This document shows, piece after piece, positions 1 through 39,894 of a stretch of DNA of 39,894 nucleotides. The notes under the pieces were generated by a model. It did no database searches. It had not been told where the DNA came from and worked only from the letters and a program-made list of their open reading frames with translations. Made by a program: the position numbers and the translations under genes. The stretch lies in IMG/VR virus record IMGVR_UViG_3300013772_000031, positions 1-39,894 of that record; one strand, given 5' to 3'. Within the stretch, counting starts at the first letter, position 1. Each line of letters starts with the position of its first letter. This DNA is from a virus.

Positions 1-599
1 CCCGATATAGACATAGATGATATTAAGTTTTCCGGCGCTGATAGCATTGGCGGCTACAATTGGAGTTTTAACACTGGACAGGAAGATGTGCTATTAATAT
101 GCAACATGATCAAGAAGATCAAAAAACGTACTAAAATTGTAGATTGTGCTGACAATAAAACGCGCACAGAGAAAGAATATAAAGCATTTGTAGAAGAATG
201 GTACAAGTCAGGTAAGACGGAACAGGTACCTGCAATAGTGAATAGCCGATGGACTAATCTAGAGACAGTTTGCCAGTATGTATTCATCGAGAACAAAGTG
301 CTTGAGTATCGAGTTACTGATTATAACAACTTAAATATCATCTTTGCTGATGGTGACTCAATTGATCTTTATGAAAACGGCAAAGGTTCAGTAAAAGAAT
401 TCAATAGACCATTTGTCTATAACACTAAAGGCGCTCAGCAATTAAAGAATCTTGGACTGCAAGCTCTAGCTAACTATCTTGAGTCTATCTGTCAGCACAA
501 ATTCATTGTAATGAAGGAAGCTATACCAGAGGAAGCGGAATATGTACGTGCTCTGACGGAGACACAAAAGAGCAATGTTATTGTCGTCAATAGTATGAT
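1..599 (+). repeat. Left copy of the 599-bp end overlap (allele A)
   Basis: It aligns without gaps to 39296-39894 at a constant offset of 39,295. Bases 1-77 and 523-599 are identical between copies. Bases 78-522 carry about 80 substitutions, many at third codon positions. This looks like an assembly overlap through a variable site, not a biological terminal repeat. Confidence 0.93.
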
Positions 600-1530
600 G
601 GACAATGACCCCAACAAGATGATACCTAACCCCATTATTCCCTTGCAGCCCCAATCATGTCCTCCTGAAGTTTCTCAAACTATAGGGATGGCGGATCAAA
701 TTATCCAAAATGAGTTAGGTTCATTTGATGCGGCATTAGGGATTAATAACAATCAACTGTCCGGTATTGCGATTGTTGAAGCTGCAACACAATCGCAGGC
801 GGCAGCTATGCCATACGTTGTCAACTATATGGCAGCGTTAAATCAAGCGGCGGTAATTATCCTAGACTTGATTCCAAAGTATTATAAAACGCCGATGACG
901 GTTCCCGTGATAGACAAAGAAGGTAGGCGTAGTTTTCAGCGCATCAATGATCAGCAAGATCCGAATAGCATTAGCATGGATTACGATCCTGAGTCGTTGA
1001 ACATACGTGTAACTGCTGGTGTGAACTTTGCGATACAGAAAGCTAGAGCACTGCAACAAATCATAGCTCTATGCCAAGCTTCACCAGGGTTTGCTAAGTT
1101 TATGGAAATGAAGGGGCTTAAGGTATTAGTAGACAATATTGAGATTCGCGGCGCTGATATTCTCAAGGAATTAGCTGAACAATATCTCGAAGAAGTTAAG
1201 CAACAGCAAGCGCAAATGCAGCAACAACAGCAAGCTATGATGCAAAATGATCCTAAAATGCTAGATATTAAGACTAAGCAATTTAAGGCGGTTGCTGATG
1301 CTAAACTTGAAGAGAAACAATTGCAGCTTGACGAACTCAAACTCAGACTTGATGGCGAAGTTGCGCAAGCTCAGCATGATGCGGCAATTGCAAGGGCTGA
1401 GGCTGAAGAGTTTAGGGCACAGGCAGATATACAAATTCGACGTGAAGAAATGCAGCATAAGCATGCCAAAGAAGTAGTGGAGATAGTGCATAAAGTGCAT
1501 GAGTCGCATAACAATATGGAGAAAAAGTAA
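1..1530 (+). CDS. Portal protein, C-terminal part (gene continues across the contig join)
   Basis: This is residues 193-701 of the portal whose start lies at 38720; the reading frame is open from base 1 and agrees with the copy at the right end. The portal is the dodecameric ring at the capsid vertex through which DNA enters and leaves. The inferred full length of 701 aa is close to the P22 portal (about 725 aa). The C-terminal third is charged, helical and glutamine-rich (QQQAQMQQQQQAMMQ), compatible with the P22 barrel helix. Bases 78-522 differ from the right-end copy by about 80 substitutions and roughly eight amino acids, so this is one of two alleles. The stop overlaps the next start as TAATG. 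Confidence 0.88.
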   Translation, partial: PDIDIDDIKFSGADSIGGYNWSFNTGQEDVLLICNMIKKIKKRTKIVDCADNKTRTEKEYKAFVEEWYKSGKTEQVPAIVNSRWTNLETVCQYVFIENKVLEYRVTDYNNLNIIFADGDSIDLYENGKGSVKEFNRPFVYNTKGAQQLKNLGLQALANYLESICQHKFIVMKEAIPEEAEYVRALTETQKSNVIVVNSMMDNDPNKMIPNPIIPLQPQSCPPEVSQTIGMADQIIQNELGSFDAALGINNNQLSGIAIVEAATQSQAAAMPYVVNYMAALNQAAVIILDLIPKYYKTPMTVPVIDKEGRRSFQRINDQQDPNSISMDYDPESLNIRVTAGVNFAIQKARALQQIIALCQASPGFAKFMEMKGLKVLVDNIEIRGADILKELAEQYLEEVKQQQAQMQQQQQAMMQNDPKMLDIKTKQFKAVADAKLEEKQLQLDELKLRLDGEVAQAQHDAAIARAEAEEFRAQADIQIRREEMQHKHAKEVVEIVHKVHESHNNMEKK

Positions 1531-1811
1531 TGCTAGAAGATACACTTTCATTTTCGTCAGCATTAAGATATTTAAAAGATGGGAATAAATTAGCGCGAAA
1601 AGGATGGAATGGAAAAGATATGTTTTTGTATCTAGTTCCTGGCTCAAGATTTATTGTAAATCGCGCTCCACTTAATGCTATATATCCGGAAGGTACTGAA
1701 ATTGATTATCATGCTCATATCGATATGAAAACGGCACAAGGTTATTGTGTTCCATGGCTGGCTTCTCAAGCTGATTTATTAAGTGATGACTGGGTAATAG
1801 TTAAATCATAA
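1530..1811 (+). CDS. Tad2-like Thoeris anti-defence protein (DUF2829)
   Basis: The 93-aa protein has the whole DUF2829 pattern: an N-terminal helix SALRYLKDGNKLARKGWNGKD, then MFLYLVPGSRF, then AHIDMKTAQGYCVPWLASQADLLSDDWVIV. Characterised members (Tad2) are small cytoplasmic proteins that bind cyclic-nucleotide signals such as gcADPR made by Thoeris TIR proteins, and so block abortive defence. The length is typical. The start overlaps the portal stop (TAATG), so it is probably translationally coupled inside the structural operon, an unexpected place for an early-acting anti-defence gene. Family assignment is confident by eye; ligand and activity are inferred from the family. Confidence 0.85.
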   Translation: MLEDTLSFSSALRYLKDGNKLARKGWNGKDMFLYLVPGSRFIVNRAPLNAIYPEGTEIDYHAHIDMKTAQGYCVPWLASQADLLSDDWVIVKS

Positions 1812-1821
1812 GGGGTTAATA

Positions 1822-2112
1822 ATGACAAAGGCAAAAGTAGCAAAGAAGCCTAAGACGAGTGCTAAGGCAGCACCAAAGACAGCGCCAGGGGCAAAGACTG
1901 CTACAGCTACAAAAACGGCCACTGCAACAAAGACAGCAACAGCTACTAAAACATCTACTGATGCTTATACTCAAGGCAATATCACTGTGACCGGCGGCGC
2001 AGGAAAGGGAGCTACTAGTGTGACAATCGCACTTCCCGGTGGATCACTTGCAAATAATGCAAAAAAACCAATTAAATCAAAAGAAGCTACTGGCAAGGGA
2101 GGAAAGAAATAA
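1822..2112 (+). CDS. Low-complexity Lys/Ala/Thr-rich protein
   Basis: This is a 96-aa basic protein. Residues 1-50 are almost entirely Lys, Ala, Thr and Pro, with three consecutive ATATKT-type repeats encoded by imperfect 18-base DNA repeats near 1900-1951. The C-terminal half has a glycine-rich segment (TVTGGAGKGATSVTIALPGG) and a lysine tail. No known domain was recognised. The composition suggests nucleic-acid or capsid-interior binding, but this is a guess. An AAGGGG-type ribosome binding site precedes the ATG, 10 bases after the Tad2-like gene. Confidence 0.6.
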   Translation: MTKAKVAKKPKTSAKAAPKTAPGAKTATATKTATATKTATATKTSTDAYTQGNITVTGGAGKGATSVTIALPGGSLANNAKKPIKSKEATGKGGKK

Positions 2113-2113
2113 T

Positions 2114-2227
2114 ATGAAAAAAGCTAAAGAAGAAACAAAGAAGATGGAAAAGGTAGAGAAGAAAATGGAAAAAAAAGACAAGAAGCAGGATGCTGCTATG
2201 TGTAAAAAGAGTAAAGGTAAGAAGTAA
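2114..2227 (+). CDS. 37-aa lysine-rich micro-protein
   Basis: The ORF encodes 37 aa, about half Lys/Glu in alternating clusters (KKMEKVEKKMEKKDKK), predicted as one charged helix. The chosen ATG lies two bases after the previous stop and behind GGAAAG. Its stop overlaps the next start (TAATG), which supports real translation. A longer in-frame reading from 2039 would overlap the preceding gene and is less likely. Function unknown. Confidence 0.5.
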   Translation: MKKAKEETKKMEKVEKKMEKKDKKQDAAMCKKSKGKK

Positions 2228-2529
2228 TGACAATACGTTATAACTTAGAGAAAACAGTCGTGCGCAATATATTAATTGCGATGAACTACGTTGATAATGC
2301 ATTTATGGCAATAGAGTTATGCTTAAAAGAAGAGTTTAATTTAGAAAGTGAGAGAAACGATTTGTATACTTATGGATTGACTGATGCGCACATTCATAAA
2401 GCAAAGTTATTAGGTGTGAAAAAAGCATTGAAATGTATTACTGGCAATCTTAAATATAAAGATGCGGGTAAGCATGAAAAACAAATAGAGGAAAATATTC
2501 CGCTAAACGTCTATCCCAACATTATTTAA
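2227..2529 (+). CDS. Hypothetical 100-aa protein in structural operon
   Basis: This is a soluble, mixed-charge, mainly helical protein (LEKTVVRNILIAMNYVDNAFMAIELCLKEEF...) with no motif I recognise. The start overlaps the previous stop (TAATG). It lies between the portal/Tad2 block and a putative virion surface protein, so it may be a minor morphogenesis factor; this rests on position only. Confidence 0.65.
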   Translation: MTIRYNLEKTVVRNILIAMNYVDNAFMAIELCLKEEFNLESERNDLYTYGLTDAHIHKAKLLGVKKALKCITGNLKYKDAGKHEKQIEENIPLNVYPNII

Positions 2530-2544
2530 CAAAAGGAATTTGTT

Positions 2545-3405
2545 ATGCCAATTTTACAATTAACAACAGACTTTGCAGGACAAGTAGGTATTCAACCACG
2601 TTTAGTGCGTCTATTATCCTCTGATACTTATTCAACTATTACAGCACCTGGGTATGTTAGCGGTGTGTCGGGTATGGGTGTTGTATTAGAACCTACTGAC
2701 TTTGTATTTGCATCATATGATGGCGGGTTTGGTTCATTCAATCCTGTGTTTTCCGGTTCTACTGTTACTTTAGTTGCAACACCGGTTGCTAATGAACCAA
2801 GCGCTGAGGTTATCCTTAATACCTCTGTTAATGGTCAAACCATTACCTCGCCTAATGCCTCTGCAACACCTGGGACATTACGTGCTATTCGTGGTTTAGT
2901 TACAGATTCAATTGCAGTTATAACTTCTGGAAATCTAGTTGGTGTACGTGGTGAAGCTGATATCGTTGGTGCATCTGGTGGCTTCGTATATGGTGTACAA
3001 GGCAAAGTTATTCCTACTGGTACGATCTCAGGTTCAGTATGGGTAGCTGGTGTATTTGGTCAATTCGATCTTTCCTCAGCAACTGTTACAACAGGACAAT
3101 TAGCGTGTATCTGGGGTGACATGGGTGTAACTGCAACATCTGGCACATATGCAGGCTTACGTGGTATTGCCATGACTAATACGACAGCAGCTATCTGCAA
3201 TGCACAAGTATATTTATATGGTGGTGCTACCAATTTCCTAGAATTAGTTGATAACAATGGTGTAGTAGGTGCCACTTATTTCGTAGCGGCTGGTACGTCA
3301 GGTGGTTCAGCAGGTGATGCAGCACATTGCGCAGCATCTAAAGTATTAAAAATTACGGTTAATGGGGTAGATTACTGGTTACCTTTGTTTGCATCAAATA
3401 GTTAA
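2545..3405 (+). CDS. Putative virion decoration protein
   Basis: This 286-aa protein is rich in Gly, Ala, Thr, Ser and Val with almost no long helices, and has alternating hydrophobic strands typical of beta-rich phage surface proteins (GVRGEADIVGASGGFVYGVQGKV, AGLRGIAMTNTTAAICNAQVYLYGGATNFLEL). The C-terminus is hydrophobic and aromatic (VNGVDYWLPLFAS). An AAGGAA ribosome binding site precedes the ATG. It sits upstream of scaffold and coat, where head decoration or fibre-like proteins can occur. The structural role is inferred from composition and position. Confidence 0.6.
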   Translation: MPILQLTTDFAGQVGIQPRLVRLLSSDTYSTITAPGYVSGVSGMGVVLEPTDFVFASYDGGFGSFNPVFSGSTVTLVATPVANEPSAEVILNTSVNGQTITSPNASATPGTLRAIRGLVTDSIAVITSGNLVGVRGEADIVGASGGFVYGVQGKVIPTGTISGSVWVAGVFGQFDLSSATVTTGQLACIWGDMGVTATSGTYAGLRGIAMTNTTAAICNAQVYLYGGATNFLELVDNNGVVGATYFVAAGTSGGSAGDAAHCAASKVLKITVNGVDYWLPLFASNS

Positions 3406-3417
3406 TGGAGAGTTTGA

Positions 3418-3702
3418 ATGTTAGTAGCAGATTTAACAGCTAGATTAAATGATATAAAAGCAGAAATGGATACAAATAGAACACTTGCTCAGCAACATGG
3501 GCAAGCTGTTACCCAGCTTAATGCTAATTACAATGCGCTAGAGGGTGCAAAGCAAGAGACATTAAATTGGTTGCAGAAAATTGAAGAGGCGGCGAAGGCA
3601 GTAGAAACGGTAGCGGCAGTTACGGGCCATCCTGCGGTCGCTACAATTGCTGGTGCTGTGGAATCATTGACAGAATTAGTCGATGAATTAACAGCTAAAT
3701 AA
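3418..3702 (+). CDS. Coiled-coil hypothetical protein
   Basis: The 94-aa protein begins with a heptad-like stretch (ADLTARLNDIKAEMDTNRTLAQQHGQAVTQLNANYNALEG) and ends in an Ala/Val-rich helix (VETVAAVTGHPAVATIAGAVESLTELVDEL). A GGAG ribosome binding site lies 5-8 bases before the ATG. It follows the putative decoration protein by 12 bases. Function unknown; a short structural or accessory coiled coil is plausible. Confidence 0.6.
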   Translation: MLVADLTARLNDIKAEMDTNRTLAQQHGQAVTQLNANYNALEGAKQETLNWLQKIEEAAKAVETVAAVTGHPAVATIAGAVESLTELVDELTAK

Positions 3703-3844
3703 ATAGGCAGCTATTCCTATTGTAATGAGGTTGTGGTTAAATATTCATTAGGTTATTGAACCGTATAATCAATCGAGGATCGCACGTTACGCGAAGGCTT
3801 TATTACCGTGACACGGGTTATCAGTCAGTAGAGGAATTGGTTAA
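3703..3844 (+). promoter_or_regulatory. Intergenic region before scaffold/coat: TATAAT box and small palindromes
   Basis: These 142 bases hold no gene. Visible are a 6-bp stem (AATAGG 3702-3707, CCTATT 3716-3721), a perfect TATAAT at 3764-3769 without a good -35, and the DNA palindrome CCGTG-A-CACGG at 3806-3816. A promoter boosting scaffold and coat is possible but weakly supported. Confidence 0.3.
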
Positions 3845-4573
3845 ATGACAGATGAAGTAATTGAAAGTGGTGTACAAGATCAAACTGGAACGCAAGATGT
3901 AGGGACACAAACTACGGCACCTGCTCAGCAAGCAACATCAAATGCTGACATGGTGAGTAAATCACGTGTAGCAGAGATTGTTTTAGAACAACGACGTTTG
4001 GCAGCTGATAAAGCTTATGAGCGCGGTGTTCAAGAAACTACACAGAAGTCTCAACAACAAGCGTCTAGCATGGGTGGAATGGCTCAGCGCAGCGATGAAG
4101 ATTTACGTCGCATGATGCAAGAGGAATTCCAGGCTCAGCATGGCAGGTTGCAGGACGAGTTTAGAAAGCAAGAAGTCCAGCAACAAGTTGATAAGTTGAC
4201 CAATGATTATGTTGGCAAGCTTAATGCTAGCAAGGATAGATACCCTGATCTTATGAAGCGTCAAGATGAGTTAGCTGATATCGTTGATTTGATACCTTTT
4301 ATCAACGAGAGTGACGAAGCGGCAGGGATTACACAACATTTGCTAGACAATGGTCACAATGTTGCAAGTCTCATGGTGCTACAACACAAATCACCTAACA
4401 TGTTAAGACGAGAACTTCAAAAATTAGCAGCATCAATCAAGAATAACGATGATGCAGTTAATAGACCACGTGCCAATGAACCACTGTATCAGCCAACTCC
4501 CTCGACATACACGATGGATAGTGGCAGTGATTCGATTGAAGGCCTTAAGAAACAATCTTACCTTAGAGGGTAA
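3845..4573 (+). CDS. Scaffolding protein (P22 gp8-like role)
   Basis: This 242-aa, highly charged, glutamine-rich and mostly helical protein lies directly upstream of the coat gene, the usual position of scaffold. It begins with a disordered Thr/Gln-rich acidic segment (DQTGTQDVGTQTTAPAQQ), continues with a long coiled coil (EEFQAQHGRLQDEFRKQEVQQQVDKLTNDYVGKL) and ends with a short basic tail (EGLKKQSYLRG), as expected for coat binding by scaffold C-termini. It is shorter than P22 gp8 (303 aa). It would guide procapsid assembly and leave before packaging. Call rests on position and architecture. Confidence 0.75.
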   Translation: MTDEVIESGVQDQTGTQDVGTQTTAPAQQATSNADMVSKSRVAEIVLEQRRLAADKAYERGVQETTQKSQQQASSMGGMAQRSDEDLRRMMQEEFQAQHGRLQDEFRKQEVQQQVDKLTNDYVGKLNASKDRYPDLMKRQDELADIVDLIPFINESDEAAGITQHLLDNGHNVASLMVLQHKSPNMLRRELQKLAASIKNNDDAVNRPRANEPLYQPTPSTYTMDSGSDSIEGLKKQSYLRG

Positions 4574-4649
4574 GTAAAGACTAAAGGACTAGTCGTAACA
4601 TAGTAAAAGCCACTGTCTCTTGATTAATTCTGAGAGCGGAGATTTTATT

Positions 4650-5975
4650 ATGTTACCGACAAATATTTTAAAACAGGTCATCACATACAATGACTCTGGT
4701 TTAGCTTATCTAGAAAATTTAAACGTTGGCATCCATCTAGCTAACAAGAAATTCCAAAACTTCGAAAACGTTGAGAAGAACTTAGGCGATACTGTTCAAT
4801 TTGACGTCCCACCTCGTGCTATTGCAATGAATGGCTTAGTTGCATCATTCCAATCTGCACAACAAAGATTCGGTACACTTACTTGCGATCAAGCAGCTAA
4901 CTCCTCTATGGCGTTTAGTGCGCAACAATTCGTATTTAACGTACGCGACTATATGGAAAAATTCGGTATGGCACGAGTCGAAGAACTCTCTGCTAAGATC
5001 GAGAAGAGTGTATTACGCAATATCGATTCTTCAGTACCTGTCATGGTTGTAGACTCTGATGGTCAATCTGTACCAACTGGTGCATTACATACTGATTCCG
5101 GCCCATATCGCTTCTATGGAGACGGTGTTACACCTATCAATAGCTTCCAGCAATTAGCTTCTATGTTGGCCTTAAACGCTGAATATGGCATGCCTAATGG
5201 CTCACCTGAGGTTATTCTGCCTAACTTAGCAATTCCTGGCATCGTAGGTTCTGGTCTTAATCAATTCGTTAATGATCGTAACGAAATGTTAGCTAACTCT
5301 TGGGATCTTGGTACTTACAAAGGCTCTAATGCTCGCTACTATCGTTCTAATTTATTGCCAATTCATTATGCTGGTACCATTGGTAATGATGCATTAACGC
5401 TTACTGTTATTAATACTGACGATCCTACAGGCGCTAACATCAACAACATTACTTTCTCCGGTGCCAACGTTTCTGATTCTGGGTCCGCTAACTCTGGCGA
5501 TTTAGGACAGTTTGTTGATGGTGTGGCAACATTTCGCGATATGCGTTATTTGACCTGGACGGGACACGAAGAATGTGGATGTCCTGTGCAAGTACGTGTA
5601 TTAGCCTCTGCGGGTTCCGATGGTTCTGGACATATTACACTTAATATTTTCCCACCATTATCTAATGTGATTGGACCTAACCAAAATCTTAATCAAAACA
5701 TCGTTGCTGGCATGAAGTTTAAACTTTTGCCTGATCATCGATGCGGTGCGGTCATTAACGGTAAAGCGTTCTATCTTGCTATGCCTAAACTACCTGACGA
5801 AGTTCCATTCCCAACGGGTACTAAGACCAACAAATCAACTGGTGCATCGATTCGCTTGTACTACGGTACATTGTTCGGCAAGAACACTCGCGGCTTGATC
5901 AACGATGCAATTTGGGGTTCATACATGCAGCCTGAATACATCATGCGCATTGCATTCCCATTAACATTTGCATAA
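4650..5975 (+). CDS. Major coat protein (P22-type, HK97 fold)
   Basis: The protein is 441 aa from the ATG at 4650, which has GGAG about 9 bases upstream; an in-frame ATT at 4620 is not a likely start. Length matches P22 coat (430 aa). It follows scaffold, and its N-terminal part (SGLAYLENLNVGIHLANKKFQNFENVEKNLGDTVQFDVPPR) resembles the arm of P22-like coats. A Gly/Asn/Asp-rich middle (about residues 245-340) may be the inserted domain. The C-terminal region (FGKNTRGLINDAIWGSYMQPEYIMRIAFP) is hydrophobic and ordered. Codons are cleaner than in surrounding genes, compatible with high expression. Confidence 0.85.
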   Translation: MLPTNILKQVITYNDSGLAYLENLNVGIHLANKKFQNFENVEKNLGDTVQFDVPPRAIAMNGLVASFQSAQQRFGTLTCDQAANSSMAFSAQQFVFNVRDYMEKFGMARVEELSAKIEKSVLRNIDSSVPVMVVDSDGQSVPTGALHTDSGPYRFYGDGVTPINSFQQLASMLALNAEYGMPNGSPEVILPNLAIPGIVGSGLNQFVNDRNEMLANSWDLGTYKGSNARYYRSNLLPIHYAGTIGNDALTLTVINTDDPTGANINNITFSGANVSDSGSANSGDLGQFVDGVATFRDMRYLTWTGHEECGCPVQVRVLASAGSDGSGHITLNIFPPLSNVIGPNQNLNQNIVAGMKFKLLPDHRCGAVINGKAFYLAMPKLPDEVPFPTGTKTNKSTGASIRLYYGTLFGKNTRGLINDAIWGSYMQPEYIMRIAFPLTFA

Positions 5976-5988
5976 TTGAGGTGACACT

Positions 5989-6771
5989 ATGTCAGCATTA
6001 CAACCGATTTATAATAAAGCAATTCTTTACAAGCAAGGTTTAAACGTTTCAGTCGCAAGCAATACGACATTAAGCGTAGCGTCAGGATTGGCACGTACCA
6101 TTAATGACAATATGGATATTAACTTAGGTGATTTCTTTGGTGCTAAAACATCAACTGTACTTAATACTGGATTCGTTGGCTTAAATGGTATTGATACTGG
6201 TATTTTAGCAGCTAGCAAAGTCTACGCAGTTTATTTAATCGCTGATCAAGCGGGTTATAATGCCTCTGGATTATTGCTATCACTTAATACCTCGAATACT
6301 CCGGTTATGCCTATTGGTCAATTTCCTTCTGGATATAATGTTATTCGTCGTATTGGTTGGGCAGTGACTGATTCTTCGGTGCATTTCTCTGCGATGACGA
6401 CATCGGGGTCAGCTAATACGGTTATCTATACCTTAGATACTCCGTTGTTAGTCCTGAATGCCGGAACATCCGCAACGCAGGCCGTTGTAGGCTTGGGTGC
6501 CGCTGTTCCTGCTGTAGCTGGTATTCCAGTTATGCTTTCTGGTGACTTCTTGTCTGATGCTGCATCTAAAACCGCAAAAATAAGTACATCTGGTGGAACT
6601 ATTGCAAACACTAGATTTGTTCTTAATTCGCAAGTTGCGGCTGTTCATCTCATGCAGGATTTTCTGATACCTGCTACGTTGATTGCTGGCGTTCCATCGG
6701 TGGATTACATTATTTCAGCAACTACCAGTACATTGAGCTTATACGTCAATGGATTCGTAGATTTACTGTAG
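5989..6771 (+). CDS. Putative head or tail structural protein
   Basis: This 260-aa protein is rich in Ala, Ser, Thr, Leu and Val, begins MSALQPIYNKAILYKQGLNV and looks beta-rich throughout (TVLNTGFVGLNGIDTGILAASKVYAVYLIAD). It has no catalytic motif. A GAGGTGAC ribosome binding site precedes the start. It lies between coat and the gp4-like adaptor, a usual place for decoration or minor capsid proteins. The exact role is unknown. Confidence 0.6.
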   Translation: MSALQPIYNKAILYKQGLNVSVASNTTLSVASGLARTINDNMDINLGDFFGAKTSTVLNTGFVGLNGIDTGILAASKVYAVYLIADQAGYNASGLLLSLNTSNTPVMPIGQFPSGYNVIRRIGWAVTDSSVHFSAMTTSGSANTVIYTLDTPLLVLNAGTSATQAVVGLGAAVPAVAGIPVMLSGDFLSDAASKTAKISTSGGTIANTRFVLNSQVAAVHLMQDFLIPATLIAGVPSVDYIISATTSTLSLYVNGFVDLL

Positions 6772-6779
6772 TTGTATTT

Positions 6780-6801
6780 AGGGGTAGGTCACTCTGCCCC
6801 T
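6780..6801 (+). terminator. Stem-loop between head genes and tail-joining genes
   Basis: AGGGGTAG (6780-6787) pairs with CTGCCCCT (6794-6801) in an 8-bp stem with one G-U pair and a 6-base loop. Only TTAT follows, so it is a poor intrinsic terminator. It may be an attenuator or RNA-processing site separating coat-level from tail-level expression. Confidence 0.5.
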
Positions 6802-6821
6802 TATCTACTTGAGGGCATCAT

Positions 6822-7529
6822 ATGGCGGCTTATACAGTTACTAAACTGATAACGAATGCGTATTTCCGTTCGGGTAGATTATCGCGTGATTTGCAAACAC
6901 CTTCAGGACAGCAAATATTTTCAGGTCTAGCTATGCTGAATAGTGTTATAGCGATGAAAGCGGTAAATGATCGATTAATTCCCTATTTTACTAATTACAC
7001 GCTTAATGCAATAGTTGGTCAGGAACAATATTTTATCCCTAATCTAATCTACATAGAAACTCTTACTTATAATTACAATACGATTCGTTTTTCTACTGAA
7101 CCAATGAGTCGCAGAGAATATCAAGGTTCGCCACGTGCTAATAATATTAAATCGTTAATGCAGGCGAACTATGTTGAACGTAGCAAAGGCGGTGCTGATT
7201 TATTCTTATATTTTTTACCTGATAGCACATACCCAATAAGTATATGGGGTAAATTTCGCTTATTACAAGTAGCATTGGGGCAAGATTTAACTGCCACACT
7301 AGATGAGTTTTATATTGAATATCTAGAATTGGCCACGGCTCAACTTATAGCTAATGATTCTAACATTACATTCCAACCACAAAATAAAGACAAACTAGAA
7401 GAGTATGAACATGAGCTACTAGATGTAAGCGCGCCTGATTTACGCACTAAGAAATGGAGTGCATTATCTGGACAACGTAGAGGCATTTACGGTCTAGCAA
7501 ATTTGAATGGCATCTGGGGGCCTTGTTAA
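6822..7529 (+). CDS. P22 gp4-like head-tail adaptor / DNA stabilisation protein
   Basis: This 235-aa protein has the features of P22_Tail-4 proteins: TVTKLITNAYFRSGRLSRDLQTPSGQQIFSGLAMLNSVI at the N-terminus, a beta-rich centre (YFIPNLIYIETLTYNY) and a helical region starting at LDEFYIEYLELATAQLIAND. P22 gp4 (166 aa) binds the portal first and starts tail assembly; this one has a longer C-terminal region. The ATG follows GAGGGC. Its stop overlaps the gp10-like start (TAATG), and the gp4-gp10 order is as in P22. Confidence 0.82.
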   Translation: MAAYTVTKLITNAYFRSGRLSRDLQTPSGQQIFSGLAMLNSVIAMKAVNDRLIPYFTNYTLNAIVGQEQYFIPNLIYIETLTYNYNTIRFSTEPMSRREYQGSPRANNIKSLMQANYVERSKGGADLFLYFLPDSTYPISIWGKFRLLQVALGQDLTATLDEFYIEYLELATAQLIANDSNITFQPQNKDKLEEYEHELLDVSAPDLRTKKWSALSGQRRGIYGLANLNGIWGPC

Positions 7530-9274
7530 TGCAGCGTTCAGCAACAACCTCACAGCAAGCGCCATTGGATATAGTCGGGAGTTCGGCATTTGGCAGGTGG
7601 CCAGTTGTAAATAATGAAAGAACATTAAACATGTTCACTGCTGATGGTTTCTCGATGAACTTTGCGGGATATAAGTTTCGCACTGCATTACTTGAGAATG
7701 GGCGTGGGTTCTTTGCTAGCAAGCGTGCAAATTTAATGTTTGCTGTATCGGCACGTAACATTTATAAGATTACAGCCGGATTGCAGCCAATATTAGTCGG
7801 ATCGATACAAACTGATAATACTGATGTCTCTATTGATGAGGATTTATCTAACAATATCGCTTTTTGTGATGGTGTGGCGCTGTATATCTATAATTATGTT
7901 TCTGGTTTGTATTATGTTGCTGGTTCCTTTGTTAGTGATGTTGGCAAAGTAATAGCACAACTCGATTTCACCCCCAACTATGTAAAATTTCATGATGGAC
8001 GTTTTATATGTACTAGCGCAATGTCTGGGGGCAATGCAGTCGGGCAGTGGCGTTTATCTAAAACAAAATTATCTGATGCAGTGTCATATGTGATATTTCC
8101 ATCTGATGCACAGCATCAAGGGGGATTCCAGACTAAACCTGATCTACCAGTAGCAGTATTGCGCTTGCCAGGACGTGAAGCACAGATAATCATTATGGGT
8201 AGCCAAGTTACGGAGACATGGACAGACTTGGGTAAAGCTCTATTCCCATATCAACGTAATTCTACATTCGATATAGATTTTGGTGGATTTCCTGCAACCA
8301 TATCTGATTTGGGAAACTATGTCGTATGGTTGGCGTTCAATGAAAAATCAGGACCATTTATTGCTTATACGACAGGCGAAGATATCAAGAAGGTCTCAAC
8401 TAATGGTATCGATTCTTTATTTGAGCGTATTAAGAACCCAGAATTATCCTACGGGTTCACCTTCTTAATATCAGGTCATATCTTCTATGTTCTTACCTTC
8501 TATGGGGCGCAGGATAATATTTCTCTAGCCTATGACCTCAATGAAGATAAATTCTATGATTTAACCAATGAAAAAGGTGACTTTTTTATAGCGAAAAAGG
8601 TGGTGTTATTCAACGGTAAATATTATTTTATAAGTATCGTCGACGGGAATATTTATGAAATGAATTCTTACTTTACGACATACGAATATCAGCCTACACC
8701 GACTAACCCAGGAATATATAATATTCCACGCGGCCGCACTTGCAAGACGCTTAGGATGAAGGGTGGCATAGGTAAAGTATTTAATGATTTATCGTTTATT
8801 TTAGAACAAGGTATTGATGAAAATTATACTGGTACTGATAATTTTGTTGCTAGTCTTAGCCTAGATCAAGGTGGCGCCGCCTACACGGTAGCTACAGTAT
8901 TGATTGAGGGTGACGGGCAAGGCGCCTATGCAACGGCAACTATCACTGGTGGCATTATCACTGGTGTGACGCTTGTCGACCAGGGCGTAGGTTATAGCTG
9001 GGCGACAGCGAGTATTATTGGTGATGGTAGCGGCGCATTTGTCTCTACGAGCATACAGATTAGTAATTATATACCGCGTGTTGATTTATCAATATCGCTC
9101 GATGGTGGCTATACATGGAGTAGTTACGTACCCATGGAAATGCAGAAATTAGGCACATACCGTAATCGATTTTATTTTAATGGTTTAGGGTATGGTAATG
9201 AGATTACACCTAAGTTTTTGTACCATGTGAATTCTAGATTTGTATGCAGCGATGGGGAGTTAAGTTACTACTAA
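7529..9274 (+). CDS. P22 gp10-like packaged-DNA stabilisation (tail hub) protein
   Basis: The protein is 581 aa from the ATG at 7529; a TTG six bases upstream is the alternative. It follows gp4 directly, as gene 10 does in P22, and has a gp10-like N-terminus (SSAFGRWPVVNNERTLNMFTADG) and propeller-like aromatic repeats (NNIAFCDGVALYIYNYVSGLYYVAGSF). It is longer than P22 gp10 (472 aa) partly because residues about 450-510 hold a two-fold repeat of a glycine-rich beta module (YTVATVLIEGDGQGAYATATI and YSWATASIIGDGSGAFVSTSI). It plugs the portal channel and carries receptor-binding components. The stop overlaps the next ATG. Confidence 0.82.
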   Translation: MQRSATTSQQAPLDIVGSSAFGRWPVVNNERTLNMFTADGFSMNFAGYKFRTALLENGRGFFASKRANLMFAVSARNIYKITAGLQPILVGSIQTDNTDVSIDEDLSNNIAFCDGVALYIYNYVSGLYYVAGSFVSDVGKVIAQLDFTPNYVKFHDGRFICTSAMSGGNAVGQWRLSKTKLSDAVSYVIFPSDAQHQGGFQTKPDLPVAVLRLPGREAQIIIMGSQVTETWTDLGKALFPYQRNSTFDIDFGGFPATISDLGNYVVWLAFNEKSGPFIAYTTGEDIKKVSTNGIDSLFERIKNPELSYGFTFLISGHIFYVLTFYGAQDNISLAYDLNEDKFYDLTNEKGDFFIAKKVVLFNGKYYFISIVDGNIYEMNSYFTTYEYQPTPTNPGIYNIPRGRTCKTLRMKGGIGKVFNDLSFILEQGIDENYTGTDNFVASLSLDQGGAAYTVATVLIEGDGQGAYATATITGGIITGVTLVDQGVGYSWATASIIGDGSGAFVSTSIQISNYIPRVDLSISLDGGYTWSSYVPMEMQKLGTYRNRFYFNGLGYGNEITPKFLYHVNSRFVCSDGELSYY

Positions 9275-9627
9275 TGGCTAATGATCCTCCGGTCCAGCAA
9301 GCAACATCAATACCGTCGATGGATTTTCGAGGGACTAAGTTCGTCAATGAAGATGGTACGTTGTCAGCACCGGCGCAGGGGTTTTTTGATCTATTGCAGA
9401 AGTTTTTAGTTAAGAATATCGGTGAGGAAGGCTTGGTGGCCGCTTCTCAAACGACAGGTGCAAGATTAGATATACAGAATAATTTCACAACTAGTGTGAC
9501 AAATATTGATACATATACATGCCAGTTTGGTACATTTTTATATGACATAACGACAAATAAAGTATATGTCACACTTAACCCTGGATTAACGGGTAAGCCA
9601 GTATTCACGGAAATAGCGACGGTATAA
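9274..9627 (+). CDS. Small tail-region protein, unknown
   Basis: This 117-aa protein uses the ATG that overlaps the gp10-like stop (TAATG). It contains TLSAPAQGFFDLLQKFLVKNIGEEGLVAASQTTGARLDIQ and a beta-rich C-terminus (YDITTNKVYVTLNPGLTGKPVFTEIATV). It occupies the position of the P22 tail needle gene 26 but lacks the long trimeric coiled coil of needles. It is perhaps an alternative plug or fibre adaptor; this is inference from position. Confidence 0.65.
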   Translation: MANDPPVQQATSIPSMDFRGTKFVNEDGTLSAPAQGFFDLLQKFLVKNIGEEGLVAASQTTGARLDIQNNFTTSVTNIDTYTCQFGTFLYDITTNKVYVTLNPGLTGKPVFTEIATV

Positions 9628-9637
9628 GGAATTATTT

Positions 9638-10357
9638 ATGGAAATGGACATGAACCAATTGATGAGAATACTCTCTCAAAATGGTGGCCAAGGTGGTGGT
9701 GGCCTTGGAGGCGCCCAAGGTGAAGGAAAGCCTGGAGGTGGCCAAGGTAATGGCTTCGGTGCATTAGCAGGCGGTTTATGGTCATTATTTGGTCATCATA
9801 GAAGTCCTGAAGATCAAGCAGCCAAATATTATGATCGTATCCCTGGTGAAGGTCATAAATACTATGATCCTTATATTGAATCTGGGAATAGAGCTAGAGG
9901 AAATCTAGAAGGTCAATATGGAGAGATGACAAACGATCCTGGTGCTCTTATGGCTAGACTTATGAAGGGATACAAAGAATCGCCAGGATTTAACTTTGAG
10001 AAAAAACAAGGATTAGATAGTATTGAAAACGCTGCCGCCAGTGGCGGCATGATGGGCACACAAGGACATCAGCAACAAGCTGGCGACCTTGCAACGCAGC
10101 TTTCAAGTCGTGATTCGGGAGATTATCTAAAGAACGCCATGGGCTTGTATGGACGAGGAATAGAGGGTGAAGAAGGGATGAATAAGATGGGCTTTGAAGG
10201 CTCTGATAAATTAGCCGAAATGCTCTCACGTGCGTTAATGAGTCGTGGTAATTTAGCTTATCAAGGTCAGGCAGGCGAGAACAACCGCAAGTCTAGTGGT
10301 ATTAGTGATATATTTTCTGGCGCTGGTGATATTGCCAAATTTATAGCAATGTTATAA
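9638..10357 (+). CDS. Ejection protein candidate (P22 gp7-like position)
   Basis: This 239-aa protein has a very glycine-rich N-terminus (residues 13-45, GGQGGGGLGGAQGEGKPGGG), a short hydrophobic stretch (FGALAGGLWSLFG), then helical sequence with SPGFNFEKKQGLDSIENAAASGGMMGTQ, a pattern common in phage internal/ejection proteins. The C-terminus (SGISDIFSGAGDIAKFIAML) is amphipathic. It is the first of three genes in the position of P22 genes 7, 20 and 16, whose products leave the virion and conduct DNA through the envelope. The function is inferred from family-like motifs and order. Confidence 0.7.
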   Translation: MEMDMNQLMRILSQNGGQGGGGLGGAQGEGKPGGGQGNGFGALAGGLWSLFGHHRSPEDQAAKYYDRIPGEGHKYYDPYIESGNRARGNLEGQYGEMTNDPGALMARLMKGYKESPGFNFEKKQGLDSIENAAASGGMMGTQGHQQQAGDLATQLSSRDSGDYLKNAMGLYGRGIEGEEGMNKMGFEGSDKLAEMLSRALMSRGNLAYQGQAGENNRKSSGISDIFSGAGDIAKFIAML

Positions 10358-10367
10358 GGGATAATTT

Positions 10368-11600
10368 ATGGCTATTCCAGTACAGACATTTAGAAAATTA
10401 GATCCTGAAGAAGTAAGCCCGTATGGGAACTTGCTAAAACAGTCTTTGGAAAAATTTACCCAACGCACGAATGCTCAATTCTTGCCGGAAGAAAAACGCC
10501 AAGCTTTACAGGAATTGATCTATAAAAACATGATGCAGAAGCCACGTGCTGAACATGCGGGTGAATATCAAAAAGCTGAATTGGATCTTGCTAAATTGCA
10601 ACCAGCACATTTACAGGCTGGAACAGGTAATTTGAATGCTGATACAAATAGGCTAAATATTGCAAATAAATATGCCCCTAGAGAAAATGAATCTAAGTTA
10701 GCTACAGACGCATTAGCAAGAGAGTTAAAGAATGTCGAATTAAAGTATGCCGCACAAGTTGCTGAGTCAGGATTAGCAAATCAAGCATCTATAACTAATG
10801 AAAGAAATACATTAAATCCACTTAAAGTTGAAGAATTAAAGTTAAAAAATACAGCATATCCAAGTAGTGAAGCTGCAAAAACTGCCCGCAATCAAGCTTA
10901 TGTTGATATGTATGGCAAGGGTGGTTCTAAATATGTAGGTACTTCTCCCGCAGAAAAGGCAAAAGCTCAGGTAGATGCATTTGAGCAAAGGCAAGAGATA
11001 AAAAATTGGGATAAAAAGTTAGAGACGGTTAACAAAGAAGCCCAAGATCTAAATACAACAATAGAACCCATAAATAAAATGAAAGAGATATATGATAATA
11101 ATCTTTCATGGGCAGAAAAAGGTCAAATTGGTGCAGCAAGGTCGTCACTTCCTGGATTTATGCAATCAAGAGATGCTGCTAATTTTAATCAATATGCAGG
11201 TCAAGTTTATTCACAAGTTGCACGTGCCAAACAAAGTGGACATATTACCGAAGGCAATTTTAATATGTTTAGAAAAATGAAGTTAACGCCAGATATGGGT
11301 GAAAAACAATTTGCTTCATTTACTAATTTTACACAAGGTTCAATTTCTAGAGCAAATCAACATGCTGAATTTATGCAAACTGCAAAAGATATGGCTATAC
11401 CTTTAAGAAAAGCGGAAGCTGCATGGAATAAATATATAAGAGAAAATACATTCTTTGATGAGAAAAAAGGCGTAGTAATACCTGAAAATTTAGATTCATC
11501 TAAATTTGGTAAATATCTTGGCGTGGATAGAATGAAAGCTAATCTATTGCAAGGTAATAAAGAACGCACTTATAACCTTGAGTCAGGAGCATTTGAATAA
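10368..11600 (+). CDS. Ejection protein candidate (P22 gp20-like position)
   Basis: The 410-aa protein is almost wholly helical and charged (KKLETVNKEAQDLNTTIEPINKMKEIYDNNLSWAEKGQIGAARSSL), with Ala/Gln/Lys-rich stretches and no membrane segment. It starts 10 bases after the preceding gene behind AAGGGATAA, and its stop overlaps the next ATG. Size and position fit P22 gp20 (about 470 aa), a DNA-ejection protein. No enzyme motif is seen. Confidence 0.68.
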   Translation: MAIPVQTFRKLDPEEVSPYGNLLKQSLEKFTQRTNAQFLPEEKRQALQELIYKNMMQKPRAEHAGEYQKAELDLAKLQPAHLQAGTGNLNADTNRLNIANKYAPRENESKLATDALARELKNVELKYAAQVAESGLANQASITNERNTLNPLKVEELKLKNTAYPSSEAAKTARNQAYVDMYGKGGSKYVGTSPAEKAKAQVDAFEQRQEIKNWDKKLETVNKEAQDLNTTIEPINKMKEIYDNNLSWAEKGQIGAARSSLPGFMQSRDAANFNQYAGQVYSQVARAKQSGHITEGNFNMFRKMKLTPDMGEKQFASFTNFTQGSISRANQHAEFMQTAKDMAIPLRKAEAAWNKYIRENTFFDEKKGVVIPENLDSSKFGKYLGVDRMKANLLQGNKERTYNLESGAFE

Positions 11601-13873
11601 TGACTCAGACCATTAAAATATCAAATGGTGATACTCTGCATTTTCCTGACGGAATGTCAGACGAACAGATTCAAGCGGCAATTCATAAAGAATATGGATT
11701 GCCGCAAAAAGAACAACGAGAACCAACATTCTGGCAAAAGATGGGGCCAGGTGGTGAAAAATATCTAAGTGAAGATGAAAAAAATAAAATAATGAATTCT
11801 GATGTAGATGATACGATGAATATGTTAACTGCTGGTTTACCTGTGGGACAAGCTGCAAAATTATTAGGTAAAGGTGCTGGGACATTAGCAAAAGGTGCAG
11901 CAAATGCTATAGGACGTGTTGGACAATCTGCGGGGTATGCTGGATTAGAATCATGGGCAAAAGGTCATAATCCAATGGAAGCCGGAGGCATGGCCGCATT
12001 ATTGCAAGGTGGCTTAGAATCTGCTATTCCAGGATTGAAAATAGGTGGAGCATTAGTTGGAAGATTAGCAAAATCAGTAGGTGGTGAAAAAACAGCATCA
12101 TTTATAGACAAAGCTAAAGAACATTTAGGTATTAGTAATCTTAAAAAGCATATGCAAAATATGATTAATGACCATATAGAAAATCGTTCACAAAAACCTG
12201 GTGGCCCTAGATCACCTGAGCAAGCCAAGCAAATGATGCAGGAACAGTATACAGATGTACATGGAAATCCTATGCCTGTTGACATTGGTTCATTAACAGG
12301 TGAACCAAGAATGGCAGCCTTACATAACACTACTAAACATATACCCATGAGTGGTACTGGAAGAAATATAAATGAAATTGAACAAAAACAAAGTGATGTT
12401 GAGCGAGCAGGATTAGAAAAACAGCAAGAAGAAGAACAAAAAAATATTACAGCGCAACAACAAGCGGCACAACAAGAAAAACAACGTATCCTAAGTGAAG
12501 CAAATCCACATCGAGATGCACATGAAAATCTTAGCGAGCAATTAAGAACAGCAATATCACATCCTGGTTATAAACTAGAAGCACCGCAAGCGGGCAATGA
12601 ATTATTAGAACATTTAGGACAAGGTACAAATAATAAAGAAGAATCAGCAAGAAAACTTGCAACTATGATAAGAGAAAAACACAACGAAAGAGTTGAGGAG
12701 TCTTCTCAATTTTTTAAACACGTATTTAAGAAAGATATTAAATTATATGAAAAACCTGATCCATTAATTACTACAAAATTAGATAAAGAAATGGATATTC
12801 TGAAACGATTGAAGGGTATGAATGTCGAACCTCTCTATTATAAATTTAAAAAGAATGCAAGTATAGAGAATGGACATTGGCTAAAATCAGAGTTAGGCAC
12901 AGTCGTTGGAGACCTTGAAAGAAATACGGCAAAAACTCCGGCAGATAGAGCAACAATAGCTAATATTAATAATGTAAGAAAAACTATAGAAACAGACATT
13001 CATGATGCTTTAAAAAGACATGATTTAAAATCAAATGAAAATTTATTGCCAATGTATAAAAAAGGGGTTGAATTACATAAAGAAAATGTTGAACCATTTA
13101 GAAGTACCCCAAAGTTACGAGAAATAACAGTAAAAGGTAAAGAAACGCCAAAAAATATAGAAACAATATTTGACACACCAAGCAATATTGTAAAAGAAAA
13201 CGGAAATAAAATAGGCCCAATTAATAAAGTAATAAAAGATTTGCCAGAAGAAGCGAAAAATTTAATATTACACAATAAAATAGGTGCAAATGCACATATA
13301 AATAATCATGAAAACTTAGTTAACGCATTACATAAGGCAAAAAATGAAGGTTTCTCTACTTACTTTAATTCGCATGTTAACGAATCAATTAGAAATATAG
13401 AAAATAAAGCTAAAAGTGATGCAGAAAATGAATCGTTTATAAAATTAAATGAACAACGAATAAAATCATTAAACAGAGAAATAAAATCTCATGAAAGTAA
13501 AATAAATAATATTGAAACCAAAGCAGATAAAGTTAAAGAAGTACCAAATGAATCTACATTGTCTGAAAATATAGTTAAAAAATTAAAAGAAAATGAACAA
13601 AAAAGATTAGAAATGTCTCCAAAAGGTGGTAAACCATTAGGATGGGGGGCAGGTATAACTGCATTTGGTATTAAATCATTTCCTAAAACTGCTGCAATGG
13701 CTCTTATTTTGGGAAAACCTGTCGCAGAGTTATTACGCGATCCTAAGATGCTGCAATCATATATTGATAAACAACCCTTGGCCGTTAAAATAAGTTTATT
13801 AACTAAAATAAAGGAATTGTCGCCAAAAATATTGGCGCCTTATATACAAGGAAGCAATAATAATGGCTCTTAA
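11600..13873 (+). CDS. Large ejection/DNA-injection protein (P22 gp16-like position)
   Basis: This 757-aa protein begins with a short module (IKISNGDTLHFPDGMSDEQIQAAIHKEYG) seen at the N-terminus of many phage injection proteins. Gly/Ala-rich weakly hydrophobic segments follow (residues 75-155, VGQAAKLLGKGAGTLAKGAANAIG) that may insert in membranes, then a long charged Lys/Glu/Asn-rich helical body with coiled coils, and a hydrophobic C-terminal patch (AGITAFGIKSFPKTAAMALILGKPVAELL). Base composition turns very A-rich after about 12400. The last 11 bases overlap the tail fibre gene. Likely expelled with DNA into the periplasm/inner membrane. Confidence 0.7.
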   Translation: MTQTIKISNGDTLHFPDGMSDEQIQAAIHKEYGLPQKEQREPTFWQKMGPGGEKYLSEDEKNKIMNSDVDDTMNMLTAGLPVGQAAKLLGKGAGTLAKGAANAIGRVGQSAGYAGLESWAKGHNPMEAGGMAALLQGGLESAIPGLKIGGALVGRLAKSVGGEKTASFIDKAKEHLGISNLKKHMQNMINDHIENRSQKPGGPRSPEQAKQMMQEQYTDVHGNPMPVDIGSLTGEPRMAALHNTTKHIPMSGTGRNINEIEQKQSDVERAGLEKQQEEEQKNITAQQQAAQQEKQRILSEANPHRDAHENLSEQLRTAISHPGYKLEAPQAGNELLEHLGQGTNNKEESARKLATMIREKHNERVEESSQFFKHVFKKDIKLYEKPDPLITTKLDKEMDILKRLKGMNVEPLYYKFKKNASIENGHWLKSELGTVVGDLERNTAKTPADRATIANINNVRKTIETDIHDALKRHDLKSNENLLPMYKKGVELHKENVEPFRSTPKLREITVKGKETPKNIETIFDTPSNIVKENGNKIGPINKVIKDLPEEAKNLILHNKIGANAHINNHENLVNALHKAKNEGFSTYFNSHVNESIRNIENKAKSDAENESFIKLNEQRIKSLNREIKSHESKINNIETKADKVKEVPNESTLSENIVKKLKENEQKRLEMSPKGGKPLGWGAGITAFGIKSFPKTAAMALILGKPVAELLRDPKMLQSYIDKQPLAVKISLLTKIKELSPKILAPYIQGSNNNGS

Positions 13874-15788
13874 CCCACAATATGTATTAGCCCCTAGTCT
13901 GCAAGAATATTTTGTAGATAAAGTCACAGGTCTGCCATTAGCAGGCGGAACTGTAACGGCATATGTCGATACTAATAGATCAACACTAAAGCCCGTATTT
14001 ACATTGGTGGGCGGAGTTGACACATACAGCTATACGCCACTGCCTAATCCTATGGTGCTTTCCTCTGTAGGCACTATAGTTGATGGGTTTAATAATGATA
14101 TTTTGCCTTACTGGTTACCATATGATGCTAATGGTGCTGTACAACTTTATTACATAGTTGTCAAAGATTCTCTGGGTGTTCCGCAATTTACACGTCAAGC
14201 TTGGCCTAACCTTGTGGCGCCTACGGGTAATGATGAATTCGCTTATAATTATGCCCGTAACTGGCAATTTTATTCGTGGAGCAATGCCATAATCTACACA
14301 GATATTAAAACTGGTTCTATTGCAGCTTCAGCAACAGATTTTGTGGTAGACGATTGGTTGTATCAGCAAAATGATGCTACGCAAACTATCAATATTACGC
14401 GTGATTCCTATGTGCGTGGTGATAATTCAGTACCAACAAATTCACCTTATTACTTAACCTATGAAAATACGGGAACAGGTTCATCGGCTGGAACATATAA
14501 TTATTTTTCGCAACGATTTCAATCTGCTGAAACACTGCAAGGCCAAAATGTTGCTGTAGAGCTATGGCTTAAACGTGATAGTGGCATAGGTAATATCAGC
14601 GTTAGCTTGATACAGAATTTTGGTACAGGCGGCATATCTCCCAGTGCATCTGTAGAAACATTCGTTATTCCTGCATTATCTCCAACAGTATCATCATGGC
14701 AAAAATACACAGGTACTGTATTCCTACCGTCTACAACCAGTAAAACATTTGGCACAAGCAATAATGATTTCCTAAGTCTCAATATCAATATGCCAATCAA
14801 CCAAGTTGGTTTGATCCATATTGGTTCTATACGTCTTGAGCTTGGTACTGTTATCAATGGCTCGCAAGAAATTAGCAACGATACAATGCAACAAGAGACA
14901 AATACATTCGGTCTCTATCCCGCGTTCACTACGGGTGATGCAAAGTTAACGGTTAAACTTGTTTCTGATCCTGGTTGGCTACTAATGAACGATGGAACCA
15001 TTGGTAAACCTGGTTCCACTGCCGGATATGCCGCACAGGGTGCGTATAATCTGTTTAGCATGCTCTGGACTAATATACACAATCTTGCTTGGACACCTAT
15101 TTATACGACGGCTGGCGATATTTCTACATTTGGTGCGACGGCTTTTGCAGATTGGCAGGCGCTTAAACAACTAAGACTAACTAAGGTATTAGGTAGAGCA
15201 TTGACGGGTGCCGGACAATCGGTTATGACTAATGCTGTGGTATTTAGTGTGGCTGGTAATAGTGTGACATTTCCGTCAGGAATTGGCCTATCTTATCTGA
15301 CAGGCACACCTATGCAATTTAGTTTTGCGGCAGGTGGTGCGTTACCGGCAACAACGCCACAAATTGCAATAAATACTACTTATTATGCACGTAATGTTGG
15401 TAATAGCAGTGCAGCTACTATTAATCTATATCCAACCCTGTATGGCGCACAACAGTCTGACGGTACACTTATTACCGTACAAAGCATTGGCACTGGCACA
15501 CAATTTGCCACCACGACATTAAGTGCGTGGCCATTAGGTGGGATTGTTGGGGAGGAGAAACATTTGCAAATACAAGGCGAACTTGCTGATCATGCGCATG
15601 TGCTTTCATCAGGGGCTAATGGACTAATAAATGTTGGTACCGCTCCTAAATATGACACAGGAACTCAAAATATTTTAGGTTTAATTGATCGTACAGGGCC
15701 AATAGAGTCATTTGGAGCGTCTGGTGGTCCATCGGCTTTCAATGTTATGCAACCATCCTCATTCTGGAATGTAATGATCAAATTATAG
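13863..15788 (+). CDS. Tail fibre / receptor-binding protein with collar-like C-terminus
   Basis: The 641-aa protein has an N-terminal domain (LAPSLQEYFVDKVTGLPLAGGTVTAYVDTNRSTLKPVFTLVGG) typical of podovirus tail fibre or spike attachment modules. A beta-rich carbohydrate-binding-like region follows (residues about 150-330, with VAVELWLKRDSGIGNISVSLIQNFG), and the C-terminal portion resembles phage tail-collar domains (LTKVLGRALTGAGQS ... GGIVGEEKHLQIQGELADHAHVLSSGA). It overlaps the ejection gene by 11 bases. It probably binds host surface glycans. Confidence 0.75.
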   Translation: MALNPQYVLAPSLQEYFVDKVTGLPLAGGTVTAYVDTNRSTLKPVFTLVGGVDTYSYTPLPNPMVLSSVGTIVDGFNNDILPYWLPYDANGAVQLYYIVVKDSLGVPQFTRQAWPNLVAPTGNDEFAYNYARNWQFYSWSNAIIYTDIKTGSIAASATDFVVDDWLYQQNDATQTINITRDSYVRGDNSVPTNSPYYLTYENTGTGSSAGTYNYFSQRFQSAETLQGQNVAVELWLKRDSGIGNISVSLIQNFGTGGISPSASVETFVIPALSPTVSSWQKYTGTVFLPSTTSKTFGTSNNDFLSLNINMPINQVGLIHIGSIRLELGTVINGSQEISNDTMQQETNTFGLYPAFTTGDAKLTVKLVSDPGWLLMNDGTIGKPGSTAGYAAQGAYNLFSMLWTNIHNLAWTPIYTTAGDISTFGATAFADWQALKQLRLTKVLGRALTGAGQSVMTNAVVFSVAGNSVTFPSGIGLSYLTGTPMQFSFAAGGALPATTPQIAINTTYYARNVGNSSAATINLYPTLYGAQQSDGTLITVQSIGTGTQFATTTLSAWPLGGIVGEEKHLQIQGELADHAHVLSSGANGLINVGTAPKYDTGTQNILGLIDRTGPIESFGASGGPSAFNVMQPSSFWNVMIKL

Positions 15789-15801
15789 AAGGAATTACAA
15801 A

Positions 15802-16140
15802 ATGACAGCATTAGCTTTGCAAAGAGATATTAACGGCTTCAACACATATGGACGCGTCCCATCTTTAGATATGGTATCAGGGTTATTGGCGCAAAATACA
15901 GCTGACTCTTTTGTTGTACCAACTGCATTTAAACATTATGAGTTAATATTCTCCTATGATCCTGGGCTTAGAGTTTGGGTGTCAACGTCAACAACCGCAG
16001 CCGCACCGTCAACGGTCACAGGTGCATCTACGTCCGAACTACTGCCTACGACATATGTGGTAGCTGCGGGCACGACAGTCAGCGTTATAACGCCAGAAAC
16101 AGCGGCTTCCTATAGTTGCTCGATGTATGGGATATCATAA
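15802..16140 (+). CDS. Small tail-fibre-associated protein
   Basis: This 112-aa beta-rich protein (FVVPTAFKHYELIFSYDPGLRVWVSTSTTAAAPSTVTG...) has an AAGGAA ribosome binding site and sits in the tail-fibre cluster. Its stop overlaps the next ATG. It may be a virion adaptor or capping protein. No domain recognised. Confidence 0.6.
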   Translation: MTALALQRDINGFNTYGRVPSLDMVSGLLAQNTADSFVVPTAFKHYELIFSYDPGLRVWVSTSTTAAAPSTVTGASTSELLPTTYVVAAGTTVSVITPETAASYSCSMYGIS

Positions 16141-16313
16141 TGTATACGAATTCTAGTTTTGGTAGTTTTACACAGCCATTTGCTAAAAGTTTGTATGTGC
16201 AGAATTGGCAAAAAAAGGCTGGGGGATTTCCTCCTGTGCCAAGCGTTATGATTACTGAAGCAGGCGATATCATGGTCACCGAGGCAGGCGTTACGATGAT
16301 TACGGAGAGTTAA
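16140..16313 (+). CDS. 57-aa micro-protein with ITEAGD/VTEAG repeats
   Basis: The ATG overlaps the preceding TAA, giving 57 aa. The C-terminus is a threefold short repeat (MITEAGD-IMVTEAGV-TMITES), and the N-terminus is aromatic (YTNSSFGSFTQPFAKSLYVQNW). Similar repeat-tailed small proteins occur in phage tail clusters, but I cannot assign a role. Coupling to both neighbours supports expression. Confidence 0.55.
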   Translation: MYTNSSFGSFTQPFAKSLYVQNWQKKAGGFPPVPSVMITEAGDIMVTEAGVTMITES

Positions 16314-16314
16314 A

Positions 16315-18105
16315 ATGGCTAATGTAAAATGGAGTGATGACGCAGTATTTATTCCTGAAACATCATTTGATGATGGCAATCAATTAATGGGTCTCAAGGG
16401 AGGCGTTAATGCTAAGTTTTCAAGAGCTGTATTATTCCCTAATTTATCTAATGCTATCTTTGTCTCCGCTGCACAACCTGCTGATGGGGATGGTTCAATA
16501 ACCAATCCTTATTTGACGATTAGATATTCTGACTCATTAAATACTAAACCTGTGATTATTTTTCCTGGTGCATATACTGATAGTAACTTCTTTGCTGAGC
16601 TTCAATCCTGGCTTGGTTCTGGGAAGCATATTACTACATATACAATTAGTGGAACCGGAACAATATCAATAGATGATACATCTTGGCAAGCTGCAACAAG
16701 TCCTCAAAAATCCATAGAAGCTATCGCTATAAGTGGTAATATAAATTTTTCTCCCTCAGCTTTAAAGACCAATTCAGGTTTATTTTTTAATGATATGACC
16801 GCAAATTCCATTACTACTAATAATAGTACGCAATTAAGCATTACAAATGTTACAACAACATCCATTTCAGCCGGTGACCATGAAGTAATAACTATTAGTG
16901 GATGTAATGCACCTACTTTGACAATTACATATAGTGGTGCAGTAACGCCAGTTAGCGGACGATTTACGATTAAGATAGTTAATAATACAGGATTAAGTAC
17001 AGTAAACTTATATCCTGACGGCGGCGGTCACCCCGTAGATATTTTTTTTGTAAATAATCCAAATGTAGCAACAGTGAATATTGATGATAGTAGTGCTGGT
17101 GGTACAACATTTTATTTTGATGCAGATAGTACACCTTCTGGTTATTTTAGCGATCCAAATGGCGATGTAACTTTTGTACCTCTTACAAATATCAATTATG
17201 GCGTAACGACCGCAAACGGGTTCTCAGCTTTAAATTCAGAATTTGCTTGGGACGCCACTAATAAAGTCTTTACCGCCGGAGTTAATGCTCATAGTTCAGG
17301 TGGAAAGAAATGCACGTTATTAGGTCGATCCACAAGTAGTCGCGATAATGTATTCGTTGCTGCCATGGATACTGGCAGTGACTTCTTTACAAATAATATT
17401 GGTCAATTCGCTGTGCTTTACACTGCGGGTTATGCATTCGGTACTGGTGCACCAAAAGCATACTTCCATGCAATGGCGGGTACAACAGGAGATCTGTTAT
17501 TAACTGCTGCAACTGTAGTTGCGGATGCTAATATAGCTAATAGTGAGCTTAACCCTTACATAACAGTGGGTGATTTAACATTCAAAATAAGAGATTCAGC
17601 GGGAACACTAAAGAGTTATGCATTTTCATCTTATGCACTATTAGCAAGTCCTACATTTACAGGTACGCTACAAGCTAATATAGGCTCATTTTCTGTTTTA
17701 TATGATGCAACATCGCCATTTTTTTCTAGCTTGGTAGCAGGGCCTTACTCATCCGTTACTACTTTATTAGTGGCAAGTGATTTGATATCTGGAACAATAG
17801 GCCTTACTCCCGTATTAGCACAAGCGGTTCAAATGCCTACTGCAGCTAATATTGAAACTGCTCTTGCAGCTGCGTTAGGTACAGTCATAGCCCCGGCAGG
17901 CAATGTCCCATTAAATACGATGATTCAATTTTCTATTGAGAATTTATCCACCACTGGTGGAGCAGTATCTACAATCACAACAAATACAAATATAATTTTA
18001 GTATGTAATAATGGTACTCCTCTGATTCAAATCTCCACAGGAAGAAGTTTTAAACTTATAAAGTCGAGCAGTAGTCCGGTTCAATATTCATTGTGGAGCA
18101 ACTAA
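16315..18105 (+). CDS. Tail fibre / appendage protein A
   Basis: This 596-aa beta-rich protein begins MANVKWSDDAVFIPETSFDDGNQ, nearly the same N-terminal module as the next gene (MANVKWSDNSVFIPEVSLGA), including a shared GGVNAKF motif near residue 30. The centre is Asn/Thr/Ser-rich with repetitive short strands (SITTNNSTQLSITNVTTTSISAGDHEVITISGCNAPTLTI), compatible with a trimeric beta-helix. The shared module is probably the virion attachment domain; the remainder is the variable receptor-facing part. Confidence 0.7.
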   Translation: MANVKWSDDAVFIPETSFDDGNQLMGLKGGVNAKFSRAVLFPNLSNAIFVSAAQPADGDGSITNPYLTIRYSDSLNTKPVIIFPGAYTDSNFFAELQSWLGSGKHITTYTISGTGTISIDDTSWQAATSPQKSIEAIAISGNINFSPSALKTNSGLFFNDMTANSITTNNSTQLSITNVTTTSISAGDHEVITISGCNAPTLTITYSGAVTPVSGRFTIKIVNNTGLSTVNLYPDGGGHPVDIFFVNNPNVATVNIDDSSAGGTTFYFDADSTPSGYFSDPNGDVTFVPLTNINYGVTTANGFSALNSEFAWDATNKVFTAGVNAHSSGGKKCTLLGRSTSSRDNVFVAAMDTGSDFFTNNIGQFAVLYTAGYAFGTGAPKAYFHAMAGTTGDLLLTAATVVADANIANSELNPYITVGDLTFKIRDSAGTLKSYAFSSYALLASPTFTGTLQANIGSFSVLYDATSPFFSSLVAGPYSSVTTLLVASDLISGTIGLTPVLAQAVQMPTAANIETALAAALGTVIAPAGNVPLNTMIQFSIENLSTTGGAVSTITTNTNIILVCNNGTPLIQISTGRSFKLIKSSSSPVQYSLWSN

Positions 18106-18106
18106 T

Positions 18107-19009
18107 ATGGCAAATGTAAAATGGAGTGATAATTCAGTATTTATTCCTGAAGTATCTTTAGGTGCCACAGACTATGTGATGGGGATTACTGCAGGTGGCG
18201 TAAATGCTAAGTTTCCCGGCAGTGTATTTCCATCTGCTGCGGGATTTGTTGATCTAACTACAAATCAAAGTGTGGGTGGCAATAAAAACTTTACTGGTCA
18301 AACGGTTCTTTCGCAGGTTAACAATCCTTTTGTAGAGAATATAACGCCTACAGCGACGATAACTGCATATACAACACTTACAGCGGCCCAACTAGTCAGT
18401 AAAGAATTAACATTCGCCCCCGCAGCTGATGGGACAATGACATTTCCACTAGGAACAGACGTTGATACAATCCTTGGAACGCCAGTAATCAGCGGATCAA
18501 TAAATGTTGGCTTAAAGAACATTAGACTTATAAATACATCTGCATTTACAGTTAGTTTTGCCATAAACACTGGTGTTGCATTTAGCGGTCTATCTATATC
18601 AGGCATTTTAATTTTAAAACCTTATAGTTCAATGAGCGTAGATTTAGTCAAAGTTGGGTCAGGTTCATTTGTAATGTTTGGTCCATCTGTAAGTACAGGC
18701 TATGCGGTTATCGCAGTTAGTGGAACGACAAAAACATTTGCTATTACAGATTATCAATCTCTGCAAAACTGTAGCAATGCTGCAACACAAACATTAACTG
18801 TACCACCAAATGCAAGTGTTCCCTTCCCAATCGGGGCCACAATCGATATTTGTAGGGCGGGTGCAGGTGCGGTCACTTTGACACCGGGCGCTGGTGTAAC
18901 ACTGTTAAATGAACTAACCGAATTTTCTATTTCGAATACAAATGGAATCATTTCATGCACCCAATTGACGCTCAATACTTGGGTCGTGAGCGGACCGGTG
19001 GGGCCATAA
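18107..19009 (+). CDS. Tail fibre / appendage protein B (paralogue of the preceding gene at its N-terminus)
   Basis: The 300-aa protein starts one base after the preceding stop and shares its first ~40 residues (MANVKWSD..VFIPE.S ... GGVNAKF). The C-terminal halves also share short strand motifs (FPIGATIDICRAGAGAVTLTPGAGVTLLN here). The whole is Gly/Ala/Thr/Val-rich and beta-rich. The two genes look like a duplicated attachment module with different distal domains, a common route to host-range change. Confidence 0.7.
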   Translation: MANVKWSDNSVFIPEVSLGATDYVMGITAGGVNAKFPGSVFPSAAGFVDLTTNQSVGGNKNFTGQTVLSQVNNPFVENITPTATITAYTTLTAAQLVSKELTFAPAADGTMTFPLGTDVDTILGTPVISGSINVGLKNIRLINTSAFTVSFAINTGVAFSGLSISGILILKPYSSMSVDLVKVGSGSFVMFGPSVSTGYAVIAVSGTTKTFAITDYQSLQNCSNAATQTLTVPPNASVPFPIGATIDICRAGAGAVTLTPGAGVTLLNELTEFSISNTNGIISCTQLTLNTWVVSGPVGP

Positions 19010-19010
19010 T

Positions 19011-19919
19011 ATGAGAATACATTTAGCTAGGATCCCACCATTCCCGCAGCCATTAGATTTAACTAGTGTGCCAGCGCACAGGGCGCTCTCATTGCGACAA
19101 CTTACAATTGCATACGCTGGGCCATTGGTGGAATTGCGTCGTTCATCTGACAATGCGGCCACTAACGTACAGCCAGCGCCTTCCGGGTATATATCAGGTG
19201 CCTCCTCTACTTTTGCAGGACCAGATTTAGCAACATGGGCAGGAAGTGATAATCTTTTCGTAAGAACGTTGTATGATCAAAGCGGAAATGCAGGACATTT
19301 TACACAATTAACAAATGCTGCCCAACCGCAATTCTTCGTGGATGGTGGAAGTGGAATAAACAATAGGCCAATTTTACGATGTGTCCACGCCTCTGGACAA
19401 TTTATGCAAGGCGGATCCCCAATTTTAGGGCCTAGTGATCTAACGTTTTCGTTTGTTATAGGGAATATAACTTTCACAAGTTGGGTTTTTGGAACACAGC
19501 TTGCGTCAGGAACCCATCAACTTTTTGATATTGTTGCACGACTTAATAGTACATTAAGGAATCAATATTTTAATACTCCTTCCGGCACTCCAATGAACCT
19601 AGGAAGCGGAAGTGCACCTATGGGCGTAAGAATGTCTCAATATTTATTAGTTGCGACAAATGATCCTTCAAGCGGTTTTTTGGGCGGCATGGCATATGAA
19701 AGAGGGATATTAACCGACACTACAGTACCTACTTTCGTGTGGGGTAATTCAGACTTTAATAATAATTACATACTCTTTGCCGCACCTGATAATACGGGGG
19801 GCGGGGTGAATTTTTATGGTGGAGATTTCGCGGAATTAGTCATGTTTACGAGTAGTCTTTCTGCGTCTGATCAATTGATAATGAATAACAGCGAACGTAT
19901 AGCCTATAATCTTGCATAA
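19011..19919 (+). CDS. Tail protein with arabinofuranosidase B-like/concanavalin-like domain
   Basis: The 302-aa protein has motifs of the catalytic-type domain of alpha-L-arabinofuranosidase B (concanavalin/LamG-like fold): RALSLRQLTIAYAGPLVELRRSSDNAAT, ATWAGSDNLFVRTLYDQSGNAGHFTQLTNAAQPQF and NNRPILRC. In phages such domains sit at the distal part of tail proteins and bind or cut surface polysaccharide. It begins one base after the preceding fibre gene and ends the structural operon. Whether it is an active depolymerase cannot be told from the sequence. Confidence 0.72.
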   Translation: MRIHLARIPPFPQPLDLTSVPAHRALSLRQLTIAYAGPLVELRRSSDNAATNVQPAPSGYISGASSTFAGPDLATWAGSDNLFVRTLYDQSGNAGHFTQLTNAAQPQFFVDGGSGINNRPILRCVHASGQFMQGGSPILGPSDLTFSFVIGNITFTSWVFGTQLASGTHQLFDIVARLNSTLRNQYFNTPSGTPMNLGSGSAPMGVRMSQYLLVATNDPSSGFLGGMAYERGILTDTTVPTFVWGNSDFNNNYILFAAPDNTGGGVNFYGGDFAELVMFTSSLSASDQLIMNNSERIAYNLA

Positions 19920-19939
19920 CTAGAGTTTAAACATTTGAA

Positions 19940-19970
19940 TTTACAAAAGAACAAAGAAGTGTAAGATAAT
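19940..19970 (+). promoter_or_regulatory. Candidate promoter before the triple-hairpin leader
   Basis: TTTACA at 19940-19945 is followed by TAAGAT (spacing 16) or GATAAT (19965-19970, spacing 19). Transcription would start around 19977, exactly at the first hairpin. The match is moderate. Confidence 0.35.
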
Positions 19971-19976
19971 GTCCAT

Positions 19977-20078
19977 GTGGCCTATTGACGCTGAAACTTC
20001 AATAGGCTGCGTCCTTTGTGCGATTAAGTTGATGCTTAATTGCCTTTCAACATATGCTAGGAAAATAGCGATATGTTG
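19977..20078 (+). ncRNA. Triple-hairpin structured leader or small RNA
   Basis: Three consecutive stems fill the gap between the last tail gene and the winged-helix gene: GCCTATTGA/TCAATAGGC (19980-20007, 9 bp, 10-base loop); GCGATTAAG/CTTAATTGC (20020-20043, 9 bp with one G-U, 6-base loop); and CAACATAT-GCTA/TAGC-g-ATATGTTG (20048-20078, 12 bp with one bulge, 6-base loop). GACGC (19987) could alternatively pair with GCGTC (20009). No T-tract follows, so these are not simple terminators. They end 32 bases before the ATG at 20111, fitting a regulatory 5' leader or processed small RNA. Confidence 0.5.
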
Positions 20079-20110
20079 ATGCCAAAATTAACCACTGGGA
20101 GTGGCGAATA

Positions 20111-20611
20111 ATGACAAGCAATGATATCAAACACACTGCACGCTATCAACTGTCACGTTTTATACAATCAGAAGATTCATTCAAGTTAGACTTAGACTTT
20201 AAAGACATAGCCCTTCTTACAACAATTTTTGACTTTATGGATTCTGGCAAAGAAGAATGTTGTTTTGTTGATCAAATTAAATTAGCAAAAATTTCTCGTG
20301 TCCCGAGGAGAACTATAATTGAAAGGTTGAAGAAATTAATTAAATTTGAATTATTAAAAAAAGAAAGAAAAGGTTATAAAAATCACTATTTCATCGGAGA
20401 CGCCATTAAAAAGTATGTGCAGTCGCTGCACTTAGTAAGTGCTACAGCGGCACATAGTAAGTGCAGTAGCGGCACTTTATATAATAATAATTATAATAAC
20501 AGTTATAACAATAGGCATTCTGCGAACAATAAAAAACCAAATGCATTGAAACAAACGGCAAAAGAATGGGGGCCTGGTCATACTTCATGGGAAACGTTGC
20601 ATAAAATATAG
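20111..20611 (+). CDS. Winged-helix DNA-binding protein, possible replication initiator
   Basis: This 166-aa protein has a winged helix at about residues 50-100 (CCFVDQIKLAKISRVPRRTIIERLKKLIKFELLKKERKGYKNHYFIG), like the N-terminal domains of phage replication initiators and HTH_36-type proteins. After it the gene contains three 22-bp DNA repeats followed by a very AT-rich stretch coding Tyr/Asn-rich sequence. That layout recalls lambda O, whose origin lies inside its own gene. It is much shorter than lambda O and lacks an obvious helicase-loading C-terminus, so a transcription regulator is the alternative. Confidence 0.6.
   Translation: MTSNDIKHTARYQLSRFIQSEDSFKLDLDFKDIALLTTIFDFMDSGKEECCFVDQIKLAKISRVPRRTIIERLKKLIKFELLKKERKGYKNHYFIGDAIKKYVQSLHLVSATAAHSKCSSGTLYNNNYNNSYNNRHSANNKKPNALKQTAKEWGPGHTSWETLHKI
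20417..20482 (+). repeat. Three tandem 22-bp iterons, each GTGC-N7-GCAC, in the winged-helix gene
   Basis: Copies start at 20417, 20439 and 20461. Each opens with a GTGC(N7)GCAC palindrome; the first two end TAGTAA. AT-rich DNA (20475-20512) follows. Because 22 is not a multiple of 3, the copies are read in three frames (VQSLHLV, SATAAHSK, CSSGTLY), so the conservation is at DNA level. The spacing is about two helical turns, placing sites on one face. Candidate origin or operator array. Confidence 0.72.
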
Positions 20612-20612
20612 G
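20588..20612 (+). repeat. 25-bp direct repeat, copy 1 (3' end of winged-helix gene)
   Basis: It matches 21731-21755 at 23 of 25 positions. This copy encodes WETLHKI-stop, the natural end of the winged-helix protein. Confidence 0.8.
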
Positions 20613-20620
20613 ATTAGAAA

Positions 20621-20693
20621 GCAAGCATAAAAAACAACTATTGTATTATACTTGCATTTGCATTAAATTACCTGCAAGCATAATACAATAGGA
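20621..20693 (+). promoter_or_regulatory. Operator-like palindrome overlapping the P63C promoter/RBS
   Basis: Nineteen-base arms at 20638-20656 and 20673-20691 are complementary except at one position, with a 16-base spacer. The half-site GCAAGCATAA occurs directly at 20621 and 20674 and inverted (TTATACTTGC) at 20646. TTGCAT (20659) and CATAAT (20679) could be promoter boxes with a short 14-base spacer. The right arm abuts the AGGA ribosome binding site (20690-20693) of the P63C gene, so either protein binding or RNA folding could block expression. Confidence 0.6.
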
Positions 20694-20702
20694 AATGTAA
20701 GC

Positions 20703-21719
20703 ATGATAGATAAAATATCTAAAAATAATAAGGCTAAAGGTGGGATTGCTAGAGCTTTATCCTTAACTAAAGATGAAAGAATAGAAATAGCTAAAAAAGC
20801 TGCAGAAACAAGATGGAATCCTGATATTTTAAAAGCAACTCATTCCGGAAACTTAATAATTGGAAAAATGAATTTCCCTTGTTCCGTACTATCTGACGGA
20901 ACACGTATATTAACACAAAGTAATTTCATGATCGGAATGGGAATGTATTACAGCGGATGGATTGCAAAAAATAAAAGCAAAGAACAGTCTGCTGCAGATA
21001 TACCACATTTTTTAGCATTTAAATCAATAACTCCTTTTATAAACAAACACTTAGGTGACCTGCAGTTTATTACCGTGAAATATCGAACTGAAAAAGGGAG
21101 TTTAGCTCATGGGATTAAGGCAGAAATTATTCCCAAAATTTGTGAAATCTGGTTAGATGCAGATGAAAATATCAAATTAGGTAAAAGGCAGAAAAAAATC
21201 GCACAAAATGCAAAAGTTTTAATGCGTGCTTTAGCTTATATCGGAATTGTTGCTTTAGTAGATGAAGTAACAGGATATCAAGAAATAAGAGATAAAGAGG
21301 CGCTTCAAAAAATATTAGATAAATATTTAACCGATGAATGGGCTAGTTGGAGTAAGACATTCCCAGAAACTTTTTATAAGGAATTATTTCGTTTAAAAGA
21401 TATAAAATATCCCATAGGAAATGGAAAAAATAGACCGAGTTATGTTGGGCATTGGACAAATGAAATTGTATATAAAAGATTGGCACCAGGTATTCTTTCT
21501 GAATTAAGAGAAAAAAATCCAAGTAGTTCGAATGGTATTAGACCAAAAAGACATCATCAATATCTTAGTAGAGATTATGGACATCCTAAGCTTAAAGAAC
21601 ATTTGTCTAATATCATTTTTTTAATGAAAACTTGCTCAAATTTTGAAGAATTTAAAATCAGATTAGATTTAGCGGTTCCAAAATATGGAAATAGTCTTTC
21701 ATTAAAATTAGAAAATTAA
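20703..21719 (+). CDS. P63C-domain protein
   Basis: This 338-aa protein carries a full P63C domain in its C-terminal part, including ALVDEVTGYQEIRDKEALQKILDKYL, WSKTFPETFYKELFRL, the GHWTNEIVYKRLAPGILSELREKNP segment and HHQYLSRDYGHPKLKEHLSNIIFLMK. The N-terminus is a basic helix (KDERIEIAKKAAETRW) and a segment (GNLIIGKMNFPCSVLSDGTRILTQ) typical of these proteins. The family is common in phages and mobile elements; its function is not established, and regulatory roles are suspected. The gene stands alone between two 25-bp repeats with its own operator-like leader, like a mobile or moron cassette. The AGGA site is 10 bases from the ATG. Confidence 0.85.
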   Translation: MIDKISKNNKAKGGIARALSLTKDERIEIAKKAAETRWNPDILKATHSGNLIIGKMNFPCSVLSDGTRILTQSNFMIGMGMYYSGWIAKNKSKEQSAADIPHFLAFKSITPFINKHLGDLQFITVKYRTEKGSLAHGIKAEIIPKICEIWLDADENIKLGKRQKKIAQNAKVLMRALAYIGIVALVDEVTGYQEIRDKEALQKILDKYLTDEWASWSKTFPETFYKELFRLKDIKYPIGNGKNRPSYVGHWTNEIVYKRLAPGILSELREKNPSSSNGIRPKRHHQYLSRDYGHPKLKEHLSNIIFLMKTCSNFEEFKIRLDLAVPKYGNSLSLKLEN

Positions 21720-21730
21720 ATTATAGTTTT

Positions 21731-21755
21731 TGTGAAACCTTGCATAAAATATAGG
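21731..21755 (+). repeat. 25-bp direct repeat, copy 2 (downstream of P63C gene)
   Basis: This copy of 20588-20612 has two mismatches. It could still encode ETLHKI-stop but has no gene in front, so it looks like a relic of the winged-helix gene end. The P63C cassette lies between the copies. Confidence 0.75.
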
Positions 21756-21762
21756 TAAGATG

Positions 21763-21939
21763 TTAGTGTATTGTTGCCGTATATGTTTCATCGGTCTCAG
21801 GGAAGAGATCTGCGGCACAGATCGTTATATTGTCTTGCGGAGGTCTGTAAGCAAATATACAGACCGTTAGAGCAACGCATGAGAGACTTAGCAATAAAGC
21901 TGCAAATGATAGACACATTACCTTATAATAAAATTCCAT
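21763..21939 (-). CDS. Small membrane protein in lysis cassette
   Basis: From the ATG at 21939 this is 58 aa; GAAGAG lies about 8 bases upstream, within the end of the holin candidate (an in-frame ATG at 21951 is the alternative). One strong membrane segment (KVMCLSFAALLLSLSCVALTVCIFAY) is followed by a short acidic tail (PPQDNITICAADLFPETDET). Position after the holin-lysozyme pair suggests an antiholin or spanin-like accessory. No clear lipobox is seen. It is the last gene of the leftward unit. Confidence 0.5.
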   Translation of the reverse strand: MEFYYKVMCLSFAALLLSLSCVALTVCIFAYRPPQDNITICAADLFPETDETYTATIH

Positions 21940-21940
21940 A

Positions 21941-22144
21941 TTACTCTTCATTATGTTTCTTAAAATACGCATAGACAATGTTGGCAAATGTAGTGCCAAG
22001 CGTTCCGGCCATGACCGATAGAATCTCATGATCAGTATTACTTTGAGCGCTAATCATAATAGCAATTATGACACTAAAAAAACCAATTACAATACTCAGC
22101 ATAAGAATTAACTTAGACCATTCACGTATCTGTTTGTGCGTCAT
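21941..22144 (-). CDS. Holin candidate
   Basis: This 67-aa protein has two hydrophobic segments (LILMLSIVIGFFSVIIAIMI and ILSVMAGTLGTTFANIVYAYF) separated by a short polar turn (SAQSNTDHE), with a basic C-terminal tail (KKHNEE), the usual class II holin layout. It lies 9 bases downstream of lysozyme in the same direction behind AGGGATTAT. Holins set lysis time by forming inner-membrane holes that release endolysin. Assigned by topology and neighbour. Confidence 0.72.
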   Translation of the reverse strand: MTHKQIREWSKLILMLSIVIGFFSVIIAIMISAQSNTDHEILSVMAGTLGTTFANIVYAYFKKHNEE

Positions 22145-22153
22145 ATAATCCCT

Positions 22154-22573
22154 CTAGTAATGTCCGTCCTTCATCACTTTAGCCATGTCTCTCGCTCTAG
22201 TATGCACCTCTTTCGCCCATAAAGAATCTAGCATTGCACTTGCCGCTTGGTCAAAGTCATGTCGCTCAACAGCCGATATGACACCCTTGAATTCTTTGAA
22301 TTTTTCAATTCCCAGGTTGAATACCATTTCGATAAGCACTGATAGACGCACGTCACCTATTTTTAAAACCATAGGCAGGAATTCCACTAAATCATGAGTC
22401 GCTATGCTGATATCAGATCTTAAGGTCAATTCTGAATTAGATAGTGCGGGAGTATCTAGGTTGTGTCCCCAGTATATAGTCATATGGCCGGTAGAGTCAG
22501 TATAGGGTGTGGAGCTAAAACCTTCATGTACTTTTATAGACTTTATTAGGCGCTTTGTTATTTCAGTATCCAT
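22154..22573 (-). CDS. Endolysin, GH24 lysozyme (T4-type muramidase)
   Basis: The 139-aa enzyme has the complete GH24 catalytic pattern: E17 in VHEGF, D26 in YTDSTGH and T32 in MTIYWGHN, with the same spacing as E11, D20 and T26 of T4 lysozyme. It hydrolyses the MurNAc-GlcNAc bond of peptidoglycan. The C-terminal helices (LVEMVFNLG-like LIEMVFNLGIEKFKEF) fit the family, and the length is slightly short. There is no signal peptide, so it needs the adjoining holin for export. It starts inside the end of the preceding 47-aa gene. Confidence 0.9.
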   Translation of the reverse strand: MDTEITKRLIKSIKVHEGFSSTPYTDSTGHMTIYWGHNLDTPALSNSELTLRSDISIATHDLVEFLPMVLKIGDVRLSVLIEMVFNLGIEKFKEFKGVISAVERHDFDQAASAMLDSLWAKEVHTRARDMAKVMKDGHY

Positions 22574-22706
22574 TTTTAATCCTTATGTTCCACATGGAGC
22601 AATTATTTATTTTTTCGGCAGCAATATAAACAATAAAATGTGTCGTCCTTAAAGCCATACAATGCATATGTAATTTTAAATGTTCACAGTTATTTTGTTC
22701 TGACAT
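22563..22706 (-). CDS. 47-aa Cys/His-containing micro-protein
   Basis: The ORF has a strong ribosome binding site (AGGGGAAG) and overlaps the lysozyme start by 11 bases. It contains CEHLKLHMHC at residues 7-16, a possible zinc site, and a second Cys near the end. It shares the MSE start of several neighbours. Unknown function; expression is likely from its coupling. Confidence 0.45.
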   Translation of the reverse strand: MSEQNNCEHLKLHMHCMALRTTHFIVYIAAEKINNCSMWNIRIKNGY

Positions 22707-22814
22707 TTATTTCTTCCCCTTTCTAAAATACATATATCCAAACAATACTATTGCAAAGCCGCTAAATAGTCCTGCAAGATACACATCGAATACATGGCCT
22801 ATTGTTATTAGCAT
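22707..22814 (-). CDS. 35-aa single-pass membrane peptide
   Basis: The sequence is one hydrophobic helix (GHVFDVYLAGLFSGFAIVLFGYMYF) with a basic tail (RKGKK). GGAGAA lies 3 bases before the ATG, and the start lies within the end of the upstream gene. Position just before the lysis genes allows a lysis-related or membrane-depolarising role, but this is speculative. Confidence 0.5.
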   Translation of the reverse strand: MLITIGHVFDVYLAGLFSGFAIVLFGYMYFRKGKK

Positions 22815-23035
22815 AATTCTCCAATTTCTTTTAATAAATCCGTAGCTTTTGTGCTAACATCTTGCATACTATCTTTAATTACATATGTAGCACAAAAAGT
22901 ATTTAAATATCTTTCACCTTTTGCGCATTGTTTGGCAAACTTAATTAATTTATTATATTTATTCTGTAACTGATTAAACGCTTGCTGACATTTTATCAAT
23001 TCACAGGTTGCTAATGGGCAACTTTCATCATTCAT
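22808..23035 (-). CDS. Small Cys-rich helical protein
   Basis: This 75-aa protein has six cysteines (CPLATCELIKCQQAF near the N-terminus, then singles), helical composition and no known domain. It overlaps the preceding gene by 4 bases (ATGA) and the following 35-aa peptide by 7. The motif LLKEIGEL at its C-terminus recurs as LLKDLGEL in the upstream 67-aa gene, so the two are probably diverged paralogues. Confidence 0.55.
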   Translation of the reverse strand: MNDESCPLATCELIKCQQAFNQLQNKYNKLIKFAKQCAKGERYLNTFCATYVIKDSMQDVSTKATDLLKEIGELC

Positions 23036-23235
23036 AATTCACCTAGATCTTTTAACAACAACATTGCTTTGATTGGGCTACATTTATTATGCTTAACAAT
23101 ATCTTTTAAAAACTTCAATAATTTATTATTCTGCAATTTCACATCATAACTATAGTTAATCATCCTCTGTAATCGTACTAGACTAACTGACAATTCTTTT
23201 TTGCAATCGTCGCAGTGATATTTTTTCTCACTCAT
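23032..23235 (-). CDS. Small zinc-ribbon-like protein
   Basis: The 67-aa protein begins MSEKKYHCDDCKKEL with one CxxC and ends with LLKDLGEL. The next 45-aa gene upstream begins with the same MSEKKYHC pattern, so these look like tandem duplicates. Only one CxxC is visible here, so a complete zinc knuckle would need a partner chain. Function unknown. Confidence 0.55.
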   Translation of the reverse strand: MSEKKYHCDDCKKELSVSLVRLQRMINYSYDVKLQNNKLLKFLKDIVKHNKCSPIKAMLLLKDLGEL

Positions 23236-23365
23236 TTATAGTTCCCTGCCAGCAAGGCTCACAAATAAAATCTTTTTCTTTTATTCCCCAGTCACAATGA
23301 GCCTCTAGTTCTTCTTCAGTTAATATATTTTTACAGTGAGTGCAATGGTATTTTTTTTCAGACAT
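23228..23365 (-). CDS. 45-aa double-CxxC zinc-ribbon micro-protein
   Basis: The ORF encodes MSEKKYHCTHCKNIL at the start and FICEPCWQG near the end, so two CxxC pairs (residues 8/11 and 35/38) can form a zinc ribbon. It overlaps both neighbours by 8 bases. It shares its N-terminus with the downstream 67-aa protein. Likely a small nucleic-acid- or protein-binding factor. Confidence 0.6.
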   Translation of the reverse strand: MSEKKYHCTHCKNILTEEELEAHCDWGIKEKDFICEPCWQGTINE

Positions 23366-23543
23366 ATTCTCGCCTAATTTCTGTTACTAATAAAAACAGA
23401 GCTACTCTGTTATGATCATATTCAGGAGTTAATGGATAAGTTTTTTTATGCCGATCAATAATCTCTAAAACTGTATCTAAGGCTTGATTGTAAGCGTCCA
23501 ATTCTTTATGTGTATAGCCATTGTATTTCTCTGATTCACTCAT
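23358..23543 (-). CDS. Hypothetical 61-aa protein
   Basis: The acidic helical protein (HKELDAYNQALDTVLEIIDRHKKTYPLTPEYDHNRVALFLLVTEIRREYV) starts MSE like its neighbours and overlaps them by 8 bases on each side. It resembles the next upstream gene in layout (helix, tyrosine-rich middle, hydrophobic helix). Function unknown. Confidence 0.55.
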   Translation of the reverse strand: MSESEKYNGYTHKELDAYNQALDTVLEIIDRHKKTYPLTPEYDHNRVALFLLVTEIRREYV

Positions 23544-23721
23544 TTGACAAACCCCAGGTACATTGAAATGATTGTATCAAGTCTTTTCGCAGTAAAAGCA
23601 TAGCATGATATTTTTGATACACTTTATTTTCTTGATATGCATTGGCTGTATGTTCAACATAAGCTATTACTTCTTTAATTGCTGCATCAAATCCTTTCTT
23701 AAATTGCTCGGTTTCACTCAT
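23536..23721 (-). CDS. Hypothetical 61-aa protein, possible paralogue of its neighbour
   Basis: The protein MSETEQFKKGFDAAIKEVIAYVEHTANAYQENKVYQKYHAMLLLRKDLIQSF has the same length and helix layout as the following gene, with which it overlaps by 8 bases. The stretch GFDAAIKEVI is like GFxxAIxxV helices in other phage micro-proteins. Role unknown. Confidence 0.55.
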   Translation of the reverse strand: MSETEQFKKGFDAAIKEVIAYVEHTANAYQENKVYQKYHAMLLLRKDLIQSFQCTWGLSNE

Positions 23722-23750
23722 GCTTATCTGTAGCTTTCTAATACATCAAT

Positions 23751-23897
23751 TTTACCTAGAATTTTTATTCTTCTCCTTATTTGTTCGCTTAATGATTTTA
23801 TTATAAATTTATGCATTTCTAACCTTTTTTCATCGTTTATATTTTCTATAGTTAACTTTTCTCTATATTCATTTATTAAAAATGTTGATTCACTCAT
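23751..23897 (-). CDS. 48-aa basic helical micro-protein
   Basis: The ORF starts ATGAGTGAA (MSE) behind GGATAATAG and encodes a charged helix ending SEQIRRRIKISR. It sits 3 bases after the upstream gene's stop. It is shorter than its MSE neighbours. A gap of 29 bases follows before the next gene. Confidence 0.45.
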
Positions 23898-23900
23898 CTA

Positions 23901-24179
23901 TTATCCTATTCCATTTCCATATTTTTGACTCACATAACACACTGTACAGGTATAACTTTTTTCGTTTTTTATATACTCCCTGTGAGCTATTATTTCTTTT
24001 TGATGAAAATTAATTTTACAATCAACACACGTGCTTTTACCCGTCATTACATCCTTAATATGGTTAATATCTTCTTGTAATATCCGTACTTGTTGCCATA
24101 GATCGCTCATCAATGATGAATCATGATGCCTTAGAGCTATAAATTCCCCTATTAATTCTTCTAATTGTGATTTTTTCAC
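23901..24179 (-). CDS. Coiled-coil plus zinc-ribbon protein (GTG start)
   Basis: This 92-aa protein starts with GTG behind a very strong GAGGAGG site. Residues 1-45 are a coiled-coil helix (QLEELIGEFIALRHHDSSLMSDLWQQVRILQEDINHIKDVM). Residues 51-79 hold two CxxC pairs (CVDCKINFHQ and YTCTVCYV) that would form a treble-clef or ribbon zinc site. It overlaps the upstream 51-aa gene by 4 bases. Likely a small DNA- or RNA-interacting factor; unknown. Confidence 0.6.
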   Translation of the reverse strand: MKKSQLEELIGEFIALRHHDSSLMSDLWQQVRILQEDINHIKDVMTGKSTCVDCKINFHQKEIIAHREYIKNEKSYTCTVCYVSQKYGNGIG

Positions 24180-24331
24180 GAAAACCTCCTCGATGTAGTC
24201 TGTAATTCTTTCACATATTTTTCTAACATTTCTATTCTTTTATTGAAATCACTAACAATCACATTCAGTGCATTCATTGTATTTGTGACCTTAGCTGTCC
24301 AATCATCAAAGTCTATTCTATTTTCATCCAT
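24176..24331 (-). CDS. 51-aa coiled-coil micro-protein
   Basis: The sequence MDENRIDFDDWTAKVTNTMNALNVIVSDFNKRIEMLEKYVKELQ has clear heptad spacing. It overlaps upstream and downstream genes (8 and 4 bases). It carries inside its 3' end the GAGGAGG site of the next gene. Function unknown. Confidence 0.5.
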   Translation of the reverse strand: MDENRIDFDDWTAKVTNTMNALNVIVSDFNKRIEMLEKYVKELQTTSRRFS

Positions 24332-24479
24332 TATCTATAACCTTTAAATTATCAATTAATTCTAGAAGTTGTATTTTTGCATCCCAATATCCTGACATAT
24401 ATTCCTCTTTTTTATTCAGATTATATCTCTTATTCCAAAATTCTATGGCTTCTTTTTTTATATCTTCAATGCTTATCAT
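24324..24479 (-). CDS. 51-aa hypothetical protein
   Basis: The ORF encodes MISIEDIKKEAIEFWNKRYNLNKKEEYMSGYWDAKIQLLELIDNL, a mixed-charge helical protein. It overlaps the next gene by 8 bases and follows the upstream gene by 9. Function unknown. Confidence 0.5.
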   Translation of the reverse strand: MISIEDIKKEAIEFWNKRYNLNKKEEYMSGYWDAKIQLLELIDNLKVIDNG

Positions 24480-24488
24480 TGCAAACCC

Positions 24489-24911
24489 CTATGATGAATG
24501 TAGCAACCTAAGTTTTGTTGCATCTATCTCGTGTTGCAAAGTAATCTCATCTTGTGCAGATAGCTTCGCTTCAAAAACAATGGGAGCCGGTTGTTTGAAA
24601 AACCCTTCTCGCACCCCTTGCATAATAAGATTAGATGCAAAAGTATAATTCGTATTTTTAACCTGTTTTGATACACCCATAATAAGCGCCGCACTAGATG
24701 CTAAAAGTATTTGAGCTATGCTAGCAATAGGGGCAGGTAAGCTTAACCCTGCTTGTAATGCACCAACCAATGCAATGCAGAATGCAGCTGCAAAAGGCGT
24801 ATTAGTAACTGCCTGATTGCTTCTGTCCATAGCAACTAATGATTCATTGAGTTTGTCTTTGAATTCCTGGGGTGCTTTATCAGCATAATTAAAAAATCGT
24901 AATGTACTCAT
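24489..24911 (-). CDS. Membrane protein with two TM helices
   Basis: From the ATG at 24911 (AAGGAAG 6 bases upstream) this is 140 aa. Two hydrophobic segments occur at about residues 40-60 (FAAAFCIALVGALQAGLSL) and 63-80 (IASIAQILLASSAALIMGV), flanked by charged helical ends. The C-terminal helix is acidic (LSAQDEITLQHEIDATKLRLL). It could be a second holin-like or superinfection-type membrane protein; the sequence alone does not decide. Confidence 0.6.
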   Translation of the reverse strand: MSTLRFFNYADKAPQEFKDKLNESLVAMDRSNQAVTNTPFAAAFCIALVGALQAGLSLPAPIASIAQILLASSAALIMGVSKQVKNTNYTFASNLIMQGVREGFFKQPAPIVFEAKLSAQDEITLQHEIDATKLRLLHSS

Positions 24912-24936
24912 TTTAACTTCCTTGTTAAAAGTTACG

Positions 24937-25293
24937 TTATTCCTCAATTGTTATTTTGTGTATTGAATACTCCATGGAATTACCAGTCGCATGTTTTGCA
25001 CCTATTTCATTAGGATAAGCATGAGTAGTTGCGTAAATAAATTCATCTTCTTTAATGGTTGTATTTCTAACAGCTATATACAAAGTTTTAACTTTAGTTG
25101 CCATGTGTAAATATTGTATACCATCTAGACTGCCATCTATTTTATAAAAGTGAAACGCACCTTTCTTTACCGCAACTAACGGTAAAGAATTAGCGGTTAC
25201 ATCAAATACGGTAATTTGCGAAACTTCATTGCCATATTCATCAACAACTTTTTCACCTGCCAATGCTTTGTTTAGATCGAATGGCTTGCTCAT
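24937..25293 (-). CDS. Hypothetical phage protein of 'KPFDLNKALAGE' type
   Basis: This 118-aa protein opens with SKPFDLNKALAGEKVVDEYGNEVSQI, a pattern found at the start of many small phage proteins of unknown function, then beta strands (LPLVAVKKGAFHFYKIDG). It overlaps the upstream gene by 4 bases (ATGA). It is probably a cytoplasmic early protein. Confidence 0.6.
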   Translation of the reverse strand: MSKPFDLNKALAGEKVVDEYGNEVSQITVFDVTANSLPLVAVKKGAFHFYKIDGSLDGIQYLHMATKVKTLYIAVRNTTIKEDEFIYATTHAYPNEIGAKHATGNSMEYSIHKITIEE

Positions 25294-25559
25294 AATACAA
25301 CTTCCTTTATTATTTTATATTGTTTCTTCAAACGTTTATTTTTATAATCAGCTACGTGTTTATCTAATATTTCGTTAGCAAAAAATAAATACTGAGTACA
25401 GCTATCTATTAATAAATCATCTGTTAACTTTGCGTTTGCCAATGAAAGCGTCTTAACATCCCAAGTATGCATATCTTTTTTATGCCAATCTGTATACCAA
25501 TTCATTTTTATCTGCAATTCATATCTCCCATCCCCGCGCTGTATTATTCTATATTTCAT
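25290..25559 (-). CDS. Hypothetical 89-aa protein
   Basis: The protein has an N-terminal beta-hairpin (YRIIQRGDGRYELQIKMNWYTDWHKKD) and a helical, basic C-terminus (DYKNKRLKKQYKIIKEVVL). It overlaps neighbours by 4 bases on both sides. No family recognised. Confidence 0.55.
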   Translation of the reverse strand: MKYRIIQRGDGRYELQIKMNWYTDWHKKDMHTWDVKTLSLANAKLTDDLLIDSCTQYLFFANEILDKHVADYKNKRLKKQYKIIKEVVL

Positions 25560-25657
25560 GCCAAAGCCATTCTAATAAACATAATAATAATCCATAGTGC
25601 CGCACCAACAGCAAATGCCCCAACAATAATTGCTAAAAATATATCCTCAGGTTCCAT
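25556..25657 (-). CDS. 33-aa single-pass membrane peptide
   Basis: MEPEDIFLAIIVGAFAVGAALWIIIMFIRMALA is nearly all one membrane helix. Its ATG overlaps the previous TAA (TAATG), and its stop overlaps the next ATG (ATGA), so it is likely translated by coupling. Function unknown. Confidence 0.55.
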   Translation of the reverse strand: MEPEDIFLAIIVGAFAVGAALWIIIMFIRMALA

Positions 25658-25782
25658 TACTTGACCTTATTAAAAAACTTGTCCAGCCAATCTGCAATCT
25701 TTTTGGTTAACGCCCATTTATCATTAAAATACCCAAAGATAAATCCTACAGCCAATCCAACCAACAACCCTTCAATCAACAT
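25657..25782 (-). CDS. 41-aa membrane peptide with basic tail
   Basis: A hydrophobic N-terminal helix (MLIEGLLVGLAVGFIFGYF) is followed by an amphipathic basic segment (KWALTKKIADWLDKFFNKVK). AGGAGA precedes the ATG by 7 bases. It immediately follows the signal-peptide gene at 26274 and precedes another membrane peptide. The design is like phage membrane-acting peptides or antiholins, but there is no direct evidence. Confidence 0.55.
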   Translation of the reverse strand: MLIEGLLVGLAVGFIFGYFNDKWALTKKIADWLDKFFNKVK

Positions 25783-26274
25783 CTAAAATCTCCTGCGTAA
25801 AAATTCAAATCCAATGCCCATCAAGAACAATGCCACCAATGTCCAGCCTAAATAATAGAAAAAACCATGCTGACCATAAGACATCTCTTCTTGCGTCAAA
25901 TTATTCTGCGAGTACTCAACCTGGGGTGCATATTGCTGTTCAGGGATAGATTGTGCTGGCTGCGCCCCCTGGCCTTGCACATACACGGGTTGCTGAGCAT
26001 TATGACGATTGCTCATAGCATCGCCAATCATATAGCCTGCCATGCCCGCCATTAATGGATGTACGCCCCCGCTGGCGGCAGGAGATTGCGTATGTACAGT
26101 GTTAGTATGGTATTCCCGTACAACGGTTCTAGGTGCGCTATAAGAGCGTGGCGCACTGTAAGTGCTGCGATTATAGGAAGATCCCCTGTAACTGCTAGTT
26201 GACCCTCTGCCATAGCCTGCGAAGCATGTAACAGTTAGAGATAAAAGGATTAATGCAATAACTAGCCTTCTCAT
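25783..26274 (-). CDS. Exported membrane-anchored protein with Ser/Tyr-rich ectodomain
   Basis: The 163-aa protein has an N-terminal signal sequence (MRRLVIALILLSLTVTCFAGYG; not a canonical lipobox). A low-complexity Ser/Tyr/Arg region (residues 20-60) follows, then a Gly/Ala patch (GGVHPLMAGMAGYMIGDAM), a Gln/Pro-rich linker and a C-terminal membrane helix (FYYLGWTLVALFLMGIGFEFLRRRF). It would expose its middle part to the periplasm. The role is unknown; superinfection exclusion or envelope alteration are possibilities. It overlaps the upstream gene by 4 bases. Confidence 0.65.
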   Translation of the reverse strand: MRRLVIALILLSLTVTCFAGYGRGSTSSYRGSSYNRSTYSAPRSYSAPRTVVREYHTNTVHTQSPAASGGVHPLMAGMAGYMIGDAMSNRHNAQQPVYVQGQGAQPAQSIPEQQYAPQVEYSQNNLTQEEMSYGQHGFFYYLGWTLVALFLMGIGFEFLRRRF

Positions 26275-26570
26275 AATCCCTCGCTATCCAGTAATTCTAC
26301 AAACTTAATAAAAACTTCTTGATAGGTGGGTGCGTAAACAATAGATACAACCTTTCTGCCACTATCGAGAAAGTGCTCAACCCTGGCTGACCAAACGCTA
26401 TCTAGTGTGAAGCATCTAGCACACTCTTCATCTGTTAATTCATCTTCGTGCAAGAGTGTTCTAGCTTCCTCTTGCACGAAGAGATCGTCTCCCAAAAAAT
26501 CATTGTGCTCAAGATAGAATTGTAATTTATTCTGCTGCACACGCTCTAAAACACTTCTTAAATTATCCAT
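26271..26570 (-). CDS. Acidic hypothetical protein
   Basis: This 99-aa, strongly acidic, helical protein (FLGDDLFVQEEARTLLHEDELTDEECARCF) has a net negative charge reminiscent of phage inhibitors that mimic DNA, but no specific family is recognised. It starts 8 bases after the preceding gene behind AGGAAT. Confidence 0.55.
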   Translation of the reverse strand: MDNLRSVLERVQQNKLQFYLEHNDFLGDDLFVQEEARTLLHEDELTDEECARCFTLDSVWSARVEHFLDSGRKVVSIVYAPTYQEVFIKFVELLDSEGL

Positions 26571-26578
26571 AATTATTC

Positions 26579-26887
26579 CTAATGCTTGACTGAGGATTCT
26601 TTAGCTGCAAACTTTTCCAACATTATCTCTTCGTGTATAGCCAAAAATTGTTTTACATTATCTTCTAAAGTAGATTTAAGCTTGTCAAAACTCTCTTTCT
26701 CGCCTTCCAATGACATCAAGATGATATGCAGCAATTGACTCTTAAATATCTCTAGCTTAGTACAAGTATGCACAAAGTTATCTTGATTTGACCAAGCAGC
26801 CAATCCATACATGCCCATAAGATTTGCATAGTAAATATCTTCTGTTTTATAAGATTTATTTTCTTCAACTTCTGTTTCGATTTCCAT
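26579..26887 (-). CDS. Hypothetical helical protein
   Basis: The 102-aa acidic protein (METETEVEENKSYKTEDI-like start; KLEIFKSQLLHIILMSLEGEKESFDKLKSTL centre) lies downstream of a structured 140-base gap that forms its leader. AAGGATAT precedes the ATG. Function unknown. Confidence 0.55.
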   Translation of the reverse strand: MEIETEVEENKSYKTEDIYYANLMGMYGLAAWSNQDNFVHTCTKLEIFKSQLLHIILMSLEGEKESFDKLKSTLEDNVKQFLAIHEEIMLEKFAAKESSVKH

Positions 26888-27027
26888 ACATATCCTTTAA
26901 ATAATGCTAGCTTTATTCTCGATGGCTAGCGCATCGGCCTTAGCGGAGGAGATACCGCTATAGAATTAGTGTCCACTTTATCCCGCCGGTGGACGCGACG
27001 CTATTGGGCCTCTCACAGCCTTGGATT
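26888..27027 (-). ncRNA. GC-richer structured leader with three hairpins
   Basis: This gap contains three perfect stems, listed on plus coordinates: CGATG/CATCG at 920-924 and 932-936 of 26 kb; TAGCGG/CCGCTA at 26941-26946 and 26955-26960; and GTCCAC/GTGGAC at 26971-26976 and 26989-26994. GCTAGC occurs twice nearby. In the leftward transcript the second loop reads TATCTCCT. It is more GC-rich than its neighbours and holds no convincing ORF. It is the leader of the 26887 gene, and could be a cis-regulatory RNA or processed small RNA. Confidence 0.4.
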
Positions 27028-27342
27028 CTATCTCGGACGTAAACTTGATAATATTTTTCCTAATCCTGAAGATAACTCATGCATATCTTTGCTTAAAGCG
27101 TGCAGTGCACATCCATGTAGATCAGTCTTGTAGGGATAGGATGAACTAACTCCACGGCAAAATATTATTCCACGTACATCATCATCAAACATCAATAAAT
27201 TGCCGTCCCAAATTGCTTTTCCATTTTTGTCACACATGGCTAATACCATGCGGGCGTCGTCCGTTTCTGCAAATAATCTTACATATACTTCATCTTCATT
27301 TTTACTTTTTCTACATTTTGATGTCCACTTAACTATTTTCAT
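27028..27342 (-). CDS. Hypothetical 104-aa protein
   Basis: A basic start (MKIVKWTSKCRKSKNEDEVYVRLF) is followed by a beta-rich region with AIWDGNLLMFDDDVRGIIFCRGVSS and a Cys/His-containing tail (HGCALHALSKDMHELS). It overlaps the upstream gene by 4 bases (ATGA). No family recognised. Confidence 0.55.
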   Translation of the reverse strand: MKIVKWTSKCRKSKNEDEVYVRLFAETDDARMVLAMCDKNGKAIWDGNLLMFDDDVRGIIFCRGVSSSYPYKTDLHGCALHALSKDMHELSSGLGKILSSLRPR

Positions 27343-27524
27343 TTTTTTCTGCCTCTCAGCAACTTCTTATCCATATTCTCTAATTCTTTAATAATAGACG
27401 CACGCAATACATCCACTTTCTTTAGCAACTTATCCAATATTTTCAAAGTTGGTTCTGATGCAAATGGTGCTAATTTTCCGCCATACATATTCACTTCTTT
27501 TGCTTTCTTCTTAATTGCGCTCAA
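27339..27524 (-). CDS. Basic helical protein with TTG start
   Basis: This 61-aa lysine-rich protein (SAIKKKAKEVN ... KILDKLLKKVDVLRASIIKELENMDKKLLRGRKK) is read from a TTG preceded by TAGGAGTT at good spacing. It overlaps the next gene by 4 bases and is 11 bases from the DUF669-like gene. It may bind nucleic acid through its basic helix. Confidence 0.5.
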   Translation of the reverse strand: MSAIKKKAKEVNMYGGKLAPFASEPTLKILDKLLKKVDVLRASIIKELENMDKKLLRGRKK

Positions 27525-27535
27525 TTGTGTAACTC

Positions 27536-27994
27536 CTAGAAATTAATATCATCGTTAAATTTATCTGATTTAGCTTCAAGTTTGTCTATTTTATAATAAT
27601 CATCTATTTGATTAACCCAGACAACTTCACCTGTGGCATCTTTAGTATAATTACGTCTACCAACAAGCACGCTAAAGTCTTGGTCAAACTTTTTCCTGAT
27701 ATCTGTAGCTGATACATTGCCAGACAGATATTCTTTTTCCAATCCGATAGCATCACAAAGATGTTTTAGCAGTTTAATGAAAGCGGGAGTAACCATTGAA
27801 TTTATCTTACGAGGATTGCCCTTGACGTCAAATACATTGCATATCATTTGAATCTTGTCATTGCCATTTTTAGTGACTAGCTGATTGTTGCTATTGTCTT
27901 TATCAAAAGCATCGAAAATATTCGCCCTATATACACCGTCAGCTAGCAACGCACTGTCTTTGATCTCATCATCTGTCATTGTTACAAATTGCAT
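27536..27994 (-). CDS. DUF669-like recombination/ssDNA-associated protein
   Basis: The 152-aa protein has the DUF669-type pattern: LADGVYRANIFDAFDKDNSNNQLVTKNGNDKIQMICNVFDVKGNPRKI, then TPAFIKLLKHLCDAIGLEKEYLSG and DQDFSVLVGRRNYTKDATGEVVWVNQIDDYYK. Family members accompany phage single-strand annealing/recombination genes and are thought to act with them, possibly as ssDNA-binding proteins. Position just after the Sak4-like ATPase and the Zn micro-protein supports this. Enzymatic residues are not evident. Confidence 0.68.
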   Translation of the reverse strand: MQFVTMTDDEIKDSALLADGVYRANIFDAFDKDNSNNQLVTKNGNDKIQMICNVFDVKGNPRKINSMVTPAFIKLLKHLCDAIGLEKEYLSGNVSATDIRKKFDQDFSVLVGRRNYTKDATGEVVWVNQIDDYYKIDKLEAKSDKFNDDINF

Positions 27995-28008
27995 ACATCG
28001 TCCTTAAA

Positions 28009-28179
28009 TTATTTACAAAAAGTATCGATAAATCTTTCATTTACACGTTTAAAATTACAACTACAACAAAAAAGCATGTGGTCGTGTGTTAAAAAAAGAT
28101 CTGATAGATTATAACCATAGAAACATCCATTACAATTAAATTTATCTTCTATTTTCTTAGTCTTGCAATCCGAGTTCAT
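28009..28179 (-). CDS. Small CxxC zinc-binding protein
   Basis: From the ATG at 28179 (AAGGA 8 bases upstream, better than the ATG at 28203) this is 56 aa. It has FNCNGCFYGYNLSDLF and HMLFCCSCNFKR: one CxxC, then CCxC, enough for one zinc site. It overlaps the end of the ATPase gene by 23 bases. Likely a nucleic-acid-binding accessory in the recombination set. Confidence 0.6.
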   Translation of the reverse strand: MNSDCKTKKIEDKFNCNGCFYGYNLSDLFLTHDHMLFCCSCNFKRVNERFIDTFCK

Positions 28180-29047
28180 TTGCCACGTCCTTATATTTTT
28201 CAATTTCTAATTTCTTTTTATCTTTAGCTTCGTTAATCTCAATAAAAGAATCCAACTTCCCAAAATTCTGATAAGCATGGGTATAGATATTTTTTAACTG
28301 CTCAAGCTCTGAAGCTGATTCTATTGCGGCTAAAATGTCATCTCGGTATAAAGCACCAAATTCTTGCTCAAGGTCTCTTCCAGCATTGAGCCAAAGCATA
28401 ATACATTCGCCCATTTCTTTTGACGGCTTAATAAACTGCTGATTGAATAACTGGGTATTATCTTTTGTGATATGCGCGATATTGTCATGATTAATATCCA
28501 TAGCAATCGTACATTCATATTCTAGGCCGTCTCTTTGTATCGGTGCGAGACCAATTTTTCGCGGCGCATTCTTTCCATTGGCGTTAAGCTCAACGACATA
28601 ATCCGCTTTAGACCGCATTGTGAATATGACATGTAACTGGCTTTGCACTATAGCTTCAACCAGTGCGTTATGCTCCGGAGTGCCTTTCTTCCAGCCATTC
28701 TGAAACTGTCCGCCATTGGCTTCTACAATGCTTAGGACACCGCCGTCACCAACCCATGCATGACTAAGACTATCTATGATTAGAATGTCATAGCCTAACT
28801 TCTCAGCGCCTTTGATCGCTTCAATGTATTTTTTCGGGGAGAATGGCGCAGATATTTGCAAACAATCGTAGTTAAAATCCTCCCCATATAGTTCACCACG
28901 GCCTCCTTCGCTGTCAATAAGGGCTATCCTGCCTTCTGGGAACATACCTGTAGCTATCTCTAATGCTGACCACGTTTTACCAGTGCCTGACAAGCCGGCT
29001 ATTGAGAGACGTAATTTAGATTTTTTTCTTTGTGCTCGTTGAAACAT
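28157..29047 (-). CDS. Sak4-like RecA-fold ATPase (AAA_24), phage recombinase
   Basis: This 296-aa P-loop protein has Walker A GLSGTGKT at residues 18-25, an acidic motif ALIDSEGGRGELYGEDF (42-58), and Walker B YDILIIDSLSH (86-95). FTMRSKADYVVE follows. This is the AAA_24/Sak4 pattern of phage nucleotide-binding proteins that promote single-strand annealing with an ssDNA-binding partner. The C-terminal ~80 residues are a helical charged extension (SASELEQLKNIYTHAYQNFGKLDSFIEINEAKDKKKLEIEKY). It stands near the front of the leftward unit, preceded by AAGGAA, as expected for early recombination genes. Confidence 0.85.
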   Translation of the reverse strand: MFQRAQRKKSKLRLSIAGLSGTGKTWSALEIATGMFPEGRIALIDSEGGRGELYGEDFNYDCLQISAPFSPKKYIEAIKGAEKLGYDILIIDSLSHAWVGDGGVLSIVEANGGQFQNGWKKGTPEHNALVEAIVQSQLHVIFTMRSKADYVVELNANGKNAPRKIGLAPIQRDGLEYECTIAMDINHDNIAHITKDNTQLFNQQFIKPSKEMGECIMLWLNAGRDLEQEFGALYRDDILAAIESASELEQLKNIYTHAYQNFGKLDSFIEINEAKDKKKLEIEKYKDVANELGLQD

Positions 29048-29058
29048 CGTATGGTTCC

Positions 29059-29217
29059 TTATTTAATAAATATTTGTGCTATGACTGTTATGACCAAAAT
29101 GATAAGCATCACATGTGTTATTGTTTTATCTAATCTCATGAGATGCTTATTCCACTCCGTAACCTTATTTTCCTTTTCAGCAAAATACCATGCAAAATCT
29201 CGTCTAAAATTAACCAT
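29059..29217 (-). CDS. 52-aa tail-anchored membrane micro-protein
   Basis: The sequence MVNFRRDFAWYFAEKENKVTEWNKHLMRLDKTITHVMLIILVITVIAQIFIK has a charged N-terminal half and one C-terminal membrane helix. It starts within the end of the upstream gene (8-base overlap) and ends 11 bases before the ATPase gene. Function unknown. Confidence 0.55.
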   Translation of the reverse strand: MVNFRRDFAWYFAEKENKVTEWNKHLMRLDKTITHVMLIILVITVIAQIFIK

Positions 29218-29407
29218 TCAATAATCCTCTGAATTGTAGACGCTCTGCGATATCGTCGCGCCCTGTTTTTTGTATTTCCTCATTTATTAACTTCAAATAG
29301 CCTTTTAATACTTCACCATTTTGCGTTTCTAAAGATTCCTTTGCTAGCGCTATAAATCCTAAATCTGTTAAACATTCTGCTATTAAAAAGCTATCATCCA
29401 TCAACAT
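29210..29407 (-). CDS. First gene of the leftward unit, hypothetical
   Basis: This 65-aa acidic helical protein (MLMDDSFLIAECLTDLGFIALAKESLETQNGEVLKGYLKLINEEIQKTGRDDIAERLQFRGLLNG) follows the leftward promoter with an AGAGAGGAAAT ribosome binding site. As the first gene it would be made earliest. No family is recognised. Confidence 0.6.
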   Translation of the reverse strand: MLMDDSFLIAECLTDLGFIALAKESLETQNGEVLKGYLKLINEEIQKTGRDDIAERLQFRGLLNG

Positions 29408-29465
29408 ATATTTCCTCTCTAAGTAATCATCATTTTTTTCCAGGGTAGGTAAATTTGATAACGCA

Positions 29466-29493
29466 AGATTAGCATATCTAAAGTGTATTGCAA
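29466..29493 (-). promoter_or_regulatory. Leftward early promoter
   Basis: Reading leftward, TTGCAA (29488-29493) and TAATCT (29466-29471) are 16 bases apart. The same TTGCAA box with 16-base spacing and TAATAT occurs at the other leftward promoter (35288-35315). The -35 overlaps a TGCAAGC motif that may be an operator. Confidence 0.45.
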
Positions 29494-29522
29494 GCGTTTA
29501 TTATATATTTTCTTATAATATC

Positions 29523-29551
29523 TTGTTTTATCATATACGAAAGTCTATATT
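29523..29551 (+). promoter_or_regulatory. Rightward promoter of the Cro-like gene
   Basis: TTGTTT (29523-29528) and TATATT (29546-29551) are 17 bases apart. Transcription would begin about 20 bases before the ATG at 29578. It diverges from the leftward promoter about 30 bases away, the usual early control region arrangement. Confidence 0.6.
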
Positions 29552-29577
29552 GTGTTTACAAAAAAGAGGGGACAATA

Positions 29578-29799
29578 ATGCAAAAGAGAGATCCAGGAAA
29601 AAATCTAAAGATAATGCGGTATAGATTAGGCTATACGCAAAACGAATTCGGCAAACTACATGGTGTGTCTCAGGCAGCGATTAGTTGGTGGGAGACGAAT
29701 AGCTATCCAATCCCTCCTGGCATGGTGCAGCGGTTTATAAAACTGTCTCGCAAGATTGGCTTAAACTATAGTTATGATGATTTGCGAGTAGACGAGTAA
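29578..29799 (+). CDS. Cro/CI-like HTH regulator
   Basis: From the ATG at 29578 (GAGGGGAC 5 bases upstream) this is 73 aa. NLKIMRYRLGYTQNEFGKLHGVSQAAISWWETNSYPIPPGMVQRFIKLSRKIG fits the XRE-type helix-turn-helix, recognition helix about VSQAAISWWET. It is a single-domain Cro-sized protein with no C-terminal dimerisation domain. It lies at the divergent early promoters and probably represses one or both. No CI partner is seen nearby. Confidence 0.8.
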   Translation: MQKRDPGKNLKIMRYRLGYTQNEFGKLHGVSQAAISWWETNSYPIPPGMVQRFIKLSRKIGLNYSYDDLRVDE

Positions 29800-29818
29800 T
29801 ACACAGGATGTTAGAAAG

Positions 29819-29841
29819 TTACCCACAGATTCTGTGGATAA
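29819..29841. promoter_or_regulatory. Inverted pair of DnaA-box-like sites
   Basis: The 23-base near-palindrome reads TTACCCACA on the plus strand and TTATCCACA, a perfect DnaA box, on the minus strand. Arms match at 10 of 11 positions around a central T. It lies between the regulator and the nuclease gene. Confidence 0.6.
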
Positions 29842-29873
29842 CTATTGACGCGTATAAGTATCAAGGAAGATAT

Positions 29874-30323
29874 ATGCATAAACCAAACAAGCCGCTTAAC
29901 AAAGAATATATGGCCGCATGGGGCGGCCTACACGGGAGCATTGTTGTACCTGTAAAGCCAACAAAGCCCAAGGCTAAGCTTAAGGTAACGCCGCATGAAT
30001 ATGTGGGACAGATTAAGTTAGTGGCCTGGGCGCGTGACGAGGGGCTATTGTTGCTATCCATCCCTAACGCTGGTAAGCGCTCATATATGCAAGGACAGAA
30101 AGAGCGAGCTATGGGTATGCATGCGGGTGCTAGTGACTTGCTTCTTGCCATGCCTAATAGGATATTCCATGGATACTTTATAGAAATGAAACGCAAAGGC
30201 GCTAAGCCTACGGAGTTACAGCTTAACTTTTTAGAAATGGCTGCGGGATATGGCTACCTTGCGAACTGGTTCGATGATTGGGAGCTTGCTAGGGATTCGA
30301 TCAAGCGGTATTTAATAACATGA
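29874..30323 (+). CDS. VRR-NUC domain nuclease
   Basis: From the ATG at 29874 (AAGGAAG upstream) the protein is 149 aa. It has the VRR-NUC motif set: PNAGKRS, then GASD (D88), FIEMKRKG (E104, K106) and TELQLNFLEMAAGYGYLANWFDDWELA (Q116). These form the PD-(D/E)XK-type active site of Holliday-junction or flap nucleases in phages and FAN1. It probably processes recombination or replication intermediates. Its stop overlaps the next ATG. Confidence 0.85.
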   Translation: MHKPNKPLNKEYMAAWGGLHGSIVVPVKPTKPKAKLKVTPHEYVGQIKLVAWARDEGLLLLSIPNAGKRSYMQGQKERAMGMHAGASDLLLAMPNRIFHGYFIEMKRKGAKPTELQLNFLEMAAGYGYLANWFDDWELARDSIKRYLIT

Positions 30324-30469
30324 ACAGGTATGATATGTACAATATTTATAAAGCACTATTATGCGTTAAGGGCTTAATACCTGATTCATATCATAAATAT
30401 TGTGATTTAATAACTTGTCTATTGGATTATGTAGAGTACTATAATTTTACGTTGCGAGAAAGTGACTAG
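30320..30469 (+). CDS. 49-aa coupled micro-protein
   Basis: The ATG overlaps the VRR-NUC stop (ATGA). The product MNRYDMYNIYKALLCVKGLIPDSYHKYCDLITCLLDYVEYYNFTLRESD is aromatic and helical with three cysteines. No motif recognised. Confidence 0.5.
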   Translation: MNRYDMYNIYKALLCVKGLIPDSYHKYCDLITCLLDYVEYYNFTLRESD

Positions 30470-30496
30470 CTCTCTCGCTCATAAAGCACAATATAT

Positions 30497-30552
30497 GCAG
30501 ATCTAACAAAAAAAATCATACAACAGATAATGTGTGATTTTAATAGATCTGC
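30497..30552 (+). promoter_or_regulatory. Nested inverted repeat before the helicase operon segment
   Basis: An outer perfect 9-bp stem (GCAGATCTA 30497-30505, TAGATCTGC 30544-30552) encloses an inner 10-bp stem with one mismatch (AAAATCATAC 30512-30521, GTGTGATTTT 30532-30541). It ends 35 bases before the ATG at 30588. It could be a large operator, an RNA switch or a cruciform site. Confidence 0.6.
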
Positions 30553-30587
30553 TGTAAATAGCAACTATTAAAGTGAATAAGGACGTT

Positions 30588-30926
30588 ATGAGTTATAAAA
30601 ACGTTATACACGGAAATTTTTATTACAAAAAAATTGCTGCTAATATTCCAATTTCAAATGAAGTTATTATTGCTTGTGGAAAAGAAGCTATAAATATTTC
30701 TAGTCGTTTTAATGATATCCCGCCCTGGTTAATACTCCCGTACCCTGATTCTGCAATACTTTATAAGTGGCCAGTTTCTGGCGCTAAAATAATTATCTTT
30801 GATACTAGCTTATGTGATGATGATTATTTAAATGACTTGGCTTACTGTTTATACACTGCGAATGCAAGCGTAGTGAGGTGCGTATTACCTGATTTTTCCG
30901 GTTTCACTTTTGATAAACCCATATAA
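30588..30926 (+). CDS. Hypothetical 112-aa protein before the helicase
   Basis: The ATG at 30588 has AAGGAC 4 bases upstream. The protein is mixed alpha/beta (ACGKEAINISSRFNDIPPWLILPYPDSAILYKWPVSGAKIIIFDTSLCDDDYLNDLAYCLYTANASVVRCVLPDFSGF) with no known motif, and the neighbouring helicase lacks a primase domain. It may be a replication accessory, by position only. Confidence 0.55.
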   Translation: MSYKNVIHGNFYYKKIAANIPISNEVIIACGKEAINISSRFNDIPPWLILPYPDSAILYKWPVSGAKIIIFDTSLCDDDYLNDLAYCLYTANASVVRCVLPDFSGFTFDKPI

Positions 30927-30938
30927 CAAGGATTTTTT

Positions 30939-32195
30939 ATGCACAAAAGAAGAGCAACTTCTAAACCCAAAGATTATCAGACAGATAATAGTAATATATT
31001 AAAATTCCCTGAAAAATTATTTTATCCTGACATATGTCCATCCAATCAAAGACCTTTAAATACACGCGAAAATTTAAAATACTTACTTGATAGATATAAA
31101 ATAAAAGTATGTTGGAATATCATGTTAAGAAATAGAGAAATCACCATACCTCATACAAATAATTTTGTAGATGAAAAAGAAAATGCTGATTTAGGGGACA
31201 TTTATCACATAGCAACTATAAATAATATGCCAACTAGTAAATTAGATGATCATTTAAATTCAATTGCGTGGCTTAATACATATCATCCAATTATAGAAAT
31301 GATTAAAGCTAATCCGTGGGATAAAACCTCTAGAATTGACGAATTTATTGCTACATTAAAAACTCCAAATCCTGAAAAATCAAAAATAATCATTAAACGC
31401 TGGTTAATATCTGCTATAGCTGCCGCATATAGTGTTAATGGATTTGCTGCGCACGGTGTATTAACCTTGCAAGGAAAGCAAGGAATTGGAAAAACAACAT
31501 GGATTAAAAATCTAGATCCTATTAACTGCAAAGCAGTGACAGAAGGATTGACATTAGATCCAAAAGATAAAGACTCAATGATACGTGCTACTTCATGTTG
31601 GATTGGAGAACTATCCGAACTTGATGGAACTTTTAAAAAATCACATATTGCGCCAATAAAAGCATTTATCACTAATGTGGTAGATATTATTCGGTGTCCT
31701 TTTGCTAGAAAAAATACTCAATTTTTCAGACGAAGTGTTTACGCTGCTACCGTGAACGAAAAGGAATTTTTAGTAGACGATACGGGAAATAGGCGTTGGT
31801 GGACTATAGAGATTGAAAGTATAAATAATAATCACAGTATTGATATGAAGCAATTATGGGCTGAAATATATGACATATGGAAAAATGGAGAGCAAAGTTG
31901 GTTAACTCCAAAAGAAGAAGAGATTCTAAATAATAGCAATGAAGCTCACGAAAAAGTAGATCCATTCTTTGAGATGCTACATCTACATTATGATATGGAA
32001 TGCCCAGCTCGGCGTTGGGCTATGCCCGTTCAAATATTACAAGAGATAGGAATTAAGACTCCTGGAATTTCTGAAACTATACGGATGGGAAAAGCCTTAG
32101 TTAAATTTACAAATAACACTAAGAAATTTGTTAGAGGAAGACCTCATTATGAAGTGCCTTTTTTCTTAAATCGAACATCCCCCTATATTTTATAA
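30939..32195 (+). CDS. VirE-type (virulence-associated E) SF3-like helicase
   Basis: This 418-aa protein has Walker A GKQGIGKT (residues 179-186), Walker B-like WIGELSELD (221-229), a polar motif AATVNEKEFLVDDTGNRRWW (269-288) containing the arginine finger, and flanking helices typical of PF05272 proteins. These are hexameric replicative helicases of phages and satellites, often with a primase. Here the N-terminal ~110 residues are not a recognisable primase. An AAGGA site precedes the ATG. Downstream lies an iteron-like noncoding field, as in satellite replicons where the origin follows the helicase gene. Confidence 0.88.
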   Translation: MHKRRATSKPKDYQTDNSNILKFPEKLFYPDICPSNQRPLNTRENLKYLLDRYKIKVCWNIMLRNREITIPHTNNFVDEKENADLGDIYHIATINNMPTSKLDDHLNSIAWLNTYHPIIEMIKANPWDKTSRIDEFIATLKTPNPEKSKIIIKRWLISAIAAAYSVNGFAAHGVLTLQGKQGIGKTTWIKNLDPINCKAVTEGLTLDPKDKDSMIRATSCWIGELSELDGTFKKSHIAPIKAFITNVVDIIRCPFARKNTQFFRRSVYAATVNEKEFLVDDTGNRRWWTIEIESINNNHSIDMKQLWAEIYDIWKNGEQSWLTPKEEEILNNSNEAHEKVDPFFEMLHLHYDMECPARRWAMPVQILQEIGIKTPGISETIRMGKALVKFTNNTKKFVRGRPHYEVPFFLNRTSPYIL

Positions 32196-32510
32196 ACCAC
32201 CTCACCCTGCATTAAATTCTTCCTCACCCCTCACCTGTTTTTGACGATAATTAGGTGAGGCGGGTGAGGCAGGGTGAGGTATGTATAATAACCCTCCTCA
32301 CCCGATCCGTGCCTTGGTACGTAAGGGTTTGTAGTATAGGGTGAGGAGGGTGATGTTATATTATACTTTAGATAGGTAGTACCTCTTTATGTTCTATATC
32401 TACACTATACGTATTATTATATTACAGCACCCCCCCCCTATAGGGGAATTCTCCTCTTTTCCCTCACCTACCTCACCCTGGGGTAAAATGTGACGGATTT
32501 TACCCCCCCC
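32196..32510. other. Noncoding GGTGAGG heptamer field around AT-rich DNA, candidate replication origin
   Basis: Ten exact GGTGAGG heptamers lie within 278 bases: plus strand at 32254, 32263, 32273 and 32340; minus strand at 32200, 32222, 32229, 32296, 32462 and 32471. They form nested stems: ACCTCACCCTGC with GCAGGGTGAGGT (32199/32269), CCTCACCT with AGGTGAGG (32229/32253), and ACCCTCCTCACCC with GGGTGAGGAGGGT (32291/32339). An AT-rich gap spans 32352-32428. Then come a 9-C run, palindrome CCCCTATAGGGG (32435-32446), and stem GGGGTAAAAT/ATTTTACCCC (32480/32497). Repeats flanking AT-rich DNA after a VirE helicase gene resemble satellite origins. Confidence 0.6.
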
Positions 32511-32572
32511 ATAATCCACCTGTTAACAAAAGCAAATCAGTAGCAGTTAAGAAGCACTTAAGAAGCAGATAA

Positions 32573-32618
32573 GCGTGGGACATGAATTATTGCAATCCGA
32601 ATAAATACCATCCCACGC
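32573..32618. repeat. 8-bp inverted repeat GCGTGGGA/TCCCACGC
   Basis: The arms lie at 32573-32580 and 32611-32618 with a 30-base spacer. A TTAAGAAGCA direct duplication lies just upstream (about 32547-32568). It could be part of the small-RNA control region. Confidence 0.4.
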
Positions 32619-32633
32619 TAATACGAAAATATC

Positions 32634-32662
32634 TTGACTACCTACTTTTGCCGATGCATACT
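32634..32662 (+). promoter_or_regulatory. Promoter of the putative small RNA
   Basis: TTGACT (32634-32639) and CATACT (32657-32662) are 17 bases apart, giving a start near 32669, about 75 bases before the intrinsic terminator. Confidence 0.5.
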
Positions 32663-32668
32663 CACAGT

Positions 32669-32744
32669 AACTTTTTCGTAAAGTTAACTCCTTGTTTTGC
32701 ATAGCTCGGCCATTTGCCCCTTTAATCCGAAGGGGCGTTTTTTT
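32669..32744 (+). ncRNA. Putative ~75-nt phage small RNA
   Basis: Between the promoter and an intrinsic terminator lie a 7-bp stem TAACTTT/AAAGTTA (32668-32674 and 32680-32686) with loop TTCGT, a single-stranded stretch, and the terminator hairpin. No ORF of useful size exists here in the plus direction. The layout (promoter, 5' hairpin, unpaired seed-like stretch, terminator) is typical of small regulatory RNAs. No known family is recognised. Confidence 0.5.
32716..32744 (+). terminator. Intrinsic terminator
   Basis: GCCCCTT (32716-32722) pairs with AAGGGGC (32730-32736) around TAATCCG, followed by G and seven T. It is the clearest rho-independent terminator in the window and also ends any readthrough from the helicase unit. 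Confidence 0.88.
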
Positions 32745-32753
32745 GGATAAAAC

Positions 32754-32969
32754 ATGCTTAGAAAATCCGTCGACAAAGTTTCCCACTGCTGCAAAGCAAA
32801 AATAATCCTCACCAATGGACGCCACCACGTAGAGCTAGGCAAACCGCTTTTTGCTGAAAAAGGTCGGACATATTACTTCGTATGCAAGAAATGTGACCAT
32901 GACTGTTATGCGGTTGACAAAGATTACACCGGGGAAGTGTGCAGGATAGCGGGTAAAAGCGAATCCTAG
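32754..32969 (+). CDS. Small zinc-ribbon protein
   Basis: This 71-aa basic protein has HCCKAKIILTNGRHH near the start and YYFVCKKCDHDCYAVDKDY near residue 45, giving CC and CxxC plus an extra Cys for one zinc site. The ATG follows the terminator tail and a weak GGAT site. It is probably a nucleic-acid-binding early protein; not assigned. Confidence 0.6.
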   Translation: MLRKSVDKVSHCCKAKIILTNGRHHVELGKPLFAEKGRTYYFVCKKCDHDCYAVDKDYTGEVCRIAGKSES

Positions 32970-33020
32970 GGGGTATAGCGGCATTATTGGGTGAAATTCA
33001 AAGTAGGGCTAGGGTAGGGG

Positions 33021-33048
33021 TTGACATGCGCACCACGGGCTTTAAATT
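33021..33048 (+). promoter_or_regulatory. Promoter before the coiled-coil/proline-rich gene
   Basis: TTGACA (33021-33026), a perfect -35, is 16 bases from TAAATT (33043-33048). The 67-base leader contains a hairpin TTAGCTGG/CCTGCTAA (33058-33079, one mismatch). Confidence 0.5.
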
Positions 33049-33121
33049 AACATTGAATTAGCTGGCTATAACCTGCTAACACTGTATAAATATACATACA
33101 CAACTTTGTGGTAAAATACTC

Positions 33122-33490
33122 ATGTCACATAACGATTTAGCAACAAAACACGATATACGCGACCTAAAACAACTCATTAATCAACTCGGAGTACAACTTA
33201 TGACAATTATTTCTGATTTCGCCGATGCGCAAGCCGCGTTTAACAAGCAAGAAGATGCAGCTATTGCAACTCTACAAACTGAAGTTGCAGCGTTACAAGC
33301 TGCTATTCTAGCTTTAGCTTCCAGTGGTTCCGTTAGCCCTGCGGATCAAGCAGCATTAAACGCAATCTCCGTTCACTCACAGGCTGTTAGTGACCAACTT
33401 AATGCATTAGATGCTCTAGCTGCACCAGTGCCACCAGTGACTCCGCCAGCTCCTATGCCAGTGCCACCATTAGTGCCACCGGTTAGATAA
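33122..33490 (+). CDS. Coiled-coil protein with proline-rich tail
   Basis: The 122-aa protein has a coiled-coil body (ISDFADAQAAFNKQEDAAIATLQTEVAALQAAILALASSG) followed by SVSPADQAALNAI and a low-complexity Pro/Val tail (PVPPVTPPAPMPVPPLVPPVR). Similar small proteins are frequent in phages and of unknown role. It stands alone between its own promoter and a bidirectional hairpin. Confidence 0.65.
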   Translation: MSHNDLATKHDIRDLKQLINQLGVQLMTIISDFADAQAAFNKQEDAAIATLQTEVAALQAAILALASSGSVSPADQAALNAISVHSQAVSDQLNALDALAAPVPPVTPPAPMPVPPLVPPVR

Positions 33491-33503
33491 TTAGCAAATG
33501 GAT

Positions 33504-33528
33504 AGGCCGTGGGTTATGTCCGCGGCCT
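33504..33528. terminator. Bidirectional hairpin between convergent genes
   Basis: AGGCCGTGG (33504-33512) pairs with CCGCGGCCT (33520-33528), 9 bp with one wobble, 7-base loop. It separates the rightward gene ending at 33490 from the leftward gene ending at 33528. Confidence 0.65.
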
Positions 33529-33737
33529 TATTCCTTGAACCTTAACTTGAAATCTTCCCAATCTCGCTTGAGCATTAATTTTATATCTTCCTTGGTTGTC
33601 AATCTACAGTCGTTGATGAACCAAAAGCCAAGAAAAAATAGCGGTATGTATATCCAGGCATATACGGCATTGACGCAAAGTATAAACGCTGATATCCAAC
33701 AAATTAAAGCCATAGTCCACATTATTCGTCTCCACAT
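33528..33737 (-). CDS. Small two-TM membrane protein
   Basis: The 69-aa protein has two hydrophobic segments (MALICWISAFILCVNAVYAWIYI and PLFFLGFWFIND) and a charged C-terminal tail (KEDIKLMLKRDWEDFKLRFKE). Its first ATG overlaps the upstream stop (TAATG). A 15-bp tandem duplication (33719-33748) repeats the GGAG site and ATG in frame, so a second start five codons later is equally served. It ends the second leftward unit. Confidence 0.6.
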   Translation of the reverse strand: MWRRIMWTMALICWISAFILCVNAVYAWIYIPLFFLGFWFINDCRLTTKEDIKLMLKRDWEDFKLRFKE

Positions 33738-33820
33738 TATTCGTCTCCTTGCATGTAGAGCAATGCCGCATTTTCATAGTTATTCCATACTCTAAACTTT
33801 ATTTCTCTTCGCATGCTCAT
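33737..33820 (-). CDS. 27-aa YopX N-terminus-like micro-ORF
   Basis: The ORF encodes MSMRREIKFRVWNNYENAALLYMQGDE. The opening MRREIKFRVW is the hallmark start of phage YopX-family proteins, which are normally much longer, so this may be a truncated relic or a standalone peptide. It overlaps both neighbours (ATGA and TAATG). Confidence 0.45.
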   Translation of the reverse strand: MSMRREIKFRVWNNYENAALLYMQGDE

Positions 33821-33999
33821 AATAAACATATTCCCACTATTAATATCGGTAGCATTATTGCACAAACTTGAGCAAATAAACTTAACATATCATTTCTGAT
33901 TTTACTTAATAGAGTCCCTATTAATGCTATATATACCACTATCAATCCCGCGCTTATTGCTATTATGATTACCTGTATGCCTAACTCGTGATTTGTCAT
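33817..33999 (-). CDS. Small two-TM membrane protein, holin-like
   Basis: The 60-aa protein is nearly all hydrophobic with two membrane helices (IQVIIIAISAGLIVVYIALIGTLL and LFAQVCAIMLPILIVGICLL) linked by SKIRNDM. Topology is holin-like, but it is far from lysozyme. Its ATG overlaps the upstream stop. Function unknown. Confidence 0.6.
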   Translation of the reverse strand: MTNHELGIQVIIIAISAGLIVVYIALIGTLLSKIRNDMLSLFAQVCAIMLPILIVGICLL

Positions 34000-34094
34000 A
34001 CGCTACTCCAAGATTGACTATTTCCATTCCAATGCACCTCTATATAATCGTCTAAATCTGATTCATGAATAAGGGAAAAATTATCTTCATCCAT
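33996..34094 (-). CDS. 32-aa acidic micro-protein
   Basis: MDEDNFSLIHESDLDDYIEVHWNGNSQSWSSV starts on TAATG with the J-domain gene's stop and ends overlapping the next ATG. The coupling on both sides is the main support. Confidence 0.45.
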   Translation of the reverse strand: MDEDNFSLIHESDLDDYIEVHWNGNSQSWSSV

Positions 34095-34594
34095 TATGCG
34101 CTCAACCTCTCATATGTTTTTGATTTAACGTTTACACTGCCATGCCGCGCGCGTATATCATCTATCGAATACTTGCCGCGAGACTTGCTTTTATAATCCG
34201 ATGGACGCCAGTGCCACATTAGCTTTTTAGGTGCCCAGCGATACCCGGCCGCTTTGATTATGTCTTTGTGTGGCTTAGTATCGCCGCTAACCCATATCCA
34301 AGTGCCGCAAATCTCTATTGTTAAGCCTAGGTTGATTATAGCGTTCAATGCCGCGCTTAGCTCTTCTCCGAGATTGTCTAGTGTCGATTCTTCTTCTATT
34401 GGTGTAGTTGGGTAGTCATAGTCACTCAGTGCTGTGTATGCTGCGTTAATAATTTTCATCATCTCCAAGCCCGCTGGGTTGCGGTCAGGGTGGTAGTGAC
34501 TTGTAGCCTTGCGGTACGCTTGCTTTATTTCTGCAAATGTTACAGACCTTGCTAAGCCTAATACGCTGAGTGCGTCTTTGTGTGAGAGTTTCAT
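34094..34594 (-). CDS. J-domain protein with phage-specific C-terminal domain
   Basis: The 166-aa protein has a DnaJ domain at residues 6-60 (DALSVLGLARSVTFAEIKQAYRKATSHYHPDRNPAG) with the essential HPD at 35-37. It then carries a second domain (TIEICGTWIWVSGDTKPHKDIIKAAGYRWAPKKLMWHWRPSDYKSKSRGKYSIDDIRARHG) often found C-terminal to phage J domains and possibly nucleic-acid binding. It would recruit host DnaK to replication or virion-assembly complexes. No Gly/Phe or zinc region of true DnaJ is present. Confidence 0.82.
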   Translation of the reverse strand: MKLSHKDALSVLGLARSVTFAEIKQAYRKATSHYHPDRNPAGLEMMKIINAAYTALSDYDYPTTPIEEESTLDNLGEELSAALNAIINLGLTIEICGTWIWVSGDTKPHKDIIKAAGYRWAPKKLMWHWRPSDYKSKSRGKYSIDDIRARHGSVNVKSKTYERLSA

Positions 34595-34610
34595 ATATTA
34601 CCTATTTATA

Positions 34611-34772
34611 TTATATTTTTTTCCACTTATCCCAACCAAATGAATTTAATCCATTCCATGCATACTTTATCCACCCTTTAATTTCAATATCTTGAGCGGG
34701 TAAACACATATATTCATACACGCGCTTATATTCTTTCTTTGTTGCCGCTATTTTTAATTGTCTTTCTGTCAT
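34611..34772 (-). CDS. 53-aa basic micro-protein
   Basis: MTERQLKIAATKKEYKRVYEYMCLPAQDIEIKGWIKYAWNGLNSFGWDKWKKI is basic and tryptophan-rich. AAGGAAC precedes the ATG. It sits upstream of the J-domain gene by 16 bases. Function unknown. Confidence 0.55.
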   Translation of the reverse strand: MTERQLKIAATKKEYKRVYEYMCLPAQDIEIKGWIKYAWNGLNSFGWDKWKKI

Positions 34773-34834
34773 TTTATTGTTCCTTATTTATTAATCATGC
34801 AAAATAATATCTGCCATATGTAATGTAATAATTT

Positions 34835-34891
34835 TCAATCAAATTCCTGTATGCAGTGTGTTTCTTTTCTAACAAAAATAGTATTATTCAT
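34835..34891 (-). CDS. Possible 18-aa peptide
   Basis: MNNTIFVRKETHCIQEFD is preceded by GAGGGAAT at good distance, 12 bases after the upstream gene. It is too short to judge; the 62 bases after it to 34773 hold nothing convincing. Confidence 0.25.
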   Translation of the reverse strand: MNNTIFVRKETHCIQEFD

Positions 34892-34903
34892 TTCTATTCC
34901 CTC

Positions 34904-35062
34904 TTAATTAATAAATCCATCCTCAAGATAATGTCTAAATCCGTTACATGCTATTGCATATCCATTATCAAATCTTACTATCTTATAATCCCAGCCGACT
35001 AAATTTTTAGCTATTTTATTGGCTTGATATCTGTTTTTAAATATTTTAATTGCAGCATTCAT
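34904..35062 (-). CDS. 52-aa hypothetical protein
   Basis: MNAAIKIFKNRYQANKIAKNLVGWDYKIVRFDNGYAIACNGFRHYLEDGFIN has an N-terminal basic helix and a short beta pair. The ribosome binding site is weak (CGGAA). It follows a hairpin with a UUCG loop. Function unknown. Confidence 0.5.
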   Translation of the reverse strand: MNAAIKIFKNRYQANKIAKNLVGWDYKIVRFDNGYAIACNGFRHYLEDGFIN

Positions 35063-35081
35063 TTCCGTGTTCCCCAAGTTA

Positions 35082-35097
35082 AGCCCCCGAAGGGGCT
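35082..35097 (-). terminator. UUCG-tetraloop hairpin in the leftward unit
   Basis: Reading leftward, AGCCCC-TTCG-GGGGCT forms a 6-bp stem closed by a UUCG tetraloop, a very stable hairpin. It lies just after the 50-aa gene's stop. No T-tract follows, so it may pause, attenuate or protect RNA ends. Confidence 0.6.
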
Positions 35098-35101
35098 ATT
35101 A

Positions 35102-35254
35102 TTATGCTTCTTTAGCTATTGTATTTAACATGTCTTGCATTTCTTTAGCTGCTATTTGTTGCTTCTTGTAGCGCAATGCGTAGGCTACTTCTTCGAATGC
35201 TTTTAATTCTTCAATGCTGCTATCTAACAATGCTTTCAATATCTCTCTTTTCAT
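35102..35254 (-). CDS. 50-aa helical protein, first gene of second leftward unit
   Basis: MKREILKALLDSSIEELKAFEEVAYALRYKKQQIAAKEMQDMLNTIAKEA is a charged helix with heptad spacing. It follows the leftward promoter at 35288-35315. Function unknown. Confidence 0.5.
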   Translation of the reverse strand: MKREILKALLDSSIEELKAFEEVAYALRYKKQQIAAKEMQDMLNTIAKEA

Positions 35255-35287
35255 TTTCGCGTTCCGTATGTTGTTGTTGATGCGTGC

Positions 35288-35315
35288 ATATTATCATATT
35301 ACACGGGGGTTGCAA
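35288..35315 (-). promoter_or_regulatory. Second leftward promoter
   Basis: Reading leftward, TTGCAA (35310-35315) and TAATAT (35288-35293) are 16 bases apart. It has the same form as the promoter at 29466-29493, including the overlapping TGCAAGC. Confidence 0.5.
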
Positions 35316-35352
35316 GCACTTTTACTTATATTATTATATATTTACTTATATC

Positions 35353-35397
35353 GTACAATATTTGTACAGTTGATATTAACACAGAATGCGATATACT
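35353..35397 (+). promoter_or_regulatory. Late rightward promoter with palindromic operator
   Basis: TTGATA (35370-35375) and TATACT (35392-35397) are 16 bases apart, one of the best promoters here. Directly upstream is the perfect palindrome GTACAA-TAT-TTGTAC (35353-35367). It likely drives the terminase unit and possibly the whole late region. Confidence 0.65.
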
Positions 35398-35425
35398 CTA
35401 TAAAACAAGCACAAAGGGATTGGAT

Positions 35426-35668
35426 ATGTCGGAAGCAAAACAAGTAAAACGCTGCAAATCATGTCGCGGACAAAAGATAGTAATGGGTATGGGCGGCCTA
35501 GAGAAAAAGTGTGAGCCATGCTTAGGCGTTGGCTATGTTGATGGTGTGGATGATAGCGACACTGATAAGATGCTAGCTAATAGTGAGCATAGTAAGGGTG
35601 TATCGACTGAGGTTATATATAAGAGACGTAAGAGATCCCCCAAAATTATACTAGCTGAAGGTGCATAA
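35426..35668 (+). CDS. DnaJ-type zinc-finger-like protein
   Basis: From the ATG at 35426 (AAAGGGA upstream; TTG at 35420 is the alternative) this is 80 aa. It has CKSCRGQKIVMGMGGLEKKCEPCLGVGYV, two CxxCxG-type motifs like one DnaJ cysteine-rich repeat pair. A basic tail follows (YKRRKRSPKIIL). Such proteins commonly precede small terminase in phages and may bind DNA. Confidence 0.7.
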   Translation: MSEAKQVKRCKSCRGQKIVMGMGGLEKKCEPCLGVGYVDGVDDSDTDKMLANSEHSKGVSTEVIYKRRKRSPKIILAEGA

Positions 35669-35670
35669 TT

Positions 35671-36105
35671 ATGTCACTACTAGGTAGCGCTCACAAAAAA
35701 TATACTACTGAGCTAGGCACTAGAATATGTGAGGCTATCTCATGCGACACTGATACTAACGAGCAAATACTTGTTAAGCATAAGTTTGATGTTAAAGCTA
35801 TAACGATAAACGGCTGGGTATTTAAATACCCAGAATTCGCTGAGGCATATCACAAAGCAAAGACTATGCAAGCTGCGCTCTTTGCTCAGCAACTAATAGA
35901 GATAGCGGATAATGTTGATGATATGTATCTAGACCAAGAGGGTGGGATTAAACCCAATGCTGTAGCTGTAGCTAAAGCTAGATTGCAATCAGACAACCGC
36001 AAATGGATTGCTGCTAAGCTGCTACCAAAAATTTACGGAGAGCGTATCACTGCTGATACGACTGTCCACGTTAAGCAAGAGAGTGCGTTAGATGATTTGG
36101 AGTAA
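35671..36105 (+). CDS. Terminase small subunit (Sf6-like)
   Basis: The 144-aa protein has an N-terminal helix-turn-helix region (ICEAISCDTDTNEQILVKHKFDVKAITINGWVFKYPEFAEAYHKAKTMQA) and the characteristic C-terminal motif ARLQSDNRKWIAAKLLPKIYGERI of Sf6-type small terminases. It recognises the packaging site and loads the large subunit. Length is close to Sf6 gp1 (140 aa). It follows the zinc-finger gene by 2 bases. Confidence 0.88.
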   Translation: MSLLGSAHKKYTTELGTRICEAISCDTDTNEQILVKHKFDVKAITINGWVFKYPEFAEAYHKAKTMQAALFAQQLIEIADNVDDMYLDQEGGIKPNAVAVAKARLQSDNRKWIAAKLLPKIYGERITADTTVHVKQESALDDLE

Positions 36106-36271
36106 CCGTAGCAAAGATATTATAGCTTGCGTGATGATGCTACCTTTATTTATTATGATGTTACCATTTATTGTGGTCGGATCAATATTTCTTACTATAA
36201 TCTGGTCATATGATCGTGTTGAAAAACACTTTAGTAATCTTTTGGATAAACTCTATGATAGATATAGTTAA
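36092..36271 (+). CDS. 59-aa membrane micro-protein
   Basis: MIWSNRSKDIIACVMMLPLFIMMLPFIVVGSIFLTIIWSYDRVEKHFSNLLDKLYDRYS has one long or two short membrane helices and a charged tail. It overlaps the small terminase by 14 bases and the next gene by 17. Function unknown. Confidence 0.55.
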   Translation: MIWSNRSKDIIACVMMLPLFIMMLPFIVVGSIFLTIIWSYDRVEKHFSNLLDKLYDRYS

Positions 36272-36437
36272 AACATTACTCGCTCATCTTATTCTGACAC
36301 CTGCGTATTTGGGATATATATTATGCTGTCCATTCATATGGGCTGACGAATATTTAACTTTAAGAAAAAGCAAAGCATTGCTCAAACTACAACAAAGTAT
36401 CGCGGAGACATTAAATAATGCTAACAAAGATAGTTGA
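36255..36437 (+). CDS. 60-aa membrane protein
   Basis: From the internal ATG at 36255 the product is MIDIVKTLLAHLILTPAYLGYILCCPFIWADEYLTLRKSKALLKLQQSIAETLNNANKDS: a hydrophobic N-terminal half and a basic helical tail. It overlaps both neighbours. Function unknown. Confidence 0.5.
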   Translation: MIDIVKTLLAHLILTPAYLGYILCCPFIWADEYLTLRKSKALLKLQQSIAETLNNANKDS

Positions 36438-36636
36438 TAAGTTTTACCTAGATATATCGCAGATATTATACGTGGATTCGATCGGTGACGACGACGAGAA
36501 GCTGAAAGTTACTTTCAATACTGGCATATCAATACAAGTTAACAACACATTGGCGATAGAGGCATTAACAAATGAGCTTGACGCGTTCTCCGAGCCATAT
36601 GTTACTCAGGATTATATGTCGATGAGGGGATTATAA
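36418..36636 (+). CDS. Hypothetical 72-aa protein
   Basis: MLTKIVDKFYLDISQILYVDSIGDDDEKLKVTFNTGISIQVNNTLAIEALTNELDAF looks like a compact alpha/beta protein. GGAG lies 12 bases upstream, and the stop overlaps the next ATG (TAATG). Function unknown. Confidence 0.6.
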   Translation: MLTKIVDKFYLDISQILYVDSIGDDDEKLKVTFNTGISIQVNNTLAIEALTNELDAFSEPYVTQDYMSMRGL

Positions 36637-36887
36637 TGCACAAGATATGTTTTGCACTAATGACGTTTGATACCGATCCTAAAGAAAAATTGATATGCGC
36701 ATATGAAGCACCCGACCTTGAGGGCATGTATATTGCACTAGATGCTGAGCAATTCAGCGGATATAGCTTGATTAAACAAGTGGAGAATCTCAACGAGATG
36801 ATTATAGCTGTGACTAAAGCAGCGGATGTTAAGCGTGGTATTAAGTTTAGCGAGTACCAAAGAAATGATATATCCAAAGCACTCTAG
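36636..36887 (+). CDS. Hypothetical 83-aa protein
   Basis: The protein (MHKICFALMTFDTDPKEKLICAYEAPDLEGMYIALDAEQFSGYSLIKQVENLNEMIIAVTKAADVKRG) is acidic and mixed alpha/beta. It is coupled to the preceding stop. No family recognised. Confidence 0.6.
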   Translation: MHKICFALMTFDTDPKEKLICAYEAPDLEGMYIALDAEQFSGYSLIKQVENLNEMIIAVTKAADVKRGIKFSEYQRNDISKAL

Positions 36888-37077
36888 AGATAAATCATGG
36901 GCTTCATATAGGCGCTGGTATTTCAGCAAGGAGGTTACATGGGGTGTGATTTGGAATATTCAATTTCCTTGGAGACGGGAAGAATGGATTGATCCAATTA
37001 TTATCCATAATGAAAAAGAATTTGATAAGGCGCTAAATGGATTCAATCGAGAAAGAGATACGCAAAAAGTTATCTGA
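36865..37077 (+). CDS. 70-aa tryptophan-rich protein with duplicated C-terminal junction
   Basis: The ATG at 36865 is preferred; one at 36826 is possible. The protein MIYPKHSRDKSWASYRRWYFSKEVTWGVIWNIQFPWRREEW is aromatic and basic. Its tail KALNGFNRERDTQK resembles EALNGFTRETDKTK at the end of the next gene. It overlaps that gene by 41 bases. Confidence 0.5.
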   Translation: MIYPKHSRDKSWASYRRWYFSKEVTWGVIWNIQFPWRREEWIDPIIIHNEKEFDKALNGFNRERDTQKVI

Positions 37078-37210
37078 TACACAAGAACGTGTGAAAGCTA
37101 TGTATCGCAAAGCTTATATAGATATGATGTGTTTTGGTAAAGGTGAAATTAATTTGGAAGCGCTGAATGGATTCACGCGAGAGACAGATAAGACAAAAGC
37201 TCAAGGATGA
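37037..37210 (+). CDS. 57-aa protein with terminase-like N-terminus
   Basis: The product begins MDSIEKEIRKKLSD, like the large terminase start MDSRERQIRQKLKDD, and ends EALNGFTRETDKTKAQG, like the preceding gene's end. It overlaps both neighbours by about 41-44 bases. It appears to result from duplication of an overlapping stop/start junction. Function unknown. Confidence 0.5.
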   Translation: MDSIEKEIRKKLSDTQERVKAMYRKAYIDMMCFGKGEINLEALNGFTRETDKTKAQG

Positions 37211-38723
37211 CTTCGAGCATTACGCTAGCAAGTGTCTAAAGATACGCACTAAGTCTGGCGCAGTATTGCCATTCTTGTTTAACTCAGCACAACATCACGT
37301 ACATAAAATAGTTGAGCACCAAAAGTTAGTTACAGGAAAAGTGCGAGTACTAGCGCTGAAAGGCCGTCAGCAAGGTCTATCCACGTATGTTGAGGGACGA
37401 TTTTATTGGCTTGTTACGCATCGTAAAGGTGTGCGCGCATTTATCCTGACGCACCTTGGTGAAGCGACACACAATCTATTCGAAATGGCGCAACGCTATC
37501 ATCAATACTGTCCCAATCTTGTTAAGCCTGACGCATCTAATAGTAGTGCTAGAGAGTTATTCTTCGGTGGACTAGATTCCGGTTACAAAGTTGGTACAGC
37601 GGGTAATCCTGGCGTTGGTCGTTCGTCAACTATTCAGTATTTACATGGCAGTGAAGTTGCATATTGGGAGAATGCACCTGAGCACGCCAAAGGTATTATT
37701 CAAGCGGTGCCAAGCGACAAAGGTACTGAGATATTCCTAGAATCCACAGCGAACGGAATAGGTAATTATTTCTGCGAACAATGGCAGTTAGCGGAAGCTG
37801 GGCAATCTGATTACATACCCATCTTTGTTCCTTGGTTCTGGCAAGATGAATATAAGAGATCAATTGAAGAAGCATTCAGACCTGGCGAGGAAGAGATAGA
37901 GTTAATCAAGCTATATAGTCTCTCCCCACAGCAACTAATGTGGAGACGGTACAAGATTCAAGAGTTATCTGTAGCTGGGGGAGATGGAAAACATGCATTT
38001 AGGTCTGAGTACCCCAATAACGCAGTAGAGGCATTTTCGTTATCTGGCGATGATACGCTGATACATCCCGACCTAGTGATGCACGCACGTAAGAACGATA
38101 AAGTTGAAGGCATTGGTCAGCTAATCGTTGGGTGCGATCCTGCTAGATTCGGAGGTGATAGAACGTCTATCATCTATCGTCGTGGTAGAAAAGCATCTAA
38201 TCTGCGGAGTTATGAAGGCAAGTCGACAATGGAAGTTGCAGGCATTCTGGACAAGATTATACGTACCGATCATCCGGATAAAGTATGTGTAGACGTTGGT
38301 GGATTGGGCGCTGGTGTGGTAGACAGATTATGGGAACTTGGGCATAAAGATATAGTGCTAGATATTAACTCTGGTTCCTCACCCCTAGATGGTGATCTCT
38401 ATTTTATAAAGAGGGATGAAATGTGGGGGCTATGTAAACAATGGCTAGAGATGAAGCCCGTGTCTATACCTGATTCTGACTCACTACATGCTGACTTATG
38501 TGCACCACGATATGATTTTGATTCGCTTAACAGATTACGGGTTGAGACCAAGAAATCCATGAAGAAGAGAGGATTGCGTTCGCCGGACGAAAGTGACGCA
38601 TTGTGCCTGACATTCGCTATGCCTTTCGCCACTATACAAACGCATAATAATAAGTCAAAATCTAAAGCATCGGAATTCGGTGCAGCTAATATGCGTCGTC
38701 AACAGTTAAGGGAAGGCAGATGA
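37167..38723 (+). CDS. Terminase large subunit (ATPase and nuclease)
   Basis: The 518-aa packaging motor has a deviant Walker A KGRQQGLST (65-73), Walker B with catalytic Glu YLHGSEVAYW (158-167, E163), coupling motif LESTANG (191-197) and the RNase H-like nuclease triad D324 (IVGCDPARFGGD), D376 (VCVDVGGLGAG) and D477 (SDALCLTFA). Length is near P22 gp2 (499 aa). It cuts and pumps DNA into procapsids at the portal. It starts at the ATG within the end of the 57-aa gene, and its stop overlaps the portal ATG (ATGA). Confidence 0.95.
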   Translation: MDSRERQIRQKLKDDFEHYASKCLKIRTKSGAVLPFLFNSAQHHVHKIVEHQKLVTGKVRVLALKGRQQGLSTYVEGRFYWLVTHRKGVRAFILTHLGEATHNLFEMAQRYHQYCPNLVKPDASNSSARELFFGGLDSGYKVGTAGNPGVGRSSTIQYLHGSEVAYWENAPEHAKGIIQAVPSDKGTEIFLESTANGIGNYFCEQWQLAEAGQSDYIPIFVPWFWQDEYKRSIEEAFRPGEEEIELIKLYSLSPQQLMWRRYKIQELSVAGGDGKHAFRSEYPNNAVEAFSLSGDDTLIHPDLVMHARKNDKVEGIGQLIVGCDPARFGGDRTSIIYRRGRKASNLRSYEGKSTMEVAGILDKIIRTDHPDKVCVDVGGLGAGVVDRLWELGHKDIVLDINSGSSPLDGDLYFIKRDEMWGLCKQWLEMKPVSIPDSDSLHADLCAPRYDFDSLNRLRVETKKSMKKRGLRSPDESDALCLTFAMPFATIQTHNNKSKSKASEFGAANMRRQQLREGR

Positions 38724-39894
38724 TTCCAGGGAAGAAGATCCAGGACGAATTGGAAGGGCTGAAGAAGCTCGTGCAACATACTAATGACTTCTCTAGGCAT
38801 AACTACGAGCGCTTCAATGAATTCCGTAAGTTTGTTTTTGAAACGTCTGTCTCTCAGGCTGAGATAGATATAAACCAAGACATAGGTCGTCCAAACATAG
38901 AAGCCAATGTCACCACAGCATATATATCTAGACTGTGTGGTGAGTTTAGCAAACAGGAGCCCAGCATTGAAGTAGCTGCGGAATATGGTGCTCAGATTGA
39001 TCCTCGCGTTGTGCTATTCATAGAAAATCATACTCGTCATATCCTCGATGAAGCTAAAAAATCTAATACGCAATATCATACTTACCGTGACTCACTCTCC
39101 GGGGGCTTTGGTGTGATGAAAGTCTTTACTGACTATTCATCACCAAAGTCATTTAAACATTGCATCAAGCTGCGCAAAGCTAAGTATCCAACGCTGTGTG
39201 GATTCGATCCTTACAGTGTTGAATCGCACAAAGGCGATGGCTCATATGCATTTGAGATATACCCAAAGACCAAGAAAGATTTTGTGCAAGAATATCCCGA
39301 TATAGACATAGATGATATTAAGTTTTCCGGCGCTGATAGCATTGGCGGCTACAATTGGAGTTTTAACACTGGGCAAGAAGATGTTTTATTAATATGCAAC
39401 ATGGTTAAGAAACGTAAGAAGCGTACTAAGATTGTTGATTGCGCTGATAATAAAACTAGGACTGAAAAAGAATATAAAACATTTGTTGAAGAATGGTACA
39501 AAAGTGGCAGGACGGAGCAAGTACCTGCGGTGACTAATAGTCGTTGGACTAATCTTGAGACTGTTTGCCAGTATGTATTTATCGAAAACAAGGTGCTGGA
39601 ATACCGTGAAACCGATTACAACAATCTCAATATTATTTTTGCTGACGGTGATTCAATTGACTTATATGAAAATGGGAAGGGATCAGTTAAAGAGTTTAAC
39701 CGACCATTTGTCTATAACACTAAAGGCGCTCAGCAATTAAAGAATCTTGGCCTGCAAGCTTTGGCAAACTATCTTGAATCTATATGTCAGCATAAATTCG
39801 TTGTAATGAAGGAAGCAATACCAGAGGAAGCGGAATATGTACGTGCTCTGACGGAGACACAAAAGAGCAATGTTATTGTCGTCAATAGTATGAT
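38720..39894 (+). CDS. Portal protein, N-terminal part (P22 gp1-like)
   Basis: The ATG overlaps the terminase stop. The frame stays open to the end of the window and continues at base 600 of the left side, giving 701 aa in total. The N-terminal region (MIPGKKIQDELEGLKKLVQHTNDFSRHNYERFNEFRKFVFE, then RPNIEANVTTAYISRLCGEFSKQEPSIEVAAE) and the motif LSGGFGVMKVFTDY fit P22-like portals. The last 599 bases duplicate bases 1-599 as a second allele; amino-acid differences there are mild (I/V, K/R, A/T, plus V/E and I/R). Confidence 0.9.
   Translation, partial: MIPGKKIQDELEGLKKLVQHTNDFSRHNYERFNEFRKFVFETSVSQAEIDINQDIGRPNIEANVTTAYISRLCGEFSKQEPSIEVAAEYGAQIDPRVVLFIENHTRHILDEAKKSNTQYHTYRDSLSGGFGVMKVFTDYSSPKSFKHCIKLRKAKYPTLCGFDPYSVESHKGDGSYAFEIYPKTKKDFVQEYPDIDIDDIKFSGADSIGGYNWSFNTGQEDVLLICNMVKKRKKRTKIVDCADNKTRTEKEYKTFVEEWYKSGRTEQVPAVTNSRWTNLETVCQYVFIENKVLEYRETDYNNLNIIFADGDSIDLYENGKGSVKEFNRPFVYNTKGAQQLKNLGLQALANYLESICQHKFVVMKEAIPEEAEYVRALTETQKSNVIVVNSM
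39296..39894 (+). repeat. Right copy of the 599-bp end overlap (allele B)
   Basis: It is gap-free against 1-599, identical over the first 77 and last 77 bases, with about 80 substitutions between. It implies a unit genome of 39,295 bp. Confidence 0.93.

Follow-up and report, generated by a model that had tools for sequence, protein, structure and literature searches.

The window examined here, the whole of a 39,894-base phage record (38% G+C), carries a short gene of the Tad2 anti-defence family directly behind a P22-type portal gene, and the question it raises is what a Thoeris inhibitor would do, and when it would be made, within a block of head genes. The reading that we favour, with a probability of about three in four, is that the protein would be a sponge for an ADP-ribose-type Thoeris messenger, encoded by an accessory gene for which translation off the late mRNA of the head genes is probable.

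The 93-residue product matches the Pfam Tad2-like profile PF11195 at 86.3 bits (cut-off 25; E = 2.1e-24) over positions 2 to 73 of 73. The only PDB sequences matched below 0.001 are Tad2/AcrIIA7 proteins, with E-values of 7e-17 for ModTad2, 1e-14 for the 8kbi protein, 7e-14 for AcrIIA7 (9kzr), 5e-12 for SptTad2, and 6e-11 for SPO1 gp34.65. An AlphaFold2 model, built as a monomer on 64 related sequences, has a mean pLDDT of 91.7, and a Foldseek search with it gave 24 matches at E ≤ 0.001, every one a Tad2 or AcrIIA7 entry. In VIA-align, ten Tad2/AcrIIA7 entries lie at Z 10.5 to 12.2, including ModTad2 with His-ADPR (12.2), SptTad2 with cGG (11.9), HgmTad2 (11.8), and SPO1 Tad2 with gcADPR (11.3), and the next row drops to 5.7. 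That row, the best match outside the family, is the neck protein of phage 812 (PDB 8qkh, chain s; 70 residues, 20% identity), a likeness too weak to claim kinship. When the 93-residue protein is aligned with five solved relatives, 18 residues are common to all six sequences. Membership of the Tad2 family is therefore firm, in fold as well as in core motifs, as the sequence-only reading had proposed. That reading would have been given up for want of a structural match to Tad2 or on loss of all pocket residues; both were checked, and the match was found, as were conserved residues in the putative pocket elements.

Matches to Tad2 occur in 390 of 50,697 phage records, and 144 of 155 stretches retrieved by pattern from IMG/VR encode a relative, so the ORF is more than a product of chance. 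Eighty relatives were retained, and 63 of these were aligned with the 93-residue protein, the 17 others, many of them apparent near copies, being omitted by eye. The 63 are 61% to 81% identical to it, with 24 invariant columns and a consensus near PEGTEIxYHAHIDMKTAQGYVVPWLASQ; as the relatives were found by close similarity, the subfamily is partly tight by construction. The protein had been described as a diverged homologue, a label that does not suit a protein so typical of its tight subfamily. No solved structure from this subfamily is among the PDB matches. Against the relative in L002 (81% amino acid identity), synonymous sites of the gene are saturated at a non-synonymous proportion of 0.15, a pattern as expected for a gene under purifying selection. 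In two loci (L004, 5839-6276, and L029, 5782-6285) the Tad2 domain is preceded by ~55 to 75 extra N-terminal residues, which contain a DGY.SW.PK-like motif in the former and a GYISWSPK stretch in the latter.

The features of the locus are collected in Table 1. The ORF opens with ATG and abuts the portal gene through the TAATG that had been described. The frame at 1-1527 matches PF16510 (P22_portal) at 154.2 bits (cut-off 26.1; E = 6.5e-45). The remainder of the portal gene lies at the other end of the record. There, 39296-39894 repeats the portal segment of 1-599 as another allele (191 of 199 amino acids identical, with 77 exact bases at each end). The best interpretation is a circular assembly that contains a strain bubble and has a unique length of ~39,295 bases, and not a true duplication. 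The terminase ORF gave no Pfam match at 0.001; it is 53% to 68% identical over 509 to 521 amino acids to portal-upstream stretches in L090, L092, and L098 and resembles the PHROG 2 terminase ORF of L050. The order terminase, P22-type portal, scaffold, coat is thus present, the scaffold being named by position only (no PHROG match below 0.01), and the placement proposed for the Tad2 gene, immediately after a P22-type portal gene in the head-gene block, holds on PF16510, PHROG 156, and gene order. The coat protein is 80% to 82% identical in L096 to L098; a search of genome contigs for a host through exact peptide patterns of this protein, which reaches close relatives only, found none. Pfam found no family for ten late proteins, and an NCBIfam search of ten proteins from the record assigned none. 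Elsewhere in the window are a phage-encoded DnaJ-domain protein (34094-34594; PF00226, 2e-12) and a P63C-domain protein (20703-21719; PF10546, 2e-30).

Table 1. Features of the Tad2 locus and the head-gene block (positions in the window)
Feature	Position	Strand	Basis or remark
P22-type portal, C-terminal 509 codons	1..1530	+	PF16510, PHROG 156
GGAG, Shine-Dalgarno-like, within the portal gene	1518..1521	+	Sequence; 8 bases 5' of the Tad2 ATG
TAATG junction	1528..1532	+	Sequence; portal stop (TAA, 1528-1530) and Tad2 start (ATG, from 1530) have one base in common
Tad2-family protein (PF11195, former DUF2829), 93 aa	1530..1811	+	Profile, structure model, fold match
Remaining variable portal-scaffold slot	1822..3702	+	ORFs 1822-2112, 2227-2529, 2545-3405, 3418-3702
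Scaffold-like ORF (named by position), 242 aa	3845..4573	+	Precedes coat; resembles sister ORF in the same place
Major head (coat) protein	4620..5975	+	PHROG 283, 1.6e-5
Terminase large subunit	37167..38723	+	Similarity to sister stretches and to the L050 terminase ORF
Same portal gene, N-terminal 192 codons	38720..39295	+	Gene spans the record ends

Whether the gene belongs to the head itself was judged from 19 sister loci, six found by portal search and 13 by coat search, of which 17 span the region from the portal end to the coat gene; near copies are included (L100, L101, and L102 have the same ORFs). None of the 17 carries Tad2 in this stretch (tblastn, E ≤ 1e-3), and the three closest sisters (coat 80% to 82%) are without it. 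Across the whole sister records, one of 19 has a marginal match elsewhere (E 0.00123, 38 residues, with an internal stop). The slot between the portal stop and the scaffold ORF varies from ~150 bases (L092) to ~4.2 kb (L104) and measures 2.3 kb here. Together with the difference in G+C (34.8% in the Tad2 gene vs 40.8% in the portal stretch), these observations identify Tad2 as an accessory insert in a variable slot, outside the head itself. In the window the other slot ORFs have no Pfam family above cut-off, and the first of them, directly downstream of Tad2, is rich in Lys, Thr, and Ala. Several sisters have short Lys-rich ORFs in the slot, some overlapping the portal stop (starts were set mechanically), and L090 and L095 to L098 share a recurring short Lys-rich family with a motif, read by eye, of about LHxxLGxPxGxKIPxKKLxKAAxSKSxKVRK. 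The slot of L104 (3000-7169), with 16 small ORFs listed, is a candidate accessory island.

The gene would be translated off the late head mRNA through the GGAG that precedes it, in combination with coupling to the stop of the portal gene. A promoter scan of 6 kb for the separate start suggested earlier found a + strand sigma-70-like site at 149-178 and none on that strand at 179-2245; as the scan gave only 12 sites against a mean of 17.2 in shuffled sequence, it says little about transcription around the Tad2 gene.

As to the ligand, a review describes the gcADPR pocket as lined by loop b1-b2, loop b4-a3, and helix a3 (PMC12043709). By our own mapping on the AlphaFold2 model, residues G25 to K29, W76, S79, and D82 fall in the elements so described, and all of them are among the 18 common residues. 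The b1-b2 segments are identical to the solved relatives at 6 to 7 of 8 positions. The middle of the domain separates the solved proteins by length: the spacer from the MF pair to the K67 column has 34 residues here and 32 in SPO1 Tad2 and ModTad2, against 43 for SptTad2 and 49 for both AcrIIA7 and the 8kbi protein. The long insertion that marks dinucleotide-binding Tad2 proteins is thus absent from this protein. Of the solved relatives, ModTad2 from a Myroides odoratus prophage (9eib, 8v3e) is alike in fold (rmsd 2.7 over 87 residues), identity (40%), and short insertion, and differs in the sequence of that insertion; it binds His-ADPR, as stated in PMC13299392 and in the PDB title. SPO1 Tad2 (8sme to 8smg) shares the fold, 36% identity, the short insertion, and the WNGK and SQxDxLxxDW motifs. 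HgmTad2/AcrIIA7 (8kbi and following, 9kzr) and SptTad2 (8wjd) share the fold and core motifs, whereas their insertion is 9 to 15 residues longer and their complexes with cGG have been solved, according to the PDB titles.

The same review ascribes dinucleotide binding to the long insertion (PMC12043709), and SPO1 Tad2 is described as not binding 3'3'-cGAMP (PMC11722364). Since the insertion is short as in SPO1 Tad2 and ModTad2, we predict an ADP-ribose-type ligand over cyclic dinucleotides, and the earlier suggestion of a different signal, if taken to mean a dinucleotide, becomes less likely. The subfamily insertion (PEGTEIxYHAHIDMK) is conserved and differs from all those in solved structures, which makes a pocket peculiar to this subfamily possible. 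Tad2 relatives vary in ligand, and the function of the 93-residue protein is assigned by homology only.

The alternative that the protein would be a sponge for cyclic dinucleotides, acting against CBASS or TIR-STING systems instead of or besides taking up ADP-ribose signals, as with HgmTad2 and SptTad2, meets the same evidence from the other side. Its highest pairwise identity to a solved protein (44% to 45%) is to the 8kbi/AcrIIA7 type, and its Z to the SptTad2-cGG complex is tied with the best. Residues 70 to 88, which contain the last pocket elements, are identical at 10 to 11 of 19 positions to the 8kbi/AcrIIA7 proteins and SptTad2, compared with 7 of 19 to SPO1 Tad2 and 6 of 19 to ModTad2, and this closer match to long-insertion proteins calls for caution in extrapolating from SPO1. 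Against these likenesses stand the short insertion and the lack of 3'3'-cGAMP binding by the similarly short SPO1 protein, and we consider a dinucleotide sponge unlikely. An anti-CRISPR role is suggested by the kinship with AcrIIA7, a member of the same family that came from a screen for Cas9 inhibition, in which acrIIA7-10 derive from 11 fragments confirmed on re-testing, as given in PMC6739867; however, the AcrIIA7 and HgmTad2 structures contain cADPR and cGG according to their PDB titles, which points to nucleotide sequestration, and we give this role hardly any credence. It could also be supposed that Tad2 is packed into virions and enters the cell along with the DNA, in which case its late synthesis would serve the next infection. 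Its place among the head genes would suit such a role, as would the Tad2 gene of Pectobacterium phage Momine, which has a long ORF on either side and tail-fibre genes beyond these; yet the sisters' slots lack Tad2, so it is not required in this head, and a sponge would presumably need abundance where virion doses are small. We regard packaging as very improbable. The reading as a sponge for an ADP-ribose-type messenger, made late in the infected cell, is the one carried forward.

The sequence-only reading implied that a late position is rare for such a gene, which is not what other phages show, as several carry Tad2 within or beside late genes. Among the 80 related loci, at least three have Tad2 after a portal gene: in L004 and L066 it follows a P22-type portal directly (28 and 14 bases past the stop), and in L031 it starts 24 bases past a portal of another type (PHROG 12082). 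P22-type portals above cut-off occur in eight of the 80 records (3 of 40 and 5 of 40). In a scan of ten large flanking ORFs picked by eye, the gene directly before Tad2 encodes a head-tail adaptor in L012, a head-closure protein in L022, and a terminase in L048; a terminase follows Tad2 in L050, and the flanking genes outside the head class are primase-like in L029, SbcC-like in L044, and of no family in L063. The nearest relative, L002, has Tad2 one gene ahead of a terminase pair.

Nineteen annotated phage records, selected by eye out of lists of best and of spread matches, give a similar picture. Four have Tad2 within structural or packaging genes, namely Momine, the cultured Klebsiella phages PWKp9B and NKA196 (major capsid on one side of the gene, tail tubular A on the other), and Pseudomonas phage Skulduggery (between terminase and portal). 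Five more (Kapi1, Pm86, Vibrio 1.127.O, Vibrio 66E30.1, and Latilactobacillus TMW 1.2272 P1) have it on the same strand as lysis, terminase, or capsid genes and within ~3 kb of them. The gene in the other ten has replication genes nearby, is surrounded by unnamed genes, or, in K57alpha1.2, lies opposite a broken terminase annotation. The Klebsiella Drulisviruses resemble the present phage in having the gene within a structural operon, and differ in being T7-like, in the neighbouring gene, and in a Tad2 that falls outside this subfamily on a quick tree. Kapi1, a Lederbergvirus (P22 genus), carries its gene in the late half as well, with lysis genes on one side and terminase on the other instead of following the portal. 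The Sinorhizobium podovirus AP-20-A likewise encodes a Tad2-like protein, p015, a few genes from the tail, portal, and neck genes p018 to p021, although its closest relative is ModTad2 (50.5%), as reported in PMC13299392. SPO1 and others keep their Tad2 genes away from named structural genes; in SPO1, viewed over 90-132.6 kb, the gene sits in a run of small unnamed ones. In the portions of the literature available to us we found no discussion of Tad2 inside structural operons.

Closeness to the terminase was also counted. With all terminase matches included, Tad2 lies within 3 kb of one on the same strand in 16 of 35 records vs 10.6 expected (14 vs 10.5 when only the first match per record counts), and in 12 of 30 vs 7.2 after removal of five near copies picked by eye. 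For records of at least 15 kb the figures are 9 of 25 vs 4.4, and 7 of 23 vs 4.1 without the weak matches L032 and L046. These expectations assume uniform placement and ignore strand, and would halve were strand random; the terminase profile also misses some genes, as in L002, which has a PHROG 9 terminase and no PHROG 2 match. On a quick tree (89 columns, 39 of 76 inner branches open), the label for a head or packaging gene directly beside Tad2 falls on 11 scattered rows with 9 changes; the label rests on the ten scanned flanking proteins, so that more rows may deserve it, and the scatter is weakly consistent with repeated insertion of Tad2. Late placement is real and recurrent, and closeness to terminase is favoured mildly at most.

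We can then outline how the protein would work. By homology, the sponge would assemble as a tetramer and bind the ADP-ribose-type messenger (gcADPR or His-ADPR) made by the TIR protein of Thoeris; with the messenger bound, the effector would stay off and the cell would not abort the infection. Made together with the head genes, the sponge would arrive together with the trigger, because capsid or portal protein can trigger TIR sensors. In Staphylococcus and Streptococcus, the major capsid protein activates Thoeris (PMC12578639), and for the TIR NADase SpbK a portal protein is the trigger (PMC11984713). Co-production of sponge and trigger is plausible, and a sponge, which acts on the messenger after the sensor, may manage with a shorter lead than a sensor inhibitor. 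Against this view of the timing, the counter-defence gene nip, directed against SpbK, is an early gene whose expression precedes that of the portal, a lead that in its authors' view likely gives it the time required (PMC11984713), the closeness to terminase is mild at best, and some Tad2 genes lie away from structural genes. It is a tentative idea, and one that we think doubtful, that phages repeatedly set the sponge beside portal or capsid genes as a trigger-coupled counter-defence and that the subfamily insertion may hold a signal not seen before.

With this protein the family gains a further Tad2, which belongs to an environmental subfamily; the gene is ordinary and its family known, and its location among head genes is less usual and is met again in unrelated phages. 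If the trigger-coupled idea were true, the sponge would be made with, and in proportion to, the head protein that TIR sensors detect. Phages in which Tad2 adjoins the portal gene, or separates capsid from tail genes, make it possible to test directly whether a sponge suffices when it is made no earlier than its trigger.

Follow-up and report, generated by a model that had tools for sequence, protein, structure and literature searches.

The window analysed here, a 39,894-nucleotide stretch of viral DNA, contains a gene for a 166-aa winged-helix protein that holds an array of three GTGC-N7-GCAC sites, and gene and array together probably constitute a lambda-type intragenic replication origin, at which the encoded initiator would bind and melt the DNA. 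We favor this lambda-style reading because many unrelated phages show the same layout in the genes that start their replication. For the phage of the window itself, the sequence makes an autonomous origin at the array plausible. In that phage, the array may also serve as a second origin or as an operator, or may be a relic, given a short initiator that is placed away from the replication module and for which no close relative was found, and given a rival candidate origin. The coordinates of the features are collected in Table 1.

Table 1. Array locus and second candidate origin, in window coordinates.
Feature	Position	Strand	Details
Putative initiator gene, 166-aa winged-helix protein (DnaD / O-like)	20111-20611	+	profile matches, AlphaFold model
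Iteron 1	20417-20431	+	GTGCAGTCGCTGCAC, codon frame 0
Iteron 2	20439-20453	+	GTGCTACAGCGGCAC, codon frame 1
Iteron 3	20461-20475	+	GTGCAGTAGCGGCAC, codon frame 2
AT-rich stretch, candidate DNA unwinding element	20476-20519	+	86% AT, 44 bp
End of the short C-terminal part of the putative initiator	20520-20608	+	gene end after the AT-rich stretch
VapE-like helicase gene, 418 aa	30939-32195	+	chief replication gene identified in the window
Candidate PICI/SaPI-type origin	32199-32478	.	CCTCACC motifs and AT-rich DNA; adjoins the 3′ end of the VapE-like helicase gene

The array in the window is beyond chance. All three sites match GTGC-N7-GCAC exactly with a start-to-start pitch of 22 bp, the same three-site array is recovered by TRF, and the peptides encoded at the sites in frames 0, 1 and 2 are VQSLH, SATAAH and KCSSGT, respectively. 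Outside the array, an exact GTGC-N7-GCAC occurs once in the window, at 1859, and shuffled sequence yields a mean of 0.38 such sites per whole window. Three sites with identical 4-nt inverted arms, following one another at a pitch of 22 bp, are found once in the window and in 0 of 60 dinucleotide shuffles. Coordinates, translation and shuffles therefore agree with the original prediction of three such sites, read in three frames inside a winged-helix gene. The predicted span of 20417-20482 holds for the sites but not for its 3′ limit, as the array proper stops at 20475 and positions 20476-20482 belong to the AT-rich part.

The design recurs in other viruses. An exact scan for three GTGC-N7-GCAC sites at 22-bp pitch returned 33 stretches of viral contigs, most of which hold a winged-helix gene with the array just 3′ of the domain. 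A looser scan (gaps 0-20) returned at least 120 viral stretches and at least 119 genome-contig stretches, and the arrays were assigned to genes with an iterated winged-helix profile. Among the matches listed, the DNA pattern alone yielded 137 viral arrays, of which 103 sit inside a winged-helix gene; in these, the array begins 3′ of the matched domain, in nearly every case by no more than 60 aa. Among the genome-contig matches listed, 12 of 124 arrays fall in winged-helix genes and the remaining ones look like unrelated repeats, many of them from Amycolatopsis. The winged-helix profile had 14 seeds, among them the window. Membership of the window by that profile would thus be circular, and it rests instead on the Pfam, PHROG and PHROG_270 matches. 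Array anatomy was compared in 85 non-redundant genes, including that of the window, which span a GC content of 0.27-0.75 and carry 376 sites with the consensus GTGCA-N5-TGCAC. These sites fall in codon frames 0, 1 and 2 in 122, 202 and 52 cases, and their spacing peaks at 17, 21-23 and 31-33 bp. Over 262 spacings, the periodicity at 10.5-11 bp reaches an R of 0.60, partly raised by the restricted gap range allowed in the scan, compared with an R of 0.09 at 3 bp. Judged from these sequences, array spacing follows the DNA helix and not the codons. The earlier proposal that selection acts on the DNA is supported by this helical periodicity, the near absence of a 3-bp signal and the use of all three frames.

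The arrays are also accompanied by AT-rich DNA on one side. In the window, only 18 of 39,851 44-bp segments are less stable than the stretch 3′ of the array, which ranks fourth among the least stable distinct 44-mers. Across the loci, AT content 3′ of the last site lies 0.12-0.14 above the locus mean over ~40 bp and then becomes near normal. This excess is absent 5′, with the 3′ side being higher in 69 of 83 genes (p 2e-11), and none was found beside 106 genome-contig arrays outside winged-helix genes. The rise appears in synonymous codon choice as well, amounting to +0.19 AT per codon with the encoded amino acids allowed for. Short direct repeats, GAACCGTCA or TAACAATAAT for example, were also noted by eye, uncounted, in the 3′ AT-rich stretch of many loci.

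Profile and structure comparisons place the family among initiation-type proteins. Among solved structures, the family profile matches best the DnaD N-terminal domain of B. subtilis (E 1.4e-4), and PHROG_270, a ‘replication initiation protein’, is matched by 39 of the 43 members sampled. The 97 genes downstream of array genes include 10 with matches to DnaB-type families, at least 6 with matches to a DnaC-like family and a few with matches to primase families. With arrays behind the winged helix, AT-rich DNA on the 3′ side only, proteins of initiation families and some replication neighbours, the family gives good support to the likeness to lambda ori within O that had been suggested, and lambda-type intragenic origins are its best reading, in keeping with the origins of lambda, Stx, P22 and L.

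The window protein itself matches the replication-initiation and DnaD-like profiles PHROG_186, 428 and 270 (E 5e-7 to 2e-5), as well as Pfam HTH_36 (E 1.6e-4) and DnaD_N, both below the Pfam cut-off. An AlphaFold model built with 42 relatives contains a confident winged helix at approximately residues 8-106, followed by a tail that is modelled with low confidence and into which most of the site-coded residues fall. The array lies 3′ of the DNA-binding domain and 5′ of AT-rich DNA, as anticipated. The matches listed by a PDB fold search were generic winged helices only, mainly ArsR/MarR-type regulators, and no close relatives of the window protein were found in viral contigs or in phage or plasmid records, among phages even at E 10. 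Approximately 44 aa, in a low-confidence part of the model, follow the array where the C-terminal part for helicase recruitment would be expected, compared with well over 100 aa in most relatives. Short versions of the initiator occur elsewhere, beside a P-like loader at locus L060 and beside a DnaB-type primase-helicase at locus L214. The two neighbours of the initiator gene in the window, one a tail-side gene and the other a P63C gene, encode neither a helicase nor a loader, and the VapE-like helicase lies 10 kb off.

Several known systems share parts of this arrangement. The lambda and Stx origins lie midway along gene O and comprise iterons and an AT-rich region (PMC7466680, PMC5043065). 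They resemble the window in having ~20-bp dyad iterons inside the initiator gene followed by ~40 bp of AT-rich DNA (PMC7466680, PMC5043065), but their iteron sequence is not that of the window, and lambda O is longer and neighboured by gene P, whereas the window initiator is short and alone. Gene 18 of P22 and of phage L is O-like and has its own repeats inside the coding region, which is again similar to the window (PMC8022706). The repeats of P22, L and lambda differ from one another, and the printed phage L repeat is an 11-mer unlike the window sites (PMC8022706). Exact and one-mismatch GTGC-N7-GCAC sites, followed by GAACCAGTCA repeats, are present in the winged-helix replication genes SfV orf39, ST64B sb42 and cdtI orf46 and in that of Pseudomonas phage PseuP_222, which are annotated as replication proteins except in the cdtI record (hypothetical). 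Their proteins are longer than that of the window and possess a C-terminal part, and the genes lie in or adjoin early regulatory genes, unlike in the window. In the wider family, the GTGC sites are absent in Klebsiella phi12.5 and Salmonella S107 and SI5, in which the homologous winged helix is kept. Loci L261, L262 and L265 carry homologues of SfV orf39, likewise replication genes of the winged-helix kind, that are without GTGC sites, and repetitive PPVPP/PPMPP linkers in two of them suggest another iteron type. In RepA_N initiators of plasmids and satellites (pSK41, PLE RepA), a DnaD-like N-terminal winged helix binds semi-palindromic direct repeats (PMC7145576), a likeness echoed by the DnaD match of the family profile. 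RepA_N structures are absent among the matches listed, and we do not claim membership. A description of the GTGC-N7-GCAC site was not found in open-licence PMC literature, though it may still be described elsewhere.

A second candidate origin, of satellite type, is apparently present in the phage of the window. Ten of the 13 CCTCACC motifs of the window lie within it, in both orientations and in two sets, and the DNA between the sets (32357-32430) is 74% AT. The PICI/SaPI origin layout has been described (PMC6092414, PMC7581432), and this segment resembles it in that AT-rich DNA is flanked by two sets of short repeats immediately beyond the 3′ end of a helicase gene (PMC6092414, PMC7581432), a likeness that concerns this segment and not the array. 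A CCTCACC-type cluster was absent at the same place in three phage VapE relatives examined. Searches with a tail-side protein or the VapE-like helicase gave no viral-contig relatives, and the terminase kin Pseudoalteromonas H6/1 and Vibrio 1.182.O have no array. GC skew was dropped as an origin marker because it mirrors gene direction, and it indicates no origin at 20.4 kb. The window contains 9 DnaA boxes, which is not clearly above chance, and none is near the array. Two facing DnaA-box-like sequences at 29823-29845 (TTACCCACA and, on the opposite strand, TTATCCACA) lie near the start of an ORF at 29808-30323.

If the array is a lambda-type origin, a dimer of the winged-helix protein would occupy each 15-bp palindrome. 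With two helical turns from one site to the next, the bound dimers would share one face of the DNA, which they would bend. Melting of the 44-bp AT-rich stretch that adjoins the array on its downstream side would follow, and a helicase, either the VapE-like helicase of the phage or host DnaB, could be loaded at the melted DNA. The part of the protein coded by the array would be a flexible tail, so that the DNA sites would be tolerated in any coding frame. We infer that the array may have origin activity in the window phage, perhaps as a second origin beside that at 32.2 kb.

The original prediction had left the choice between an origin and an operator. Its DNA-level selection is supported, and its lambda-ori likeness is well supported for the family. 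The autonomous origin is plausible for the phage of the window, with the missing adjacent helicase or loader gene, the short C-terminus and the second candidate origin speaking against it. We consider it unlikely that the winged-helix protein binds its own gene as an operator, blocking transcription of itself and of the P63C gene, with replication starting only from 32200-32478. Repressors are common among small winged-helix proteins, the fold search returned mainly regulators, and the gene is short and outside the replication module, with the helicase gene having its own candidate origin. However, the family consists mostly of initiation-type proteins, the one-sided AT-rich DNA is origin-like, and promoter-like sites around the array are not above chance.

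It is slightly less likely still that the locus is a relic, namely a trimmed lambda-type initiator and origin from another phage that fell into disuse once the VapE-like helicase and its origin had been acquired. Such a history would fit the short C-terminus, the isolation between tail-side genes and P63C, and the locally lower GC, but the reading frame is intact, the three sites are perfect, and the short versions at L060 and L214 adjoin loader or helicase genes. A tandem duplication with no role at the DNA level, arising by chance or as a coding repeat, is highly improbable. A few tandem GTGC-N7-GCAC arrays elsewhere are indeed plain protein repeats, such as GAQGAQ, but here three frames give three different peptides, no shuffle reproduced the triple, and both the position and the AT-rich flank recur across unrelated phages.

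For lambda and related phages, origins inside the initiator gene are already known, with repeats particular to each phage. Here, one site type recurs in initiation-type genes that differ widely in base composition, and the DNA pattern alone suffices to find it, so that many phage origins may be mappable from sequence. This kind of origin is known, its putative two-origin setting is unusual, and the array together with the satellite-type candidate origin would be a test case for two initiation systems sharing one genome. A bolder proposal combines two unrelated working origins, one of lambda type within a short, isolated initiator gene, with its melted DNA used by the VapE-like helicase, and one of PICI type next to the gene of that helicase, with GTGCA-N5-TGCAC as a widely shared initiator code; we regard this combination as rather unlikely.

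Downstream of the putative initiator gene, the P63C-domain protein (20703-21719) matches phrog_2384 and has a weaker similarity to an anti-repressor family. Its relatives occur in Stx, Salmonella, Burkholderia and Gordonia phages, and no array was found near the P63C genes of other phages. Just 5′ of the P63C start codon at 20703, an inverted repeat at 20638-20691 has 19-bp arms that are 95% complementary with 16 nt between them, and this repeat is perhaps an operator.

Follow-up and report, generated by a model that had tools for sequence, protein, structure and literature searches.

A field of phased and inverted heptamers behind a VapE-type helicase gene is a probable phage replication origin whose geometry recurs with other unit words

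The stretch of DNA analysed here, called the window, is one virus record of 39,894 nt. Positions 1-599 and 39295-39894 are near-identical, though not exact (~600 bases), and lie inside the portal gene. From this terminal overlap, the record probably represents a whole genome of ~39.3 kb, either circular or permuted, and its ends probably derive from slightly different variants. Positions 30939..32195 (plus strand) encode a VapE/PriRep1-type initiator helicase of 418 aa (PF05272, E 8e-52), containing an AAA+ domain and a predicted C-terminal winged helix. PF05272 was the only family matched in a family search, and the D5_N/Primase_Cterm match that marks P4-type helicases was not obtained. In the AlphaFold (AF2) model of the helicase (pLDDT 88), the C-terminus forms a helix-strand-helix-helix-strand-strand winged helix at residues ~342-407 (pLDDT ~90). 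The nearest solved structure to the model was PriRep1 with dsDNA (7pds; Z 26.6 over 385 residues), also matched by profile (E 3e-40), followed in the fold ranking by the C-terminal region of NrS-1 and then by the SaPI5 primase-helicase. We take PriRep1 to be a SaPI protein, its entry being annotated as a vapE relative. The C-terminal domain of the window helicase is therefore predicted, from the model, to be a dsDNA-binding winged helix. An ORF of 117 aa that immediately precedes the helicase gene (30573-30926, plus strand) had no family match and appeared Toprim-like by eye. In relatives of 600-800 aa the helicase protein itself has additional sequence at its N-terminus, and primase and helicase may thus be split in the window phage.

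The intergenic region after the helicase contains a putative iteron field (32200..32477, both orientations), whose first unit lies 5 bp from the helicase stop. Ten exact copies of GGTGAGG or its complement CCTCACC are present, as the sequence-only reading had counted. The whole window holds 13 copies against 1.76 expected, a number reached in 0/100 shuffles, and in a heptamer scan no other cluster of the genome was as dense as the field. Three outer left units on the minus strand (CCTCACC at 32200, 32222 and 32229; 32200..32235) are followed by a phased triple of GGTGAGG pointing towards the core (32254, 32263 and 32273; 32254..32279, plus strand), and by a single inverted unit (32296..32302, minus strand). 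The left boundary of the core (32340..32355, plus strand) is formed by an exact GGTGAGG at 32340 and a degenerate GGTGATG at 32349-32355. Counted from unit 32349, the triple lies at -95, -86 and -76, the inverted unit at -53 (-54 in relatives), and the boundary units at -9 and 0. The core itself (32356..32461, 106 bp), a putative unwinding element, is 66% AT overall, and AT content reaches ~74% over 32351-32430, the 93rd percentile of the window. Beyond it, the right arm (32462..32477, minus strand) consists of two CCTCACC units pointing to the core at 32462 and 32471, with offsets 0 and +9.

Several palindromic elements overlie these units. A perfect 13-bp inverted repeat joins ACCCTCCTCACCC (32291-32303) to GGGTGAGGAGGGT (32339-32351), spanning 32291..32351, and the field also contains a perfect 12-bp inverted repeat (32199-32210/32269-32280) and a perfect 8-bp one. 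The 12-bp palindrome CCCCTATAGGGG (32435-32446) lies inside the AT-rich core, a hairpin with a 10-bp stem, GGGGTAAAAT-7-ATTTTACCCC (32480-32489/32497-32506), is found to the right of the field, and C-runs occur near ~32430 and ~32503. All of these elements, and the AT-rich segment, had been described from the letters of the window alone, and each was found in place. No match to the region was found in Rfam, and a BLASTN comparison with known phages gave no meaningful match to the field. GC skew follows gene direction and is therefore uninformative on the origin.

Fields of GGTGAGG were absent near the homologous helicases of known phages (Jilinvirus, Mica, Persinger and others), several of which carry a cluster of a different heptamer near the helicase. 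As GGTGAGG was not conserved near helicase relatives, we searched for fields independently of the unit. A single-sequence helicase scan of viral contigs gave no matches; a profile built from a helicase alignment did recover relatives, of which 80 were fetched. The survey set comprised 95 VapE loci (the window, the 80 viral-contig relatives and 14 GenBank phages), and a field was defined as at least 6 exact copies of any heptamer, in mixed orientation, above the shuffle maximum. Such a field was present in 43/95 loci, 28 of the 43 (window included) starting -30 to +110 bp relative to the stop of the helicase gene and 15 elsewhere, and 29 different heptamers were used, counts (95, 43 and 28) that include near-duplicate phages and, for the 29, some offset readings of one word. 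By the same definition no field was seen in 52/95 loci. The longest gap within the field, taken as its core, had a higher AT content than its locus in 28/28 fields adjacent to the helicase; in some phages the field lies 2-4 kb from the helicase.

A breadth sample of ten further VapE phage or satellite records gave a field downstream of the helicase in 8/10. Fields followed the helicase in a Staphylococcus phage, a Corynebacterium phage and a Paenibacillus phage (10 units), in a Streptococcus phage and APSE-1, a Hamiltonella phage (9 units each), and, more weakly (6-7 units), in two Streptococcus satellites, and a field was detected 381 bp downstream of the helicase in a Pseudomonas phage. No field was found after the helicase in a Bacteroides phage or in a third satellite (2/10). 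The sequence-only reading had proposed a likely unusual origin and had considered the dense palindromic arrangement new. Its picture of a satellite-like origin beside its own helicase, with iterons around AT-rich DNA, agrees with these results; the arrangement is the common one after VapE helicases, and the suggestion of novelty was not borne out.

We compared the layout of fields with different words. With > and < giving unit orientation, the template pooled from VapE fields reads > -95, > -85, > -74, < -54, (> -18), > -9, > 0, core, < 0, < +9, < +17, and its AT-rich core is ~60-110 bp long. Automatic unit choice was unsuitable for the window, L355, L386, L334 and L400, and the geometry of the window was read from its exact heptamers. 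Two loci, L337 (GTGGAACCT) and L338 (GTGTAACCT), have the same arrangement and different words. Across fields with different words, a mean of 3.84 units coincided against 2.89 expected when gaps and orientations were shuffled, and 0/300 shuffles gave as high a value; for pairs that include the window, 3.37 units coincided against 2.94 expected (1/300 shuffles as high). The window agreed with the template at 5/7 positions (p 0.011), a p value that is approximate, as the template had itself been derived by inspecting the pooled fields. The 106-bp core of the window is longer than usual for the family, and one of its boundary units is degenerate. As read from these sequences, orientation and a roughly 10-bp phased spacing are conserved above chance while the unit word varies. 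The earlier reading had held that heptamers not conserved beside a conserved helicase would speak against an origin. Literally this is what was found, the closest helicase relatives (~50% identity) using ATGACACCT as their unit, but the idea of an origin stands, because it is the geometry and not the unit sequence that is conserved.

Features between the units were less uniform. In L386 (3999-4262), the two arms share more than their units: the intervals form a perfect inverted repeat of 27 bp, which suggests that an inverted duplication of one arm gave rise to this origin. A hairpin between inverted units was not a general, conserved feature of the family (mean z -0.68). A CCTTG(C)TGGTATTGGGTT-like stretch lies between inverted units in L331, L346, L337, L351 and the window (32303-32339); in a search of those intervals for a common short motif (CCTTG..GG.ATTGGGTT-like), no 6-mer exceeded the null.

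Similarity between unit words tracked the identity of the helicase C-terminal domains (rho 0.225, p 0.0016). The correlation was 0.145 (p 0.043) given ATPase identity in a partial Mantel test, which was the sole control for phylogeny, and the signal was uneven within identity bands. Given the C-terminal domain, word similarity and ATPase identity were not correlated (p 0.15). These sequence comparisons suggest a weak link in which the unit word follows the C-terminal domain.

GGTGAGG fields were also seen beside helicases of another class. The AAA_25 loci were gathered by searching for the GGTGAGG word, and most matches in the first heptamer scan were coding repeats. The fetched viral loci contain the palindrome CCTCCTCACC-N-GGTGAGGAGG at 81 places, most of them within fields of at least 5 related hexamers (mode 11); in bacterial and archaeal genomes, used as a chance control, 106 palindrome sites were found, all with at most 4 hexamers. 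Most palindrome-bearing viral loci belong to one uncultured phage group (L037, L080, L125 and ~60 more) with an AAA_25 primase-helicase, and here the field is flanked by the helicase and by a ~197-aa gene of no known family with a basic N-terminus. Other neighbours of the palindrome are a Prim-Pol/PolA/AAA_25 protein (L062), a Prim-Pol gene (L162) and a DUF3854 primase gene (L022), the last adjoined by a field of 13 GGTGAGG units (4206-4548). A winged helix is predicted at the C-terminus of the AAA_25 helicase, where fold matches were only weak. The AAA_25 fields thus resemble the window in heptamer, palindrome, phased triple and predicted C-terminal winged helix, and differ in the ATPase family and in having one compact ~140-bp arm without a long AT-rich core.

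It is an even call whether the window and the AAA_25 phages share the GGTGAGG word by coincidence, only the VapE-type geometry being meaningful in the window; this is a side question that does not compete with the origin reading. Word sharing may be coincidental because the AAA_25 loci were found through GGTGAGG itself, and units vary freely in the VapE set. Set against this are the phased triple, which lies at -42, -32 and -22 from the inverted unit in several AAA_25 fields and at -42, -33 and -23 in the window, and the CCTCCTCACC/GGTGAGGAGG palindrome common to both, identical to the outer palindrome of the 13-bp repeat of the window. The triple in VapE fields lies at about -41, -31 and -20 from the inverted unit, and the spacing common to AAA_25 and VapE fields is harder to dismiss than the shared word.

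The units could instead be operators, at which a phage regulator would control the early-to-late switch or autoregulate the helicase operon. Origins are often regulatory as well, and Jilinvirus-like phages carry the field 2-3 kb downstream of the primase and immediately in front of a late-activator gene. However, in most loci the field keeps its position relative to the helicase stop, an AT-rich core separates oppositely pointing arms, no regulator gene consistently adjoins the field, and the parallel in the literature is an origin, so that we consider an operator array improbable. More improbable still is a role in packaging, with the small terminase binding the field as a pac/cos site. The AAA_25 field does lie between the helicase and the ~197-aa gene upstream of the large terminase, but the small terminase of the window is 3.2 kb from the field, fields of the Streptococcus satellites and other VapE phages follow the helicase whatever the terminase position, and the neighbour that all of them share is the helicase.

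The SaPI Rep helicase uses its C-terminal domain to recognise an iteron origin that immediately follows the rep gene, apparently as two hexamers, and in SCCmec the C-terminal domain of the helicase Cch2 binds direct repeats downstream of the cch2 gene (PMC7581432). Compared by layout, the window resembles SaPI origins in having several short iterons directly behind the helicase gene, AT-rich DNA between the iteron sets and, by prediction, a C-terminal dsDNA-binding domain on a VapE/PriRep1-type helicase whose fold is closest to PriRep1 (7pds) and near that of the SaPI5 primase-helicase. Unlike a SaPI, the window comes from a tailed phage of ~40 kb that encodes a portal and a terminase of its own, and its unit differs. 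Cch2 shares the placement of repeats downstream of the helicase gene; however, it is a D5_N/Primase_Cterm helicase and its repeats are three copies of AAGTG. The origin of satellite P4 also combines short iterons with a primase-helicase, its ori and crr being separate sites, and the P4 helicase family differs from that of the window. The field does not fit a lambda-type O/iteron origin, as it is intergenic and not inside an O-like gene.

Elsewhere in the window, a gene at 20111-20611 (plus strand) encodes a small HTH protein with a weak HTH_36 match and a weak PHROG match to a DnaD-like helicase loader or replication initiation protein. Inside the gene are AGTAAGTGC repeats and an imperfect inverted repeat of 26 nt, and a 19-nt inverted repeat (95%), CTATTGTATTATACTTGCA, lies just after it (20638-20691). 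The region at 20.1-20.6 kb is possibly a second, lambda-O-like origin or its remnant.

Oppositely pointing sets of units flank an AT-rich core directly behind the VapE-type helicase, and this geometry recurs behind other VapE helicases. On this sequence evidence, the GGTGAGG field very probably serves the window phage as its replication origin, one of the SaPI/PriRep1 type. The helicase would bind the GGTGAGG units through its winged helix, with one assembly per arm, and the bound assemblies would open the AT-rich core, allowing the helicase to load as two rings and to unwind the DNA outwards. The protein assembly would keep the spacing fixed, and the unit word would shift in concert in every copy when the DNA-binding domain changes. 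We suggest, tentatively, that a single plan of origin geometry, made up of a phased triple, one inverted unit and boundary units, spans the unrelated VapE and AAA_25 helicase classes, and that the word is rewritten in concert as the C-terminal winged helix changes, which would give each lineage a private origin password separating replicons, satellites and superinfecting relatives.

This kind of origin is already known; what is new is its breadth, the conserved geometry over a drifting word and the parallel beside an AAA_25 helicase, of which no description was found in the open-licence papers searched. Many uncultured and cultured VapE phages gain an origin that can be located through geometry instead of sequence. 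The dozens of natural pairs of helicase and unit could allow the code by which the winged helix reads DNA to be deduced, and would permit a test of whether origin passwords stop satellites from exploiting related phages.
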